In this document: positions 1 through 64,000 of the stretch, one piece after another
Numbering within the stretch: the stretch's first letter is position 1
How the letters are laid out: each line of letters starts with the position of its first letter
Program-made: the position numbers and the translations under genes
DNA from: Gammaproteobacteria bacterium
GTDB taxonomy: Bacteria > Pseudomonadota > Gammaproteobacteria > Steroidobacterales > Steroidobacteraceae
Direction: 5' to 3'
Assembly: GCA_947452065.1 (NCBI GenBank)
Contig: CANGBB010000002.1
Location: 1-64,000, forward strand
Length of the DNA stretch: 64,000 bases
The notes under the pieces: generated by a model
Told to the model about the DNA's origin: nothing
The model's input: the letters and a program-made list of their open reading frames with translations, nothing else
The model's database searches: none

Positions 1-149
1 AGAACACCGAGATGGTGATGCCTGGCGACAACATCAAGATGAACGTTGAGCTGATTGCACCGATCGCGATGGAAGATGGTCTGCGCTTCGCTATTCGCGA
101 AGGCGGCCGCACCGTCGGCGCCGGTGTCGTGTCTAAGGTCCTGAAGTAA
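1..149 (+). CDS. tuf: Elongation factor Tu, C-terminal end (partial)
   Basis: Only the last 48 codons are in the window; the gene enters from the left edge. EF-Tu carries aminoacyl-tRNA to the ribosomal A site as a GTPase in the cytoplasm. The visible piece is the end of domain 3, containing [18 protein letters not shown] followed by [19 protein letters not shown], which is nearly invariant in bacterial EF-Tu. The stop is followed 19 nt later by rpsJ, the usual str-S10 junction, so the two are probably co-transcribed. Confidence 0.97.
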
Positions 150-168
150 TCAAGCGGAGCATATTTAC

Positions 169-480
169 ATGGCAAACCAGAACATTCGCATCCGCCTGAA
201 GGCTTTCGATCATCGCCTGATCGACAACTCAGCGCGTGAGATCGTCGACACTGCTAAGCGCACGGGCGCTAACGTCAAGGGCCCGGTGCCCCTGCCGACC
301 AAGATGGAGCGCTTCACGCTGCTGGTCTCGCCGCATGGCGACAAGGATGCTCGTGACCAGTACGAGATGCGCACGCACAAGCGCCTGATGGACATCCTGA
401 ACCCGACCGACAAGACCGTGGACGCGCTGATGCGTCTCGAGCTGCCGGCCGGCGTGGACGTCCAGATCAAGCTGAACTGA
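169..480 (+). CDS. rpsJ: Small ribosomal subunit protein uS10
   Basis: The 103-residue protein has the normal length for S10, a 30S head protein that also serves as the NusE antitermination factor with NusB. Family motifs seen are [14 protein letters not shown] at the N-terminus and GPVPLPTK followed by the loop containing HKRLMDI. A GGAG-like ribosome binding site (GCGGAGC) precedes the ATG. It follows tuf closely but is separated from rplC by an unusually long 281-nt gap with its own promoter, so S10 may be expressed mainly from the tuf side. Confidence 0.98.
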
Positions 481-761
481 GGAAGCCGCCCTGCGGGGCG
501 TTAAAAACACCCTCCAAAGGGGTTGTGGCCGCGCGGTTTGCTGTTATACTGCGCGGCCTTTTCACCCCCGGGTAATGCCGGGGTAAACGGCGCCGGCCCT
601 GTGCTGGCGTTGGTTCCGGGCGAGGTTGGCGGCTAGCCGCCAAGACCACTCGAGAGCACGGCAGTGCAGTCTGCGCTGCTGATCTCCTGTAGTCGCTTTG
701 CCAGTGTTTTGAGTATGCGACGCGTGCCAATCGTAGTGCGCGTCACAGAGAGGACTGAACG
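481..761 (+). other. Long intergenic region and structured leader between rpsJ and rplC
   Basis: No gene is visible. Just after rpsJ is a small GC hairpin (487-500). A 10-bp inverted repeat (527-558) followed by TTTT resembles an intrinsic terminator. A sigma-70-type promoter overlaps it. Downstream the presumed leader of about 200 nt can form three hairpins: 566-583 (arms CCCCGG/CCGGGG), 592-608 (GCCGGC/GCTGGC) and the perfect 18-bp palindrome 626-643. The leader ends with an AGAGAGGA ribosome binding site for rplC. In E. coli the L4-responsive S10 leader lies upstream of rpsJ; a shifted equivalent here is an inference. Confidence 0.7.
523..550 (+). promoter_or_regulatory. Probable sigma-70 promoter for the rplC operon
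   Basis: TTGTGG (523-528), a 16-bp spacer and TATACT (545-550) form a good sigma-70 pair. The discriminator just after the -10 is very GC-rich (GCGCGGCC), as in stringently controlled ribosomal promoters. Transcription would start near 557 and yield a leader of about 205 nt before rplC. Confidence 0.65.
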
Positions 762-1487
762 ATGGCTATTGGTCTGGTCGGCCGCAAATGCGGCATGACG
801 CGCATCTTCAACGAAGCGGGCGAATCCGTGCCCGTGACCGTTGTGCAGGCGCTGCCGAATCGCGTCACGCAAGTCAAGACGGCTGAAAAGGACGGCTATC
901 GCGCCGTTCAGGTCACCTACGGCGAGAAGCGCCCCCAGCTGCTGAGCAAGGCTGCTGCTGGCCATTTTGCCAAGGCCAATTCCGCACCGGGCAAGGCACT
1001 CCTTGAGTTCCGCCTGACCGGCAATGACGGCGCCGATCTGCAGAACGGCTCTGAGCTGAAGGTGGATCTGTTCACCGTCGGCCAGCTGGTGGATGCCACG
1101 GGCGTCACCATCGGTAAGGGCTACGCCGGCACCATGAAGCGGCACAATTTCGGTGGCCACAATGCCACGCACGGTGTGTCGGTTTCGCACCGTACTCCGG
1201 GTTCTATCGGCCAGCGCCAGACGCCGGGTCGTGTGTTCCCGGGCAAGCGTATGTCGGGTCACATGGGTGTGGTGCGTCGCACCACCGAGAACCTGAAGAT
1301 CGTGAGCGTCGATGTGGAGCGCAATCTGCTCCTGATCCGCGGTGCGATCCCGGGTGCCGAGGGCGGTCAGGTCGTCATCCGTCCGTCGGTGAAGGCTGCT
1401 CGCCGTGCGCTGCGCAAGATGCTGGTGCCCACCAAGGCGGCACCGTCTGGCAAGGCGCCCAATCCGGCCAAGGCCAACAAGAAATAA
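762..1487 (+). CDS. rplC: Large ribosomal subunit protein uL3
   Basis: L3 is one of the earliest 50S assembly proteins and reaches towards the peptidyl-transferase centre. The N-terminus ([14 protein letters not shown]) and the central [16 protein letters not shown] and [20 protein letters not shown] segments are diagnostic. At 241 residues it is about 30 longer than E. coli L3; the excess is a basic C-terminal tail rich in Lys, Ala and Arg (roughly residues 207-241). First gene of the unit read from the promoter at 523-550. The Gln in the GQRQ loop, the site methylated by PrmB in E. coli, is present. Confidence 0.98.
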
Positions 1488-1503
1488 GGCGGCGGAGTAG
1501 CAC

Positions 1504-2109
1504 ATGAAGCTGAAAGTCGCCAATGGCGGAGCTGATCTGACGGTCTCGGAGCAGACCTTCGGGCAGGAATACAATCAGGCGCTGGTTTTCCAGGTGGTCA
1601 ATGCTTATCGCGCGGCTGGCCGCGCAGGCACCAAGGCCCAGAAGTCGCGCGCTGAAGTCAGGGGTGGTGGCCGCAAGCCGCACTCTCAGAAAGGTACAGG
1701 TTCGGCTCGCGCCGGCTCGATCCGTAGCCCGCTGTGGGTGGGTGGTGGTCGTGCCTTTGCTGCCAAGCCGCGTAGCTTCGAGCAAAAGGTGAACCGCAAG
1801 ATGTACCGCGGCGCCATCTGCTCCATGCTCTCGGAGTTGCTGCGTCAGGATCGTTTGGTGGTGACCACCGACATCCCGCTGGCCGCTCCCAAGACGAAGC
1901 TGCTGGCCCAGTATCTGAAGGCACAGGCTCTGGAAGATGTGCTCATCGTGGTCGAGGCCCAGGACGAAAAGCTGTTCCTGGCTGCGCGCAATCTGCCCCA
2001 TGTTGAGGTTCAGGTCGCAGCGTCGATCAATCCGCTGAGCCTCGCCAGCCACGCCAAGGTGCTGGCTACCGTGGGTGCCGTGAAGCTGATCGAGGAGCGC
2101 CTGCAATGA
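1504..2109 (+). CDS. rplD: Large ribosomal subunit protein uL4
   Basis: L4 binds 23S rRNA domain I and lines the exit tunnel; in E. coli it also represses its own operon through the S10 leader. Length (201) matches the family. The tunnel-loop segment [20 protein letters not shown] is clear, as is the preceding [22 protein letters not shown] ribosome binding site precedes the ATG. The stop overlaps the rplW start (ATGA), implying coupled translation. The structured leader upstream of rplC is a possible target for L4 feedback, not shown by sequence alone. Confidence 0.97.
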
Positions 2110-2492
2110 GTGCCGCAGCAGTGAAGAACAAGGCCGGCAAGGTGACGGATCTGAAGGCCGCCAAGGCAGCCAAGGCGAAGAAGGCTGTTGCCGGTAAAGA
2201 GCGCCTGATGAATGTTCTGCTCGCGCCGCACGTCACCGAAAAGACGTCGCAGGCTCAGCAGAACCAGAATCAGTACACCTTCCTCGTGCGTCGTGACTCC
2301 ACGCGTACCGAGGTGCGTGCTGCCGTCGAGCTCATGTTCGGCGTGAAAGTGGTTGGTGTGCAGACCGTCAACGAGCCTGGCAAGGTGCGCCGCTTCGGTC
2401 GCACGGTGGGTCGCACGCAGGACTCCAAGAAAGCTTATGTGCGTCTGGCCGACGGCCAGAGCATCGACTATGAGGCTGCGGGCAAGGCCTGA
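2106..2492 (+). CDS. rplW: Large ribosomal subunit protein uL23
   Basis: L23 sits at the tunnel exit and docks trigger factor and SRP. The conserved core begins around residue 31 ([18 protein letters not shown]) and includes the beta-hairpin [20 protein letters not shown]. The first 30 residues are a Lys/Ala-rich extension absent from E. coli L23. An internal ATG at 2208 would give a near-canonical protein, but the upstream start overlaps the rplD stop (ATGA), which favours the long form. The trigger-factor-binding glutamate region (HVTEK) is intact. Confidence 0.95.
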
Positions 2493-2514
2493 GGCCTGCT
2501 CCTGAGGTAGCGAC

Positions 2515-3339
2515 ATGGCGCTGATCAAACTCAAACCAACCTCGCCGGGCGCACGTTTCGTCGTGCGCGTGAGCCGCCAGCACCTGCATAAGGGCGGGCC
2601 GCACGAGGCGTTGACCGTGCACCAGAACAAGACGGGTGCCCGTAACCATTTCGGCCGTATCACCACGCGTCACGTCGGTGGTGGTTCGCGCCAGAAGTAT
2701 CGCCTCATCGATTTCCAGCGTGACAAGGACGGCATCGCCGCCAAGGTCGAGCGTCTGGAATACGATCCGAATCGTACCGCCCACATCGCGCTGGTGTGCT
2801 ACGCGGACGGCGAGCGGCGTTACATCCTGGCCGCCAAGGGCTTGAAGGCGGGCGATGAGATTCGCTCCGGCTCCGATGCGCCGATCAAGGCTGGCAATGC
2901 GATGGCGCTGCGCCACATTCCGGTCGGTAGCACGGTCCATAATATCGAGATGAAGCCCGGTCGCGGTGGCCAGTTGGCTCGCACCGCCGGCAGCTCGGCG
3001 CAGTTCACGGCTCGCGAAGGCATCTATGCCTATCTGCGGCTGAAGTCCGGCGAGACCCGCAAGGTGCATGTCGATTGCCGCGCCACCATTGGTGAGGTGG
3101 GCAACGACGAGCACAGTCTGCGTGTCTACGGCAAGGCGGGTGCAAAGCGCTGGCGCGGAATCCGTCCGACGGTCCGCGGCGTGGTCATGAACCCGGTCGA
3201 TCATCCGCACGGTGGTGGCGAGGGCAAGCCTGGTCAGGGTAACCCGCATCCTGTGTCCCCTTGGGGCTGGCAGACCAAGGGTAAGAAGACGCGCCGCAAC
3301 AAGCGCACGAGCAACATGATCGTGCAGCGGAGGAAATAA
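2515..3339 (+). CDS. rplB: Large ribosomal subunit protein uL2
   Basis: L2 is essential for subunit association and peptidyl-transferase activity. The 274-residue protein has the full family architecture: N-terminal [10 protein letters not shown], the RNA-binding OB region, and the C-terminal [16 protein letters not shown] with the histidine (E. coli His229) implicated in activity. It ends in [19 protein letters not shown]. It is preceded by TGAGGTAG as a ribosome binding site and followed 2 nt later by rpsS. Confidence 0.98.
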
Positions 3340-3341
3340 GC

Positions 3342-3617
3342 GTGCCTCGTTCCCTTAAGAAAGGTCCGTTCGTCGATCTGCACCTCGCCAAGAAGGTGGA
3401 GGTCGCGGGCAACAAGAATGACCGGCGTCCGATCAAGACTTGGTCGCGCCGTTCGATGATTACGCCGGAAATGGTTGGCCTGACGCTTGCCATCCACAAC
3501 GGCAAGCAGCACGTGCCCGTTCTGGTTTCCGAGAACATGGTCGGTCACAAGCTCGGCGAATTCGCTCCCACGCGCACTTTCAAGTCGCACGGTGGCGACA
3601 AGAAAGTCTCGGCATAG
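3342..3617 (+). CDS. rpsS: Small ribosomal subunit protein uS19 (GTG start)
   Basis: S19 is a 30S head protein near the A site, paired with S13. Family motifs [30 protein letters not shown] and the C-terminal [13 protein letters not shown] are all present in 91 residues, the normal length. The start is GTG, chosen because it directly follows the rplB stop, has a CGGAGG ribosome binding site at the right distance and gives the canonical N-terminus. Confidence 0.97.
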
Positions 3618-3634
3618 CAAGAGGCGCACGAACC

Positions 3635-3976
3635 ATGGAAGCCACTGCAATCCTGCGCTATGCGCGCATCTCGCCGCAGAAATGCCGCTTGGTCGCCGAC
3701 GTTGTTCGCGGCCAGCCGGTCGGTCGCGCGCTGGCGACACTGAAGTTCATGCCCAAGAAGGGCGCTGGAATCGTTCTCAAGGTGCTCGAGTCGGCTATTG
3801 CCAACGCCGAGAACAACCAGGGAGCGGACATCGACGAGTTGCGTGTGTCCTGCATCATGGTGGACACCGCTCCGGTTCTGAAGCGCATGCATGCGCGTGC
3901 CAAGGGCCGCGGTAGCCGCATCGTCAAGCGCAATAGTCACATCACGGTTCAGGTCAGCGACGGGAAGAAGGACTAG
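3635..3976 (+). CDS. rplV: Large ribosomal subunit protein uL22
   Basis: L22 lines the peptide exit tunnel; its beta-hairpin is the classical site of macrolide-resistance mutations. The 113-residue product shows [28 protein letters not shown] and the hairpin with [18 protein letters not shown], with no obvious deletion. The ATG at 3635 is chosen over upstream in-frame codons because it gives the canonical start after the rpsS stop. rpsC starts 2 nt after its stop. Confidence 0.97.
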
Positions 3977-3978
3977 CA

Positions 3979-4716
3979 ATGGGCCAGAAAGTCAACCCGC
4001 TGGGCATACGCCTGGGAATCACCCGCGAGTGGTCTTCCAAGTGGTATGCGGGCAAGCGCCAATTTCCGGCGCTGGTGTACACCGACTTCCAGGTGCGCGA
4101 GTTCCTGAAGAAGAAGCTGGCGGATGCGTCTGTCAGCCGTATCACCATCGAACGCGCGGCCAAGACGGTCAACATCGTCATCCAGACCGCGCGTCCCGGT
4201 ATCGTGATCGGAAAGAAGGGCGAGGATATCGAGCGCCTGCGCATCGATACCGCCAAGCTGCTCGGTTTGCCGGTCAACGACGTGCGACTGAATGTCGCCG
4301 AGATCCGCAAGCCGGAAGTGGATGCGCAGCTGGTTGCTGAAGGCATGGCCCAGCAGATTGAGAAGCGTGTGATGTTCCGCCGCGCTATGAAGCGCGCCGT
4401 GATGAGCACCATGCGCAGCGGCGCTCTGGGCGTCAAGGTGCGTATGTCGGGCCGTCTGAATGGCTCTGAAATCGCCCGCACGGAGTGGGTCCGCGAAGGT
4501 CGCATTCCGCTGCACACCTTCCGCGCGGACATCGACTATGGTCTGGCCGAAGCGCGCACGACCTACGGAATCATCGGCGTCAAGGTCTGGATCTTCAAGG
4601 GTGAAGTCTTTGACAAGGCGGATCTCGGTAAGACCGGCGAGGCTGTGGCAGAAGGGGCTCCGGCCCAGGCGGCTTCGCCCGCTGCTCCTGCTGCGCCTGC
4701 CGAGGCCGGCGCCTGA
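3979..4716 (+). CDS. rpsC: Small ribosomal subunit protein uS3
   Basis: S3 forms part of the mRNA entry channel and contributes to helicase activity. The protein opens [18 protein letters not shown], carries a KH domain with [15 protein letters not shown] (about residues 72-86), and the C-terminal domain with [15 protein letters not shown]. The last 25 residues are a low-complexity Ala/Pro tail, longer than in E. coli and typical of many proteobacteria outside Enterobacterales. rplP follows after a 23-nt spacer. Confidence 0.97.
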
Positions 4717-4739
4717 GCGTGCATTGAGGATTTGAGCAA

Positions 4740-5153
4740 ATGCTGCAACCAAAACGCACCAAGTACCGCAAGCAGTTCAAGGGCCGGAACACCGGTCTGG
4801 CGATGCGCGGCAACACTGTCGCTTTCGGCGATTTCGGCCTCAAGGCGACCGATCGCTGCCGCATGACGGCCCGCGAGATCGAGGCTGCCCGTCGTGCCAT
4901 GGCTCGCTACGTCAAGCGTGGTGGCCAGATCTGGATCCGCGTGTTCCCTGACGTGCCAATCAGCAAGAAGCCGCTGGAAGTCCGAATGGGCTCCGGCAAG
5001 GGTAACGTCGAGTACTGGGTTGCCAAGATCAAGCCCGGCAAGGTGCTGTTCGAGATGGAAGGGGTTAGCGAGGCCGATGCCCGCGAAGCCTTCCGCCTTG
5101 CAGGCGCCAAGCTGTCGGTGTCTACCACATTCGTGAAGCGTCAGGTGCGTTGA
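4740..5153 (+). CDS. rplP: Large ribosomal subunit protein uL16
   Basis: L16 organises the A-site tRNA region of the 50S subunit. Signatures are [16 protein letters not shown] and the central [19 protein letters not shown]; the arginine hydroxylated by RoxA (YcfD) in E. coli lies in the first of these conserved Arg/Gly segments. The length of 137 residues is normal. The stop overlaps the rpmC start (TGATG), consistent with translational coupling. Confidence 0.97.
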
Positions 5154-5350
5154 TGGAAGCCGCCGAACTGCGCAAGAAGTCGTCCGCTGAGCTCAAGGCC
5201 GAGTTGGCCAAGCTCCGCAAGGAACAATTCGCGCTGCGCGTGCAGCGTGCGACGGGTCAGGCCGTCAAGCCGGATCAGTTCAGCAAGGTGCGTCGCAATA
5301 TTGCGCGCGTCAAGCTGGTGCTGGGTTCGGCCTCAGGAGGGAGTAAATGA
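5153..5350 (+). CDS. rpmC: Large ribosomal subunit protein uL29
   Basis: L29 is a small helical-hairpin protein at the tunnel exit next to L23. The 65-residue product contains [15 protein letters not shown] and the hallmark [11 protein letters not shown] segment followed by VRRNIARVK. The ATG at 5153 is used, not the adjacent TTG at 5150, because it makes a typical TGATG overlap with rplP. It overlaps rpsQ by 4 nt. Confidence 0.95.
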
Positions 5351-5634
5351 ACCAGCCCAACACCACCAGCGCGGCGGCTGCGAAGCCGGCGCGTACGCTG
5401 ACCGGCCGTGTCGTCAGCAACAAGATGGACAAGACTATTGCTGTGGTCATTGAGCGCCTGGTGCGCCACGAGACCTATGGCAAGTACCTCCGTCGCCGCA
5501 CCAAGCTGCTGGCTCACGATGAGGCCAACGAAGCGCGTGAGGGCGATACGGTTTCCATCGCTCCTTGCCGTCCGTTGTCGCGTCACAAGTCCTGGAAGCT
5601 CGTCGGTATCGTCGAGCGGGCGGTGCAGCAATGA
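5347..5634 (+). CDS. rpsQ: Small ribosomal subunit protein uS17
   Basis: S17 is a primary 16S rRNA-binding protein with an OB fold. Motifs seen are [24 protein letters not shown] (split over the first strands) and the C-terminal [15 protein letters not shown]. At 95 residues it is slightly longer than E. coli S17 because of about 14 extra N-terminal residues rich in Ala, Asn and Thr. A CAGGAGGGAG ribosome binding site within the rpmC end precedes its ATG. Confidence 0.96.
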
Positions 5635-5999
5635 TCCAGCTGCAGACACTGCTCAACGCTGCTGATAACAGCGGTGCGCGTACGTTGATGTGCATCAAGG
5701 TGCTGGGTGGCTCGAAGCGCCGCTATGCCACCGTCGGTGACGTCATCAAGGTGAGCATCAAGGATGCGATCCCGCGCGGTAAGGTCAAGAAGGGCGAGGT
5801 CTATGACGCCGTCGTTGTCCGCACGCGCTTTGGTGTGCGTCGGCCGGATGGCTCGCTCCTGCGGTTCGATGGCAATGCCGCTGTGTTGCTGTCGCCCAAG
5901 CTCGAACCGATCGGCACCCGTATTTTCGGGCCGGTTACCCGCGAGCTGCGCAATGCGCAGTTCATGAAGATCATCTCGCTGGCGCCGGAAGTGCTGTAA
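5631..5999 (+). CDS. rplN: Large ribosomal subunit protein uL14
   Basis: L14 forms bridges to the 30S subunit and is the docking site of the silencing factor RsfS, which is also encoded in this window (38758-39330). The 122-residue protein starts [17 protein letters not shown] and shows [16 protein letters not shown] and [13 protein letters not shown], all standard. Its start overlaps the rpsQ stop by 4 nt (ATGA). Confidence 0.97.
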
Positions 6000-6024
6000 G
6001 CACGGCGCAGGCAGGAAAACAGAC

Positions 6025-6339
6025 ATGGAAAAGATCAGGAAAGGCGATCAGGTGGTGGTGCTCTCCGGGCGCGACAAGGGCCGCCGTGGCGCGGTCCTGC
6101 AGGTGCTGGAAGGCGAGCTGCTGGTCGAGAACATCAATCGCGTGAAGCGTCACACCAAGGGCAATCCGCAGACCGGCAAGGCCGGCGGGATCGTGGAAAA
6201 GGAAATGCCCCTGGCTGCGTCGAAGGTCGCGATCTGGAATCCGTCATCCAAGGCTGCGGATCGCGTCGGCATCAAGAAGCTCGCGGACGGGAAGAAAGTT
6301 CGTTTCTTCAAGTCTAACGGCGAAGTGGTCGACGCCTGA
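6025..6339 (+). CDS. rplX: Large ribosomal subunit protein uL24
   Basis: L24 initiates 50S assembly and lies near the tunnel exit. The KOW motif is clear at the N-terminus ([18 protein letters not shown]), followed by [14 protein letters not shown] and a C-terminal half with [18 protein letters not shown]. The length (104 residues) matches the family. The upstream GCAGGAAAAC stretch serves as the ribosome binding site. Confidence 0.97.
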
Positions 6340-6368
6340 GCGGCGCAGGACAGAAGACAGAGATAATC

Positions 6369-6908
6369 ATGGCAAGACTGCAACAGCTGTACCGCGAAAA
6401 GCTCGTTTCCCAGCTCAAGAGCGAGCTTGGGCTTAATAACACCATGCAGGTACCGAAGATCACCAAGATCACGGTCAACATGGGTGTTGGCGAGGCCGTG
6501 GCCGATCGCAAAGTGATCGATGCCGCGGTGAACGATATGACCAAGATCACCGGTCAGAAGCCGGCGCTCTGCAAGGCGCGCAAGGCCATTGCGTCCTTCA
6601 AGCTGCGCGAGGGTCTCGCGATCGGCTGCAAGGTCACACTGCGCGGTGAGCGCATGTACGAGTTCCTCGACCGCCTGATCACTGTTGCAATGCCGCGCAT
6701 CCGTGATTTCCGTGGCGTTTCGCCGCGTGCCTTCGATGGCCGTGGCAACTACACGCTGGGCATCAAGGAACAGATCATTTTTCCAGAGATCCAGTACGAC
6801 ACCATCGACCAGCTGCGCGGCATGGATATCACCATCACGACGACGGCCAGCGATGACAAGCAGGGCCGTGCGTTGCTGCAGGCTTTCAACTTTCCTTTCC
6901 GCAAGTAA
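6369..6908 (+). CDS. rplE: Large ribosomal subunit protein uL5
   Basis: L5 binds 5S rRNA and contacts the P-site tRNA and S13. The 179-residue protein contains [16 protein letters not shown], a central [19 protein letters not shown] and ends with the domain holding [19 protein letters not shown]. It is of normal length and spacing, in the standard place between rplX and rpsN. Confidence 0.97.
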
Positions 6909-6929
6909 CGCGGAAACAAAGGTAGACGT

Positions 6930-7235
6930 ATGGCCAAGACCAACATGATCGAACGGGACAAGCGCCGGCTCCGGACCGCGAAGAAGTACGCGGCGGTGCG
7001 GGCCAAGCTGAAGGAAACCATCCGCAGCCCCAAGTCCTCGCCGGAAGAACGTGCCGCAGCTCAGGTGAGTCTGCAGCAGTTGCCGCGCGACGCCAGTCCG
7101 ACCCGGCAGCGCAAGCGTTGCCAGATCACCGGCCGTTCGCGTGGCGTGTACCGCAAGTTCGGTTTGGCGCGTACCAAAATCCGCGAAGTCGCGGCGCGCG
7201 GTGAAATTCCGGGTCTCGCCAAGGCGAGCTGGTAG
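6930..7235 (+). CDS. rpsN: Small ribosomal subunit protein uS14 (zinc-free long form)
   Basis: S14 is a 30S head protein. At 101 residues this is the long form. It has one cysteine (in [19 protein letters not shown]) and lacks the paired CxxC motifs of the short zinc-binding form, so it should be zinc independent. The N-terminal basic stretch and the C-terminal [11 protein letters not shown] are typical. Confidence 0.97.
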
Positions 7236-7246
7236 GAGCCTGAACG

Positions 7247-7642
7247 ATGAGCATGACTGATCCGGTGGCCGACCTGCTTACCCGCATCCGCAATGGGCAA
7301 AGCGCCGGCAAGACCAGTGTTTCAATGGACGCATCGAAGCTGAAGAGCTCGATCCTTAAGGTTCTTCTGGACGAAGGCTACATCGCCGGGTTCCAGGTGA
7401 GCGCCGATGCCAGGAAGCCGCAGTTGAGCGTAGAGCTCAAGTACTTTGACGGCCGGCCCGTCATTGATCGGCTCGAGCGTGTCAGCCGTCCTGGTCTGCG
7501 GATTTACCGCGGCAAGGATGAGCTGCCCAAGGTGCTGGGCGGCATGGGTACGGTGATCGTCTCCACGCCCAAGGGTGTGATGACTGACAAGGCTGCGCGT
7601 GCCATTGGGCAGGGCGGCGAGGTGCTGTGCATCGTGGCCTGA
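7247..7642 (+). CDS. rpsH: Small ribosomal subunit protein uS8
   Basis: S8 is a primary binder of 16S rRNA helix 21 and, in E. coli, the translational repressor of the spc operon. The 131-residue protein starts [18 protein letters not shown] and ends with [19 protein letters not shown], the C-terminal rRNA-binding signature. I did not find an obvious S8-binding mimic near rplE, but that requires folding the RNA. Confidence 0.97.
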
Positions 7643-7670
7643 GGCCGCGCGCACGCAACAGGAAACTACT

Positions 7671-8219
7671 ATGTCCAGAGTCGCAAAGAAGGTGATCGAT
7701 CTGCCCAGTGGAGTCACGGTGAACGTGGCGGGCAATGTCGTGACCGTCAAAGGTGCCAAGGGCTCGCTGAGCCTCGCGCTGACAGACGGCGTCGGCATCG
7801 AGCAGGTCGACAAGCAGATCACTGTGAAGTTCCAGCAGGAAGGGCAGTTGGCCGAAGCGGGCGCGTTGCGCGTTCGTGCCGGTACGACTCGCGCTCACCT
7901 GGCGAACATGATTCATGGCGTGACCAAGGGCTACGAGAAGAAGCTCGAGCTCGTCGGCGTCGGTTACCGTGCTGCGGTCACCGGCAAGTCGTTGGGCTTG
8001 ACGCTTGGCTTCTCACATCCGGTGAATTTCCCGGTGCCCGAGGGCATCACCATCGAGACGCCCAGCCAGACCGAGATCCTGGTGAAGGGCATGGACCGGC
8101 AGCTGGTCGGACAGACCGCAGCTGAGATTCGCTCGATCCGTCCGCCGGAGCCGTACAAGGGCAAGGGCGTCCGGTACTCGGATGAACAGATCTCCCTGAA
8201 GGAAGGGAAGAAGAAGTAA
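7671..8219 (+). CDS. rplF: Large ribosomal subunit protein uL6
   Basis: L6 sits at the base of the stalk near the sarcin-ricin loop. The protein (182 residues) has the duplicated fold and the C-terminal signature [15 protein letters not shown]. The ATG at 7671 follows CAGGAAACTACT, a good ribosome binding site, and gives the canonical N-terminus [15 protein letters not shown]; an upstream in-frame extension into rpsH is not needed. The stop overlaps the rplR start by 1 nt. Confidence 0.97.
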
Positions 8220-8578
8220 TGAGCACCGAAAAGAAAGAGCGCCGACTGCGCCGCGCTTCCAAGACGCGCGCCATGATCCGCGAGCAGGGCGTTGCCCGCC
8301 TGACGGTGCACCGCACCCCGCGTCATATCTATGCGCAGGTGTTCGACTCACAGGGTGCCAAGGTGTTGGCCTCGGCCTCCACCGTGCAGGAAGACCTGGC
8401 CAAGGGCCTGAAAGGCACCGGCAACATCGCTGCCGCCGCGGCTGTCGGGCGCGCGATCGCCGATCGTGCCAAGGCTGCAGGCATCACTCGCGTGGCCTTC
8501 GACCGCGCGGGATTCCAGTACCACGGCCGCGTGAAGGCGCTGGCCGAGGCCGCGCGCGAAGCCGGCCTCGAACTCTGA
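8219..8578 (+). CDS. rplR: Large ribosomal subunit protein uL18
   Basis: L18 binds 5S rRNA with L5 and L25. In 119 residues it shows [20 protein letters not shown], the Ala-rich central helix [18 protein letters not shown] and the C-terminal [26 protein letters not shown], which is the diagnostic end of the family. The ATG overlaps the rplF stop (TAATG). Confidence 0.97.
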
Positions 8579-8594
8579 TTCACGGGACGCAAGC

Positions 8595-9101
8595 ATGGCA
8601 AGAATCGAAAAGTCTCAGAGCGCCGACGATTTCGTCGAGAAGCTGGTCGCTGTCAACCGCACGGCGAAGGTCGTCAAGGGTGGCCGCCAGTTCGGCTTCA
8701 CCGCGCTGACGGTCGTCGGTGACGGCGCAGGCCGCGTCGGCTTCGGGTTCGGTAAGGCGCGTGAAGTGCCCGTCGCGATCTCCAAGGCCATGGCCCAGGC
8801 TCGCAAGAACCTGGTCACTGTCAGCCTCAACAACGACACACTGCATTATGCGGTGCAAGGTTCCCACGGCGCGACGCGTGTGTTCATGCAGCCTGCCTCG
8901 GGCGGTACCGGCGTCATCGCGGGTGGCGGCATGCGCGCAGTGCTCGAGTGCGCGGGCGTTCGTAACGTTCTGGCCAAGAGCTATGGCTCGCGCAACCCGA
9001 TCAACGTGGTGCGTGCGACTGTCAACGCACTGGCGCGGGTTGCATCGCCTGACCGCATTGCGGCCAAGCGCGGCAAGAGCCTCGAAGACATCCTGGGTTG
9101 A
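8595..9101 (+). CDS. rpsE: Small ribosomal subunit protein uS5
   Basis: S5 contributes to translational fidelity and the mRNA entry channel. The double-stranded RNA-binding-like N-terminal domain includes [20 protein letters not shown] and [10 protein letters not shown], followed by [19 protein letters not shown] and [13 protein letters not shown] in the C-terminal domain. The length of 168 residues is normal. rpmD starts within a few bases of its stop. Confidence 0.97.
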
Positions 9102-9106
9102 AAATC

Positions 9107-9304
9107 ATGACTGCCAGCAACAGCAACGGAAAGCTCAAGGTCACACAGCTGCGCAGCTCCCATGGCCAGCTGGCCAGCATCGCTGCGTCGGTACGCGGGC
9201 TTGGGCTGCGTCGCCGGCATCACTCGGTTACGGTGAGCGATACACCGGAGAACCGCGGCATGATCAATGCTGCGCGTCACATGCTGAAGGTGGAGCGGAT
9301 CTGA
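9107..9304 (+). CDS. rpmD: Large ribosomal subunit protein uL30
   Basis: L30 is a small 50S protein. The 65-residue product has [14 protein letters not shown] and the turn [22 protein letters not shown], the family signature. The ATG at 9107 is preferred; a TTG at 9098 overlapping the rpsE stop would add only three residues. The ribosome binding site is weak, so coupling to rpsE translation is likely. Confidence 0.95.
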
Positions 9305-9305
9305 A

Positions 9306-9740
9306 ATGCGACTGAATACCATCAAGCCCGGTCCCGGATCTCGTCGTCCCCGCCTGCGCGTGGGTCGCGGCGCTTCAGCCGGCCAAGGCAAGACCAGCGG
9401 ACGCGGTGTCAAGGGTCAGCGCGCCCGTAAGGGCGGCTATCACAAGGTCGGCTTCGAAGGCGGTCAGATGCCGCTGCAGCGCCGCCTCCCGAAGGTTGGC
9501 TTCCGCTCGGCCATCAAGCGCCTGCACGCAGAGGTTCGTCTGCACGAGCTGGCGCTCGTTGACGCAGCGGTCATTGATCTGGCCGCGCTGAAGGCGCGTA
9601 ACCTCGTGCCGGCTCACACCGAGCAGGCCAAGGTCATGCTGTCGGGCGAACTGAAGAAGGCCGTGACGCTCAAGGGCATCGCGGTGACCAAGGGCGCTCG
9701 CGCTGCGATTGAAGCGGCCGGCGGAAAGGTCGAGGCCTGA
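9306..9740 (+). CDS. rplO: Large ribosomal subunit protein uL15
   Basis: L15 is a late-assembly 50S protein. The Gly/Arg-rich N-terminal extension ([21 protein letters not shown]) and [16 protein letters not shown] are typical, as is [18 protein letters not shown]. The 144-residue length is standard. Its start lies 1 nt after the rpmD stop and its stop overlaps secY (TGATG). Confidence 0.97.
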
Positions 9741-11092
9741 TGGCTGGACCAGCACAAATGAACCCGGCGGCCGCGCTGGCTGAGGCTGGACGCCTCGGCG
9801 AGATTCGTGGTCGCCTGTTGTTTTTGCTGGGCGCTCTGATCGTCTATCGCATCGGCACGTACATTCCCGTGCCGGGCATCTCGCCCTCGGCTGTGGCGAG
9901 TTTCTTCAATGACAAGTCAAGCACCATCCTTGGCATCGTCAACATGTTCGCCGGCGGCGCGCTCTCGCGCATGTCCATCTTTGCGATGGGCGTCATGCCG
10001 TACATCTCGGCGTCTATCATCATTCAGATGCTCGGCATGGTTGTGCCGACACTGATGGAGTACCGCAAGGAAGGCGAGGCCGGTCGGCGCAAGACTGCCC
10101 AGCTGACTCGCTACGGCACTCTCGGTCTGGGTCTGTTCCAGTCCTTCGGCGCAGCCGTCGCGCTGCAGAAGGGCGGGCTGGTTCTGACGGGTGGCTATCA
10201 GTGGCTGATCGTTGCCGTGGTGGTCATGACGACCGGAACGATGTTCCTGATGTGGCTGGGTGAACAGATCACCGAGCGCGGCATTGGTAACGGCATTTCC
10301 ATGATCATTCTCGCCGGCATCGTCGCGGGAGTGCCCCGTGCGATCGGTCAGATGATGACCGCTGTCTCCACGGGTGAAATGCAGCCGCTGTTTGCGATCG
10401 TTCTGATTGCGATCGTGATTGGTGTGACGGCTTTCTGCGTGTTCGTCGAGCGCGCCCAGCGACGCATTGCGGTGCACTACGCGAAGCGCCAGGTCGGCCG
10501 CAAGATGTATGCGGGCCAGAGCACTCATCTGCCGTTCAAGCTCAACATGTCGGGCGTGATTCCGCCGATTTTCGCCTCGAGCCTGCTGCTCTTCCCGGCG
10601 ACGATTTCCAGCTTCTTTGCTACCGGCAATGACTCGAAGTTTGGCTTCGCGCTGCAGAGCATCTCCGCAGCACTGAATTACGGCCAGCCGCTGCACCTGG
10701 TGCTGTACGCACTGCTCATTCTTGGCTTTGCGTTCTTCTACACGGCACTGGTCTTCAATGCCCGCGAGACGGCTGACAATCTCAAGAAGAGCGGCGCGTT
10801 CATCCCGGGTATTCGCCCTGGCCAGCAGACCGGTGAGTACATCGACAAGGTGCTGACGCGTCTGACGCTGTGGGGAGCGGTCTACATCGTTGCCGTCTGC
10901 CTGTTGCCTGAATTTCTTTATTCGAACGGGAAGGGTGTCCCGTTCCAGTTCGGCGGCACTTCGCTGCTGATCGTAGTAGTGGTGGTGATGGACTTCATGG
11001 CGCAGCTTTACGCGCATTCCATGTCGCACCATTATCCGGGGCTCATGAAAAAAGCGAATCTGCTGGGAGCTGGCCGCGACGGCCAGGGTTAG
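9740..11092 (+). CDS. secY: Preprotein translocase subunit SecY
   Basis: SecY is the channel of the SecYEG translocon in the inner membrane. The 450-residue protein has ten hydrophobic segments. It shows the family signatures [25 protein letters not shown] near TM2 and the C5 loop with [21 protein letters not shown]. It sits between rplO and rpmJ as in nearly all proteobacteria, and its start overlaps the rplO stop, so its synthesis is tied to ribosomal protein expression. Confidence 0.98.
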
Positions 11093-11094
11093 CG

Positions 11095-11208
11095 ATGAAA
11101 GTACGTCCATCCGTCAAGAAGATCTGCAAGAACTGCAAGATCGTGCGCCGTCGCGGCGTGGTCTATGTCATTTGTTCCGACGCTCGCCACAAGCAGCGTC
11201 AGGGCTAA
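11095..11208 (+). CDS. rpmJ: Large ribosomal subunit protein bL36 (zinc-binding form)
   Basis: This 37-codon gene directly follows secY. The product begins [20 protein letters not shown] and ends DARHKQRQG. Cys11, Cys14, Cys27 and His32 form the C-C-C-H zinc site of the zinc-dependent L36 form. A second, zinc-free L36 paralog is often kept elsewhere in such genomes for zinc limitation; none is seen here. Confidence 0.96.
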
Positions 11209-11226
11209 GCGGAAAGAGGAAAGCAC

Positions 11227-11607
11227 ATGGCACGCATTGCCGGCATCAACATTCCGATGAACAAGCACATCAGCATTGGGCTGACGCATATTTTTGGCAT
11301 CGGGAAAAACCGCGCTCAGCTGATCCTCGAGGGTGCTGGTATCGCGCCGAACACTCTGGTGCGCAACCTCACCGAGGCCGAGATCGCTGCGATCCGCTCA
11401 CAGGTGGCGAAGTTCGCCGTCGAAGGCGATCTGCGCCGCGAAGTGTCGATGAACATCAAGCGATTGATGGATCTCGGTACTTGGCGCGGCATGCGTCATC
11501 GTCGTGGTCTGCCGGTACGTGGACAGCGGACGCGCACCAATGCGCGCACGCGTAAGGGGCCGCGCAAGCAGGCAGTGAAGCTCAACGCGCCTCCGGGCAA
11601 GGCGTAA
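11227..11607 (+). CDS. rpsM: Small ribosomal subunit protein uS13
   Basis: S13 is at the subunit interface of the 30S head and contacts P-site tRNA with its C-terminal tail. Motifs are [20 protein letters not shown], the helix-hairpin-helix segment with [11 protein letters not shown], and the C-terminal [20 protein letters not shown]. At 126 residues it is a little longer than E. coli S13 through a basic tail. First gene of the alpha-operon part; AAAGAGGAAAG acts as the ribosome binding site. Confidence 0.97.
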
Positions 11608-11643
11608 TGGCGCGGCGCGCCGTTACCTAACAGGGAACAGATC

Positions 11644-12072
11644 ATGGCTGAACAGAAACCCCAAGCGAACAACCCCGCTTCGCAGGCGGCTGCCGCTGCC
11701 AAGAAGCCCAAGAAGGCTCGCAAGAACGTGCTCGATGGAATCGCGCATGTCCATGCATCCTTCAACAACACGATCATCACGATCACCGACCGGCAGGGGA
11801 ACACGCTGTCTTGGGCGACCTCCGGTGGCTGCGGCTTCCGTGGCTCGCGCAAGAGCACGCCGTTCGCTGCGCAGGTGGCCGCTGAGAAGGCGGGTGTCGC
11901 TGCTCAGGAACACGGCTTGAAGAATGTTGAGGTGCGCGTCGCTGGTCCCGGACCGGGTCGCGAGTCTGCTGTCCGCGCGCTCAACGGCTGCGGGCTGAAG
12001 ATCACGAGCATCGAGGACGTGACTCCCATTCCGCACAACGGCTGCCGTCCGCCGAAGAAGCGCCGCGTCTAA
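11644..12072 (+). CDS. rpsK: Small ribosomal subunit protein uS11
   Basis: S11 forms the 30S platform with S18 and S21. The conserved part begins at [20 protein letters not shown] and includes [21 protein letters not shown] and [13 protein letters not shown] with a basic end PPKKRRV. The first 25 or so residues (Gln, Asn, Ala, Lys-rich) extend the protein beyond the E. coli form to 142 residues; this region is low complexity. Confidence 0.97.
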
Positions 12073-12111
12073 GCGCTGGCGCCCAATCAGGAATTCCAGG
12101 AAGAAAAGACA

Positions 12112-12735
12112 ATGGCGCGATACATCGGTCCCAAGTGCAAGCTCTCCCGCCGCGAGGGCACTGACCTGTTCCTCAAGAGCGCGGTCAAGCCGCTCGAGAG
12201 CAAGTGCAAGTTTCAGGTGCCGCCGGGCGGCGTCAAGGGCGAGCGTCGTACGCGCCTGTCCGACTACGGTCTGCAGCTGCGCGAGAAACAGAAGCTCCGC
12301 CGCATGTACGGCGTGCTCGAGCGTCAGTTCCATGGTTACTACGTCGAGTCCACGCGCCGTTCGGGCGCGACCGGCGAGAACCTGTTGAAGATGCTGGAAT
12401 GCCGTCTGGACAACATCGTCTATCGCATGGGTTTTGCCGCGACGCGTGCCGAGGCACGTCAGCTGGTGAGCCACAAGGCGATTGAGGTGAACGGCCAGGT
12501 GGTCACCATTCCTTCCTACCAGTGCAAGGCCGGCGACATCGTTCAGGTGCGAGAGAAGTCACGCAAGCAGTTGCGTATTCAGGGCGCGCTGGCAATTGCC
12601 GCGCAGTCCGGCTTCCCGGACTGGGTCGATGTGAACGACAAGGAGATGCGCGGCGTGTTCAAGCAGGTGCCGGCACGTGATGAAGTGCTGCCGGACATCA
12701 ACGAGAACCTGGTCGTCGAGTTGTATTCGAAGTAA
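12112..12735 (+). CDS. rpsD: Small ribosomal subunit protein uS4
   Basis: S4 nucleates 30S assembly, supports decoding fidelity and represses the alpha operon in E. coli. The 207-residue protein starts [19 protein letters not shown] and has the S4 RNA-binding domain with [20 protein letters not shown] and HKAIEVNG. N-terminal cysteines are few (Cys9 and Cys31), so the CxxC zinc knuckle of some S4 proteins is absent. Confidence 0.97.
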
Positions 12736-12745
12736 GGGTGGTGAC

Positions 12746-13747
12746 ATGCAAGCAGTAACCGAATTTCTCAAGCCGCGTGTCGTCAAGGTGCAGCCCGTTG
12801 CGCCCCGTAAGGCGCGCGTGGTCATCGAGCCCTTTGAACGCGGCTTTGGTCACACGCTGGGCAATGCTCTGCGTCGTGTGCTGCTGTCGTCCATGCCGGG
12901 CGCAGCCATCACGGAAGTGGAAATCGAAGGCGTGCTGCACGAGTACACCAGCATCGATGGCGTCCAGGAGGACGTGGTCGAGGTGCTGCTGAACCTCAAG
13001 CAGGTCGCGCTGCGCATGCATTCGCGCAACTCCGCTGAGCTGCGCCTTCACAAGAAAGGCCCGGGACCGGTGACCGCCGGCGACATCCAGACCGATCACG
13101 ACATTGAAGTTGTGAACCCCGAGCTGGTCATCGCCAACCTCACCAAGGCCGGCGAACTGAACATGCAGATGAAGATCGAGCGCGGCCGTGGGTATCGGCC
13201 GGCCGTTCAGCGGATGGCCTTCGAGGAGGCTTCGCGCCCGATCGGACGCCTGCTGCTGGACGCCTCGTTCAGCCCGGTCAGCCGTGTGACCTACGCGGTC
13301 GAGGCTGCGCGCGTCGAACAGCGTACCGATCTGGACAAGCTGATCATCGATATCGAGACCAACGGCACCATTGAGCCGGAAGAGGCGATTCGCCGCGCCG
13401 GCGCGATCCTCAAGGATCAGCTGTCGGTGTTCGTTGACCTGCAGGGCGAGGATGAAGCGGTCACTAAGGTGACCGAGATGCAGTTCGATCCGATCCTGCT
13501 GCGTCCTGTGGACGAGCTCGAGCTCACGGTCCGCAGTGCTAACTGCCTGAAGGCCGAGAACATCCACTACATCGGTGACCTCGTGCAGCGCACTGAGGTG
13601 GAACTGCTGCGTACCCCGAACCTGGGCAAGAAGTCGCTGACTGAGATCAAGGAAGTGCTGCAGAGCCACGGCCTGATGCTCGGGATGCGGCTGGAAGGCT
13701 GGCCGCCGGCTGGTCTGCGCCACGAGGAAGCGGGCGGACTGTTGTAA
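12746..13747 (+). CDS. rpoA: RNA polymerase alpha subunit
   Basis: Alpha dimerises to nucleate RNA polymerase assembly; its C-terminal domain binds UP elements and activators such as the CRP-like regulator encoded at 53.4-54.2 kb. The 333-residue protein has the N-terminal domain with [20 protein letters not shown] and, after the linker, the alpha-CTD with [20 protein letters not shown] and [13 protein letters not shown]. The ATG at 12746 has GGGTGGTGAC before it and gives the canonical start. It is flanked by rpsD and rplQ as usual. Confidence 0.98.
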
Positions 13748-13788
13748 TCGTGCGCGCGCCGCGCGCATATCAGGATTGAGAGACAAGC

Positions 13789-14277
13789 ATGCGTCACAAA
13801 CTTTCGGGTCGCCAACTTTCGCGTAACGCCTCGCATCGTCATGCGCTGATGCGCAACATGGCGGCTGCGCTCCTGAGGCACGAGACGATCCGCACTACGC
13901 TGCCCAAAGCGAAAGAGCTGCGGCGCGTGGTCGAGCCGCTGATCACACTGGGCAAGAAGGATAGCGAGGCGAATCGTCGCGTTGCCTTCTCGCGTCTGCG
14001 CGATGCCGCAGTCGTCGGCAAGCTCTTCAGTGACGTCGGTCCCCGTTTCCGCGCGCGCGCCGGTGGCTACACGCGCATCCTGCGCATGATGCCCCGAGCC
14101 GGCGATGCCGCGCCGATGGCGCTGATGCAGCTGGTTGACGGGCCGGTCGTTGCGGCCGAGGCCGGTGACGATCAAGATAAGCCGGTCGCCAAGAAGAAGA
14201 AGGCGGCTAAAAAGAAAGCCGCATCTGGCGCCAAGGCCAAGACAGCGGGCCGTAGCCGGAAGGCCGCCAGCGCCTGA
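13789..14277 (+). CDS. rplQ: Large ribosomal subunit protein bL17 with Lys/Ala tail
   Basis: L17 lies near the tunnel exit. The core is standard: [39 protein letters not shown] and [20 protein letters not shown]. At 162 residues the protein is about 35 longer than in E. coli because of a C-terminal tail of Lys, Ala and Gly (about residues 125-162, including [12 protein letters not shown]). Last gene of the alpha operon; mscL starts 50 nt later. Confidence 0.97.
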
Positions 14278-14327
14278 TTCGTCGCTGCAGTCCCTCCGGT
14301 TTGATTTGATCAATCAAGGAGAACTCA

Positions 14328-14726
14328 ATGGGACTGGCAGCTGAATTTCGGCAGTTTGCGGTAAGAGGTAACGTCATCGACCTGGCGGTCGGTGTCGTGG
14401 TCGGCGGTGCCTTCGGCAAGATCGTCTCTTCGCTGGTTGACAATATCATCATGCCCATCGTGGGCAGGGCAGTGGGTGGGGTCAATTTCAGCCACCTGGC
14501 GCTATCACTGGGCATGGAGCCCGATGGCAAAACGGCCGTTCTGCTTAATTACGGCGCGTTCATCCAGAGCGTGGTCGACTTCCTCATCATCGCTGGCGTT
14601 ATTTTCCTTGCGCTCAAAGGCATCAATTCGCTGCGGCGGCCCGCCCAGCCGGCGCCCGGCGCAACAGCGCCCACTCGCCAGGAGGTCCTGCTCGAGGAAA
14701 TCCGCGATCTGCTTGCCAAGCGCTGA
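14328..14726 (+). CDS. mscL: Large-conductance mechanosensitive channel MscL
   Basis: MscL is a homopentameric inner-membrane channel that opens under hypo-osmotic shock. The 132-residue protein has the N-terminal helix AAEFRQFAVRGNVIDLAVGVVVG leading into TM1 with the Gly-rich gate GGAFGKIVSSLVDNIIMP. TM2 (about residues 83-103) follows, and then a cytoplasmic helix rich in charged residues. CAAGGAGAAC is an excellent ribosome binding site. It may be read through from rplQ, since no clear terminator separates them. Confidence 0.96.
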   Translation: MGLAAEFRQFAVRGNVIDLAVGVVVGGAFGKIVSSLVDNIIMPIVGRAVGGVNFSHLALSLGMEPDGKTAVLLNYGAFIQSVVDFLIIAGVIFLALKGINSLRRPAQPAPGATAPTRQEVLLEEIRDLLAKR

Positions 14727-14893
14727 GGCCACTTCCAGTCGTCAGGCTCTTGGTCGGGGGTGGGCCTAGAAGGCCTACCTCCGCACTTCAATTGTCAAGA
14801 AGATTTCTATAGAATCGCGGCGGGCGGTTTCGATCGCTCGACAAACTAGTTTGTTTGATTTTCTTGTTTCCAACTCATTCTGGGGATTCATCG

Positions 14894-15097
14894 ATGAACA
14901 CTAAGATTGCATTTGGCGCCGTTGTTGCGGCCCTCGCCCTGGTTGCCTGCAGCCAGGAAGCCGCTGCTCCTGCTCCGGCCGCTGCTCCGGCCGCTGAGGC
15001 TGCCCCGGCTGCCGCTCCTGCTGCTGACGCTGCTGCTCCGGCCGCCGCTCCGGCTGCCGAAGCTGCTCCGGCTGCCGCTGGCGAAGCCAAGAAGTAA
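14894..15097 (+). CDS. Small Ala/Pro-rich lipoprotein
   Basis: The 67-residue product has a lipoprotein signal peptide: Asn-Thr-Lys, a hydrophobic stretch and the lipobox LVAC with the acylated Cys at position 19. Everything after SQE is a low-complexity run of Ala, Pro and Glu in PAAAPAAEAA-type repeats, ending GEAKK. Ser at +2 predicts outer-membrane sorting. I do not recognise a functional family; the tail may be an extended periplasmic tether or spacer. CTGGGGAT precedes the ATG, and a strong terminator follows at 15124-15159, so it is probably monocistronic. Confidence 0.8.
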   Translation: MNTKIAFGAVVAALALVACSQEAAAPAPAAAPAAEAAPAAAPAADAAAPAAAPAAEAAPAAAGEAKK

Positions 15098-15113
15098 TTT
15101 CGGAAACGAAATT
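15096..15113 (+). other. GNRA-capped hairpin overlapping the lipoprotein stop codon
   Basis: AATTTCG and CGAAATT form a perfect 7-bp stem closed by a GAAA tetraloop, starting inside the TAA stop codon of the small lipoprotein gene. In an mRNA this would be a stable 3' structure preceding the terminator hairpin. It may protect the transcript 3' end. This is a description from sequence; no function is known. Confidence 0.5.
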
Positions 15114-15123
15114 GTTTCAGTAA

Positions 15124-15159
15124 AGCCCGAGCAGGCCGGAGACGGTCTGCCGGGCTTTT
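15124..15159 (+). terminator. Intrinsic terminator of the small lipoprotein gene
   Basis: AGCCCGaGCAG pairs with CTGCCGGGCT (one bulged A) around a 12-nt loop and is followed by TTTTCTATTT. It lies 27 nt after the lipoprotein stop and just before the GNAT gene. Confidence 0.85.
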
Positions 15160-15184
15160 CTATTTGAGTTGTCCTCTTTTTCGA

Positions 15185-15700
15185 ATGACTGTCAGCGTCC
15201 GTATTACAGAACCGCGCGGCTCCGATCGCCGCTGGATCGAAGGTGTCTACAGGGAATACCTGAACGATCTGGGTGCGACTGGCTCGGGCGTATTTCCGAG
15301 TCTTGCCGAGATTGGTCACCGCACTTCCGACCTGTTGGCGAGCTGGTTCAATGATCCCTCAGCCCAGCTCATCACTATCGTCAATGAGAACCATCCTGTC
15401 GGCTTTGCGCTGCTGCAGATTCGCCAGCCGCTTCATGCCGGGGGCAGGACGAGCCATGTCATGGCCGAGTTCTTTATCGCAGGGCCCTTGCGTCGACGCG
15501 GTCTCGGACAGGCCGCTGTGCGGCTCATCCTGGACCGTTTTCCCGGCGAGTGGCATATCAGCGAGAATCTCCACGATGAGCGCGCAGTGCACTTCTGGCG
15601 GCGCGTCGTGCGCGATTACACGCGGTGTGAATACCGCGAGCGCAGCAGTAACGGTGAGTTGCACCAGTATTTTGAAACTCACCAGCGACGCGGTGCCTAG
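15185..15700 (+). CDS. GNAT family N-acetyltransferase
   Basis: The 171-residue protein looks like a single-domain GNAT acetyltransferase that would move an acetyl group from acetyl-CoA to an amine; the substrate is unknown. The acetyl-CoA-binding motif A is visible as RRRGLGQAAVRLIL (about residues 100-113), preceded by a beta-strand with HVMAEFFIAGP. The C-terminal half contains ENLHDERAVHFWRRV, fitting motif B. An ATG at 15185 is used; a TTG 21 nt upstream lies in the terminator tail and is less likely. It converges on uvrA. Confidence 0.8.
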   Translation: MTVSVRITEPRGSDRRWIEGVYREYLNDLGATGSGVFPSLAEIGHRTSDLLASWFNDPSAQLITIVNENHPVGFALLQIRQPLHAGGRTSHVMAEFFIAGPLRRRGLGQAAVRLILDRFPGEWHISENLHDERAVHFWRRVVRDYTRCEYRERSSNGELHQYFETHQRRGA

Positions 15701-15733
15701 CGCGCGGCGTTGCGACTCATTGCCCGCTCTGCG

Positions 15734-18574
<2,841 letters not shown>

Positions 18575-18747
18575 GGAAAGTGCACGCTCTGGATCAGCCA
18601 AAGGGTCAAGAGTGCCAGAGAACGGGTCCGGGGGCCAAAACCCCGTAAAACAGCGCCCCTGCACCATTTTTGATGCCTGCCGGCGGGGGCAGAACCCTCT
18701 ACAATACTCGCCAGATAGAGGCTTGGCAGAAAAAGGACACCCCATTT

Positions 18748-19197
18748 ATGGCGCGCGGCATCAACAAGGTCATTCTGGTCGGTCACCTCGGCGCGGATCC
18801 TGAGAGTCGCGCCATGCCCAGTGGCAGGAGCGTCACCAACCTGCGTCTGGCCACCAGCGAGAGCTGGAAGGACAAGCAGTCGGGCGAGCAGAAGGAACGC
18901 ACCGAGTGGCACAGCATCGTGCTCTATGACCGTCTCGGCGAGGTGGCCAGCGAATACCTGCGCAAGGGTTCGCAGGTGTACATCGAGGGGCGCCTGCAGA
19001 CACGCAAGTGGCAGGACAAGGAAGGCAAGGATCGCTACACCACCGAGATCATCGCCAACGACATGCAGATGCTGGGCGGTCGCAGTGGCGCAGGTGGTGG
19101 CAGCGGCGGTTCCTTCGAGCCGCGCGAGCGCAGCGGCGCCGCCGAGCCGGGCGCCGCCAGTGCGGTGCCCGAACTGGATGACGACGTCCCGTTCTGA
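18748..19197 (+). CDS. ssb: Single-stranded DNA-binding protein
   Basis: SSB coats single-stranded DNA in replication, repair and recombination. The N-terminal OB fold is clear ([29 protein letters not shown] and EWHSIVLY). A Gly/Ser-rich linker follows (about residues 112-135), and the acidic tip ends DDDVPF, which binds partner proteins. The length of 149 residues is normal for the non-enterobacterial form. AAGGA lies 10 nt before the ATG. A TACAAT -10 box at 18700-18705 may drive it; I do not see a convincing -35 or a LexA box. Confidence 0.97.
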
Positions 19198-19216
19198 AGC
19201 TGGAAACGATATTCCG

Positions 19217-20554
19217 TTGAGCGGCCGCTACTACATCAAGACCTACGGTTGCCAGATGAACGAGTACGATTCCGCCCGTATGGCGGACGTGCTCCAGGGC
19301 ATGGCCGGGCTCGCGCAGACCGAGGATCCGGCTGTCGCCGATGTACTGCTGGTCAACACCTGCTCGGTGCGTGAGAAGGCGCAGGAGAAGGTCTTCTCGC
19401 TGCTCGGGGAGTGGCGTGGCCTCAAACAGCAGCGACCGGATGTGATCATCGGTGTGGGTGGTTGCGTGGCCAGCCAGGAAGGCGAGGGCATCACCGCGCG
19501 CGCACCGTTCGTTGATCTGGTCTTCGGCCCACAAACCATTCACCGACTGCCGGAAATGATTGAGGCGCGCCGCCGCCGGGGCCGCCCGGTGGTGGATGTC
19601 AGCTTCCCGGAAATCGAGAAATTTGACCGCATGCCGGAGCCGCGGGCCGAGGGTGCCAGCGCCTTCGTCTCCATCATGGAAGGCTGCAGCAAGTACTGCA
19701 GTTTCTGTGTGGTGCCTTACACGCGCGGTGACGAGGTTAGTCGGCCCTTTGCCTCGGTGATCGACGAGGTCCGTGCGCTGGCCCGTCAGAGCGTCAAGGA
19801 AATCACGCTGCTGGGGCAGAACGTCAATGCCTATGCCGGCGAGATGCATGATGGTGCGAAGGTCGATCTGGCAACGCTGATCCATCACGTTGCGGCCGTC
19901 GGTGGCATCGAGCGCATCCGCTTCACAACTTCGCATCCGCTGGAATTCAGCGACAGCCTCATCGAGGCTTATGCCAGCGTGCCGGCGCTCGCCAATCATC
20001 TGCACCTGCCGGTGCAAAGCGGCTCGGATCGCGTGCTGGCGGCCATGAAGCGCGGCTACACGGCGCTGCAGTTCAAGGAGCGTATTCGCAAGCTCCGGGC
20101 CGTGCGTCCGGATATCTCTGTGAGCAGCGACTTCATCGTCGGATTTCCCGGCGAGACGGAGCGGGACTTTGAGGCCACGCTGGCGCTGGTACAGCAGATC
20201 GAGTGTGACCAGTCCTACAGCTTCATCTATAGCCGCAGACCCGGAACGCCGGCGGCATCGCTCCCGGATGATGTGAGCATGGAAGACAAGCAGCAGCGTC
20301 TGGAGAAGCTTCAGGCACTGCTGGATGCACAGGCACTGGCCATCAGTCAGCGCATGGTTGGCAGCGTGCAGCGCGTGCTGGTCGCGCGGCCCGCACGGCG
20401 TCATGCCGGCGAATTGGCGGGTCGCACGGAGAACAATCGTTGGGTCAATTTTCCGGGCTCGCCGGAACTGATCAACCGCTTCGTGGATGTGCGCATCACC
20501 GAGGCGCGTCCGCATTCGCTGCGCGGAGAGTTGCTCGAGACGTCGCATGAGTGA
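19217..20554 (+). CDS. miaB: tRNA-2-methylthio-N6-isopentenyladenosine synthase MiaB (TTG start)
   Basis: MiaB is a radical-SAM methylthiotransferase that adds the 2-methylthio group to i6A37 of tRNAs reading UNN codons. The MTTase domain has Cys12, Cys49 and Cys83 for the auxiliary cluster. The radical-SAM motif is C157-x3-C161-x2-C164 in [17 protein letters not shown], and a C-terminal TRAM domain follows. The only suitable start is TTG at 19217, with GGAAA upstream; no ATG or GTG precedes the conserved [15 protein letters not shown]. The product of 445 residues is normal. It overlaps ybeZ by 8 nt. Confidence 0.95.
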
Positions 20555-21512
20555 GACGGCGCAACGCGAGTTCGAGTTGGAGCTGGAGGGCAATACCACC
20601 CTGGCAAATCTCTGCGGTCCGCTCGACGCCAATCTGAATTTGCTGGAAGAGCGTCTAGGCGTGCGCATACGACGTCGTGGCCACCATTTTTCCGTGCAAG
20701 GTGAGCGCGCGGAATTGGCTGAGGCGGTGCTGCGCGATCTGGCACGCCAGGCGACGGCCAGTGCGCTGAGCAGCGAGAACGTACACCTCGGTCTGGTCGA
20801 ACATGGCAATGCGGACGCGAAGCCTGCGCGGGCCAGCGCGGCGAGCAACGAGGTGGTGGTCATTCGCACTCCGGCGATTACGATCCGTGCGCGGGGCGAA
20901 CATCAGCGCGGCTATCTGGCCAACATCCATGCCCATGACCTGACCTTCGGTGTTGGGCCGGCGGGTACCGGCAAGACCTATCTGGCGGTGGCCTGCGCGG
21001 TGGAGATGCTGCTGGCCGAGCGCGTTCGGCGACTGGTGCTGGTCAGGCCGGCTGTCGAGGCGGGCGAGCGACTGGGTTTCCTGCCGGGGGACATGTCGCA
21101 GAAAGTGGATCCTTACCTGCGGCCAATCTACGACGCGCTTTATGAAATGCTCGGTTTCGATCGCGTTGCGCGACTGATCGAGCGAGCGGTCATCGAGGTG
21201 GCCCCGCTGGCGTTCATGCGCGGCCGCTCGCTCAATGACGCATTCGTGATCCTCGACGAAGCACAGAACACCACGCCGGAGCAGATGAAAATGTTCCTCA
21301 CGCGTATCGGTTTTGGATCGCGTGCCGTGGTCACCGGTGACGTCACCCAGACGGACCTCCCGGCCGGCAAGCCCTCCGGACTGCGGCATGTGCTGCATGT
21401 CCTGCGTGGCGTGAAGGGCGTTGCCTTCACCCATTTCGATGCAGCCGATGTGGTGCGTCACCCGCTGGTACAACGGATCGTTCAGGCCTATGAAGCCGAA
21501 AGCAGTGGCTGA
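20547..21512 (+). CDS. ybeZ: PhoH-like ATPase YbeZ
   Basis: YbeZ is a PhoH-family ATPase thought to work with the endoribonuclease YbeY in rRNA maturation. The 321-residue protein has Walker [20 protein letters not shown] and Walker [22 protein letters not shown], with [15 protein letters not shown] behind it. The N-terminal 90 residues form the KH-like region seen in this subgroup. ATG overlaps the miaB end. The next gene, ybeY, overlaps its 3' end. Confidence 0.93.
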
Positions 21513-21972
21513 GTCTCCCGTGCAGGTGAGCATCGCACGCAGCACCCGCCATGCGGGTGTGCCGCCGCTGCGAGAGTTCGAGCGCTGGGCGGTAGCCGCT
21601 CTGGGGGCTCGCGCCCGCTGCGTGGTGTCATTGCTGGTTGTCGGTCCAGCACGCTCTCGCAGCCTCAACCTTCGCTATCGCGGCAAGGATCGGCCCACCA
21701 ATGTGTTGTCCTTTCCGCCAGCAGTGGCCGTGGATGTCGAAGGCGGCCGACCGCTGCTTGGTGATCTGGTCATCTGTCCATCGGTACTGAGTCGTGAGGC
21801 GCGTGAGCAGGGTAAGCGGCTGCGCGACCATTGGGCACACCTGTTTGTGCATGGTCTGTTGCACCTATCCGGTTTCGATCACGAAAGTGATAAGGATGCG
21901 CGCCGCATGGAAGGTCGCGAGGTGCGTGTGTTGCGCAGTTTGGGCATCGCCAATCCCTATCGGAGTCATTGA
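21490..21972 (+). CDS. ybeY: Endoribonuclease YbeY
   Basis: YbeY is a metal-dependent single-strand endoribonuclease needed for 16S rRNA 3' processing and ribosome quality control. The zinc site H-x3-H-x5-H is visible in HLFVHGLLHLSGFDHE, and the upstream KDRPTNVLSFP is the second family signature. ATG at 21490 overlaps ybeZ by 23 nt; a GTG at 21505 is an alternative giving a 155-residue protein close to E. coli length. corC follows after 3 nt. Confidence 0.94.
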   Translation: MKPKAVAESPVQVSIARSTRHAGVPPLREFERWAVAALGARARCVVSLLVVGPARSRSLNLRYRGKDRPTNVLSFPPAVAVDVEGGRPLLGDLVICPSVLSREAREQGKRLRDHWAHLFVHGLLHLSGFDHESDKDARRMEGREVRVLRSLGIANPYRSH

Positions 21973-21975
21973 GTG

Positions 21976-22863
21976 ATGGAACGCGTTCAAGGCAAGAAGG
22001 CACCGGGCAGGAGCAGTCGCTGGCGCAGCGCCATCACCAAGACACTGGCTGGCAGCATCACCGAGCGCTCCGAGTGGCTGGATCTGCTGCGCGATGCCAG
22101 CGTTCGTGGTGTCATCAGCGCCGACGACTTCGCGATGCTCGAGGGCGCGCTGGCGGTTGCTGAAATGCAGGTACGCGACATCATGGTGCCGCGTGCGCAG
22201 ATGGTGTGCCTGCGTCGCGACGAATCATTGGAACAGATCATTCCGCGAGTCGTGGAGTCGGGGCATTCGCGCTATCCGGTTGTTGATGGTGACCGCGATG
22301 ACGTGGAAGGCATTCTGCTGGCCAAGGATCTGCTGCGAGCGGTGGCCGGTGGTGGCCTGGAAGAAGATGCCACCTTCGACATGCGCGAGTTTCTGCGACC
22401 GGCGGTGTTTGTGCCGGAGTCGAAGCGGCTGAATGTGCTGCTGAAGGACTTCCGTGATAATCACAATCACATGGCGTTGGTGGTCGACGAGTATGGCGGT
22501 GTCGCCGGGCTGGTCACCATTGAGGACGTCATCGAGCAGATCGTTGGTGACATCGACGACGAGTTCGATATCGAGGAAGAGCTCAGCATCCGCCCGGACG
22601 GCGACCAGCACTTCCTGGTACGTGGCACGACGCCGCTTGAGGAATTCAACGAGCACTTCCACACACAGCTGCCGGAGGGCGAGTTCGAGACGGTTGCCGG
22701 CATGGTCATGCAGCAGCTCGGTCGCGTGCCGCGGCGAGGTGAGTCGGTGGTCATCGCCGGCTGGGAATTCCGCGTCCAGCGCACCGACCGGCGACGCATC
22801 GACAGCCTGCGCGTAGCGCCGGCAGCGACACCGGGCGCAGGCACCGCGAACGTCGAGTCGTGA
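21976..22863 (+). CDS. corC: CorC/YbeX family CBS-domain protein
   Basis: YbeX/CorC proteins carry a tandem CBS pair and a C-terminal CorC_HlyC domain, and are linked to magnesium/cobalt efflux and ribosome metabolism. The 295-residue product shows VRDIMVPRAQMVCL in CBS1, HNHMALVVDEYGGVAGLVTIED in CBS2 (about residues 158-180), and the C-terminal domain with VAGMVMQQLGRVPRRGE. No membrane segment is visible, so it is the soluble short form. A GTG three bases upstream is an alternative start. Confidence 0.92.
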   Translation: MERVQGKKAPGRSSRWRSAITKTLAGSITERSEWLDLLRDASVRGVISADDFAMLEGALAVAEMQVRDIMVPRAQMVCLRRDESLEQIIPRVVESGHSRYPVVDGDRDDVEGILLAKDLLRAVAGGGLEEDATFDMREFLRPAVFVPESKRLNVLLKDFRDNHNHMALVVDEYGGVAGLVTIEDVIEQIVGDIDDEFDIEEELSIRPDGDQHFLVRGTTPLEEFNEHFHTQLPEGEFETVAGMVMQQLGRVPRRGESVVIAGWEFRVQRTDRRRIDSLRVAPAATPGAGTANVES

Positions 22864-24395
22864 GCGCTCCGGACCGCTGGCGCCGGTTTCTCCCGCTGCC
22901 GCTGGGCGCTGCATCGACGCTGGCCTTTGCGCCGTTCAATCTGTGGCCGCTGGCCATTCTGTGTCCATTACTGTTGATGTGGCTCTGGCGCGGTGCGACG
23001 CCGCGTGTCAGCGCCTGGCGCGGCTTTGCCTACGGAATCGGTGTGTTCGCTGCCGGAACGTGGTGGCTGTACATCAGTATTCACGACATGAACGATTCGC
23101 CGGCCTGGTTGGCGCTGCTACTCGTAGCTGCTCTGGTGCTGGTGATGGCCGCCTATTACGCACTCGCCGGTTGGCTGCTGGCGCGGTTGTACGGTCGTCG
23201 TTCACTGGGTGCGTGGTGTGTGGGTGCGGCATCGCTGTGGCTGCTGGTCGAGTGGCTGCGCGGCTGGCTGTTCACCGGATTCCCTTGGCTGCAACTGGGC
23301 TATTCGCAGACCGATACATGGCTGTCGGGCTGGGCGCCGCTGCTTGGATCCTATGGCATCGGTGGTTTGCTGCTGGTTTCCATCGCGCTGCTGCTTTGGG
23401 GATGGTTGGGTACGCAGTCCGGCTCGCATCGGCTCATCGCTGTGGCGCTGGCACTGCTCCCTTGGTGCGCTGGAAGGGTGTTGCAGCCTGTCGATTGGAC
23501 CGCAGTCAGCGGGGAGCCGGTGAGCGTCGCGGTGTTGCAGGGCGCCGTGCCGCAGCGGATCAAGTGGCTGGTGAACAACCGTGAAGCGACGCGCGAGCTC
23601 TATCACCGACTCAACAACGAGGCGCTCGGCGCGCGGCTGATTCTGTGGCCGGAAGCGGCCGTCACCGAACTGGCCAACCAGATTCCACAGTATCTGGATC
23701 AGATCCGTAGTGAGGGCCGCCAACAGGGCTCAGATGTGGTCCTGGGCATCCTGCGCATGGACGAGCGTGGCGAGAACATCTACAACTCAATGCTCGCGCT
23801 GTCTGACCCGCCACAGTTCTACGACAAGCGTCATCTGGTGCCGTACAGCGAGTTTTTCCCGGTGCCTGATTGGGTGCGTGGTGTGTTGCAGCGCCTGGAC
23901 CTGCCCTATGCCGACATTACCCACGGCGCCGACAACCAGCTGCCGGTACGGGCTGGGGGAATGCAGCTGGCGGCGACGATTTGCTATGAAGATACGTTCG
24001 GTCATGCCCAGCGTGCTGCCGCGGGGGCGGCCGATGTGCTGGTCAATGTGACCAATGACGCCTGGTTCGGCCACTCCCCGGCACGCTATCAGCATTTTCA
24101 GATGAGCCGGATGCGGGCCATGGAGGTGCGGCGCTGGCTGATCCGCTCGGCCAATGACGGGGTTTCGGCCCTCGTGGCCCCCGATGGTAAAGTCTCCGCG
24201 AGGGCCGCCGAGTTCCGCCCGGCAGTGCTGCGTGGAACCGTCACGCCTCGTCGTGGTCTCACCCCGTACGCACGCTTTGGCGATTGGCCGGTTCTGGGGG
24301 CAGCAGTGCTGGCCCTGCTGGCTAGCCTTGCCGGCGGGCGGTTTTGGGGATTGAAACCGGTGCCGGATGGCACCATGCAACGCAGGTCGAACTGA
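22860..24395 (+). CDS. lnt: Apolipoprotein N-acyltransferase (GTG start)
   Basis: Lnt adds the third acyl chain to lipoproteins at the periplasmic face of the inner membrane; LptE and the small lipoprotein in this window are potential substrates. About six hydrophobic segments fill the first 220 residues. The nitrilase-like domain then carries the E-K-C catalytic set: Glu in ILWPEAAVTEL, Lys in FYDKRHLVPYSEFFP and Cys in ATICYEDTFG. The GTG start overlaps the corC stop (GTGA). The length is 511 residues. Confidence 0.96.
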   Translation: MSAPDRWRRFLPLPLGAASTLAFAPFNLWPLAILCPLLLMWLWRGATPRVSAWRGFAYGIGVFAAGTWWLYISIHDMNDSPAWLALLLVAALVLVMAAYYALAGWLLARLYGRRSLGAWCVGAASLWLLVEWLRGWLFTGFPWLQLGYSQTDTWLSGWAPLLGSYGIGGLLLVSIALLLWGWLGTQSGSHRLIAVALALLPWCAGRVLQPVDWTAVSGEPVSVAVLQGAVPQRIKWLVNNREATRELYHRLNNEALGARLILWPEAAVTELANQIPQYLDQIRSEGRQQGSDVVLGILRMDERGENIYNSMLALSDPPQFYDKRHLVPYSEFFPVPDWVRGVLQRLDLPYADITHGADNQLPVRAGGMQLAATICYEDTFGHAQRAAAGAADVLVNVTNDAWFGHSPARYQHFQMSRMRAMEVRRWLIRSANDGVSALVAPDGKVSARAAEFRPAVLRGTVTPRRGLTPYARFGDWPVLGAAVLALLASLAGGRFWGLKPVPDGTMQRRSN

Positions 24396-24405
24396 TCTTG
24401 GAGTG

Positions 24406-25947
24406 ATGGCAAATATGTTGCGTCAGAAACTGGATTCCAGAGTAATCAGCGCGATTGCGCTCCTGTCGCTGTTCACAGCCTGTGCGCAGCATTCCTCCAG
24501 TGCCGTGGCTGCGGCGCAGGCCGCGACGCCTGCCGCCAGCGCCTCGTCGGCAGCAGCGCCGTCGGCGCCGCTGGTACGAGGTCTGCCGGATTTCAGCGGA
24601 CTGGTCGCGGCCGTGGGCCCGGCGGTGGTCAACGTGCAGGTGATCGAGCGCAGCAGCAATTCGCGCACCCAGCGCCTGGGCGGCGGTGGCAACGAGGATC
24701 CGTTCAACGATTTCTTCCGTCGGTTCGGCATTCCTCAGGAGCAGGTGCCGCAAGGGCGTGGCAGCACGCCGCAGCCGAGCCGCGGTGAGGGTTCGGGTTT
24801 CATCGTCAGTCCGGATGGCTACATCATGACCAACGCGCATGTGGTCAACAACGCCTCCAAAGTGACCGTGAAGCTCACGGATCAGCGGGAGTTTGTTGCC
24901 AAGGTCGTGGGGTCGGACGAGACATCTGACGTCGCCGTGCTCAAGATCGACGGCAAAAATCTGCCCGTAGTGCGCTTCGGCGACGCATCCAAGCTGCGCG
25001 TCGGCGAGTGGGTGCTGGCCATCGGTTCGCCCTTCGGCATGGAGAACAGTGTGACCGCCGGTATCGTCAGTGCCACCGGTCGCAGTATTCGCAGCGAAAA
25101 CCCACGCAACTACGTCAACTTCATCCAGACCGATGCTGCCGTGAATCCGGGTAACTCGGGCGGGCCGCTGTTCAACATGAGTGGCGAGGTGGTGGGCATC
25201 AACTCACAGATTTTCAGCACCACGGGCAGCTATGCCGGTATGTCCTTCGCCATTCCGATTGATCTGGCCAACAATGTTCGCGAGCAGCTGGTCAGCAATG
25301 GCAAGGTCACACGCGGCATCATCGGCGTGACGATCCAGCCGGTCACCAGTGCGTTGGCTGAGAGCTATGGTCTGGATCGTCCGCGTGGTGCTGCGGTGGG
25401 CAGCGTTAACAAGGGTGGTCCGGCCGATCGAGCCGGCATCCAGGCCGATGATGTGATCCTCAGCGTCAATGGCAAACCGGTAGCCAGCAATTCCGACCTG
25501 CCGCCGATGATCGCGGCGATTCGGCCCGGTACTAAGGCGGATCTGGAGATCTGGCGCAACAAGGCCAGCAAGCATGTGTCGGTGGTCATCGACGAGTTGC
25601 AGGAAGACACGCGCGCCACCCGGACATCGCGCAACTCTCCGAATCAGGGCAACAGCTCTGGCAGCGCAGTCGAGAAGCTGGGTCTGTCGGTGCGCGAATT
25701 GTCGGCTACCGAGCGGCGCCAGATGCGCGCTGACGGCACGCTTCTGGTCGACGAGGCCAGCGGTGCGGCCGCTGAAGCCGGCGTGCAGTCAGGCGATGTG
25801 ATTCTCAGTGCCAATGGCAAGGATGTTGGGACGGTCGAGGAACTGCGTGCGGCGGTTCGCGGTAGCACCGTGGCACGACTGCGGGTGCAGAGCTGGGACC
25901 AAAGCGGCCAGAGCTACACCAGCATCATCGCAGTGCGTCCCGAATAA
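24406..25947 (+). CDS. DegP/MucD-type periplasmic serine protease (Do)
   Basis: An HtrA-family protease and chaperone of the envelope stress response. Counting from ATG 24406, the triad is His145 (TNAHVV), Asp175 (SDVAVLKID) and Ser251 (NPGNSGGPLF). Two PDZ domains follow, about residues 285-375 and 410-510. The N-terminal hydrophobic segment ends LSLFTAC, so it is secreted and could be a lipoprotein, though Phe at -3 is not ideal. ATG 24415 is an alternative start. It is closer to MucD/DegQ than to DegP by its short Q-linker. A terminator follows. Confidence 0.93.
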   Translation: MANMLRQKLDSRVISAIALLSLFTACAQHSSSAVAAAQAATPAASASSAAAPSAPLVRGLPDFSGLVAAVGPAVVNVQVIERSSNSRTQRLGGGGNEDPFNDFFRRFGIPQEQVPQGRGSTPQPSRGEGSGFIVSPDGYIMTNAHVVNNASKVTVKLTDQREFVAKVVGSDETSDVAVLKIDGKNLPVVRFGDASKLRVGEWVLAIGSPFGMENSVTAGIVSATGRSIRSENPRNYVNFIQTDAAVNPGNSGGPLFNMSGEVVGINSQIFSTTGSYAGMSFAIPIDLANNVREQLVSNGKVTRGIIGVTIQPVTSALAESYGLDRPRGAAVGSVNKGGPADRAGIQADDVILSVNGKPVASNSDLPPMIAAIRPGTKADLEIWRNKASKHVSVVIDELQEDTRATRTSRNSPNQGNSSGSAVEKLGLSVRELSATERRQMRADGTLLVDEASGAAAEAGVQSGDVILSANGKDVGTVEELRAAVRGSTVARLRVQSWDQSGQSYTSIIAVRPE

Positions 25948-25955
25948 GCGGTGTC

Positions 25956-26010
25956 GATGCGCCGCTGCGCCCCAGTTTCTGATGGCGCGCCGCGGCGCAT
26001 CGTCTTGCTT
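25956..26010 (+). terminator. Hairpin terminator after the Do protease gene
   Basis: GATGCGCCGC (25956-25965) is the exact complement of GCGGCGCATC (25992-26001), with further inner pairing (GCGCC/GGCGC) and a tail GTCTTGCTT. The structure ends only about 11 nt before the start codon of the NRAMP-like gene, so it could also affect that gene's translation. Confidence 0.65.
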
Positions 26011-26012
26011 CC

Positions 26013-27245
26013 ATGAGGCTGCGTGATCTCGGGCCGGGACTGATCACCGGTGCGGCCGACGACGATCCGAGTGGTATCGCCACGTATTCTCAGGCGGGCG
26101 CGCGGTTCGGCTACAGCCTGCTGTGGACCACGGTGCTGACTTGGCCCTTGATGGCCGGCATCCAACTCATCAGTGCGCGTATCGGTTGCGCCACCGGCCG
26201 CGGTCTGACCGCAAACATTCGTAACAACTTTCCCCGCCCCGTTTTGCTGGCGGTCGTGCTGCTGCTGGTACTGGCGAACGGCTTCAACATCGCCGCTGAC
26301 ATTGCGGCGATGGGCGAGGCGCTGCGTCTGGTTCTGGGCGGATCAGCCGTGGTCTATTCGCTCACCTTCTCGATGGCATGCCTGCTGCTGCAGGTCTTCA
26401 TGCGCTATCAGAGCTACGTGCGTTACCTGAAATGGCTGACGCTGGCGCTGCTCAGCTATGCGGTTGTCGTGTTCACCATCAATGTGCCCTGGGCTGAAAT
26501 GTTGCGCGGGGCATTTCTGCCCCAGCTGCACATGGATCGGGCCATGCTGCAGATGATCGTTGCGGTGCTCGGTACCACCATCAGTCCGTATCTGTTCTTC
26601 TGGCAGGCCGCGCAGGAGATGGAGGATGCGCGGGTGCGTAGCGACTCACCCGATGACTTGGCTGCTGCGCGCCTGCAGTTGCGCCGTACCAAATGGGACA
26701 CGATCGTTGGGATGGGATTTTCCAATCTGATCGCGTTCTTCATCATGCTCAGCACCGCTGCGACTTTGCATGCATCCGGGCTGCATGACATTCAGACCTC
26801 GGCGCAGGCTGCTGAGGCGCTGCGACCGATTGGCGGCGAACTGACCTTCCTGCTGTTCAGCTGCGGCATCATCGGTACCGGGTTGCTGGCGGTGCCGGTG
26901 CTGGCCGGTTCGGCGGCCTATGCAGTGGCCGAATGTTTCGACTGGCCCTACGGTCTGGATCTCAAGCTGCATCAGGCGCGCGGCTTTTACGGCATCGTCG
27001 CTCTGGCAACCCTCGGCGGGGTGTTGCTGCAATTCCTGCACAGTGACCCGATCCAGCAGCTGTTCTGGAGCGCCGTTCTCAATGGTCTGGTGGCCGTGCC
27101 GATCATGGTCGTGATGATGCAGCTCGCGTCTCGGTCGGCCGTCATGGGCCCGTTTGCCCTGCGCGGCCCGCTACAGCTCGTTGGCTGGCTGGCGACAGCG
27201 GTGATGGGGCTGGCAGCCGCCGGCATGATCGTCAGTTTCTTCTAG
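26013..27245 (+). CDS. NRAMP-family metal transporter, atypical motifs
   Basis: A 410-residue inner-membrane protein with about eleven hydrophobic segments and clear NRAMP architecture. TM1 reads AADDDPSGIATYSQAGA where classical NRAMPs have DPGN. TM6 reads GTTISPYLFFWQAAQE where they have MPH. Loss of the metal-binding Met suggests the substrate differs from Mn2+/Fe2+; Nramp-related proteins lacking this Met include Mg2+ transporters, but I cannot assign the ion. No Shine-Dalgarno sequence is visible; a terminator-like hairpin ends just before the ATG. Confidence 0.85.
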   Translation: MRLRDLGPGLITGAADDDPSGIATYSQAGARFGYSLLWTTVLTWPLMAGIQLISARIGCATGRGLTANIRNNFPRPVLLAVVLLLVLANGFNIAADIAAMGEALRLVLGGSAVVYSLTFSMACLLLQVFMRYQSYVRYLKWLTLALLSYAVVVFTINVPWAEMLRGAFLPQLHMDRAMLQMIVAVLGTTISPYLFFWQAAQEMEDARVRSDSPDDLAAARLQLRRTKWDTIVGMGFSNLIAFFIMLSTAATLHASGLHDIQTSAQAAEALRPIGGELTFLLFSCGIIGTGLLAVPVLAGSAAYAVAECFDWPYGLDLKLHQARGFYGIVALATLGGVLLQFLHSDPIQQLFWSAVLNGLVAVPIMVVMMQLASRSAVMGPFALRGPLQLVGWLATAVMGLAAAGMIVSFF

Positions 27246-27296
27246 GCCGGCCCGTGGGTGTTGCTGCGGGGTGAGGCCGGCGGCGCGCTCATGTAA

Positions 27297-29924
<2,628 letters not shown>

Positions 29925-29934
29925 GTGCCGCGGC

Positions 29935-30414
29935 ATGAAAAGGCTGGTGCTTCTGGCGGTGGTCGCGCTGCTGACAGGGTGCGGCTTCCACTTGCAGGGC
30001 CGGCAGCCTTTGCCGCCGGTGCTGGCGGCTGCATACATCGATCCGGTCGATGCGCAGTCCGATTTCTATCTCGGACTGCGCGCTGCGCTGCGTGCCTCGG
30101 GAAGCCAGATCCAGGAAGAGGCCGCTCCCGGATCGGCCACCATCCGCATCGTCAATGATCGTACCTCCGAACGCGTTCTGGCGGTCTCAGCCCAGAATAT
30201 TCAAACCGCTTACGAGCTGAGCTACACCGTGCGGATTGCGGTCAGTGCCGGTGGACGGCAGTTGATCGAACCCGAGGAACATACGGTATCGCGCGAGTAC
30301 AGTTTTGCTGAGTCGGCGCAGCTGGCGAAGCTGCGCGAGCGCGAGGCACTCAGTGCAGCGCTGGCCAATGACCTTGTCACCGTGGTCATGCGTCGGCTCG
30401 CCAGCCTGAAATAA
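29935..30414 (+). CDS. lptE: LPS-assembly lipoprotein LptE
   Basis: LptE is the outer-membrane lipoprotein plug of the LptD translocon. The 159-residue product has a lipoprotein signal with lipobox LLTGC (Cys16) followed by GFHLQGRQPLPPVL, the hallmark N-terminal segment of LptE/RlpB. The remainder is typical: VNDRTSERVLAVSAQNIQTAYELSY and EHTVSREYSF (both split by strand breaks). It lies 10 nt after leuS. holA, its usual neighbour, is 6.7 kb away here. Confidence 0.93.
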   Translation: MKRLVLLAVVALLTGCGFHLQGRQPLPPVLAAAYIDPVDAQSDFYLGLRAALRASGSQIQEEAAPGSATIRIVNDRTSERVLAVSAQNIQTAYELSYTVRIAVSAGGRQLIEPEEHTVSREYSFAESAQLAKLREREALSAALANDLVTVVMRRLASLK

Positions 30415-30422
30415 CGAATGCC

Positions 30423-30911
30423 GTGACTGTCCTGCGCATCGCCGATATCGACCATCGCTCGCTCTCGCAACTGCTGTCTCGATTTGGATTGGATCTGCGC
30501 CTTGTGAGTGAGGGCAGTGACATTCCGGGCTCTTACTGGGGCGAGAGCGAGGCCGGCCTGAGAAGCCATGAACTGTTTGTGCGGCTGGACACGCCAGTGC
30601 ATTCCGCGCTGCATGAGGGTGCGCATTTCATTTGCATGGATTCATCGCGCCGCATGGGTCTGCATACCGATGCCGGCGGCGACTTCGCCGAAGAGGATGC
30701 CGTCTGCTATCTGCAGATCTTGCTCGCGACCCATCTCGATGAGGTGGGTCGCGAACGCATGTTTGCCGACATGGACGAGTGGGGCTATACCTTCCGACTT
30801 GGCAGCGCGCAGACCTGGTTCGAGCAGGATGCTATCACCGCCCGAGACTGGCTGATCCGTGAAGGCGTGATTGGCGCGGATGATTCCATCCGCTTTGCGG
30901 TGCGCGGATAG
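30423..30911 (+). CDS. Conserved-looking protein with HExxH motif, function unknown
   Basis: The 162-residue protein has no signal peptide or membrane segment. Its notable feature is His64-Glu65-Gly-Ala-His68 (VHSALHEGAHFICMD), a zincin-type HExxH site. Glu90/Glu91 in DFAEEDAVCYLQILLA lie about 22 residues further on and could be the third zinc ligand, as in gluzincins. The start is GTG at 30423, 8 nt after lptE, so it is likely co-transcribed with leuS-lptE. I do not recognise a named family. A small cytoplasmic metallopeptidase is possible, but the motif alone does not prove activity. Confidence 0.7.
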   Translation: MTVLRIADIDHRSLSQLLSRFGLDLRLVSEGSDIPGSYWGESEAGLRSHELFVRLDTPVHSALHEGAHFICMDSSRRMGLHTDAGGDFAEEDAVCYLQILLATHLDEVGRERMFADMDEWGYTFRLGSAQTWFEQDAITARDWLIREGVIGADDSIRFAVRG

Positions 30912-30942
30912 CCGGTATTAATTGGCGGGTTGCGCTGGGTGC

Positions 30943-31377
30943 TCAGCGCTTGCGGGAAAGAGCAGCCAGCCAGCCGCCGACAGCCATTGCCAGTACGTAC
31001 CACAGGGCCGTCGCGTGGCCGCTGCTTGCCGCAACCAACGCTGGTCCCGGGCAGTAGCCGGATACACCCCAGCCGATACCGAATACCAGACTCCCGATGA
31101 TCAGCGGACGATCGATGCGACGCGATTCGCTATCGGCATCACCCTTTCCAGCAGCAGTGTCATTGCGTTGCGCGTCATGACGGCGCGCCCACTGCATGCA
31201 GGGCATGGCCACACCGATGGCACCGGCCATGACCAGCGCAAGTGACGGATCCCATTGACCGGTGATATCGAGAAACCCGCGCACCTTATCCGGATCCACC
31301 ATGCCGGAAATCAGTAGTCCGATTCCGAACAGCAGTCCGCAGACGAACGCGATGACGATGCGCATGCGGGCGCTCAT
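30943..31377 (-). CDS. YeeE/YedE family transporter, second half-protein
   Basis: A 144-residue membrane protein of the YeeE/YedE (TsuA-like) family, which in characterised cases imports thiosulfate or related sulfur compounds. It has about four hydrophobic segments and the family motif SGYCPGPALVAA around residue 110, with the conserved Cys. The charged middle (WARRHDAQRNDTAAGK) would be a cytoplasmic loop. It overlaps the upstream half-gene by an ATGA, so the two halves probably form one heteromeric transporter. The sulfur substrate is inferred from the family only. Confidence 0.85.
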   Translation of the reverse strand: MSARMRIVIAFVCGLLFGIGLLISGMVDPDKVRGFLDITGQWDPSLALVMAGAIGVAMPCMQWARRHDAQRNDTAAGKGDADSESRRIDRPLIIGSLVFGIGWGVSGYCPGPALVAASSGHATALWYVLAMAVGGWLAALSRKR

Positions 31378-31826
31378 GGCAGCATGCCAGGCAGGACGTG
31401 TCGCACGAGAGTGACCGTCAGCATGCCGGTGAACATGAAACACAGCACGGCCACCAGTGAACGCAGCGACAGGCGTGACAGGCCGCAGATGCCGTGGCCA
31501 CTGGTACAGCCGTGTGCCATCCAGGTGCCGTAGCCGGTGAGCAACCCGGCAACGAGGAGAGGGGCGAGCGCACCCTGCGGGTTGGCCGCAGCGGCGGCGA
31601 TGGGTAGTGGCAGCCACGGTGCGAGCAGCAGCCCGGCGAGAAATGCCAGTCGCCAAGCGGAATCGGCAGTGAGACGTCGGCTGGGGAGGGCCAGTAGCGC
31701 GTGAAAGATGCCACTGATGCCGGCCACCTGCCGCGTCAGTCCATACAGCAGCGCAGCCGACAGTCCGATCAGCATGCCGCCGCCCAGCGCAGTCCAGGGT
31801 GTGAAGTGTTGCCAATCGATGTTCAT
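31374..31826 (-). CDS. YeeE/YedE family transporter, first half-protein
   Basis: A 150-residue membrane protein with about four hydrophobic segments and the YeeE/YedE signature AHGCTSGHGICGLSRLS (about residues 103-120), which carries the conserved cysteines thought to handle the sulfur substrate. It is the promoter-proximal member of a two-gene unit; its neighbour supplies the partner motif. The start is near a GCAGTC hexanucleotide array that separates it from the divergent yheS gene, so its promoter probably lies in or beside the array. Confidence 0.85.
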   Translation of the reverse strand: MNIDWQHFTPWTALGGGMLIGLSAALLYGLTRQVAGISGIFHALLALPSRRLTADSAWRLAFLAGLLLAPWLPLPIAAAAANPQGALAPLLVAGLLTGYGTWMAHGCTSGHGICGLSRLSLRSLVAVLCFMFTGMLTVTLVRHVLPGMLP

Positions 31827-31841
31827 GCCGCAAAGGATAGC

Positions 31842-31883
31842 GCAGTCGCAGTCGCAGTCGCAGTCGCAGTCGCAGTCGCAGTT
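31842..31883. repeat. Hexanucleotide tandem repeat (GCAGTC)x6 plus one variant unit
   Basis: Six perfect GCAGTC units are followed by one GCAGTT unit. The array fills most of the 95-bp gap between the divergent YeeE-type gene and yheS. It lies just upstream of the probable yheS promoter (31886-31915). Copy-number change by slippage would alter spacing on the YeeE side in 6-bp steps. Confidence 0.9.
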
Positions 31884-31885
31884 GC

Positions 31886-31915
31886 TTGGCGGCGCTGGCC
31901 CTGGCCGGCGATAAT
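31886..31915 (+). promoter_or_regulatory. Possible yheS promoter abutting the start codon
   Basis: TTGGCG (31886-31891), an 18-bp spacer and GATAAT (31910-31915). The predicted start site, about 7 nt after the -10, coincides with the GTG start at 31922. Confidence 0.5.
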
Positions 31916-31921
31916 GCGGCG

Positions 31922-33865
31922 GTGTTGAACTTCACCGATGTGACGGTCCGTCGCGGACCGCGAGTCCTCTTCTCCCAAGCCACGTTCAGCTTGTTCCGCG
32001 GCGAGAAAGCCGGCATCACTGGCGAGAACGGCAGCGGCAAGTCGACGTTGCTGGCGCTGGTGCGTGGCGAAATTCAGCCTGATGCGGGCGGCTTCGACAT
32101 GCCCGCCAATCTGCAGCTGGCGTCCGTGTCGCAAGACATCGAGGCCACCGACCAGCGGGCGATTGAGTTCGTGCTCGATGGCGACGCTGAGCTGCGTGAG
32201 GTGGAGCGACTGATCGCGGACGCCGAGGCACGAGATGACGGTGCGCGTATCGGCACGCTCCACGCACGCTACGGTGGCATGGGTGGCTATGATGCCCGTG
32301 CCCGGGCCGCACAGTTGATGCACGGATTGGGTTTCGATACGGCGGATGAGACGCGACCGATCCGCGCGTTTTCCGGCGGCTGGCGGGTGCGCATCAACGT
32401 TGCCCGGGCGCTGATGTGCCGATCGGATTTGCTGCTGCTGGACGAGCCGACCAACCACCTTGATATCGATGCCATCCTCTGGCTTGAGGGCTGGCTGCGC
32501 GACTATCGCGGCACGCTGCTGCTGATCGCGCACGATCGCGAGTTTCTTGACCGCGTCTGTGATCGCATCGTCAACATCGAACAGGAGACAGTGCGCGCGT
32601 ATCGCGGCAACTACTCGGCTTTCGAGACACAGCGTGCCGCAGAGCTGGCCGAGCAGGGTGCGATGTACGAGCGGCAGCAGCGCGAGATCCGCCACATGGA
32701 ATCCTTTGTGGAGCGCTTCCGCGCCAAGGCCACCAAAGCGCGCCAGGCACAGAGCCGTATCAAGGCGCTGGAGAGAATGCAGCGAATTGCTCCAGCCCAT
32801 GTGGCCTCAGCGAGCTTTGCCTTCAGCTTCGCCGAGCCGACGAAGCTGCCCAGTCCTTTGCTGGTGATCGACGAGCAGAGCGTGGGCTATGGAGACAGGG
32901 CCTTGCTGTCGGATTGCAGTCTGACCGTACTGCCCGGCGACCGAATTGCACTGCTGGGTCGGAACGGTGCCGGCAAATCCACCTTCATGAAACTGCTGGC
33001 GGGCGTGCTGACTGCAACCGGCGGCACGCGCAGCGAGGCGCGCGATCTCGGCATCGGTTACTTTGCACAGCATCATCTGGAACAGCTGCAGTCCGCTGAG
33101 TCGCCGCTGCAAAACCTGCGGCGAGTGGGCGCTGAGCGCGCCGCTCGACAGACCGAGCAGGAACTGCGCGATTATCTCGCCAGCTTCGGCTTTCGCGGCG
33201 ATCGCGTGTTCGAGCCCATCGCGCCATTCTCCGGCGGTGAGAAGGCGCGGCTGATGCTGGCGTTGGTCAGCTACCAGCAGCCAAACCTGCTGTTGCTGGA
33301 CGAGCCCACCAACCATCTGGATCTGGAAATGCGCCAGGCTCTGGCCGTAGCGCTGCAGGACTATAGCGGTGCCGTCGTACTGGTGTCGCATGACCGGCAT
33401 CTGCTCAATTCGGTGGCCGATCAGCTGTTCCTTGTCGACGCCGGTCGCGTCATGAATTTCGATGGAGATCTTGATGACTACGCCAGCTGGGCTGCAGGCG
33501 GCCGGGCGGGCGCGGCGCAGACACTTACATTAGCTTCAGCCGTTCCGCCTCCGAATGTCGAGGCATCGGCTGGAGGTGCGGATCGTCGCCAGCGTCGGCG
33601 TGAGGAAGCGGCGCAGCGCGCGGCGCTGGCCCCACTGCGCGCAACTGTCAGCCGCGTGGAGCGTGAACTCGAGGCACTCGTGGCGCAGCGGTCTACGGTT
33701 GAACAGAAGTTGACCGAGCCGGAGCTGTTTCAGCCGGAACAGAAGGCGCAGCTGAAGGAGCTGCTGCAGACACAGCATGGGTTGAGCAAAGAGATTGCGC
33801 GTGTCGAGGCGGCTTGGCTAGAAGCGCAGGAGCTCCTTGAGGCTGCGGAGCAGGCGCAGTCCTGA
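31922..33865 (+). CDS. yheS: ABC-F family ATPase YheS
   Basis: ABC-F proteins bind the ribosomal E site; YheS is associated with relief of nascent-chain stalling. The 647-residue protein has two ABC domains: Walker A GENGSGKSTLLALV and GRNGAGKSTFMKLL, signatures FSGGWRVRINVARAL and FSGGEKARLMLALV, and both Walker B motifs as LLLLDEPTNHLDI and LLLLDEPTNHLDL. Between them is the interdomain linker with FRAKATKARQAQSRIKALERM. A charged coiled-coil C-terminal extension follows. Start GTG 31922 (TTG 31925 is equivalent) gives the usual FTDVTVRRG opening; no ribosome binding site is seen. Confidence 0.93.
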   Translation: MLNFTDVTVRRGPRVLFSQATFSLFRGEKAGITGENGSGKSTLLALVRGEIQPDAGGFDMPANLQLASVSQDIEATDQRAIEFVLDGDAELREVERLIADAEARDDGARIGTLHARYGGMGGYDARARAAQLMHGLGFDTADETRPIRAFSGGWRVRINVARALMCRSDLLLLDEPTNHLDIDAILWLEGWLRDYRGTLLLIAHDREFLDRVCDRIVNIEQETVRAYRGNYSAFETQRAAELAEQGAMYERQQREIRHMESFVERFRAKATKARQAQSRIKALERMQRIAPAHVASASFAFSFAEPTKLPSPLLVIDEQSVGYGDRALLSDCSLTVLPGDRIALLGRNGAGKSTFMKLLAGVLTATGGTRSEARDLGIGYFAQHHLEQLQSAESPLQNLRRVGAERAARQTEQELRDYLASFGFRGDRVFEPIAPFSGGEKARLMLALVSYQQPNLLLLDEPTNHLDLEMRQALAVALQDYSGAVVLVSHDRHLLNSVADQLFLVDAGRVMNFDGDLDDYASWAAGGRAGAAQTLTLASAVPPPNVEASAGGADRRQRRREEAAQRAALAPLRATVSRVERELEALVAQRSTVEQKLTEPELFQPEQKAQLKELLQTQHGLSKEIARVEAAWLEAQELLEAAEQAQS

Positions 33866-33875
33866 TCTGGCACAA

Positions 33876-33900
33876 GAGCCGCGACTTAGTGTCGCGACTC
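33876..33900. terminator. Possible shared terminator hairpin between convergent genes
   Basis: GAGcCGCGAC TTAGT GTCGCGaCTC forms a 9-bp stem with one internal mismatch between the convergent yheS and TrhO-RluA genes. Neither strand has a good U-run after it, so function as a terminator is uncertain. Confidence 0.4.
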
Positions 33901-33918
33901 CGTGGCATGGTGGTCGTA

Positions 33919-35703
33919 TCAGCGCGCCCAGTCGGGCGCTGGCGCCGTGAACTCAACCGGCTGGCGCGTCAGCGGATGACGGAATGCAATCTTCCACGCA
34001 TGCAGACACAGTGGTGGATCGGAGACGGCCAGCGTCTGTGCTTGCCCCAGTTTGCCGTCACGCAGATAAGCGGGATCGCCGCACACCGGGAAGCCGAGGT
34101 GCGCGCAGTGAATGCGGATCTGGTTGGTGCGACCGGTACGCGGGCGCGCCTCCAGCAAACTGGTGCCGTCGGCATCGGTGCGCAGCAAAGTGAAATCGGT
34201 GCGCGACTCCAGTCCGTTGGAAAGATCTACGGTACGTGAACCCAGCGCACCAGCGGCGGCACTGATGGGTGCGGTACAGCTGAAAGTCTGCTCGGTCGGT
34301 CGGCCGTCGACACGCACCAGATAAGTTTTCTCGACCTGGCCCTGAGAGAACTGTGGCTGCAGCAAACCGGCGAAATGCCGTGTGCGAGTCACCAATACGA
34401 TGCCGGTGGTGTTGGCGTCGAGACGATGAGCTGGGCGCGGCTTTTGCGGGTGATAGACCTGCTCGAGCACATACTGCAGGGTGTTGCGGTAGAAGCGGCC
34501 GCCGGAGTGCATGGGCAGCGGTGCGGGCTTGTTCAGCACGATCAACGCTTCATCTTCATGCAGTACCACGATTCGACCGTTCACGTCCGGCTCAACCACG
34601 GCCGGAAATTTGTGCAGATAACGCTCACCGGTTCGCGCAATGCGCTCCGCGCCGACGGTCGCATGTTGGTCATCTTCAATCCGACCCAGAGCGAACTCCT
34701 GCTCCCAGTAGCCGGGTGGCATGTGCTTCACCACGCGCCACAGAACATCCAGCAGTTTCCAGCCATCACAATCTGCCGGCACTGTGACGGGCCGATAATT
34801 GTCATAGGGAACGCTGCCGGGCATCGGCGTGGTGGCACGGGCGATGGCTTCATGCCGCAACGCTATCGTTGTGGCCATCTGCTCGGCGGGCGTGCGGAAG
34901 CAGTACGGGCACGACTGCCCGGGGACATAGCGCTCGTCCGACTGCTCAGCCGCACTCAGTGGTGTGAGACAACGGAAGCACTGTGTCGCATCGGTTTCTT
35001 GCAGGCTGGGATCGAGACCGACGCGCTGATCGAATACGAAGCACTCGCCGTCGTAATGCGCGCCGCCGCACTCCTCGAAGTATTTGAGGATGCCGCCGTC
35101 CAGCTGCAGGATCTGACGAAAGCCCTGACTCTCCATGTAAGGCCCCGCTTTCTCGCAGCGGATGCCGCCGGTGCAGAACATCACAATGGGCTGATCCTTC
35201 AGCGCTTCGGGCAGGCGCGCAACGGCGGCGGGAAAGTCACGGAAATGATTCACGCCGATGGGCAGCGCATTGGCGAAAGTGCCCAGCCGCACTTCGTAGT
35301 CGTTGCGCGTGTCGAGAAGCGTCACCGGTCGACCTTCATCCAGCCAGCGCTTCAGTTCGCGCGCCGGCAGCTTGGGCGAGGTGTGAGTCTTGGGATCAAT
35401 CCCCGGAACGCCGAAGGCGATGATCTCTTTCTTGATTCGCACCAGCATGCGCGAGAAGGGCTGGTGATCGGTGGTGCTCAGTTTCGGTTGCAGATCCTCA
35501 AGCCCGGATACGGAGTGCAGCTCGCTCAGCAGCGTCTCGATGGATTCGCGCGCGCCGGCCACGAACAGATTGATGCCCTCGAGGCTGAGCAGAATGGTGC
35601 CTTTAAGGCCGTGACTGTCGCACAGTGATTTGAGGCGCAGTCGCAGCGTGCGCAAGTCCGGCAGCGCGGTGAATTTGTAAGCGGCGATATTGACGATCTG
35701 CAT
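33919..35703 (-). CDS. Fused tRNA U34 hydroxylase (TrhO) and RluA-type pseudouridine synthase
   Basis: A 594-residue two-enzyme fusion. Residues 1 to about 290 match TrhO/UPF0176: an N-terminal acylphosphatase-like region, then a rhodanese domain with catalytic Cys177 in CTGGIRCEKAG, then a Cys cluster (C242, C245, C265, C268). Residues about 370-594 match RluA-family synthases with catalytic Asp429 in HRLDANTTGIVLVTRT and the later RTGRTNQIRIHCAHLGFP. TrhO makes ho5U34 in tRNA; the pseudouridine target here is unknown. Start ATG 35703 gives MQIVNIAAYKF, the TrhO N-terminus. No stop or frameshift separates the parts. Confidence 0.9.
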   Translation of the reverse strand: MQIVNIAAYKFTALPDLRTLRLRLKSLCDSHGLKGTILLSLEGINLFVAGARESIETLLSELHSVSGLEDLQPKLSTTDHQPFSRMLVRIKKEIIAFGVPGIDPKTHTSPKLPARELKRWLDEGRPVTLLDTRNDYEVRLGTFANALPIGVNHFRDFPAAVARLPEALKDQPIVMFCTGGIRCEKAGPYMESQGFRQILQLDGGILKYFEECGGAHYDGECFVFDQRVGLDPSLQETDATQCFRCLTPLSAAEQSDERYVPGQSCPYCFRTPAEQMATTIALRHEAIARATTPMPGSVPYDNYRPVTVPADCDGWKLLDVLWRVVKHMPPGYWEQEFALGRIEDDQHATVGAERIARTGERYLHKFPAVVEPDVNGRIVVLHEDEALIVLNKPAPLPMHSGGRFYRNTLQYVLEQVYHPQKPRPAHRLDANTTGIVLVTRTRHFAGLLQPQFSQGQVEKTYLVRVDGRPTEQTFSCTAPISAAAGALGSRTVDLSNGLESRTDFTLLRTDADGTSLLEARPRTGRTNQIRIHCAHLGFPVCGDPAYLRDGKLGQAQTLAVSDPPLCLHAWKIAFRHPLTRQPVEFTAPAPDWAR

Positions 35704-35758
35704 GGAAGCGTTCCGGGTGACAAGGCGCCGGCGGATGGCCGGTGCGGAGAATGCGCGG

Positions 35759-36727
35759 CTAGCGGCGCCGGGCTGCGAAGTGATCCGTGGCCCGCACCAG
35801 TTCGGCGATGTTGCCACGCTCGAAGGCTGAATGGCCCGCGTCGGGCGCAATGCGCAGTTCCGCCTCCGGAAATGCACTATGCAGGTCCCAGGCACTGCGC
35901 AGCGGACAAACCACATCGTAGCGGCCCTGCACGATCACGGTGGGGATGTGACGGATGCGGCGTACGTCACGCAGCAACTGATCGTCGCGCCGGAAGAAGC
36001 CGCGGTTGACGAAGTAATGGCACTCGATACGCGCGAAAGCCGCTGCGTAGTCCGCATCTTCGAATTTCGCCAACGCTGCGGGTGCAGCCTGCAGGTAGCT
36101 GGTGGCAGCCTCCCACATCGACCAGGCGCGGGCCGCAGCGTGACGCACGCTGGCTTGGCGCGCCGTCAGACGCTTGTAGTAGGCGCGCACCATGTCACCG
36201 CGTTCGCGCGGCGGAATGACGCGCTGGTATTGCTCGAACAAGTCGGGGAACAGCGAGCCGGCGCCGAGCGGATCTTGATAGAACCAGTCCAGCTCCGTAC
36301 GGCGCAGCAGGAAGATGCCGCGCAGCACCAGTTCGGTGACGCGCGCCGGATGCTTCTGCGCATAGGCCAGTGCCAGCGTTGAACCCCATGAGCCGCCGAA
36401 CACCTGCCAGCGCTCGATGCCCAGATGCGTGCGCAGAGCCTCAATGTCACTCACCAGATGCCAAGTGGTGTTGTCGACCAGCGAGGCATGCGGTGTGCTC
36501 TTGCCGCAGCCGCGCTGATCGAACAGCACGATGCGATAGCGGCGCGGATCGAAGAATCGGCGCATGGCCGGCGACGTGGCACCACCGGGGCCGCCGTGCA
36601 GGAAGACCACTGGCTTGCCGCGCGGATTGCCGCTTTCCTCGAAGTAGATCCGGTGGAGCGGGGAGACGCTGAGGAAGCCGGTGCGGTACGCCTTGATCGG
36701 CGGATACAGGGTGGAGCGCGTGCTCAC
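35759..36727 (-). CDS. pip: Proline iminopeptidase (GTG start)
   Basis: An alpha/beta-hydrolase (peptidase family S33) that removes N-terminal proline. The 322-residue enzyme has the oxyanion motif [12 protein letters not shown] (about residues 44-55), the nucleophile elbow [10 protein letters not shown] and the late [17 protein letters not shown] and AGHSAFE segments carrying the Asp and His of the triad. The GTG start overlaps the stop of the HIT gene, so the two form an operon. The soluble sequence without signal peptide indicates a cytoplasmic enzyme. Confidence 0.95.
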
Positions 36728-37077
36728 TGGGCCTTGCTCGCCACCATCGGGCCCAGAGGCTTGCCGCCCAGCAGGTGCAGGTGCAGGTGATAGACCTCCT
36801 GACCGCCATCGCTGTTGCAGTTGACGATGAGGCGGTAGCCGCTCTCGGCAATACCTTCGCGCCGCGCCAATTCCCGGGCCACGGTGTACAGATGACCGAT
36901 GAGCGCCTCGTCCTCGTCGGCCACATCATTGGCTGTCGGGATCGGCTTGTTGGGCACGATCAGGATGTGGACCGGGGCACGGGGGTGGATGTCGCGGAAA
37001 GCGGTGACACGATCGTCCTGAAAGACGATATCGGCCGGGATTTCGCGCGCAACGATGCGTTCGAACAGCGTGGGCAT
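36724..37077 (-). CDS. hinT: HIT-family purine nucleoside phosphoramidase (HinT-like)
   Basis: The 117-residue protein has the histidine triad [14 protein letters not shown] near the C-terminus and the N-terminal [20 protein letters not shown] (cut over two strands) of HinT-like enzymes, which hydrolyse AMP-lysine and related phosphoramidates. The start is ATG 37077. It is the first gene of a HinT-Pip pair on the minus strand and is divergent from holA; AT-rich sequence between them (37085-37104) probably holds both promoters. Confidence 0.93.
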
Positions 37078-37125
37078 GGCTGCAGCTTAATAATGGGCCA
37101 TAATGGCCGCAAGCAGGAATCCGCC

Positions 37126-38097
37126 TTGAAGCTCCGACCCGAAGATCTCGCCACCCACCTCGCCGGTCCGCTGCGTCCCGTCTACCTGCTCGTAGGCGAG
37201 GATCCGCTGCTGGTCACCGAGGCCAGTGATGCTATCCGCGCACGTGCGCGAGAGCGGGGTTTCACGGAGCGCGAGGTGTTCCAGATCCAGCGCCCCTCCA
37301 CCGATGCCTTTATGCCCGCACAGCATGCGGCCGAGGCCATGTCGCTGTTCGCATCACGCCGGATCATCGAGATTCGGCTGCCGGGCGGTAAACCGGGGCA
37401 TGGTGAAGCCGGCCTAGTGCGGGTCATCGAGGCGGCGGGTGAAGATCTGCTGGTGCTGATCATCGTCGGCAAGATTGAGCGGGATGCGTGGCAGTCGGAG
37501 TGGCTGCAGCAGGTGGAAAAGCGCGGCGTATCGCTGACGTTCTGGCCGGTGGACCTCATGCGTTTCCCGGACTGGCTGCGGAGCCGTTTCCGCGCGGCGG
37601 GGCTGGTTCCGGATGCCGATGCCATTGCGCTGCTGGTGGAACGCACCGAGGGCAACCTGCTGGCAGCCAGGCAGGAGATCGAGAAACTGGCGCTGTTGCT
37701 GCCCACCGGTGCGCGTGTCGATACGGCGGCTGTGGCTGCCAGCTCCGGCGACAGCGCCCGATTTGATGTCTTCCAGCTCAGCAAGGCCGTCAGCGCCGGC
37801 GACGCAACCCGAGCGCTGCGACTGCTGGCCGGATTGCGTGCCGAGGGCACGGAGCCGGTACTGGTACTATGGAGCCTGCTGCGGGCCCGCGCTGAGCTGG
37901 CCGGCAATCAGCCGCGTGGCGCGCGGCGACCGGGAGGGGCGGCGATCACAGCCCGCGCTGTGCGCGCCGACCGGATGGCCAAGGGTCGCCTCAAGGGCGA
38001 TGTCTGGGATGAACTGATGCTCCTGGCAACGGAGCTATGCGGATTGAGGGTGCTGGCATTGAGCAGGTGGCAGTTGCGGAGTCAGGGGCAGGCATGA
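37126..38097 (+). CDS. holA: DNA polymerase III delta subunit (TTG start)
   Basis: HolA opens the beta clamp within the clamp loader. The N-terminus KLRPEDLATHLAGPLRPVYLLVGEDPLL matches HolA (split here across the first helix and strand), and the C-terminal domain III contains LSKAVSAGDATRALRLLAGL. TTG at 37126 is chosen: it has AGGA 8 nt upstream and gives the family N-terminus, and a CATAAT box (37099-37104) lies after the alternative ATG at 37093. Product 323 residues. The stop overlaps nadD (ATGA). Confidence 0.9.
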   Translation: MKLRPEDLATHLAGPLRPVYLLVGEDPLLVTEASDAIRARARERGFTEREVFQIQRPSTDAFMPAQHAAEAMSLFASRRIIEIRLPGGKPGHGEAGLVRVIEAAGEDLLVLIIVGKIERDAWQSEWLQQVEKRGVSLTFWPVDLMRFPDWLRSRFRAAGLVPDADAIALLVERTEGNLLAARQEIEKLALLLPTGARVDTAAVAASSGDSARFDVFQLSKAVSAGDATRALRLLAGLRAEGTEPVLVLWSLLRARAELAGNQPRGARRPGGAAITARAVRADRMAKGRLKGDVWDELMLLATELCGLRVLALSRWQLRSQGQA

Positions 38098-38747
38098 GCG
38101 AACCCATCGGGTTGTTCGGTGGTGCCTTCGACCCCATTCACTATGGGCATCTGCGTACCGCCTTTGAGCTCTGGCAGGCGCTGAAGCTGGCGCAGGTGCG
38201 TTTCCTCCCCACGGGCAATCCGCCGCACCGTGAGGCGCCGCTCACGACTCCCGAGCTGCGAGTGCAGATGGTCAGTGCAGCAATCGCCGGCATCAGCGCC
38301 TTCGTGGTCGATGACCGCGAACTGCGTCGCCGCGGTATGTCTTATTCGGTGGATACGCTGACGGAATTGCGCGCCGAAAATCCCGGCCGCTCTCTGTGCC
38401 TGTTGGTGGGCATGGATGCCTTCCTCGGGCTGCCGACCTGGCATCGCTGGCAAGAGATTTTTGATCTGGCGCATGTCGTCGTGGCGCATCGGCCCGGCTG
38501 GAAGGCGCCGATGACCGGCCCGCTGGGCGAAGTCATGGTTGATCGCGGCACCGGCAGTGTCCGTGATCTGCACACCGCGCCGGCGGGAAAAGTTTATGTC
38601 CACGCGGTCACGCAGCTGGAGATTTCGTCCACGGATCTGCGCCAGCTGATCCTCTCCGGCCGCGACCTACGTTATTTGGTTCCAGATTCCGTGCGTGAGC
38701 TCATCCTCAGCACCGGTTGTTATTCGCATCACTCCAACACGAGGTAA
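38094..38747 (+). CDS. nadD: Nicotinate-mononucleotide adenylyltransferase
   Basis: NadD makes deamido-NAD+ from NaMN and ATP in NAD synthesis. The 217-residue protein has the nucleotide-binding GLFGGAFDPIHYGHLRTAF at the N-terminus and the late ISSTDLRQLILSGRDLRYLVP, corresponding to the ISSTxIR motif. It overlaps holA by 4 nt and is followed by rsfS, the conserved holA-nadD-rsfS-rlmH order. Confidence 0.96.
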   Translation: MSEPIGLFGGAFDPIHYGHLRTAFELWQALKLAQVRFLPTGNPPHREAPLTTPELRVQMVSAAIAGISAFVVDDRELRRRGMSYSVDTLTELRAENPGRSLCLLVGMDAFLGLPTWHRWQEIFDLAHVVVAHRPGWKAPMTGPLGEVMVDRGTGSVRDLHTAPAGKVYVHAVTQLEISSTDLRQLILSGRDLRYLVPDSVRELILSTGCYSHHSNTR

Positions 38748-38757
38748 GAATCCCCGC

Positions 38758-39330
38758 ATGGCCAAATCCGTCCAGCGCCGCCCAACGCGCACCCGGGCGC
38801 TCGTGCAACTCGAAGAACTCGTGCTGCGCGCGCTTGCCGACATGAAAGCCGTCAATGTTCGCGTGATGGATGTCCGCGGACTCACTGATGTCGCCGACAC
38901 CATGATCATTGCCTCGGGCAATTCTGATCGTCACGTACGATCCATCGCGGATCTGGTCATTGAGCGCGCCAAGCAGGCCGGCCGGCGGCCGATGGGCACC
39001 GAAGGCAAGAATGACGCCGAGTGGGTGCTCGTGGATCTGCAGGACGTGCTGGTGCACGTGATGCTGCCGCGAGTACGCGAGTTCTATGCGCTGGAGCAAC
39101 TGTGGGAAGCGCCAGTGGTCGCTCGTGCGCAGGAGAAGCCCGCCAAGACACGCGCTGCGAAGCGTGGCGCACCGGCGAAGAACAAGGCCAAGGCCAAAGC
39201 CAAGTCCTCCGGCAAGTCGCGCGCTGCAGGGGGTAGCAAGGCCAAGTCTTCCCCCCGGGGTGGTCGCGCCGGTGCGGCCTCTGGTGCGCGGCGCAGTGCG
39301 CGACCCGCATCGTCGCGTTCGCGAGGCTGA
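38758..39330 (+). CDS. rsfS: Ribosome silencing factor RsfS with long basic tail
   Basis: RsfS binds L14 and blocks subunit joining in starvation. The domain (about residues 12-118) has DVRGLTDVADTMIIASGNSDRH (across two strands) and EWVLVDLQDVLVHVM. At 190 residues it is far longer than the 105-residue E. coli protein. Residues about 120-190 form a Lys/Ala/Ser/Arg-rich low-complexity tail (AKNKAKAKAKSSGKSRAA and similar), presumably disordered and RNA-binding. Start ATG 38758 is chosen because the conserved domain needs no more sequence upstream. Confidence 0.93.
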   Translation: MAKSVQRRPTRTRALVQLEELVLRALADMKAVNVRVMDVRGLTDVADTMIIASGNSDRHVRSIADLVIERAKQAGRRPMGTEGKNDAEWVLVDLQDVLVHVMLPRVREFYALEQLWEAPVVARAQEKPAKTRAAKRGAPAKNKAKAKAKSSGKSRAAGGSKAKSSPRGGRAGAASGARRSARPASSRSRG

Positions 39331-39348
39331 GCGCTCAGCATCACCGCC

Positions 39349-39819
39349 ATGCGTGCGACGGTCATTGCCGTAGGCAGCCGCCAGCCGCGCTGGGTCGATG
39401 AAGCCTATGCCGATTACGCCAAGCGGCTGCGCACTGCGCTGCCGCTGTCGTTGGTCGAGGTAGAGAGTGCGGCGCGCGGCAAGGCCCCGAATGCCGATCG
39501 CGCCCGTGCCACCGAAGCACGCGACATCCTCGCAGCGGCGCAGGGGCGTGGTCATCTGGTGGCGCTTGATGAGCGCGGCCGATTGCGTAGCACCCGCGAA
39601 CTGGCACAGTGGCTGGACAAGCGCCGCCACATGGGGGGTGATCTGTGTTTCGTAATCGGCGGACCGGATGGTCTGGATCCCTCTGTGGTGAGTGCATCGG
39701 GCGAACAGTGGTCGCTTTCACCGCTGACGCTGCCACATGGAATGGTGCGTGTCATGCTGGTCGAACAGCTCTACCGCGCCAGCTCGCTACTGGCCGGCCA
39801 TCCTTATCACCGCGAATGA
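39349..39819 (+). CDS. rlmH: 23S rRNA pseudouridine1915 N3-methyltransferase
   Basis: RlmH is a SPOUT methyltransferase acting on helix 69 of assembled ribosomes. The 156-residue protein has the trefoil-knot signatures FVIGGPDGLDPSV and SLSPLTLPHGMVRVMLVEQL, ending with AGHPYHRE, which is diagnostic. Follows rsfS closely; in E. coli the next genes are mrdA-mrdB, but here maf follows. Confidence 0.97.
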   Translation: MRATVIAVGSRQPRWVDEAYADYAKRLRTALPLSLVEVESAARGKAPNADRARATEARDILAAAQGRGHLVALDERGRLRSTRELAQWLDKRRHMGGDLCFVIGGPDGLDPSVVSASGEQWSLSPLTLPHGMVRVMLVEQLYRASSLLAGHPYHRE

Positions 39820-39835
39820 TGTCGCGCGAGCGAGC

Positions 39836-40453
39836 ATGAACCATCCTTCAGCCACGCTGATTCTGGCCTCCGCCTCACCGCGACGCTCGGCATTACTGCG
39901 TCAGCTCGGGGTGCCGCATCAGGTGTGTGCCGCGGATATTGACGAGCAACGCCTGCCGGGTGAAGCGGTGGAAGCGTGTGTGCTGCGTCTGGCCCGAAGC
40001 AAGGCACAGGCGGCACGCGAGCGCTTGGCAGCAACTGGATCGCTGCCGCATGGCGCACTGGTGTTAGGTTCTGATACCGCTGTCGTATTGGGCGATGAGA
40101 TGCTCGGCAAGCCCCACACACGTGAGCCGGCACTGGCTATGTTGGGTCAGTTGTCCGGACGTGAGCACCGTGTGCTCACCGGTGTGGCACTGTGGGGCGA
40201 TGCGGGTTGTGAAGTGGCACTGTCGGAGAGCCGCGTCCGTTTTCGTGAACTGACGCATGAGGAATGCGAGCGTTACTGGCAGAGCGGTGAGCCTCGTGAC
40301 AAGGCCGGTGCCTATGCCATTCAGGGTCGGGCAGCGGCTTTCATCACATCGCTGAGCGGCAGCTATTCGGGTGTGATGGGTTTGCCGCTGTATGAAACGG
40401 CGGAGCTGTTGCGCCGCGCGGGTATGGCCATCTGGCAGGAGGGCGTGGAATGA
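39836..40453 (+). CDS. maf: Maf-like nucleoside triphosphate pyrophosphatase (YhdE type)
   Basis: Maf proteins hydrolyse non-canonical or modified nucleotides such as dTTP/UTP analogues. The 205-residue product has LASASPRRSALLRQLG at the N-terminus, LVLGSDTAVVLGDEMLGKP in the middle and GAYAIQGRAAAFITSLSGSYSGVMGLP near the end (read as two segments). The downstream rng suggests the YhdE subfamily. ATG 39836 is used; its stop overlaps rng. Confidence 0.94.
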   Translation: MNHPSATLILASASPRRSALLRQLGVPHQVCAADIDEQRLPGEAVEACVLRLARSKAQAARERLAATGSLPHGALVLGSDTAVVLGDEMLGKPHTREPALAMLGQLSGREHRVLTGVALWGDAGCEVALSESRVRFRELTHEECERYWQSGEPRDKAGAYAIQGRAAAFITSLSGSYSGVMGLPLYETAELLRRAGMAIWQEGVE

Positions 40454-41931
40454 GCCGTGAAATACTGGTCAACATCACGCCGCGCGAATCACGGGCAGCA
40501 CTCGTCGAAAACGGTGTGCTGCAGGAGCTCTATGTTGAGCGCGCCAACCGTCGCGGGCTGGTCGGCAATCTTTACCGCGGGCGGGTCACACGAGTACTGC
40601 CCGGCATGCAGGCCGCCTTCGTTGAGGTGGGCCTGGAACGCACTGCGTTTCTGCATGCAGCCGACATCCAGTATCCGGCTGATGTACACACGGACGCCGC
40701 GCAGCAGGTGACACCGGCGCCCTCCATCCAGCAACTGGTCACACAGGGCGATGAGTTGCTGGTGCAGGTGCTGAAGGATCCCCTCGGCAGCAAGGGTGCG
40801 CGGCTGACGACCATGATTTCTCTGGCCTCGCGTTTCCTCGTCTTCATGCCGCTCTCCGCCGGTGTTGGTGTCTCGTCACGCATCGAGGAGGAAGCTGAGC
40901 GCGAGAGGCTGCGCGGACTGATGCGTACGCTGCTGGAGACCGAGGGTGAGGCATCCGGCGGTGGATTCATCGTGCGCACGGCAGCCCGCGGCGCACCGCT
41001 GGAGGCGCTCGCGGCCGATCGCATCTATCTGCTGCGGCTTTGGGAGCATGTGCGACGGCGCGAGCGTGTGCCGCCAGGCACGCTGGTGCATGAGGAGCCG
41101 CCGCTGTCGGTGCGCATCCTGCGCGACGAGCTCTCGCCAGAAGTGCGTCGTGTGATGGTCGACTCGCCCGCTGAGTTTGCGCGCATGCGCAGTTTCGCCG
41201 CGGCTTTCATGCCCGAGGCTGCCGAGCGTGTCGAGCTGTATTCCGGAACGCGTCCGATTTTCGACTTGCACGGTGTGGAGGAGGAGATCGGTCGCGCACT
41301 TGAGCGCAAGGTGATGCTGAAGTCCGGCGGTCACATCGTCATCGACCAGACCGAAGCGATGACCACCATTGATGTGAATACCGGTGCATTCGTCGGCACC
41401 AGCAATCAGGAAGATACGGGCTTTCGCACCAACCTCGAGGCCGCAGTGATGGTGGCGCGCCAGCTCCGCCTGCGCAATCTGGGTGGCATCATCATCGTGG
41501 ACTTCATCGATATGCAGGACCCGGGTCATCGCGAACAGCTGCTGGCCGCCTTCCGCGCCGCGCTGGCCGGCGATCGCGCCCAAACGCAGATCGCCAGCGT
41601 TTCCGCGCTCGGACTGGTCGAGATGACCCGCAAGCGCACGCGCGAGAGTCTCGAGCATCTTTTGTGCACACCCTGTCCGAGTTGCGAAGGTCGCGGCTTC
41701 CACAAGAGCGTCGAGACCGTTTGTCACGAGATTTATCGCGAGGCGTTGCGCCAGTCGCGCCAGTTCCGCATCGAGCAGCTGGTGGTGCTGGCCAACCCCG
41801 AGGTCGTCGAGCGGCTACTCGATGAAGAGGCGACGGTGCTCGCCGATCTGGAAGCGCAGGTGGGTAAGCCCATTCGGCTGCAAGCCGAAGCGCTGTATGA
41901 CATTGATCAGTACGACCTGGTGCTGGCATGA
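40450..41931 (+). CDS. rng: Ribonuclease G
   Basis: RNase G matures the 5' end of 16S rRNA. The 493-residue protein has an N-terminal S1 domain (VGNLYRGRVTRVLPGMQAAF), a DNase I-like catalytic domain with NLGGIIIVDFIDM carrying the metal-binding Asp, and the zinc-link CTPCPSCEGRG. The C-terminal scaffold of RNase E is absent, so it is RNase G rather than E. ATGA overlaps join it to maf and to the nitrilase gene. The yhdP gene usually found between rng and tldD is not here. Confidence 0.96.
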   Translation: MSREILVNITPRESRAALVENGVLQELYVERANRRGLVGNLYRGRVTRVLPGMQAAFVEVGLERTAFLHAADIQYPADVHTDAAQQVTPAPSIQQLVTQGDELLVQVLKDPLGSKGARLTTMISLASRFLVFMPLSAGVGVSSRIEEEAERERLRGLMRTLLETEGEASGGGFIVRTAARGAPLEALAADRIYLLRLWEHVRRRERVPPGTLVHEEPPLSVRILRDELSPEVRRVMVDSPAEFARMRSFAAAFMPEAAERVELYSGTRPIFDLHGVEEEIGRALERKVMLKSGGHIVIDQTEAMTTIDVNTGAFVGTSNQEDTGFRTNLEAAVMVARQLRLRNLGGIIIVDFIDMQDPGHREQLLAAFRAALAGDRAQTQIASVSALGLVEMTRKRTRESLEHLLCTPCPSCEGRGFHKSVETVCHEIYREALRQSRQFRIEQLVVLANPEVVERLLDEEATVLADLEAQVGKPIRLQAEALYDIDQYDLVLA

Positions 41932-42764
41932 CGGCAGATCGCTCCGGTGCGGTGGTGGCCGCTATTCAGATGACATCGGGCACGGACGTGTCTGAAAATC
42001 TGCGTACCGCCGAACGGCTGCTGCGGCTTGCGGCAGCGGAGCGGGGCGCAAGCGTCGCTGTGCTGCCGGAGAATTTTTCCATCATGGCGCGCGACGATGC
42101 CGGGCGACAGGCCGTTGCCGAGGAAGAGGGTGCCGGTCCCGTGCAGGAGTTCCTCGCACGCATTGCCGCAGCGGAGAAGCTGTGGATCGTAGCCGGCACC
42201 ACGCCATTGCGGCGCGCCGGCGAGGTGCGTCTGGCCACGGCCTGTATGGTCTACGATGCCTCTGGCAGCCGTGTCGCACGCTACGACAAGATTCATCTCT
42301 TCGATGTGGATCTTCCCGAGAAGGGCGAGAGCTACCGCGAATCGGCGCATTTCGCCCCTGGTAACGAAGTGGTGGTCGTGGACACACCGGCCGGGCGGCT
42401 GGGTCTGTCGGTCTGCTATGACATGCGCTTTCCCGAACTCTATCGTGCGTTGTCCGCCGCCGGTGCCGACTGGTTCACGATGCCCGCGGCCTTCACCGTG
42501 CCCACGGGTCAGGCGCACTGGGAGACACTACTGCGAGCCCGCGCCATCGAAAACCTCTGCCATGTGGTGGCGGCGGGGCAGTGGGGCGCGCATCCGAATG
42601 GACGCAGCACCTGGGGACACAGCATGATTGTCGACCACTGGGGTCGCGTGCTCACCGAACTGGCAACCGGCGAGGGTGTCACCGCGGCCCGCATTGATAT
42701 CGCGGCGCAACTTGAGGCGCGGCGCGCTTTCCCGGCGCTGACGCACCGCGTTCTGGATCGATGA
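41928..42764 (+). CDS. Carbon-nitrogen hydrolase (Nit2/deaminated-glutathione amidase-like)
   Basis: A 278-residue nitrilase-superfamily amidase. The catalytic triad is visible as Glu in [10 protein letters not shown], Lys in [13 protein letters not shown] and Cys in [16 protein letters not shown]. The sequence around the Cys and the short N-terminus match the Nit1/Nit2 group (deaminated glutathione or omega-amidase repair enzymes). Substrate is inferred from the subgroup only. Overlaps rng by 4 nt and lies just before tldD, forming a maf-rng-nit-tldD operon. Confidence 0.92.
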
Positions 42765-42792
42765 GCGTTCGATGACTGAGCTGGAGACGAAC

Positions 42793-44259
42793 ATGAGCAC
42801 CGACAATCTGCGGAGCGTGAATCAGGATCCGATGGCGCTGGCGCGCGCCAACATCCTCGCCCCGGCCGGTCTCGATGAAAGCCGCATCGGCCGGGCGCTG
42901 GACATGGTGCTCGGTCATGCCATCGATGAAGCCGACCTGTATTTCCAGCTCTCGCAGGAAGAGTCCTGGGCGCTTGAGGATGGCATCGTCAAGGATGGCA
43001 GCTCGAGCATCGAACAGGGCGTGGGCCTGCGCGCGCTCGCTGGTGAACGCACCGGTTTCGCCTACTCCGATGAGATCGTGATGCCGGCGCTGGAGGAAGT
43101 GGCGCGCGCGGCACGGGCCATTGCCCAGCGTGGTCAGCAGGGCGCGGTGCAGGCCTGGCATCAGGTCAGTGGCCACCATCTGTATCTACCGATCGATCCG
43201 GTGCACACGCTCAGCGACACGGACAAGGTGGCTTGGCTCGAGCGTATCGATCGCGAGACTCGGGCCATGGACCCGCGCGTCAAACAGGTCATGGCCAGTG
43301 TGCATGCGGTGCATGAGCAGGTGCTGGTCGCTTCAAGCACCGGAACGCTGGCCGCCGATGTGCGACCGCTGGTGCGCATCAATGTCTCGGTGATCGTCGA
43401 GCAGAATGGCCGGCGTGAACAAGGGTATTGCGGCGCCGGCGGCCGTTACACGCTGCAGGAACTGGTCAGCGGCGAGCGTCCCCTGCAACTGGCGCGCGAG
43501 GCGGTGCGTCAGGCGCTGGTAAATCTGGAAGCGGTCGATGCACCGGCCGGCACCATGACCGTGGTGCTCGGACCCGGCTGGCCTGGCGTGCTGCTGCACG
43601 AGGCCATCGGCCACGGACTCGAAGGTGATTTCAATCGCAAGAAAACCTCGGCCTTCAGTGGTCGCATTGGCGAGCGTGTGGCCAGTCCGGGCTGCACCAT
43701 CGTCGATGACGGCACGCTGGCCAATCGTCGCGGCTCGCTGAACATCGATGACGAGGGAACGCCCACACGCTGCACCACGTTGATCGAAGATGGGGTGCTG
43801 CGCGGCTACCTGCAGGATCGGCTCAATGCGCGTCTGATGGGCACGGTGTCCACCGGCAACGGCCGACGCGAGAGCTACGCCAGCGTCGTGCTACCGCGTA
43901 TGACGAACACCTACATGCTGCCCGGACCCTACGATCCGCAAGAGATCATCCGCTCCGTGGATCGCGGCATCTATGCAGTGAACTTCGGCGGCGGTCAGGT
44001 CGACATCACCTCGGGCAAGTTCGTGTTCTCTGCCAGCGAGGCCTACCTGATCGAGAACGGTCGCATCGGCGCGCCCATCCGCGGCGCCACGCTGATCGGC
44101 AACGGCCCGGATGTGCTGACGCGCGTGAAGATGGTGGGGAACGATCTCAAGCTCGACGACGGTGTGGGCACCTGCGGCAAGGATGGGCAGAGCGTGCCGG
44201 TGGGTGTGGGTCAGCCCACGCTGCGCGTCGATGAACTCACGGTGGGCGGCACGGCCTGA
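42793..44259 (+). CDS. tldD: Metalloprotease TldD
   Basis: TldD forms a heterodimer with PmbA (TldE), also in this window, and degrades unfolded peptides; it processes microcins in E. coli. The zinc motif HEAIGH is in [20 protein letters not shown]. Other family segments are [19 protein letters not shown] and [23 protein letters not shown] 42793 is preferred because CTGGAG is 7 nt upstream; an ATG at 42772 would add seven residues. The product has 488 residues. Confidence 0.95.
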
Positions 44260-44324
44260 AAGCCCTCGCCGCCGCGAGCCCGCGTGCCAGAATACGCATT
44301 CCCTTCGCTACTTCCGGATCCATC

Positions 44325-44729
44325 ATGAGCAGCCAGCCCGCAGCGTCCAGCACCGTGCAGATCGACACCGTCACGATGCATACGGATGCGCGTGGCGCGG
44401 TGTTCGAGCCCATCGATGTCGCGGGACTGGCCGCGCAGCGCAATACGCATGTGGTGATCTCTGAGCCGGGCGTCGTGCGTGGCAATCATCGTCACGGCTT
44501 GGGCCAGGAGCTGACGGTGGTGGTGGGTCCGGCCGAAGTGCGCTACCGCGAGGCCGGCGTCGTTCATTCGGTGCAGGTGCCAGCGGGAGTCGCGCAGCGC
44601 TTCGTTTTCCCAGCCGGCGTGTCGCATGCCTATCGCAACCCAGGACCGGGCGTGATGATCCTCGCGTCCTTCAATACCGAAGTACACGATCCCGCGCAGC
44701 CGGACGTGGAGCGCGACGTTCTGTTCTAG
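44325..44729 (+). CDS. Cupin-fold protein
   Basis: The 134-residue protein is a single cupin domain with VVISEPGVVRGNHRHGLGQE, whose HxH..E pattern (His-Arg-His, then Glu) suits a bound metal, and the second motif FVFPAGVSHAYRNPGPGVM. It resembles the small RmlC-like sugar-isomerase/FdtA group more than dioxygenases, but the substrate cannot be deduced. It lies between tldD and a convergent purK; a CAGAAT box at about 44288 could be its -10. Confidence 0.75.
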   Translation: MSSQPAASSTVQIDTVTMHTDARGAVFEPIDVAGLAAQRNTHVVISEPGVVRGNHRHGLGQELTVVVGPAEVRYREAGVVHSVQVPAGVAQRFVFPAGVSHAYRNPGPGVMILASFNTEVHDPAQPDVERDVLF

Positions 44730-44824
44730 CACTGCTGCGAATCCCGCAGCGCGTTCGCTGGCAAAGCGGCGGACTATCCGGTCGATCGCCGGTGATTCAT
44801 CGACTATTCAGAGCTATGTTCATC

Positions 44825-44839
44825 GCGTGATGATCACGC
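44825..44839. repeat. Palindrome between convergent cupin and purK genes
   Basis: GCGTGAT-G-ATCACGC has perfect 7-bp arms. It lies in the 198-bp gene-free gap between the 3' ends of the cupin and purK genes. Apart from this and a small CTGCTGCAGCAG palindrome (44881-44895 area), I see no gene or U-rich terminator in the gap. Confidence 0.5.
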
Positions 44840-44927
44840 TCGCCGGACGAACGCCAGGGACGGCCGACCGGCCGATGGGTTCCTGCTGCAGCAGGGGCTC
44901 GTCGCCGTACCGGCTCCAGCTCTGCTT

Positions 44928-46076
44928 TCAGAGCAGGCCGCTGAGCTCCGGGTACAGTGACTTAAGCAAGCGGTGCAACTGCTGATCGCGCTCTTTGCTC
45001 GACGCACAGACCACAGTCACATGCCCGACCTTGCGCCCCGGCCGCGGCTCCTTGCCGTAGTCATGCAGATGCACATCCGGCAATGCCAGCAGCGGTGATT
45101 TTTCGGGCACCGCGCCGATCAGATTCACCATGCCTGCATGGCCGCGCGGTGTCGTGGCGCCCAGCGGCAGCCCGGCCACAGCACGAACATGATTCTCGAA
45201 CTGGCTGGTGGCCGCACCCTCGATGGTCCAGTGACCCGAGTTATGGACCCGCGGGGCCATCTCGTTGGCGACCAGGCGACCGCCGCGTACAAAAAATTCC
45301 ACGGCCAGCACACCGACATAGTCCAGCGCTGTGAGCAGTGCGCGCAGATGACGCCGGGCCGCGCGTTCCAAAGCGACGTCGTGCCATGGCGCTGCGGTGA
45401 CCCGCAGGATGCCGGCGTGGTGCACATTGCGACTCAGCGGATAAAACGCCAACTCACCGTCGCGCCCTCGGGCGGCGATACAGGAGACTTCGTAGTCAAA
45501 CGGAATGAAGCCTTCATACAACAGCGGCACGGCACCCATGGCCTGCCAGGCCGCGTCGGCATCGGCTGCAGTGCGGATAACGGCCTGACCCTTGCCGTCA
45601 TAGCCCATGCGGCGGGTCTTCAGTACACCGGGCAGGCCGATGTCACGCAGCGCACGGTGCAGCGCGGCGCGCGAATTCACGGCCGCATAGTGCGTGGTGG
45701 GAATTCGCAGTCGATCGAACAGGCGCTTTTCCGACAAACGATCCTGCGCGGCTGCCAGGGCCCGGAGCGGCGGTGAAACGCGCACAGCGCTGCCACGCGT
45801 GGCCTTGCGCAGCGCCGGCACAGAAATGTTCTCCCAGTCGAAGCTGATCACACCACTGCGTCGTGCGAGTTCAGCGAGCATCGCAGGATCCGTGAATTCG
45901 CCCACCAGGCTGGTGGCCACCTGTGCGGCCGGCGTATCGCCGCTGCGATCGAGGAACAGGAAATCCAGGCCCAGCGGGTAGCCGGCCAGCGCCATCATGC
46001 GGCCGAGCTGGCCACCGCCGACGATGCCAATGGTGGAGGGCGCGCCTGCGCGCGCGCCGCGCCGTCGCTGGCTCAT
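44928..46076 (-). CDS. purK: 5-(Carboxyamino)imidazole ribonucleotide synthase
   Basis: PurK is the ATP-grasp enzyme that makes N5-CAIR from AIR and bicarbonate in purine synthesis. The 382-residue protein begins with a Rossmann-like [21 protein letters not shown] and contains [25 protein letters not shown], the ATP-grasp metal and phosphate-binding segment, and [17 protein letters not shown]. It is translationally coupled to purE (ATGA overlap). Confidence 0.97.
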
Positions 46077-46567
46077 GGAGCGTTGCGCGGGTCTGCGCCG
46101 GCCAGGACGCGCGCGGTCTGCGATGCGCGGAACTCCGCCAGTGCCGAGGCGATGCGTGCGTCGTTGCCGGCGAGGATGGCGGCTGCAAACAGGGCTGCGT
46201 TGGTCGCGCCCGCCGAGCCGATGGCGAAAGTGGCCACCGGAATGCCAGCAGGCATTTGCACGATGGACAGGAGCGAATCCATACCGTTGAGCGCGCGTGA
46301 CTGCACGGGTACGCCCAGCACGGGCAGCGCTGTCTTGGAAGCGGTCATGCCAGGCAGGTGCGCTGCACCGCCGGCACCGGCGATGATCACCCGCAGGCCG
46401 CGCTCAGCCGCTGAGCCGGCGTAGTCGAACAACAGGTCAGGTGTGCGGTGCGCGGACACGACGCGGGTCTCGTGCGGAATGCCGAGCGCATCGAGAGTTT
46501 CCGAGGCGGGCCGCAGCGTCTCCCAGTCCGAGCTGGAGCCCATGATGATGCCGACGAGAGGCTTCAT
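46073..46567 (-). CDS. purE: 5-(Carboxyamino)imidazole ribonucleotide mutase
   Basis: PurE converts N5-CAIR to CAIR. The 164-residue protein has [13 protein letters not shown] and [16 protein letters not shown] with the catalytic His of class I PurE, then [14 protein letters not shown]. Overlaps both purK and the upstream darP by 4 nt, making a darP-purE-purK unit read leftwards. Confidence 0.97.
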
Positions 46568-46926
46568 CGCGGCAGTTTAGCACGCGGGCGCCAGTCGCCC
46601 GAGCGTGTCTCCAAGGCCCGCTCGATCGGCTCGGTATCCAGTCGCCGCATCAGCTTGCCAATGTACTGGCGTGCCCGTGCCTGGGCCGGCGTCGGCCCCA
46701 GCCGCCGCGCATCGCGTACGGCCTCGAGCAATTCCTCCGGCAGATTCAGCGCGACCAGATCGGGCTCGCGCAGTTCGAGCAGTCTTTCGCCCAGTTTCTG
46801 GGCCGCTTCAGCGGCGCGCTTGCGCGCCGAACGACTGGGGCGCTCCTCCGCCTCCGCGGCGGGATCGTCGCTGGCGGCGGTCGGGTCGGCCTCGTCGGGC
46901 GTGAATTCGTATCGGTTGCGACTCAT
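46564..46926 (-). CDS. Short DarP/YjgA-like ribosome-associated protein
   Basis: DarP is a dual-action 50S assembly protein in E. coli (183 residues). The 120-residue product matches its N-terminal half: a Lys/Arg/Ala helix ([22 protein letters not shown]) split at the turn, then [10 protein letters not shown]-like and [20 protein letters not shown] segments. It stops soon after, lacking the C-terminal helical half. I see no missing piece in another frame; purE begins at once. Start ATG 46926 ([12 protein letters not shown]) preferred over an upstream codon seven residues earlier. Confidence 0.75.
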
Positions 46927-46985
46927 GCGGGGGTCCGTTGCCTGCACTGCTACAATTCTGCCCGACTCTCACGCAGTGTGCGCCC

Positions 46986-48329
46986 ATGAATACTTCTCTC
47001 GAAGCCGACCGCATCCCAGAGCTCAGCGCCGTCGTGGCGGCCGCGCTTGAGGCGGCGCGTCGCCAGGGCGCCACGCAGGCCGAGGCCAGTGTTGGCATGC
47101 AGCAGGGGCTCACCGCCACCGTGCGGCTGGGGCAGGTCGACACCATCGAGTACCACCGCGACCGCGGCCTGGCTGTCACGGTGTACATGGGGCATCGCAA
47201 GGGTTCGGCCAGCACCGCCGATCTGCGCCCGGAAGCCGTCGTCGAGACGGTCACCAAGGCCTGCAGCATCGCGCGCTATACGGCCGAGGATCCCTGCGCC
47301 GGACTGGCTGATCCCGAGCGCCTGGCCCGTGAATTTCCGGACCTCGATATCGATCATCCCTGGCACATCGAGCCCGACCGCGCGGTGGAGCTGGCACGCG
47401 AGTGCGAAGCGGCTGGGCGTGCCGATCAACGCATCAGCAACTCCGAGGGCGCCTCGCTCTCCTCGCATCGTGCGCTGCGCGTCTATGGCAATACGCTCGG
47501 CTTTCTCGCTGGCTTCCCCAGCACCAGCCACAGCATCAGTTGTTCTCTCATCGCGGAAGGCGACGGGCAGATGCAGCGCGACGACTGGCATACCGTGGCG
47601 CGCTGCGCCGATGACATGGAGTCGCCCACTGCGGTGGGACGCCGCGCCGCCGAGCGCACCGTGGCACGCCTTGGCGCGCGACGCCTGGACACGCGCCGAC
47701 TCCCGGTGCTCTTCGCACCGGAAATCGCCCGCGGCCTCTACGGCCACTTCCTCGGTGCCATTCGTGGCGCCAGCCAGTATCGTCACAGCTCGTTCCTGCT
47801 CGGTGCCGCAGGTCAGCAGGTGTTCCCGGAATTCATGCATATGAGCGAGCGGCCGCATCTGCCGCGCGCTCTGGCCAGCGCACCCTTTGATCTGGAAGGC
47901 GTGGCCACCCGCGATCGCGAGCTGATTCGCGCCGGGGTGCTGGATGGCTATATCTGCGGCACCTATTCCGCGCGTCGACTCGGCATCGCCACCACCGGCA
48001 ATGCCGGTGGTATCCACAATCTGCTGGTGCATGCGCCAGCTGTCGAACGCAGTTTTCCGCAGCTCCTGCAGCAGCTGGGCACCGGGCTGCTGGTCACAGA
48101 GTTGATGGGGCAGGGCGTCAATCCCGTCACCGGCGACTACTCGCGCGGCGCCAGCGGCTTTTATGTCGAGGGCGGGGCCATCGCCTTCCCGGTGCATGAG
48201 GTGACGATCGCCGGCAACCTGCGCGATATGTATCGGCGCATCGTTGCCGTTGGCAATGATGTCGACATTCAGGGCAGCGTGCGTTGCGGATCGGTCCTCA
48301 TCGAGGACATGAGCATCGCCGGCACCTGA
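46986..48329 (+). CDS. pmbA: Metalloprotease PmbA (TldE)
   Basis: PmbA is the non-catalytic or regulatory partner of TldD. The 447-residue protein has YRHRGLAVTVYMGHRKGSAST-like N-terminal features and the C-terminal NPVTGDYSRGASGFYVEGGAIAFPV, both diagnostic (each split here). It lacks the HExxxH of TldD. ATG 46986 starts after GCGCCC without a clear Shine-Dalgarno; a TACAAT box lies at 46951-46956. Divergent from darP, which is its usual neighbour in many gammaproteobacteria. Confidence 0.95.
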   Translation: MNTSLEADRIPELSAVVAAALEAARRQGATQAEASVGMQQGLTATVRLGQVDTIEYHRDRGLAVTVYMGHRKGSASTADLRPEAVVETVTKACSIARYTAEDPCAGLADPERLAREFPDLDIDHPWHIEPDRAVELARECEAAGRADQRISNSEGASLSSHRALRVYGNTLGFLAGFPSTSHSISCSLIAEGDGQMQRDDWHTVARCADDMESPTAVGRRAAERTVARLGARRLDTRRLPVLFAPEIARGLYGHFLGAIRGASQYRHSSFLLGAAGQQVFPEFMHMSERPHLPRALASAPFDLEGVATRDRELIRAGVLDGYICGTYSARRLGIATTGNAGGIHNLLVHAPAVERSFPQLLQQLGTGLLVTELMGQGVNPVTGDYSRGASGFYVEGGAIAFPVHEVTIAGNLRDMYRRIVAVGNDVDIQGSVRCGSVLIEDMSIAGT

Positions 48330-48338
48330 GTCCAGCGC

Positions 48339-49640
48339 TCAGGAGTTCAGCAGCTCGCCCAGCGTGCGTTCGCCGCACTGCGCGCGCCATACAGTATCCA
48401 GTTCATCGCAGAGCGTGCTGACAGCCGCGGGTGGTGACCAGCTCACCTTGCCTGACTCCGACAGGCTGTGTCGCGCCGCTGCCAGTGCATCGGCCACACG
48501 CGTTTCCGCCAGCGCACAGGTCGGGGATAGCCATCCGTCCTCTGTGCTCGCCAGCAACCCGGCGCCTTCCAGTGCGGCCACGCTGCGCGCAACCAGAACA
48601 CCCGGCAGCTGCAATTCACTCGCCAGTGCGTCCACCGTCCAGTGCGGTTCGTTGTGTCGCTGGCGCCGGGCTGCAAGGTACAGAATGCTCAGCGTCAGCT
48701 GCTCCTGCTCGCTGCCAGACAACTGCGGCTCGATCATGCCAATGCGCAGATACGCCGGGTTCTGCGTATAGAACGACAACTGCGCGCCCAGCAGCAGAAT
48801 CACCCAGCTCAGATACGTCCAGACCAGCGAAGCCATCACGATAGCCAGTCCGGCGTAGACCATGGTCCAGCGCGTCGACAGCAGCACGAAGGCGGTGAAC
48901 AACCGGCCGACAATCGCCCACAGCACACCGGCTGCCACAGCGCCGCAAAGCGCCGCGCGCCAGCGCACCGGGGTGTTGGGTGCCACGCGATAGATCATTG
49001 TGAACAGCGTGGTCATGATCAGTAATGGCGCGATCGCCACAGCCACCTGATGCAGACCGATGCGACTGGATTCGCCGAGCATCAGCTGCGAGGCGCCAAT
49101 GATCGGACCCAGCAGCAGCGGCCCGATCACCAGCAAGCCCAGATATTCGGCTACGCGCCGGCCAAAGCTGCGCGCCTGTGTGACATGCCAGACGAAGTTC
49201 AGGCTGTCCTCGACCTTCTTCAGTGCGCCGAATAGTGTCCACAACAACAGTGCCAGACCCACCGCACCCACGAGTCCGGCGCGGACGTTCTCCGCAAAGC
49301 TCATCACTTGCTGGGTCAGCGGCGCCGCTGCATCGCCCATCGGGCGGAAGAACTCCAGAATCAGCGGTTCGAGTTCGCGGTGCACACCGAAGAAACGCAG
49401 GATCGCAAAACTCAATGCCAGCAGCGGCACGATCGCCAGCAGCGTTGCGTAAACCAGACCCATGGCGTGCAGGTTGAGCTGACCGCCCAACAGATCGCGC
49501 AATAGGGCGTAAGCAAACTGCAGCGATCGCCGCACCGGCCCGATGCGCTTGGCATCGGGCGGCACGCCGAACACCCAGCTTTCGATTTGCCGGCGCGGAC
49601 GGTCCCATCGGCGACTGTACCGAGCCGGTTGCAAGCGCAT
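48339..49640 (-). CDS. YihY/RNase BN-like membrane protein with C-terminal winged-helix-like region
   Basis: The 433-residue protein has six hydrophobic segments in residues about 40-290, typical of the YihY/virulence factor BrkB family, with the conserved SQLMLGESSRI and VLLGAQLSFYTQN. The last 120 residues are hydrophilic (WTVDALASELQLPGVLVARSV) and resemble a winged-helix domain found in the long form of this family. Function unknown despite its old RNase BN label. ATG 49640 overlaps the stop of the DUF2058 gene (TGATG). Confidence 0.88.
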   Translation of the reverse strand: MRLQPARYSRRWDRPRRQIESWVFGVPPDAKRIGPVRRSLQFAYALLRDLLGGQLNLHAMGLVYATLLAIVPLLALSFAILRFFGVHRELEPLILEFFRPMGDAAAPLTQQVMSFAENVRAGLVGAVGLALLLWTLFGALKKVEDSLNFVWHVTQARSFGRRVAEYLGLLVIGPLLLGPIIGASQLMLGESSRIGLHQVAVAIAPLLIMTTLFTMIYRVAPNTPVRWRAALCGAVAAGVLWAIVGRLFTAFVLLSTRWTMVYAGLAIVMASLVWTYLSWVILLLGAQLSFYTQNPAYLRIGMIEPQLSGSEQEQLTLSILYLAARRQRHNEPHWTVDALASELQLPGVLVARSVAALEGAGLLASTEDGWLSPTCALAETRVADALAAARHSLSESGKVSWSPPAAVSTLCDELDTVWRAQCGERTLGELLNS

Positions 49641-50179
49641 CACCAAGTCAGATCGTCGGGCACCACATGGTCCCGGTAAGGATCGTCCTCCGCCGGCGTG
49701 GCAGGTTGTGCCGTATCACCCGACGTGACGATGGCCTCGGGATGCAGTTCGCGAATGCGCGCTGCCGCTGCGGCTGGCACCAGATCGTAGGTATCGCTGC
49801 AATGAACGATCAGCACTTCGCCACGCGCAATCTGGGCACGCAGCGCCGGTGTGACCGTGATGCGGCGGATCCGGCCGCCGGCAACGAAGTTGTACTGGTC
49901 ATCACCCGTGGCGCGTGGCAAACAGGCCGCGTCAATCATCTGTCGCAGTTGCGCGATGCGTGCGCGACGCTGCGCCTTTTCCTGCTGCTTACGATTCAGC
50001 TCCTGGTCCCGTGCGAATTTCTCAGCCTGAGCGCGCTGCGCAGCAAGCGTAGTGTCTGGAACGGGAGGCGGCTGGTTGCGCTGTGCCTTGGGCGGTCGTG
50101 CCGGACGTGTGTTGTCCTTCGGCTGCTTCTTTGGCGCAAGGCCGGCGGCGATCAACTGATCGCGCAGGGAGAGGCTCAT
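49640..50179 (-). CDS. DUF2058 (YaiL-like) protein
   Basis: The 179-residue protein begins MSLSLRDQLIAAGLAPKKQ, the hallmark of DUF2058/YaiL proteins (polynucleotide-associated, function unknown). Residues 20-80 are a Lys/Arg/Gln/Pro-rich helical stretch likely to bind nucleic acid, followed by a globular end with VIVHCSDTYDLVPAAAAARI (approximate). Start 50179 is used since three upstream residues are not part of the family. Co-directional with yihY. Confidence 0.88.
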   Translation of the reverse strand: MSLSLRDQLIAAGLAPKKQPKDNTRPARPPKAQRNQPPPVPDTTLAAQRAQAEKFARDQELNRKQQEKAQRRARIAQLRQMIDAACLPRATGDDQYNFVAGGRIRRITVTPALRAQIARGEVLIVHCSDTYDLVPAAAAARIRELHPEAIVTSGDTAQPATPAEDDPYRDHVVPDDLTW

Positions 50180-50215
50180 CGGGTGCAATCCTCGTGGGTC
50201 TAGTCGCAGAAAAGA

Positions 50216-50791
50216 TCAGGGCCGCGCGGCTCCCTGCAGTAGCTTTTCGATAGCCTGATTCAGGGTCTTGGAGTCCGGTGTCACGGTGCTGCCGAAATGG
50301 GCGATAACCTTGCCATCCGGCGCCACCAGATATTTGTTGAAGTTCCAGCCCGGCTGCGTGGTCTGGCGCGCCAACTCGCGGAAGACTGGATTGGCATCCG
50401 CGCCGCGCACGGCCGTGGGCGCCAGCATGGTGAACTTCACGCCGTAGTTCATGTAGCAGATCGTGGCGGTCTCCGACTGATCCTTGGATTCCTGCAGGAA
50501 ATCGTTGGACGGGAAACCAATCATCACCAGACCGCGATCACTGTATTTCTCGTGCAGTGCTTCCAGTCCCTTGAACTGCGGCGTGAAGCCGCAGTGGCTG
50601 GCCGTGTTGACGATGAGCAGCGGTTTGCCCGCCGCGAGCTTGCAGAGATTCACTGACTCTGATGAGTGCAGCTTCTGAAAATCATGGTCCAACCAAGCGG
50701 GACATCCCGCCGCCATCGCCGGTGTGCCATTGCCGAGCAATGTGAGGAGCGCCAATGCAAACAGGCGCGTGATGCTGTGCCGCAGACTCAT
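50216..50791 (-). CDS. Periplasmic glutathione peroxidase (BtuE-like)
   Basis: A 191-residue thiol peroxidase. An N-terminal signal peptide (residues 1-27, ending PAMA-AG) predicts export. The active-site Cys67 is in VNTASHCGFTPQFKGLEALH, and the later WNFNKYLV supplies the conserved Trp and Asn. The second motif reads GFPSNDF where classical enzymes have GFPCNQF, so the resolving-Cys arrangement differs. Start 50791 has a GGAGGG ribosome binding site 9 nt upstream. Confidence 0.92.
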   Translation of the reverse strand: MSLRHSITRLFALALLTLLGNGTPAMAAGCPAWLDHDFQKLHSSESVNLCKLAAGKPLLIVNTASHCGFTPQFKGLEALHEKYSDRGLVMIGFPSNDFLQESKDQSETATICYMNYGVKFTMLAPTAVRGADANPVFRELARQTTQPGWNFNKYLVAPDGKVIAHFGSTVTPDSKTLNQAIEKLLQGAARP

Positions 50792-50877
50792 GGGTTGACC
50801 CTCCACATTGGTCAGGGGGAAAGCATAAGTCTGCGGGCGCATCATGGAAAGCGGCGCCGCGCCGTCTGCTCGCCGAT

Positions 50878-51762
50878 CTAGCCGATCGGCGGGCCGGTCA
50901 AACGGTTCAGCGCTTCGTGATATTTGGCGCTGGTCTGCGCGATGACTTCCGGCGGCAGGCTGGGCCCGGGTGCGCGCTTGTTCCAGTCCAGCGTTTCCAG
51001 ATAGTCGCGCACGTACTGTTTGTCGAACGAGGGTGGGCTGGTGCCCACTTTCCAGGTGTCGGCAGGCCAGAAGCGCGATGAGTCCGGCGTGAGCACTTCG
51101 TCGATGAGCGTCAGGGTGCCGTTGGCATCGACGCCGAATTCAAATTTGGTGTCGGCAATGATGATGCCGCGCGCCAGCGCATGGGCCGCAGCGTGGCGGT
51201 AGATCGCCAGTGCTGCATTTCGCACTTCGCGGGCACGTGCCGCACCGACCAGCTTCTCGGCCTCGGCAAACGAGATGTTCTCGTCATGCTCGCCGATGGC
51301 GGCCTTGGTGGCCGGCGTGAAGATCGGTTCAGGCAGCTGTTGTGCCAGTTGCAGGCCGGCCGGCAGGCGGATGCCGCAGACGGCGCCCGTGCGCTCGTAG
51401 TCCTTCCAGCCCGAGCCGATCAGATAGCCGCGCACCACCGCCTCGATCGGCAGCGCGCGCAGGCGCTTGACCACCGCAGCGCGACCCTGCAGCTGGCGCA
51501 GCTCCTCAGGATCCTTGATGTAAGCCGTCAGCGGCTTGTCACTGACATGGTTGGCAATGATGTCGCGCGTCTGGTGGAACCAGAAGTCAGAGATCCGATG
51601 CAGCACCTCGCCCTTGCCCGGAATCGGGTCGGGCAGGATGACGTCGAAGGCACTGAGGCGATCGGTGGTGACAATCAGCAGATGATCGTCATCGGCCGCA
51701 TAAATATCTCGCACCTTGCCGCGGTGTAGCAGCGGCAGGGTCCTGAGGGCGGTCTCAAACAC
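50878..51762 (-). CDS. purC: SAICAR synthase
   Basis: PurC joins CAIR and aspartate to form SAICAR. The protein contains [39 protein letters not shown] and [16 protein letters not shown], signatures of the yeast-like long form (about 294 residues). The start is uncertain: GTG 51762 gives the family N-terminus, while ATG 51819 would add 19 residues. Separate from purEK here and divergent from djlA. Confidence 0.93.
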
Positions 51763-51878
51763 GCAGGAAGGCTGGGCGTTCAAAGTCGTACCATAGGGGC
51801 GGACCCGTGGGGCGCGCATCTTGGCGCTCTCGCGGCAAGGGGTCAAGGCGCCGCGGGTGTCGACAAGGATCGGGAGAG

Positions 51879-52721
51879 ATGGCGGCAGGAATTGGAAAAA
51901 TCGTCGGGGGTGCGCTAGGGCTCATGGCCGCCGGGCCCGTCGGGGCGCTGGTGGGTGTGCTGATCGGGCACCAGTACGACACCTCTGGGGATGTCGGCGC
52001 GGACGATGTGCAGCCCGGACCGGGTGATGCAGCACGAGTTCAGGAGCTGTTCGTGCCGGCTACTTTTCGCCTCATGGGGCATGTCGCCAAGTCCGATGGA
52101 CGCGTGTCCGAGCAGGAAATCGAGGCGGCGCGTGGCGTGATGCGCGCGCTGCGACTGGATGCGGGGCAGGTGCGCCTGGCCATGGAGTGCTTCACCCAGG
52201 GCAAGCAGCCCGACTTCTCCCTCGCGCAGGAGATAAGTCGCCTGCGCGGTGCGCTATCGCCTTATCCGCAGCTGACGCAGTCCTTCATCGAGCTGCAGTT
52301 GCAGGCGGCACTGGCGGGCAACGGTCTGGCGCCAGCGCCACGCGAGCGCGTACGCCGGGCAGCGCAACAACTCGGCCTCGGCGCCGCCCACTTTCAGCAG
52401 CTCGAGAATCTGGTGCGCTGGCGGCAGGGCGCTCACGCCTGGGCTGGGGCCGCCGGTGCGGGATGGCGGCCTTACTCTGATTCCGGCTCGAATGCCTTCC
52501 AGCAGGAGCGTCTCGCAGCGGCCTATGCCTTGCTGGAAGCGCGGCCCGGCGACAGCGATGAGCAGGTCACCAAGTCCTACCGCCGCCAGATGAGCCGGCA
52601 TCATCCCGACAAGCTGCAGGGCCACGGTCTGCCCGAGGCTATGCTTGAGCGCGCCAAGGAGCGTACCCAGCAGATCCAGCAGGCTTACGAGTTGATCCGT
52701 GCCGCGCGTGGCATGAGCTGA
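51879..52721 (+). CDS. djlA: DjlA-type membrane-anchored J-domain protein
   Basis: DjlA is a DnaK co-chaperone at the inner membrane. The 280-residue protein has a Gly-rich N-terminal segment ([20 protein letters not shown]) suited to a type III anchor, a TerB-like domain (about residues 55-185), a linker and a C-terminal J domain with HPD at residues 242-244 ([10 protein letters not shown]). CGGGAGAG precedes the ATG. Followed 14 nt later by rpe. Confidence 0.92.
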
Positions 52722-52735
52722 AGTACACTGCTGCC

Positions 52736-53401
52736 ATGAACGCCCCTTGGATTGCTCCCTCCATTCTCTCCGCGGATTTCGCGCGTCTCGGTGCCGAGTG
52801 TGAGGCGGTGTTGGCCGCCGGTGCGGATCTGATTCACTTCGACGTGATGGATAACCACTACGTCCCCAACCTCACGATCGGGCCATTGGTCTGCGAGGCG
52901 CTGCGCAAACACGGCATCAAGGCGCCGATCGATGTGCATCTGATGGTGCGGCCGGTGGATCGCATCATTCCGGACTTCGCCAAGGCGGGCGCGACGTACA
53001 TCACCTTCCATCCTGAGGCGAGCGAGCATGTGGATCGCACCATCGCCTTGATCCGCGAGCACGGCTGCCGCCCGGGCCTGGTGTTCAACCCGGCCACGCC
53101 ACTCCATTACCTGGACTACACCCTCGACAAGATCGACATGGTGCTGCTGATGTCTGTGAACCCGGGCTTTGGTGGGCAGCAGTTCATCCCCGGGGTACTG
53201 CCCAAGATCACCGAGGTGCGCCGGCGCGTGGCGGCCAGTGGCCGCGATGTGCGCGTCGAGGTGGATGGTGGCGTCAAGACCGACAATATCGGCGCCGTTG
53301 CGGCAGCCGGTGCAGATACCTTCGTCGCGGGCTCAGCCATTTTTGGCAGCGCGGACTACGCAGCCACGATTCGGGCGATGCGCGCGGCCATCGCGCGCTG
53401 A
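52736..53401 (+). CDS. rpe: Ribulose-phosphate 3-epimerase
   Basis: Rpe interconverts ribulose-5-P and xylulose-5-P. The 221-residue TIM-barrel has [29 protein letters not shown] with the metal and catalytic residues, HLMVRPVD and [12 protein letters not shown], then [17 protein letters not shown] box ends 6 nt before the ATG and there is no Shine-Dalgarno, so a leaderless mRNA is possible; otherwise it is read through from djlA. Confidence 0.97.
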
Positions 53402-53432
53402 GCGAAGCCACAGCCAGCAGGCTGCTGCAGCC

Positions 53433-54176
53433 TCAATCCTCGTCGTCGTCTTCGTCGCGGCGTGCTGCCGGCCGCTTCGTCTGCGTCGTTGCGGCGCCGC
53501 CCGTGGCCGGAACGATGACCGGGCGGGTCTTCGTCTTCGGGCGGGCGTTGAAGACCACCATGGTCTTGCCGGTTGCGCGCAGCAGACCCTGATCCTCCAG
53601 AACCTTCAGTACGCGGCCCGCCATTTCGCGTGAGCAGCCGATGAGGCGAGAGAGTTCCTGACGCGAAACCTTGATCTGCATTCCTTCCGGATGGGTCATT
53701 GCATCCGGTTCATTGCACAAATCCATGATGGCGTGTGCGACGCGACCCGTGACATCGACGAAGGCCAGATCACCGAGCTTGCGGTTGGTGCGATCAAGAC
53801 GTGTGGCCAACTGCGAGGCCAGCTCGAACACCAGACCCGGGCTTTCCGTCGCCACTTGGCGAAAGCGGGGGTAGGTCATTTCAGCCAGCTCGCACGCGGT
53901 GCGAGTACGAACCCAGGCGCTGCGCGTCGGTTGCTCGTGGAACAGGCCCATCTCACCGAAGAACTGGCCCTTGTTCAGGTAAGCCAGCACCATCTCGTTG
54001 CCGTCGTCGTCCTCGATCATCACTTCGACCGAGCCGCTGATGACGTAGTAGAGGACATCAGGCAGGTCACCGGCATGGATCAGAACCGTCCTAGACGGCA
54101 CCGTGCGCACACGGCAATAACTCAAGAAGCGATTGATCGCCGGGATGTCACTTAGGGGACGGATGTTTTCATCCAT
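53433..54176 (-). CDS. CRP/Vfr/Clp-like transcription regulator with charged C-terminal tail
   Basis: A 247-residue CRP-family regulator. The cyclic-nucleotide domain has VISGSVEVMIEDDDGNEMVL and GEMGLFHEQPTRSAWVRTRT; the Glu and Arg-Ser that hold cAMP in E. coli CRP are kept, while the later Thr-Ser pair reads Thr-Asn. The HTH is SRQELSRLIGCSREMAGRVL. About 35 extra C-terminal residues end DEDDDED. The ligand could be cAMP (Vfr-like) or c-di-GMP (Clp-like). Start ATG 54176; TTG 54212 is an alternative. A TAAACT -10 box lies upstream at about 54223-54228. Confidence 0.88.
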   Translation of the reverse strand: MDENIRPLSDIPAINRFLSYCRVRTVPSRTVLIHAGDLPDVLYYVISGSVEVMIEDDDGNEMVLAYLNKGQFFGEMGLFHEQPTRSAWVRTRTACELAEMTYPRFRQVATESPGLVFELASQLATRLDRTNRKLGDLAFVDVTGRVAHAIMDLCNEPDAMTHPEGMQIKVSRQELSRLIGCSREMAGRVLKVLEDQGLLRATGKTMVVFNARPKTKTRPVIVPATGGAATTQTKRPAARRDEDDDED

Positions 54177-54277
54177 GGTGCGCAGGCCTTGCTCGAGGCG
54201 GTTGATATTCAAGGTGCTCGCAGCAGTTTACATAAGATAAGCGCTGTGCGACACCCGCGGATCTATAGGCTGAGAAC

Positions 54278-54919
54278 TCACACACGATAGGCGGTGCGCG
54301 TCATCACCTTCGATACCGCCTGCATGATCTGTGGAACGGGCGGAGGCAGGCTGGCGGCACCGGCTCGTTGCGCCTGATTGGCGTGGGTGGCCTCGTCGGC
54401 CTGCATGGCGCGGACGATGCAGCGCGAGCGCTCGTCGGCTTCCGGCAGCGCTTGCAGGTGTCCCGCCAAATGGCTCTCGACCTGTCTCTCAGTCTCGACC
54501 ACAAAGCCAAGGCTGAGGCGGTCGTCGAGGGCGGCCGCCAGAGCGCCGATGGCGAACGAGCCGGCATACCACACCGGGTTCAGCAGGCTGGGTCGCGACC
54601 CCAGCTCTTCGAGTCGGCCGGCGCACCAGGCCAGGTGATCGCCTTCTTCGCGGGCCGCATGGAGCAGGAAGTCGCGCGTTTCGCGCTTCCGGGCTAGCAG
54701 GGCCTGGCCATGGTAGAGGGCCTGGGCGGCAATCTCGCCGGCATGGTTGACCCGCATCAGGCCGGCGGCATGCCGGCTGGCCTCTGGATCCATGGGGGCG
54801 GCCGGGGGGAGCGCGGGGGGCGGCCTGACCGCATGCGCCGGGGCAAAAAGCGCCCGCAGGGCGTTGTCGGCGGCCTCCAGCAGGCGCTCCAGGGGCGGTG
54901 GGGTCTCCATGACGGCCAT
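54278..54919 (-). CDS. coq7: Coq7-type demethoxyubiquinone hydroxylase
   Basis: Coq7 carries out C6 hydroxylation in ubiquinone synthesis, replacing UbiF in many non-enteric bacteria. The 213-residue di-iron protein has the paired ExxH motifs [17 protein letters not shown] and [10 protein letters not shown], then a second Glu/Glu-His set ([10 protein letters not shown] and DEATHANQA). Start 54919 has AGAGG 6 nt upstream; ATG 54910 is an alternative, lying 7 nt after a perfect TATAAT (minus strand, 54918-54923). Divergent from rplM. Confidence 0.94.
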
Positions 54920-54933
54920 TATATATGCCTCTG

Positions 54934-54962
54934 TTGCGGTCGCCCCGGCGCTTGAGTACACT
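54934..54962 (+). promoter_or_regulatory. Promoter of the rplM-rpsI operon
   Basis: TTGCGG (54934-54939), a 17-bp spacer and TACACT (54957-54962), followed by a GC-rich discriminator (TCCGCCCC), as expected for a stringently regulated ribosomal promoter. The leader to rplM is about 85 nt. Confidence 0.7.
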
Positions 54963-55053
54963 TCCGCCCCTTTTTTCAGGTCCACAAAACTGGCGGGCAA
55001 ACTGTCTGTCAGGGCGATTGGCCGGACCTGTTAGCGGTTGGAGTCGGCATCTT

Positions 55054-55485
55054 ATGAAGACTGTATTTGCCAGGCCCGCGACGGTGCGGGGCGACTGGTT
55101 CGTGATTAACGCCAGCGGCAAGACGCTTGGCCGTTTGGCCTCGGAGATTGCGCTGCGCCTGAAGGGCAAGCACAAGGCCGATTTCAGCCCGCATGTGGAC
55201 ATGGGCGATCACATCATCGTTCTGAACGCAGGTCAGGTGGCGGTCACCGGCAACAAGCTGGATGACAAGCAGTACTACCACCACACCGGCTACATGGGCG
55301 GCATCAAGTCGATCGCGCTGGGCAAGCTTCTGAAGGAGCACCCGGAGCGCGCGCTGCAGTTTGCCGTCAAGGGCATGCTGCCCAAGACCACCCTCGGCCG
55401 TTCGATGTTCCGCCGCCTGCATGTGTTTGCCGGCGACACGCATCCGCACGCTGCCCAACAGCCCAAGCCTCTGGAGCTCGCATGA
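55054..55485 (+). CDS. rplM: Large ribosomal subunit protein uL13
   Basis: L13 is an early 50S assembly protein. The 143-residue product has the N-terminal [22 protein letters not shown] (split), [14 protein letters not shown] and [21 protein letters not shown], all family signatures. It has its own promoter and leader and overlaps rpsI by 4 nt, forming the usual two-gene operon. Confidence 0.97.
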
Positions 55486-55889
55486 AGCCCGCCGCCAAAA
55501 AGATTCCTACCGACTACGGCACGGGCCGGCGCAAGACCGCCACAGCGCGCGTCTACCTGACGTCCGGAACCGGCAAGATCACCGTCAACGACCGTCCGCT
55601 GGACGAGTTCTTTGGTCGTGAAACCGGTCGCATGATCGTGCGTCAGCCGCTGGAACTGGTGCAGGTCAGCGAGCGTTTCGATATCGCGGCCCATGTCTCG
55701 GGCGGTGGTATCACCGGTCAGGCCGGTGCGATCCGCCACGGCATCGCGCGTGCTCTGATGGAGCATGACGAGAGCTATCGTCAGCCGCTGCGCGCCGCTG
55801 GGTTCGTGACCCGCGATGCCCGCGAAGTGGAGCGCAAGAAGGTCGGTCGTCGCAAGGCCCGCCGCGGTCCGCAGTACTCGAAGCGTTAA
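55482..55889 (+). CDS. rpsI: Small ribosomal subunit protein uS9
   Basis: S9 contacts P-site tRNA through its C-terminal SKR tail, present here as QYSKR. Other signatures are [34 protein letters not shown] and [22 protein letters not shown] (the last split). The length of 135 residues is normal, with five additional N-terminal residues. A terminator hairpin follows. Confidence 0.97.
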
Positions 55890-55897
55890 GCTTCACG

Positions 55898-55934
55898 CCG
55901 GCCGGTGCTGTTGGTGCACCGGTCGGTTGTTTCG
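55898..55934 (+). terminator. Terminator hairpin between rpsI and tRNA-Gln
   Basis: CCGGCCGGTGC pairs with GCACCGGTCGG (one G-U pair) around a 7-nt loop and is followed by TTGTTTCG. It ends 3 nt before the tRNA gene, so termination must be partial or the stem may be a processing signal. Confidence 0.65.
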
Positions 55935-55937
55935 TAT

Positions 55938-56011
55938 TGGGGGATCGTCTAGTGGTAGGACTACGGACTCTGACTCCGTCAACCTAGGTTCGAATCCTAG
56001 TCCCCCAGCCA
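55938..56011 (+). tRNA. tRNA-Gln (anticodon CTG)
   Basis: A 74-nt cloverleaf with acceptor arms TGGGGGA/TCCCCCA, discriminator G and encoded CCA. The anticodon stem is ACGGA/TCCGT with loop CTCTGAC, giving the CTG anticodon for Gln CAG codons. The T arm has the standard GGTTCGAATCC. It follows the rpsI terminator and converges on rpiA. Confidence 0.96.
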
Positions 56012-56067
56012 ACCCATCCAGTGGCCCCTGCTGGGGGTCGCGTCGCCCGAGCCGGGCACGCAAAAAA

Positions 56068-56727
56068 CTACCTCTGCTCGATACCCTGATCGCTGGCCAC
56101 CAGCAGCACATCCGCTGGTCGTTCCGCGAACAGTCCGACCGTTACGACGCCCGGCCATTGATTGATCCGCAATTCCAGCGACTTCGCATCGGTGATCTGC
56201 AGGTCATGCACGTCAAGGATGTGGTTGCCGTTGTCGGTGGTGGTGCCTTCGCGCCACACCGGTCTCCCGCCGAGTGCGCGCAGTTGACGCGCCACGAGTG
56301 AGCGCGCCATCGGGATCACTTCGACTGGCAGCGGAAAGCGGCCCAGCACCTTCACCAACTTGGAGTCGTCGACGATGCAGATGAAGCGGCTGGCCGCCGC
56401 GGCGACGATCTTCTCGCGGGTCAGAGCCGCACCGCCGCCCTTGATCAGCTCGCGGGCCGGGTTGGCCTCATCGGCCCCGTCGATGTAGAGGTCGAGCCCG
56501 TCCAGGCTGTTGAGATCGTGCAGTGGGATGCCGAGTGCGCGCAGTCGTTCACTGGAGGCTTCTGAACTGGACACGGCCCCCCGCAGGCGAGTGCGCCACG
56601 GCCCGAGTTGCTCGATGAGGGCGTTGACTGTTGATCCGGTGCCGACGCCTAGAATCATGCCGTCACGCACGAATTCCAGTGCCGCGGCGGCGACTCGCTG
56701 TTTCTTTTCTGCGGCGCTCAGTGCCAT
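56068..56727 (-). CDS. rpiA: Ribose-5-phosphate isomerase A
   Basis: RpiA interconverts ribose-5-P and ribulose-5-P, partnering rpe in the pentose phosphate pathway. The 219-residue protein shows [19 protein letters not shown] (substrate loop), [29 protein letters not shown] (split) with the catalytic Asp-Glu pair, and [10 protein letters not shown]. The upstream strong terminator separates it from the 14-codon gene on the same strand. Confidence 0.97.
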
Positions 56728-56738
56728 GTCTACCCCTG

Positions 56739-56770
56739 AAAATGACTGTGCCCGCTTTCGCGGGCACAGT
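56739..56770 (-). terminator. Strong terminator of the 14-codon Lys/Ala gene
   Basis: Read leftwards, ACTGTGCCCGC and GCGGGCACAGT form a perfect 11-bp stem with a GAAA tetraloop and the tail CATTTT. It sits 36 nt downstream of the small gene's stop codon and just before rpiA. Confidence 0.85.
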
Positions 56771-56805
56771 TGATTGGATAAAGCTCCGAATCAGTAAGAG
56801 TGATC

Positions 56806-56850
56806 TTACTTCTTCTTGGCAGCTTTCTTCTTAGCCTTCTTCTTGGCCAT
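56806..56850 (-). CDS. 14-residue Lys/Ala peptide
   Basis: The frame encodes [14 protein letters not shown]: ten of fourteen residues are basic or Ala-spaced lysines. It has a complete expression unit: a sigma-70 promoter upstream, a CGGAGA ribosome binding site 7 nt before the ATG, and a strong terminator after the stop. That makes real expression likely although the product is tiny. I do not recognise a family. The Lys/Ala composition recalls the tails of L17, L23 and RsfS in this window; nucleic-acid binding is an inference. Confidence 0.7.
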   Translation of the reverse strand: MAKKKAKKKAAKKK

Positions 56851-56884
56851 GAGAAATCTCCGTTAAGGGTTAGTCCGGGGTCCG

Positions 56885-56916
56885 AGTATATACATGCAAA
56901 AATAAATTACAAGCAA
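56885..56916 (-). promoter_or_regulatory. Promoter of the 14-codon gene
   Basis: On the minus strand TTGTAA, 16 bp and TATACT; an overlapping pair TTGCTT, 18 bp and TATATA also fits. The surrounding spacer is AT-rich (TTTATTTTTG), unusual for this GC-rich window. The predicted leader is about 28 nt. Confidence 0.6.
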
Positions 56917-56954
56917 GTGCTTGACATCGTCATCTCGCCTGCTACTCGCCACGG

Positions 56955-57419
56955 TCACTCGCGCGAGAGGATGAACCGCCAATGCACATCACTGACGGGC
57001 ATCACTGACAGACGATTGCCTCTCCGCAACAGCTGAAAATCACGGAGTTTCTGCTCTTGATGAGCACGCAACTCCTCCAGTGTGATGACGCGCTTCAATG
57101 CACGAACGAGTTGTACATCGACCATGTACCAGCGCGGATTCTCTGGCGTGCTGCCCGGATCATGATGGTCATGCCCTGGCTCAAAGGCGGTGTGATCCGG
57201 GTAACCGGAGCGCACCACGCGCAGGATGCCGACGATTCCGGGCTCGGCGCAGTTGGAGTGGTAGAGGAAGGCTTCATCGCCCACCTGTATTTCATCGCGC
57301 AACAGGTTGCGTGCCTGATAGTTGCGAACGCCGTCCCAATGAGTGGTTTTTTTCGGTGCGGCGCGCAACTGCTCCAGACCGAAAACGCTGGGTTCGGACT
57401 TCAAAAGCCAGTGTTTCAA
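56955..57419 (-). CDS. EVE domain protein
   Basis: The 154-residue protein is a single EVE domain (PUA-like fold), a family proposed to bind modified bases in RNA or DNA. Signatures are KHWLLKSEPSVFGLEQL, THWDGVRNYQARNLLRDEI and GDEAFLYHSNCAEPGIVG, and the late WYMVDVQLV. It overlaps fau by 4 nt, a common gammaproteobacterial pairing downstream of 6S RNA. Confidence 0.94.
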   Translation of the reverse strand: MKHWLLKSEPSVFGLEQLRAAPKKTTHWDGVRNYQARNLLRDEIQVGDEAFLYHSNCAEPGIVGILRVVRSGYPDHTAFEPGHDHHDPGSTPENPRWYMVDVQLVRALKRVITLEELRAHQEQKLRDFQLLRRGNRLSVMPVSDVHWRFILSRE

Positions 57420-58036
57420 GGGCTCTCCAGAGGATGGCAGTCGATGAGTTCCGCATCCGTGACGATCTGATCGAGCCGGATGTCGTGGGGCGCGGCAACC
57501 AGTGCGGGCATTTCACTGCAGGCGTAAGCCATACCCACCAGCCTCGGCCGACGGTGGACCGGGAGGTGCGGGAGACGCTCGAGGATGCGGTCGTAGTAGC
57601 CGCCGCCGGTGCCCAGACGCATACCGCTGCGATTGAAGGCCAACGTTGGCAGCACGATCACATCCAGGCTCTCAATGGGAATGCGCACTCCCGGTGGCGG
57701 CTCGGGAATGCCGTGTCGGTTGACTCGACGGCGCATGCCGGAGTCGGCGACGAAGTCCATCGTGTGTCGTGGGTAGTTGCGAATGCGCGGCAGGCAGATC
57801 TTCAGGCCGCGGCGACGCGCAATGGTCAGCAATGCTTGTGTGTCGGGTTCGGCGCCGATGGCGATATACAGTGCAATGCGCCGGCGACCGCGCAGTAGTG
57901 GCGATGCCGCGAGGATGAGGGTCATGCGCTCGGATGCGCGTCGACGCTGGCCGGCACTAAGCGCGGCGCGCTGCAGCCGGGCCCGGGCGCGCTGCGCGCG
58001 CCGCTCAAGCTGCCAGGGAAGAAGAGATGGCGTCAC
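57416..58036 (-). CDS. fau: 5-Formyltetrahydrofolate cyclo-ligase (GTG start)
   Basis: The enzyme converts 5-formyl-THF to 5,10-methenyl-THF. Motifs are RRIALYIAIGAEPDTQALL and the substrate site LPTLAFNRSGMRLGTGGGYYDR with IRLDQIVTD after it. GTG 58036 is chosen because the longer in-frame reading would run through the 6S RNA gene; the result is a 206-residue protein of family length. Downstream of 6S RNA, the conserved ssrS-fau arrangement, so it is probably expressed from the 6S transcript. Confidence 0.9.
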   Translation of the reverse strand: MTPSLLPWQLERRAQRARARLQRAALSAGQRRRASERMTLILAASPLLRGRRRIALYIAIGAEPDTQALLTIARRRGLKICLPRIRNYPRHTMDFVADSGMRRRVNRHGIPEPPPGVRIPIESLDVIVLPTLAFNRSGMRLGTGGGYYDRILERLPHLPVHRRPRLVGMAYACSEMPALVAAPHDIRLDQIVTDAELIDCHPLESP

Positions 58037-58219
58037 CCGCCTGTGCCGGTGCGTACCGTTGCTCTCGACCAGAGCAACAGGTGGGACGCCCTGCAGCGGG
58101 TAAGGCTTTCTGCTCGAGGCAGACTTGCACAATTCCGCATGCAAAAGAGCATCCCGTGGGTGTTTCAATTAGGGTCGAGAGGTACCCGATACACGTGTCG
58201 AACACCGCAGGCGACGCCG
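58035..58219 (-). ncRNA. ssrS: 6S RNA
   Basis: The position between zapA and fau is the standard site of ssrS. The closing stem pairs CGCCTGCGGTG at the 5' end (58203-58213) with CACCGGCACAGGCG at the 3' end (58038-58051). Inside are the typical TGTTCG just after the first stem, a long imperfect helix with a large central bubble, and the GCCTTAC segment resembling GCCUUAA of E. coli 6S RNA. Length about 184 nt. It binds sigma-70 RNA polymerase in stationary phase. Ends are estimated. Confidence 0.88.
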
Positions 58220-58225
58220 GGTGTA

Positions 58226-58231
58226 ATTTTA
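58226..58231 (-). promoter_or_regulatory. 6S RNA -10 box, within a palindrome (58220-58235)
   Basis: TAAAAT on the minus strand is 7 nt before the expected 6S 5' end. It lies inside the palindrome GGTGTAA-AA-TTACACC. No good -35 is visible. The same region holds the zapA stop codon 4 nt further upstream. Confidence 0.55.
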
Positions 58232-58239
58232 CACCAAAT

Positions 58240-58572
58240 TTATGAGGTCGGACGCTGTCGCAGCACGGATTCGACACGTTGACGCATGGACTTGATGCGT
58301 GCACCGGTTTGCGGACTGCCACCGCGGGCGCGCAGCTGCAACAACTCATGCGCGAGATTCAGCGCCGCCATCACGGCCACCCGCTCGGCACCGCTCACCT
58401 TGCCGCCATCGCGGGTTTCGCGCAGCTTGCTGTTGAGTAGTTCCGCGCTTTGCAGCAGGGAATCTTTCTCATCCGGCGGACAGGCGATGTGGTAATCGCG
58501 ATCAAGGATGCGGACGGCGATGGTCACCGGTTCCTTGGAGGCCTTGGATTCCTTGCCCGTGGCCTCGCTCAT
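58240..58572 (-). CDS. zapA: Cell division protein ZapA
   Basis: ZapA bundles FtsZ filaments. The 110-residue protein has VTIAVRILDRDYHIACPPDEKD (split) at the N-terminus, then the predicted long helix with ERVAVMAALNLAHELLQLRA and a C-terminal coiled coil. An N-terminal 15-residue Ser/Lys/Glu-rich extension is present. Overlaps TIGR02449 by 4 nt and precedes 6S RNA. Confidence 0.94.
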   Translation of the reverse strand: MSEATGKESKASKEPVTIAVRILDRDYHIACPPDEKDSLLQSAELLNSKLRETRDGGKVSGAERVAVMAALNLAHELLQLRARGGSPQTGARIKSMRQRVESVLRQRPTS

Positions 58573-58802
58573 GTTCCATGCTCCATGGCTTTGAGGCGGC
58601 CGATCATGGCCTCGACACGGGCGCGCACCTGATCATTCCGGTTCAGTAGCGAATTCTTCTCGCTGGCCAGCGACTCATGCCGCTGACGCAGGGCGTGGTT
58701 TTCCTGACTGAGCTGCTGCAGCAGGTGGATGGCTTCCTCGAGTCTGGCTTCGAGGAGCTGTAGTTCTTGTTCTATGCTCGATGCTTTGTCAGGCTCTTTC
58801 AT
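58569..58802 (-). CDS. TIGR02449-type coiled-coil protein
   Basis: The 77-residue product is almost entirely coiled coil (EQELQLLEARLEEAIHLLQ onward, with heptads to LKAME). Such TIGR02449 proteins sit upstream of zapA in many gammaproteobacteria and look like ZapB, suggesting a division role, not demonstrated here. The ATG has no Shine-Dalgarno; a full promoter ends 7 nt before it. Confidence 0.85.
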   Translation of the reverse strand: MKEPDKASSIEQELQLLEARLEEAIHLLQQLSQENHALRQRHESLASEKNSLLNRNDQVRARVEAMIGRLKAMEHGT

Positions 58803-58809
58803 GCTGAAA

Positions 58810-58839
58810 ACTATAGAGCCCGGCGGAAGTGGCGGTCAA
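58810..58839 (-). promoter_or_regulatory. Promoter of the TIGR02449-zapA operon, adjacent to the start codon
   Basis: On the minus strand TTGACC, an 18-bp spacer and TATAGT. Only 7 nt (TTTCAGC) separate the -10 from the ATG, so the transcript would begin at or within a base of the start codon. Confidence 0.65.
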
Positions 58840-58880
58840 CGCTTTTGAGCCTGCTGCAGCACGAGGGTGCGACCCTCCGG

Positions 58881-58909
58881 TTGCCTGCGGGCCATGCGGG
58901 CCATAACAT
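58881..58909 (+). promoter_or_regulatory. Possible ygfB operon promoter
   Basis: TTGCCT (58881-58886), 17 bp and TAACAT (58904-58909), with a leader of about 16 nt to the ygfB ATG. Confidence 0.45.
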
Positions 58910-58931
58910 CACCGCTGCCAGGCAGGTCACC

Positions 58932-59501
58932 ATGTCATCGAACGAATACACCCAACCCTACGCCGATTTGCTGCGAGTTTTCGTCTCCGCCCACGCGGTG
59001 ACCGAGCCGGCGGAGGCCCATGGCGTGCTGGCCGGGAGCCTGTGCGCCGCCGGTTCCTACGGCCTGGAAGACTGGCTGGCCGAGGTCTTTCCGGAGATCG
59101 AGCTAGACGCGACCACCGGGGCTACCCTTCGGGAGCTGTTCGAGCAGACGCGCAGCGCATTGCTTGGGCACGACATGCAGTTTGTGCTGCTGATGCCCGA
59201 TGACCAGCAGCCGATCGAGCAGCGCACGGCCGCGCTGTGCCAGTGGTGCAACGGCTTCCTCTACGGCTTGGCCGGGCAGGGGGCTGCCGATCCGGAGCGT
59301 CTGCCGGGCGATGCCGGCGAAGTGGTGCGTGACATCGGCGAGATCACGCGGGCGGGCGTCGACGCCGCAGACCCGACGGAAGTAAACGAATCTGCGCTGT
59401 CTGAGCTGGAAGAGTTCGTGCGCGTCGGCGTGCAGCTTGTCTATGAAGAGCTCGCCGCGCGCCGGCAGCCGTCACGTCCGGTCTCGAATTCCATCCACTA
59501 G
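58932..59501 (+). CDS. ygfB: UPF0149 family protein YgfB
   Basis: The 189-residue protein has the YgfB/YecA-like N-terminal domain with EAHGVLAGSLCAAG and the later LCQWCNGFLYGLAGQG, the diagnostic UPF0149 segments. In Pseudomonas aeruginosa YgfB affects beta-lactam resistance, but its general role is unclear. It begins a ygfB-pepP-ubiH-ubiI unit. ATG 58932 follows GGCAGG; upstream in-frame sequence is not needed. Confidence 0.92.
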   Translation: MSSNEYTQPYADLLRVFVSAHAVTEPAEAHGVLAGSLCAAGSYGLEDWLAEVFPEIELDATTGATLRELFEQTRSALLGHDMQFVLLMPDDQQPIEQRTAALCQWCNGFLYGLAGQGAADPERLPGDAGEVVRDIGEITRAGVDAADPTEVNESALSELEEFVRVGVQLVYEELAARRQPSRPVSNSIH

Positions 59502-59526
59502 CCGTTCACCCCTCAGGATGCAGAGC

Positions 59527-60837
59527 ATGTCGCTACCCCAGGACGAGTATTCGCGCCGCCGCCGGCAATTGATGCGACTGATGGGTCGGGATGCCATCGC
59601 CGTTCTGCCGGCCGCGCCCACGCGGGTGCGCAACAACGACGTGGAATACAACTACCGTCAGGACAGCGATTTTCACTACCTGACCGGGTTCGACGAGCCG
59701 GAGTCCGTGGCGGTGCTCGCACCGGGCCGTGAGGGCGGCGAATACATCCTGTTCGTGCGCGAGCGCAATCCCGAGCGCGAGATCTGGGACGGCAAGCGTG
59801 CCGGCCCGGATGGCGCGGTGAAAGAACACGGTGCCGATGAGGCCTATCCGATCGGCAAGCTGGATGAAATCCTGCCCGGTCTTCTCGCCAGCCGCGAGCG
59901 CGTCTATCACACGATGGGCGTGTATCACGATTTCGATCAGCGAGTCGTCGGCTGGGTCAACACACTGCGCTCGCAGGCGCGCGCCGGCCGTCATCCTCCG
60001 CAGGAATTTGCCGCACTGGATCATGTGCTGCACGACATGCGCCTGTTCAAGAGCAGCCGCGAGATTGCTCTGATGCGCCGCTCAGCGGTGATTGCTGCGC
60101 GGGCGCATGTGCGTGCGATGCAGTTCTGCCGTCCGGGCCGCACCGAATACGAGGTGATGGCCGAGCTGCTGCATGAGTTCCATCGTCACCATGCCGACAT
60201 TTCCTACCATCCAATCGTGGGTGGTGGCGCCAATTCCTGCGTGCTGCACTATCGCGACAACAATGCTGCACTCAAGGACGGTGATCTATTGCTGATCGAT
60301 GCCGGCTGCGAGTTCCAGTTCTACGCCAGCGACATCACGCGCACCTTCCCGGTCAATGGCCGCTTCAGCCCCGAGCAGCGCGCCGTCTATGAAGTGGTGC
60401 TGGCCGCGCAACGGGCGGCATTCGCGGAGATCTATCCCGGTAATCACTGGAATGCGCCGCACGATGCCGCGGTCCGATCGATCACTCAGGGGCTGGTCAA
60501 GATCGGCCTACTCAAGGGGCGTGTGCCGCAACTGATCAAGGAAGGCGCGTATCGCCAGTACTTCATGCATCGCACCGGCCACTGGCTGGGCATGGATGTG
60601 CATGATGTCGGTGATTACAAAGTGGGCGATGAGTGGCGCGTCTTTGAGCCCGGGATGGCGCTGACCGTGGAGCCCGGCGTGTATATCGCTGCGGGTAGCA
60701 AGGCACCCAAGCGCTTCTGGAATACCGGCATTCGTATCGAGGATGACGTGATCGTGACCGCCAAGGGTCATGAGGTGCTGACCAGCGATGTGCCGCGTGA
60801 GGCCGATGAGATTGAGCGGCTGATGGCGGGCGCATGA
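59527..60837 (+). CDS. pepP: Xaa-Pro aminopeptidase
   Basis: PepP removes N-terminal residues before proline, complementing Pip. The 436-residue pita-bread metallopeptidase has the metal ligands Asp in LLIDAGCEF, Asp in ASDITRTFP, His in YFMHRTGHWLGMDVHDVG, and Glu in LTVEPGVYI and GIRIEDDVIV. ATG 59527 has AGGA 8 nt upstream; 59518 is too close to it. The stop overlaps ubiH (ATGA). Confidence 0.96.
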   Translation: MSLPQDEYSRRRRQLMRLMGRDAIAVLPAAPTRVRNNDVEYNYRQDSDFHYLTGFDEPESVAVLAPGREGGEYILFVRERNPEREIWDGKRAGPDGAVKEHGADEAYPIGKLDEILPGLLASRERVYHTMGVYHDFDQRVVGWVNTLRSQARAGRHPPQEFAALDHVLHDMRLFKSSREIALMRRSAVIAARAHVRAMQFCRPGRTEYEVMAELLHEFHRHHADISYHPIVGGGANSCVLHYRDNNAALKDGDLLLIDAGCEFQFYASDITRTFPVNGRFSPEQRAVYEVVLAAQRAAFAEIYPGNHWNAPHDAAVRSITQGLVKIGLLKGRVPQLIKEGAYRQYFMHRTGHWLGMDVHDVGDYKVGDEWRVFEPGMALTVEPGVYIAAGSKAPKRFWNTGIRIEDDVIVTAKGHEVLTSDVPREADEIERLMAGA

Positions 60838-62090
60838 ACCAGCAAGCCGCGCAGACCGACGTGCTAATCGTCGGCGGCGGCATGGTGGGCGCGAGCCTCG
60901 GACTGGCGCTGGCCGCGACGTCACTTCGTGTGACGATCATCGAACCGGTGTTGCCGGGCAGTGGACCCCAGCCCAGTTTTGATGACCGCTGCACCGCGCT
61001 GGCCAATGGTTCGCGGCGCATGCTCGAGACACTGGGTGCATGGCCGGCCATCGCGCCGCACGCTGTATCGATCCAGACCATTCATGTCTCGGATGCCGGT
61101 CGCTTTGGCAGCGCACGCATTGAAGCGGCCGCGCTGCAGATGCCGGCACTGGGCCATACCGCTCCCAATCGCGCCATCGGTGCGGCGCTGTGGCAGCAGC
61201 TGCGCAGCCATCCACAGGTGCAGCTGATCGCACCGGCGCGGGTGATCGACGCGCGCATGGACGCCGATTCCGCGCAGATCCGCCTGCTGACCGGCAGTGG
61301 CAGCGACGCGACAGAGCAGACCCTCGTGACGCGACTGGTGGTTGCGGCCGACGGCGATCGTTCGCTAATCCGCGAGCGTGCCGGACTGGGTGTCACTGAG
61401 CTCGATTATGAGCAGGTGGCCATCGTCGCCAATGTGGTGGCGGAGCGGCGCGCGACGTCTGTGGCCTTTGAGCGTTTCGGTGCAGCGGCGGGACCCATCG
61501 CCTTGCTGCCGCGTCCGGATGGTCATTACACCGTGGTGTGGTGTGTGGCGCGCAGCATCGCCGAGACCGTCGCGGGACAACCGGAGCCGGATTTCCTTCG
61601 TGATCTGCAGCAGGCTTTTGGGTGGCGAGTCGGTGCGTTTACGCGCGTTGGGCAGCGCGCCACCTATCCGTTGCGGCTGCGTCGTGCAATGCAGCTGACC
61701 GGCCAGCGCACGGTCGTGGTGGGCAATGCGGCGCAATCGCTCCATCCGGTGGCGGGTCAGGGCTTTAATCTGGGCCTGCGCGATGTGGCGACGCTGGCCG
61801 AGTTGCTGGCGGCTGCATCGGGCAATGGTGCGGATCCTGGGGCCGAGGAATTGCTGGCGAGTTACCAGTCGCAGCGGTTGCAGGATCGCGCCGGCATGAT
61901 GAGCTTCACCGATGGTCTGGTGCGCATGTTCGCGCTTTCTTTCCCGGGCGCTGCCACGCTGCGCAGTGCGGGTCTCTTGCTGTTCGATGCGCTGCCCGCC
62001 GCCAAGCGCGGACTGTCGGGTGTCAGCTGGGGTTTTGGTGCGCGCACGCCGCGACTGTTGCGCGGCATGCCTGCGGGCAGCGAGCGCTGA
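60834..62090 (+). CDS. ubiH: Ubiquinone hydroxylase UbiH
   Basis: A flavin monooxygenase of aerobic ubiquinone synthesis (C1 hydroxylation in E. coli). The 418-residue protein has the FAD motif VLIVGGGMVGASLGLALAA, the DG motif VVAADGDRSLIRERAGL and the GD-type motif GNAAQSLHPVAGQGFNLGLRDV. The genomic slot after pepP supports UbiH over UbiI. Overlaps ubiI by 1 nt. Confidence 0.93.
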   Translation: MNQQAAQTDVLIVGGGMVGASLGLALAATSLRVTIIEPVLPGSGPQPSFDDRCTALANGSRRMLETLGAWPAIAPHAVSIQTIHVSDAGRFGSARIEAAALQMPALGHTAPNRAIGAALWQQLRSHPQVQLIAPARVIDARMDADSAQIRLLTGSGSDATEQTLVTRLVVAADGDRSLIRERAGLGVTELDYEQVAIVANVVAERRATSVAFERFGAAAGPIALLPRPDGHYTVVWCVARSIAETVAGQPEPDFLRDLQQAFGWRVGAFTRVGQRATYPLRLRRAMQLTGQRTVVVGNAAQSLHPVAGQGFNLGLRDVATLAELLAAASGNGADPGAEELLASYQSQRLQDRAGMMSFTDGLVRMFALSFPGAATLRSAGLLLFDALPAAKRGLSGVSWGFGARTPRLLRGMPAGSER

Positions 62091-63346
62091 TGAACCCGAT
62101 GCCTGCGGCCATCGACTATGAAGTGGCCATCGTCGGCGCAGGGCAGGCGGGCGCAGCACTGGCGGCGCTGCTGGTGCGCCATGCAGGTTATTCGGCCTCA
62201 CGCATCGCGCTGCTCGCACCGGATGCGCCAGCGCATGATACGGGCCATGACACAGGGTTGGCCGCAGCGGCTGAACCCGAGTTGCGCGTCGTAGCACTGT
62301 CGCGCGCCTCGCAGCGCGTGCTGGTCAATGCCGGGGCCTGGGAACGCTTGCCAGCCGAGCGACTGTGCGCGTACGAGCAGATGCGTGTCTGGCACGCATC
62401 GCTGCCCGCCGACGGGCTTGCAACGCTGGTCTTTGATGCCGCAGAGATCGGCGAGGCGGCCCTGGGTGTGATTGTTGAGAACAGTGCGGTGACGCGCGCT
62501 TGTCTGCAGAGTTTTCAGGCGGCCGGCGGTGAACCGATACGCGCCGCACTCAATGACTTCACGATCGATTCGGATGGCGTGAGCCTAAGACTTACCGATG
62601 GCACCACTTTGCGCAGCCGACTGATTGTCGGTGCCGACGGCGCAGATTCATTGGTGCGCGAACGATTAGGCATCGAGCTGCAGCGTCACAGCTACGGTCA
62701 GCGCGCCATTGTGGCCACCGTTGCCACGGCGCGGCCGCATCGGAATACAGCTTGGCAACGTTTTCTTCCCACCGGACCCGTGGCGCTGCTGCCGTTGTTC
62801 AACGGCTCCTGCTCCATCGTCTGGTCCGCCGATGACGCGCTGGCGCAGGAATTGTTGGCATTGCCCGCAGCGCAGTTTGCGCAGCGACTGGAGGCGGCCA
62901 CGGATGGTGTGCTGGGCGCCATCACACTGCGCAGTGAAAGGGCGGCGTTCCCCTTGCAGCGCGCAACAGCACGGCGGCTGGTCGCGCCGCGCGCGGCGCT
63001 TCTGGGCGATGCCGCACATCGCATTCATCCGCTGGCCGGGCAGGGTATCAATCTCGGTTTCCTGGATGCGGCAGCGTTGTGCGAGAGCATTGCCGCTGCG
63101 CGCGTGGCGCATGAGGATCCGGGTTCGCCGCGGAGTCTCCGCAGTTATGAGCAGGCGCGACTGACGCACGACACGCTGATGAGTGTCAGCATGAGTGCCT
63201 TCAATACGCTCTTCAGTCAGGGCGGCGCAGCGGGCTGGATTGGCTCGCGGCTGCTGGCAATGGCCGGCCTCTATTCAGGTGTGCGTCGGAGTCTGGCGCG
63301 TCGCGCCATGGGATTGGAAGGGGAAGTGCCGAAGCTAGCGCGCTGA
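62090..63346 (+). CDS. ubiI: Ubiquinone hydroxylase UbiI (VisC)
   Basis: The second FAD monooxygenase, catalysing C5 hydroxylation in E. coli. The 418-residue protein has VAIVGAGQAGAALAALL, the DG motif LIVGADGADSLVRERLGI and LLGDAAHRIHPLAGQGINLGFLDA. An insertion rich in Ala, Pro and Asp with a HDTG repeat (HDTGHDTG) follows the first strand, slightly longer than in E. coli. Together with UbiH and Coq7 the window covers the three aerobic ring hydroxylations. Confidence 0.92.
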   Translation: MNPMPAAIDYEVAIVGAGQAGAALAALLVRHAGYSASRIALLAPDAPAHDTGHDTGLAAAAEPELRVVALSRASQRVLVNAGAWERLPAERLCAYEQMRVWHASLPADGLATLVFDAAEIGEAALGVIVENSAVTRACLQSFQAAGGEPIRAALNDFTIDSDGVSLRLTDGTTLRSRLIVGADGADSLVRERLGIELQRHSYGQRAIVATVATARPHRNTAWQRFLPTGPVALLPLFNGSCSIVWSADDALAQELLALPAAQFAQRLEAATDGVLGAITLRSERAAFPLQRATARRLVAPRAALLGDAAHRIHPLAGQGINLGFLDAAALCESIAAARVAHEDPGSPRSLRSYEQARLTHDTLMSVSMSAFNTLFSQGGAAGWIGSRLLAMAGLYSGVRRSLARRAMGLEGEVPKLAR

Positions 63347-63355
63347 TCGAGTGCG

Positions 63356-63694
63356 TCAGACGAGCGCCAGACGATCGATCTTGGCGGCGCAGATGAAATC
63401 GTTTTGCGACAGACCATTGATGGCGTGTGTGGTGTAGCGCACGCGGCAGTAGTTGTAGCCAATCTCCAGATCCGGGTGATGGTCTTCGGTGTTGGCGATA
63501 TGGGCCAGCGCGTTGACGAAGCTCATCGTTCGAAAGAAATCGCGGAAGGAAAAACTGCGAGTCAGACTCTTGCCGTCGGCCGACAGCGCCCAAGCGGCAT
63601 TGAGTGAGCGCAACTGCGCCTCAGCATTAGCCTGGTCGAGCGCCGGCACACCGCCTTCGCAGGGTACGCAGCGTTTTTCGGCAAGCTCGCTCAT
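63356..63694 (-). CDS. phhB: Pterin-4-alpha-carbinolamine dehydratase
   Basis: PCD recycles the tetrahydrobiopterin-type cofactor after aromatic hydroxylation. The 112-residue protein has the active-site [16 protein letters not shown] with the paired histidines and [14 protein letters not shown]. Overlaps ispG by 4 nt; no phenylalanine hydroxylase gene is in view, so its substrate pathway here is open. Confidence 0.94.
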
Positions 63695-64000
63695 GAGGGC
63701 GCCCCGTGGCGACGATAGCGACGCGCCACATACTGCTCCACCAGCTGCTGAAATTCCGCGGCGATGTGATCGCCCTTGAGGGTGACGGTCTTCTCACCAT
63801 CTTCGTAGACCGGGGCGACTGGACGCTCGCCGGTGCCCGGCAAGCTGATGCCGATGTTGGCGTGTTTGCTCTCGCCCGGGCCGTTGACCACGCAGCCCAT
63901 CACCGCCACCGTCATGTCTTCGACGCCGGCGTAGTCGCGTCGCCACTCCGGCATGCGTCGCCGCAGGTGATCCTGAATGCTCTGCGCCAGCGTCTGGAAG
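63691..64000 (-). CDS. ispG: 4-Hydroxy-3-methylbut-2-enyl diphosphate synthase, C-terminal part (partial)
   Basis: The gene runs off the right edge; only the last 102 or so codons are visible. IspG is the Fe-S enzyme that makes HMBPP in the MEP isoprenoid pathway. The visible part has [20 protein letters not shown], the cluster-binding C-terminal motif, and [15 protein letters not shown]. Its stop overlaps the phhB start. Confidence 0.95.

Follow-up and report, generated by a model that had tools for sequence, protein, structure and literature searches.

Gene order and signals at the locus

The window, a stretch of 64,000 nucleotides from a member of the Steroidobacteraceae, carries on its minus strand a series of genes that begins with zapA (58240-58572) and continues with the 6S RNA gene ssrS (58030-58216; Rfam RF00013, 81.1 bits), fau, encoding 5-formyltetrahydrofolate cyclo-ligase (longest frame 57416-58168), an EVE-domain gene (56955-57419) and rpiA, encoding ribose-5-phosphate isomerase A (56068-56727). 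Since the longest fau frame overlaps the 6S RNA, the real start of fau probably lies further in. The order zapB-zapA-ssrS-fau-EVE, often with rpiA near, has been described in beta- and gammaproteobacteria (PMC7641849) and is the order seen here; the accessible part of that paper names no Lys-rich gene.

Between the EVE-domain gene and rpiA, on the same strand, lies a small unit. It begins with a putative promoter (56885-56913) comprising the -10 element TATACT (56890-56885) and a -35-like element that can be read as TTGTAA (56912-56907) or, with a 17-bp spacer, as CTTGTA (56913-56908); these elements recur in loci of the family that were recovered by BLAST rather than by pattern. The conserved leader motif CCCCGGACTAACC (56868-56880) follows at the mRNA start, and the ribosome-binding site CGGAGA (56857-56862) stands six bases 5' of an ATG at 56850. 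The frame thus opened has 14 codons (56806-56850 with its TAA stop at 56808-56806), and its product consists of nine Lys, four Ala and one Met. An 11-bp hairpin with a GAAA loop (56745-56770), probably the micropeptide gene's own leaky terminator, completes the series, and rpiA starts 17 nt beyond it. In many members of the family an extra hairpin of variable sequence occupies the interval from the stop codon to the conserved hairpin (56771-56806 in the window).

The promoter, leader, CGGAGA site, frame and 11-bp hairpin, in this order, had been reported by a first-pass annotation that took them for a complete transcription unit. The parts are indeed present, but completeness is doubtful given the hairpin tail and the short distance to rpiA: a terminator scan did not call the hairpin, since its tail CATTTTCAG is poor in T, and with the hairpin ending so close to its start rpiA probably lives on read-through. 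The promoter scan gave TTGTAA-16-TATACT with nine of 12 matches, a result that is not significant alone, since two promoters were found in 8 kb where shuffled sequence gave 1.2 on average. The RNA from 56880 to 56735 is predicted to fold at -52 kcal/mol (z = -5.2). Searching for the first nine codons as a degenerate pattern, with up to two mismatches allowed, gives one occurrence in the window and none in 100 shuffles, and ATGGCNAARAARAAR occurs only once across the 2.17-Mb genome.

Two ideas about the leader were set aside. That the motif is a regulon signal was rejected, its core CGGACTAACCC being single-copy in its own genome, and a 3-bp CGG/CCG stem, judged by eye, was dropped because several leaders are unable to form it. 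The similarity of the leader CGGACTAACCCGACA (window 56868-56880) between genera exceeds what a promoter would need.

Conservation and coding selection

Conservation was assessed with a sequence model, R1, of the promoter, leader and first three codons. Of 247 genomes of the order 212 match it, and in the family of the window (f1) a hand count gives 120 of 125. Within the family the matches include loci encoding 16- and 21-residue peptides, with promoter and leader as in the window; the genus mates read have 16 residues. A plain comparison of the 227-bp region gives hits in 30 of 40 relatives, a figure that overcounts the unit, since the matches in at least three genomes (G032, G037 and G039) fall within Lys-rich stretches of longer frames that belong to other genes. 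Two genomes of the order have long frames with extended Lys-rich C-terminal tails (L031:574-1806 and L032:519-1751), whose starts look adenylate-kinase-like by eye.

A DNA pattern blind to the peptide, comprising the -10 region, the leader and GGAG, was also used. It finds at least 119 public loci, at least 118 of which begin a Lys-rich frame, some of them cut at contig ends or masked; one locus, L090, has no such frame. Among the matches listed, every one of the 104 loci with 600 nt of downstream sequence has rpiA as the next gene, and every one of the 96 with 1200 nt upstream has fau, EVE or zapA there, EVE in 76 cases. The apparent invariance of the promoter among these loci is partly a selection effect, since they were recovered by a pattern that contains the promoter. 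Some of the records are metagenome-assembled genomes titled Klebsiella pneumoniae, Candidatus Planktophila lacus, Janthinobacterium lividum or Rhodospirillales/-aceae (L102, L039, L078, L038, L074 and L087); these titles look wrong, and the gene and its neighbourhood are present in each.

The unit can be lost. Of the 35 genomes of the order without an R1 match, five belong to the family: one has the frame at a contig end (G138), one yields the unit at a looser threshold (G162), one has rpiA only, at a contig end (G146), and one has no rpiA match (G103). The fifth (G187) is a true loss, in which EVE and rpiA adjoin and both frame and hairpin are missing. Absence of the frame where the flanking genes stay, the outcome named beforehand as counting against the unit, is thus seen once in the family; there the entire unit is cleanly gone, rather than the frame having decayed. 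Elsewhere, two genomes of genus g52 in family f6 likewise have EVE then rpiA and neither frame nor hairpin, and three genomes of f12 lack the frame between fau and rpiA, with a different small hairpin retained in two. Whole-unit absence between EVE or fau and rpiA can be inspected at loci L263, L265, L266 and L268-L270.

Changes within the frame were counted on trees built from upstream DNA for the 16-, 17- and 21-codon forms (36, 16 and 22 loci, respectively). At codon positions 1, 2 and 3 they number 9, 2 and 45 in the first, 0, 0 and 16 in the second and 7, 7 and 55 in the third. Synonymous changes, taken as the total less the amino-acid changes, make up 45 of 56, 16 of 16 and 59 of 69 (0.80, 1.00 and 0.86), where 0.19-0.20 is expected from the opportunities. 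L090 and the masked loci L091 and L123 were excluded from these counts and from those of micro units and hairpins, and the limit for a micro form was set at 34 residues, beyond which L148, with 61, falls. So large a synonymous share indicates that the micropeptide is under purifying selection.

The suggestion of a conserved micropeptide in the first-pass annotation gains strong support from selection at the codon level and from the occurrence of the unit throughout the family. The other suggestion made there, a small RNA carrying a peptide, is unnecessary, since the changes fall at third codon positions as in coding sequence. A chance frame was also considered and rejected, given the uniqueness of the codon pattern against shuffles, the Lys-rich frames that begin at the pattern loci and the synonymous pattern; conservation and synonymous change together place the unit beyond chance. 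Lys codons in the micro-frames are AAG in 1051 cases and AAA in 213, and the 115 distinct micro-frames are free of runs of seven A. Neither Asp nor Glu appears in the 38 representative peptides of up to 34 residues (two of them cut), read from MA, and the window peptide has the low-complexity Lys/Ala composition, free of acidic residues, of H1-like proteins.

Long H1-like relatives and length variation

In other families of the order a like promoter and leader precede Lys/Ala-rich proteins of 75-209 residues, and over all genomes the long forms span 58-209 residues, with a like promoter and beside fau, EVE or zapA. R1 matches 13 of 370 genomes of the class, eight of them outside the order, and all eight loci have Lys-rich frames, of 58-189 residues where complete. 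A broader model, R2, from which four of 40 long forms without the exact -10 motif were excluded and eight more left unused, matches 48 of 352 class genomes at E ≤ 0.01. This number is an overcount, since it includes L260, which has no Lys-rich frame; as that locus shows, the weaker R2 matches are partly due to chance. Thirty class-level loci were retrieved from the 48 genomes (18 genomes were not retrieved), of which eight were in the model, five had been seen before and 17 were new, and by a script test each of the 30 has exactly one Lys-rich frame. All 25 R2 loci outside the order adjoin fau, EVE or zapA. In a draw from the phylum, whose share from outside the class is not given, R2 matches four of 249 genomes, all within the class; two weak matches from this draw, L260 and L261, lack a Lys-rich frame. 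Among 87 representatives L189 (E = 0.03) is the sole one without a frame.

Profile matches to known families are few. At E ≤ 0.1, of 28 long orthologues three match Pfam HC2, four NF038053 and two NF038052; 25 of the 28 match no Pfam family. A 26-residue micro form matches no profile, three typed forms match none even at E ≤ 10, and the 14-residue peptide is under the 20-residue limit of the tool. In a six-frame search the locus of G025 scores above the Pfam cut-off, over a stretch with two TGA codons, and no HC2 match at E ≤ 0.001 is found in sixteen genomes of the family. Since Lys-rich repeats align too readily to prove descent, homology is argued from promoter, leader and neighbours.

Compared with known systems, the closest likeness is to Hc2 (HctB) of Chlamydia and BpH1 of Bordetella (PF07382, NF038052, NF038053). 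From the accessible parts of the source, these share Lys/Ala-rich repeats and a length variation based on them, and the few profile matches at the present locus are to this group; unlike the 14-residue window peptide, which is too short to score, proteins of the Hc2/BpH1 type have 165-237 residues, BpH1 itself 182-206 (PMC2848022). BpH1 is not essential, as far as the same parts tell (PMC2848022), and the micropeptide gene can likewise be lost. A second likeness is to AlgP and PhaF of Pseudomonas, with their Lys/Ala-rich disordered tails thought to bind DNA. AlgP is found on polyphosphate granules and its Lys/Ala tail is held to bind DNA, according to the part of the account seen (PMC9239181); there the tails of AlgP and PhaF are KPAA repeats, and AlgP adds a predicted helical N-terminal domain, unlike the window peptide. 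Within the literature collection searched there was no description of this gene, none of the peptide strings looked for in papers, and nothing on Steroidobacteraceae with histone or on Steroidobacter with small proteins and lysine.

Length varies between and within families. Of 34 representatives from the family of the window, 33, the window included, are complete and have 14-30 residues, one being cut; the public locus L148, which has a leader of the same type, encodes 61 residues. Family f15 contains both classes, with 23-24 residues in genera g47 and g48 and 86-165 elsewhere, and the remaining families sampled are long wherever complete. The 14 residues of the window, without the repeats and the 165-237-residue length of H1-like proteins, are the shortest among 136 pooled micro units. 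On an RpiA tree, in which 11 of 73 inner branches are starred and the family of the window is scattered, seven changes of length class are needed in all; the starred branches give at least two, in agreement with the presence of both classes in f15. The tree gives no direction. Shortening is the direction that we infer, the long forms then being the older state. What could not be seen from the window, and so escaped the earlier reader, is that a larger H1-like family occupies this locus, with the window peptide at its short extreme.

The hairpin, competing explanations and the proposed role

Of 173 pooled units in which the start of rpiA was placed, 166 have a GCCCG-bearing hairpin ahead of that gene. 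The script-placed rpiA start lies a median of 33.5 nt beyond the end of the hairpin in micro units (n = 128; range 4-238, upper quartile 48) and 68 nt in long ones (n = 41). Many micro units thus leave little room for an rpiA promoter, which suggests read-through. Of the 25 units outside the order, only five have rpiA near. For 17 of the remaining 20 the downstream sequence extends for about 1 kb or more and contains no rpiA match; 16 of these 17 still show a hairpin of at least 7 bp 3' of the frame, mostly with a T-rich tail. Since the hairpin is kept in units without rpiA, it probably belongs to the micropeptide or H1-like gene. On this gene order rpiA appears to be a later neighbour, or a more easily parted one.

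These observations bear on attenuation, by which the frame would be a leader peptide and the progress of the ribosome over its Lys codons would set termination at the hairpin before rpiA. Nine Lys codons of 14, the widespread hairpin, the short distance to rpiA in micro units and the presence of rpiA next downstream in every listed order-level locus with room all speak for it, and the micro forms do resemble leader peptides of amino-acid biosynthesis, being short frames with one codon in abundance and a hairpin behind them. Unlike such leaders, however, the unit has orthologues 58-209 codons long, the tail of its hairpin in the window is T-poor, and the downstream gene is often absent outside the order, where the hairpin persists all the same. 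The gene behind an attenuator would serve the amino acid sensed, and we know of no tie between rpiA and lysine. No mutually exclusive antiterminator was found in 109 leaders: with the 3' arm of the hairpin withheld, the 5' arm pairs with upstream RNA at 0.47 in native sequences against 0.56 in shuffled ones, native being higher in 30. Finally, where the unit was lost in G187 and in the f6 genomes, rpiA stays and the hairpin is gone. Taking long orthologues, the lack of an antiterminator, units without rpiA and the missing lysine connection together, we consider attenuation improbable. A small regulatory RNA in which the frame is incidental would account for the conserved promoter, leader and hairpin and for the stable fold, but hardly for first and second codon positions that are nearly invariant while the third is free, and is very improbable. 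Least credible of all is a decaying remnant of a longer protein, an idea suggested by the long forms of most other families sampled, since purifying selection acts over many genera and promoter, leader and stop are intact.

The remaining alternative concerns what the peptide binds. Short ribosomal peptides such as bTHX are known, and the size and charge of the window peptide, along with 6S RNA and an EVE-domain gene as neighbours, would suit a basic peptide associated with ribosomes or RNA rather than a nucleoid or polyphosphate factor. The long orthologues, where they match any family, match H1-like DNA-binding ones, and we regard this alternative as unlikely, though less so than the three above. 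As judged from sequence, the frame is conserved and selected, has its own predicted promoter and is orthologous by position and leader to H1-like proteins. The unit is therefore quite probably a gene for a free-standing polycationic micropeptide of 14 residues, nine of them Lys, a short form of the H1-like, Lys/Ala-rich and presumably disordered proteins that other Gammaproteobacteria encode at the equivalent position behind zapA, fau and EVE. Binding of nucleic acid, which is predicted, fits both the composition and the long orthologues.

The gene may work as follows. The peptide would be translated from its own promoter and, by charge, could bind DNA, RNA or polyphosphate, acting as a small nucleoid or polyanion-neutralising factor. 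The hairpin would be the gene's own terminator, turned leaky in the family of the window, so that one transcript would yield much peptide and less RpiA. A peptide of 14 residues may be too short to act as the long H1-like proteins do. That an H1-like family has shortened more than once to working free peptides of 14-30 residues, and that H1-like function accordingly needs almost no length, we hold to be an evenly balanced proposition.

Gene callers commonly set their cut-off above frames of this size, and most annotations therefore probably lack the gene. At this locus a single gene occurs in a natural series of lengths, 14 to 209 residues, behind a like promoter and among common neighbours, and its shortest forms are conserved at the codon level; the minimum length of an H1-like polycation is thereby directly testable. 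If the proposed role is correct, the window peptide would be among the smallest genome-encoded proteins that bind the nucleoid or polyanions, kept across nearly the whole family.
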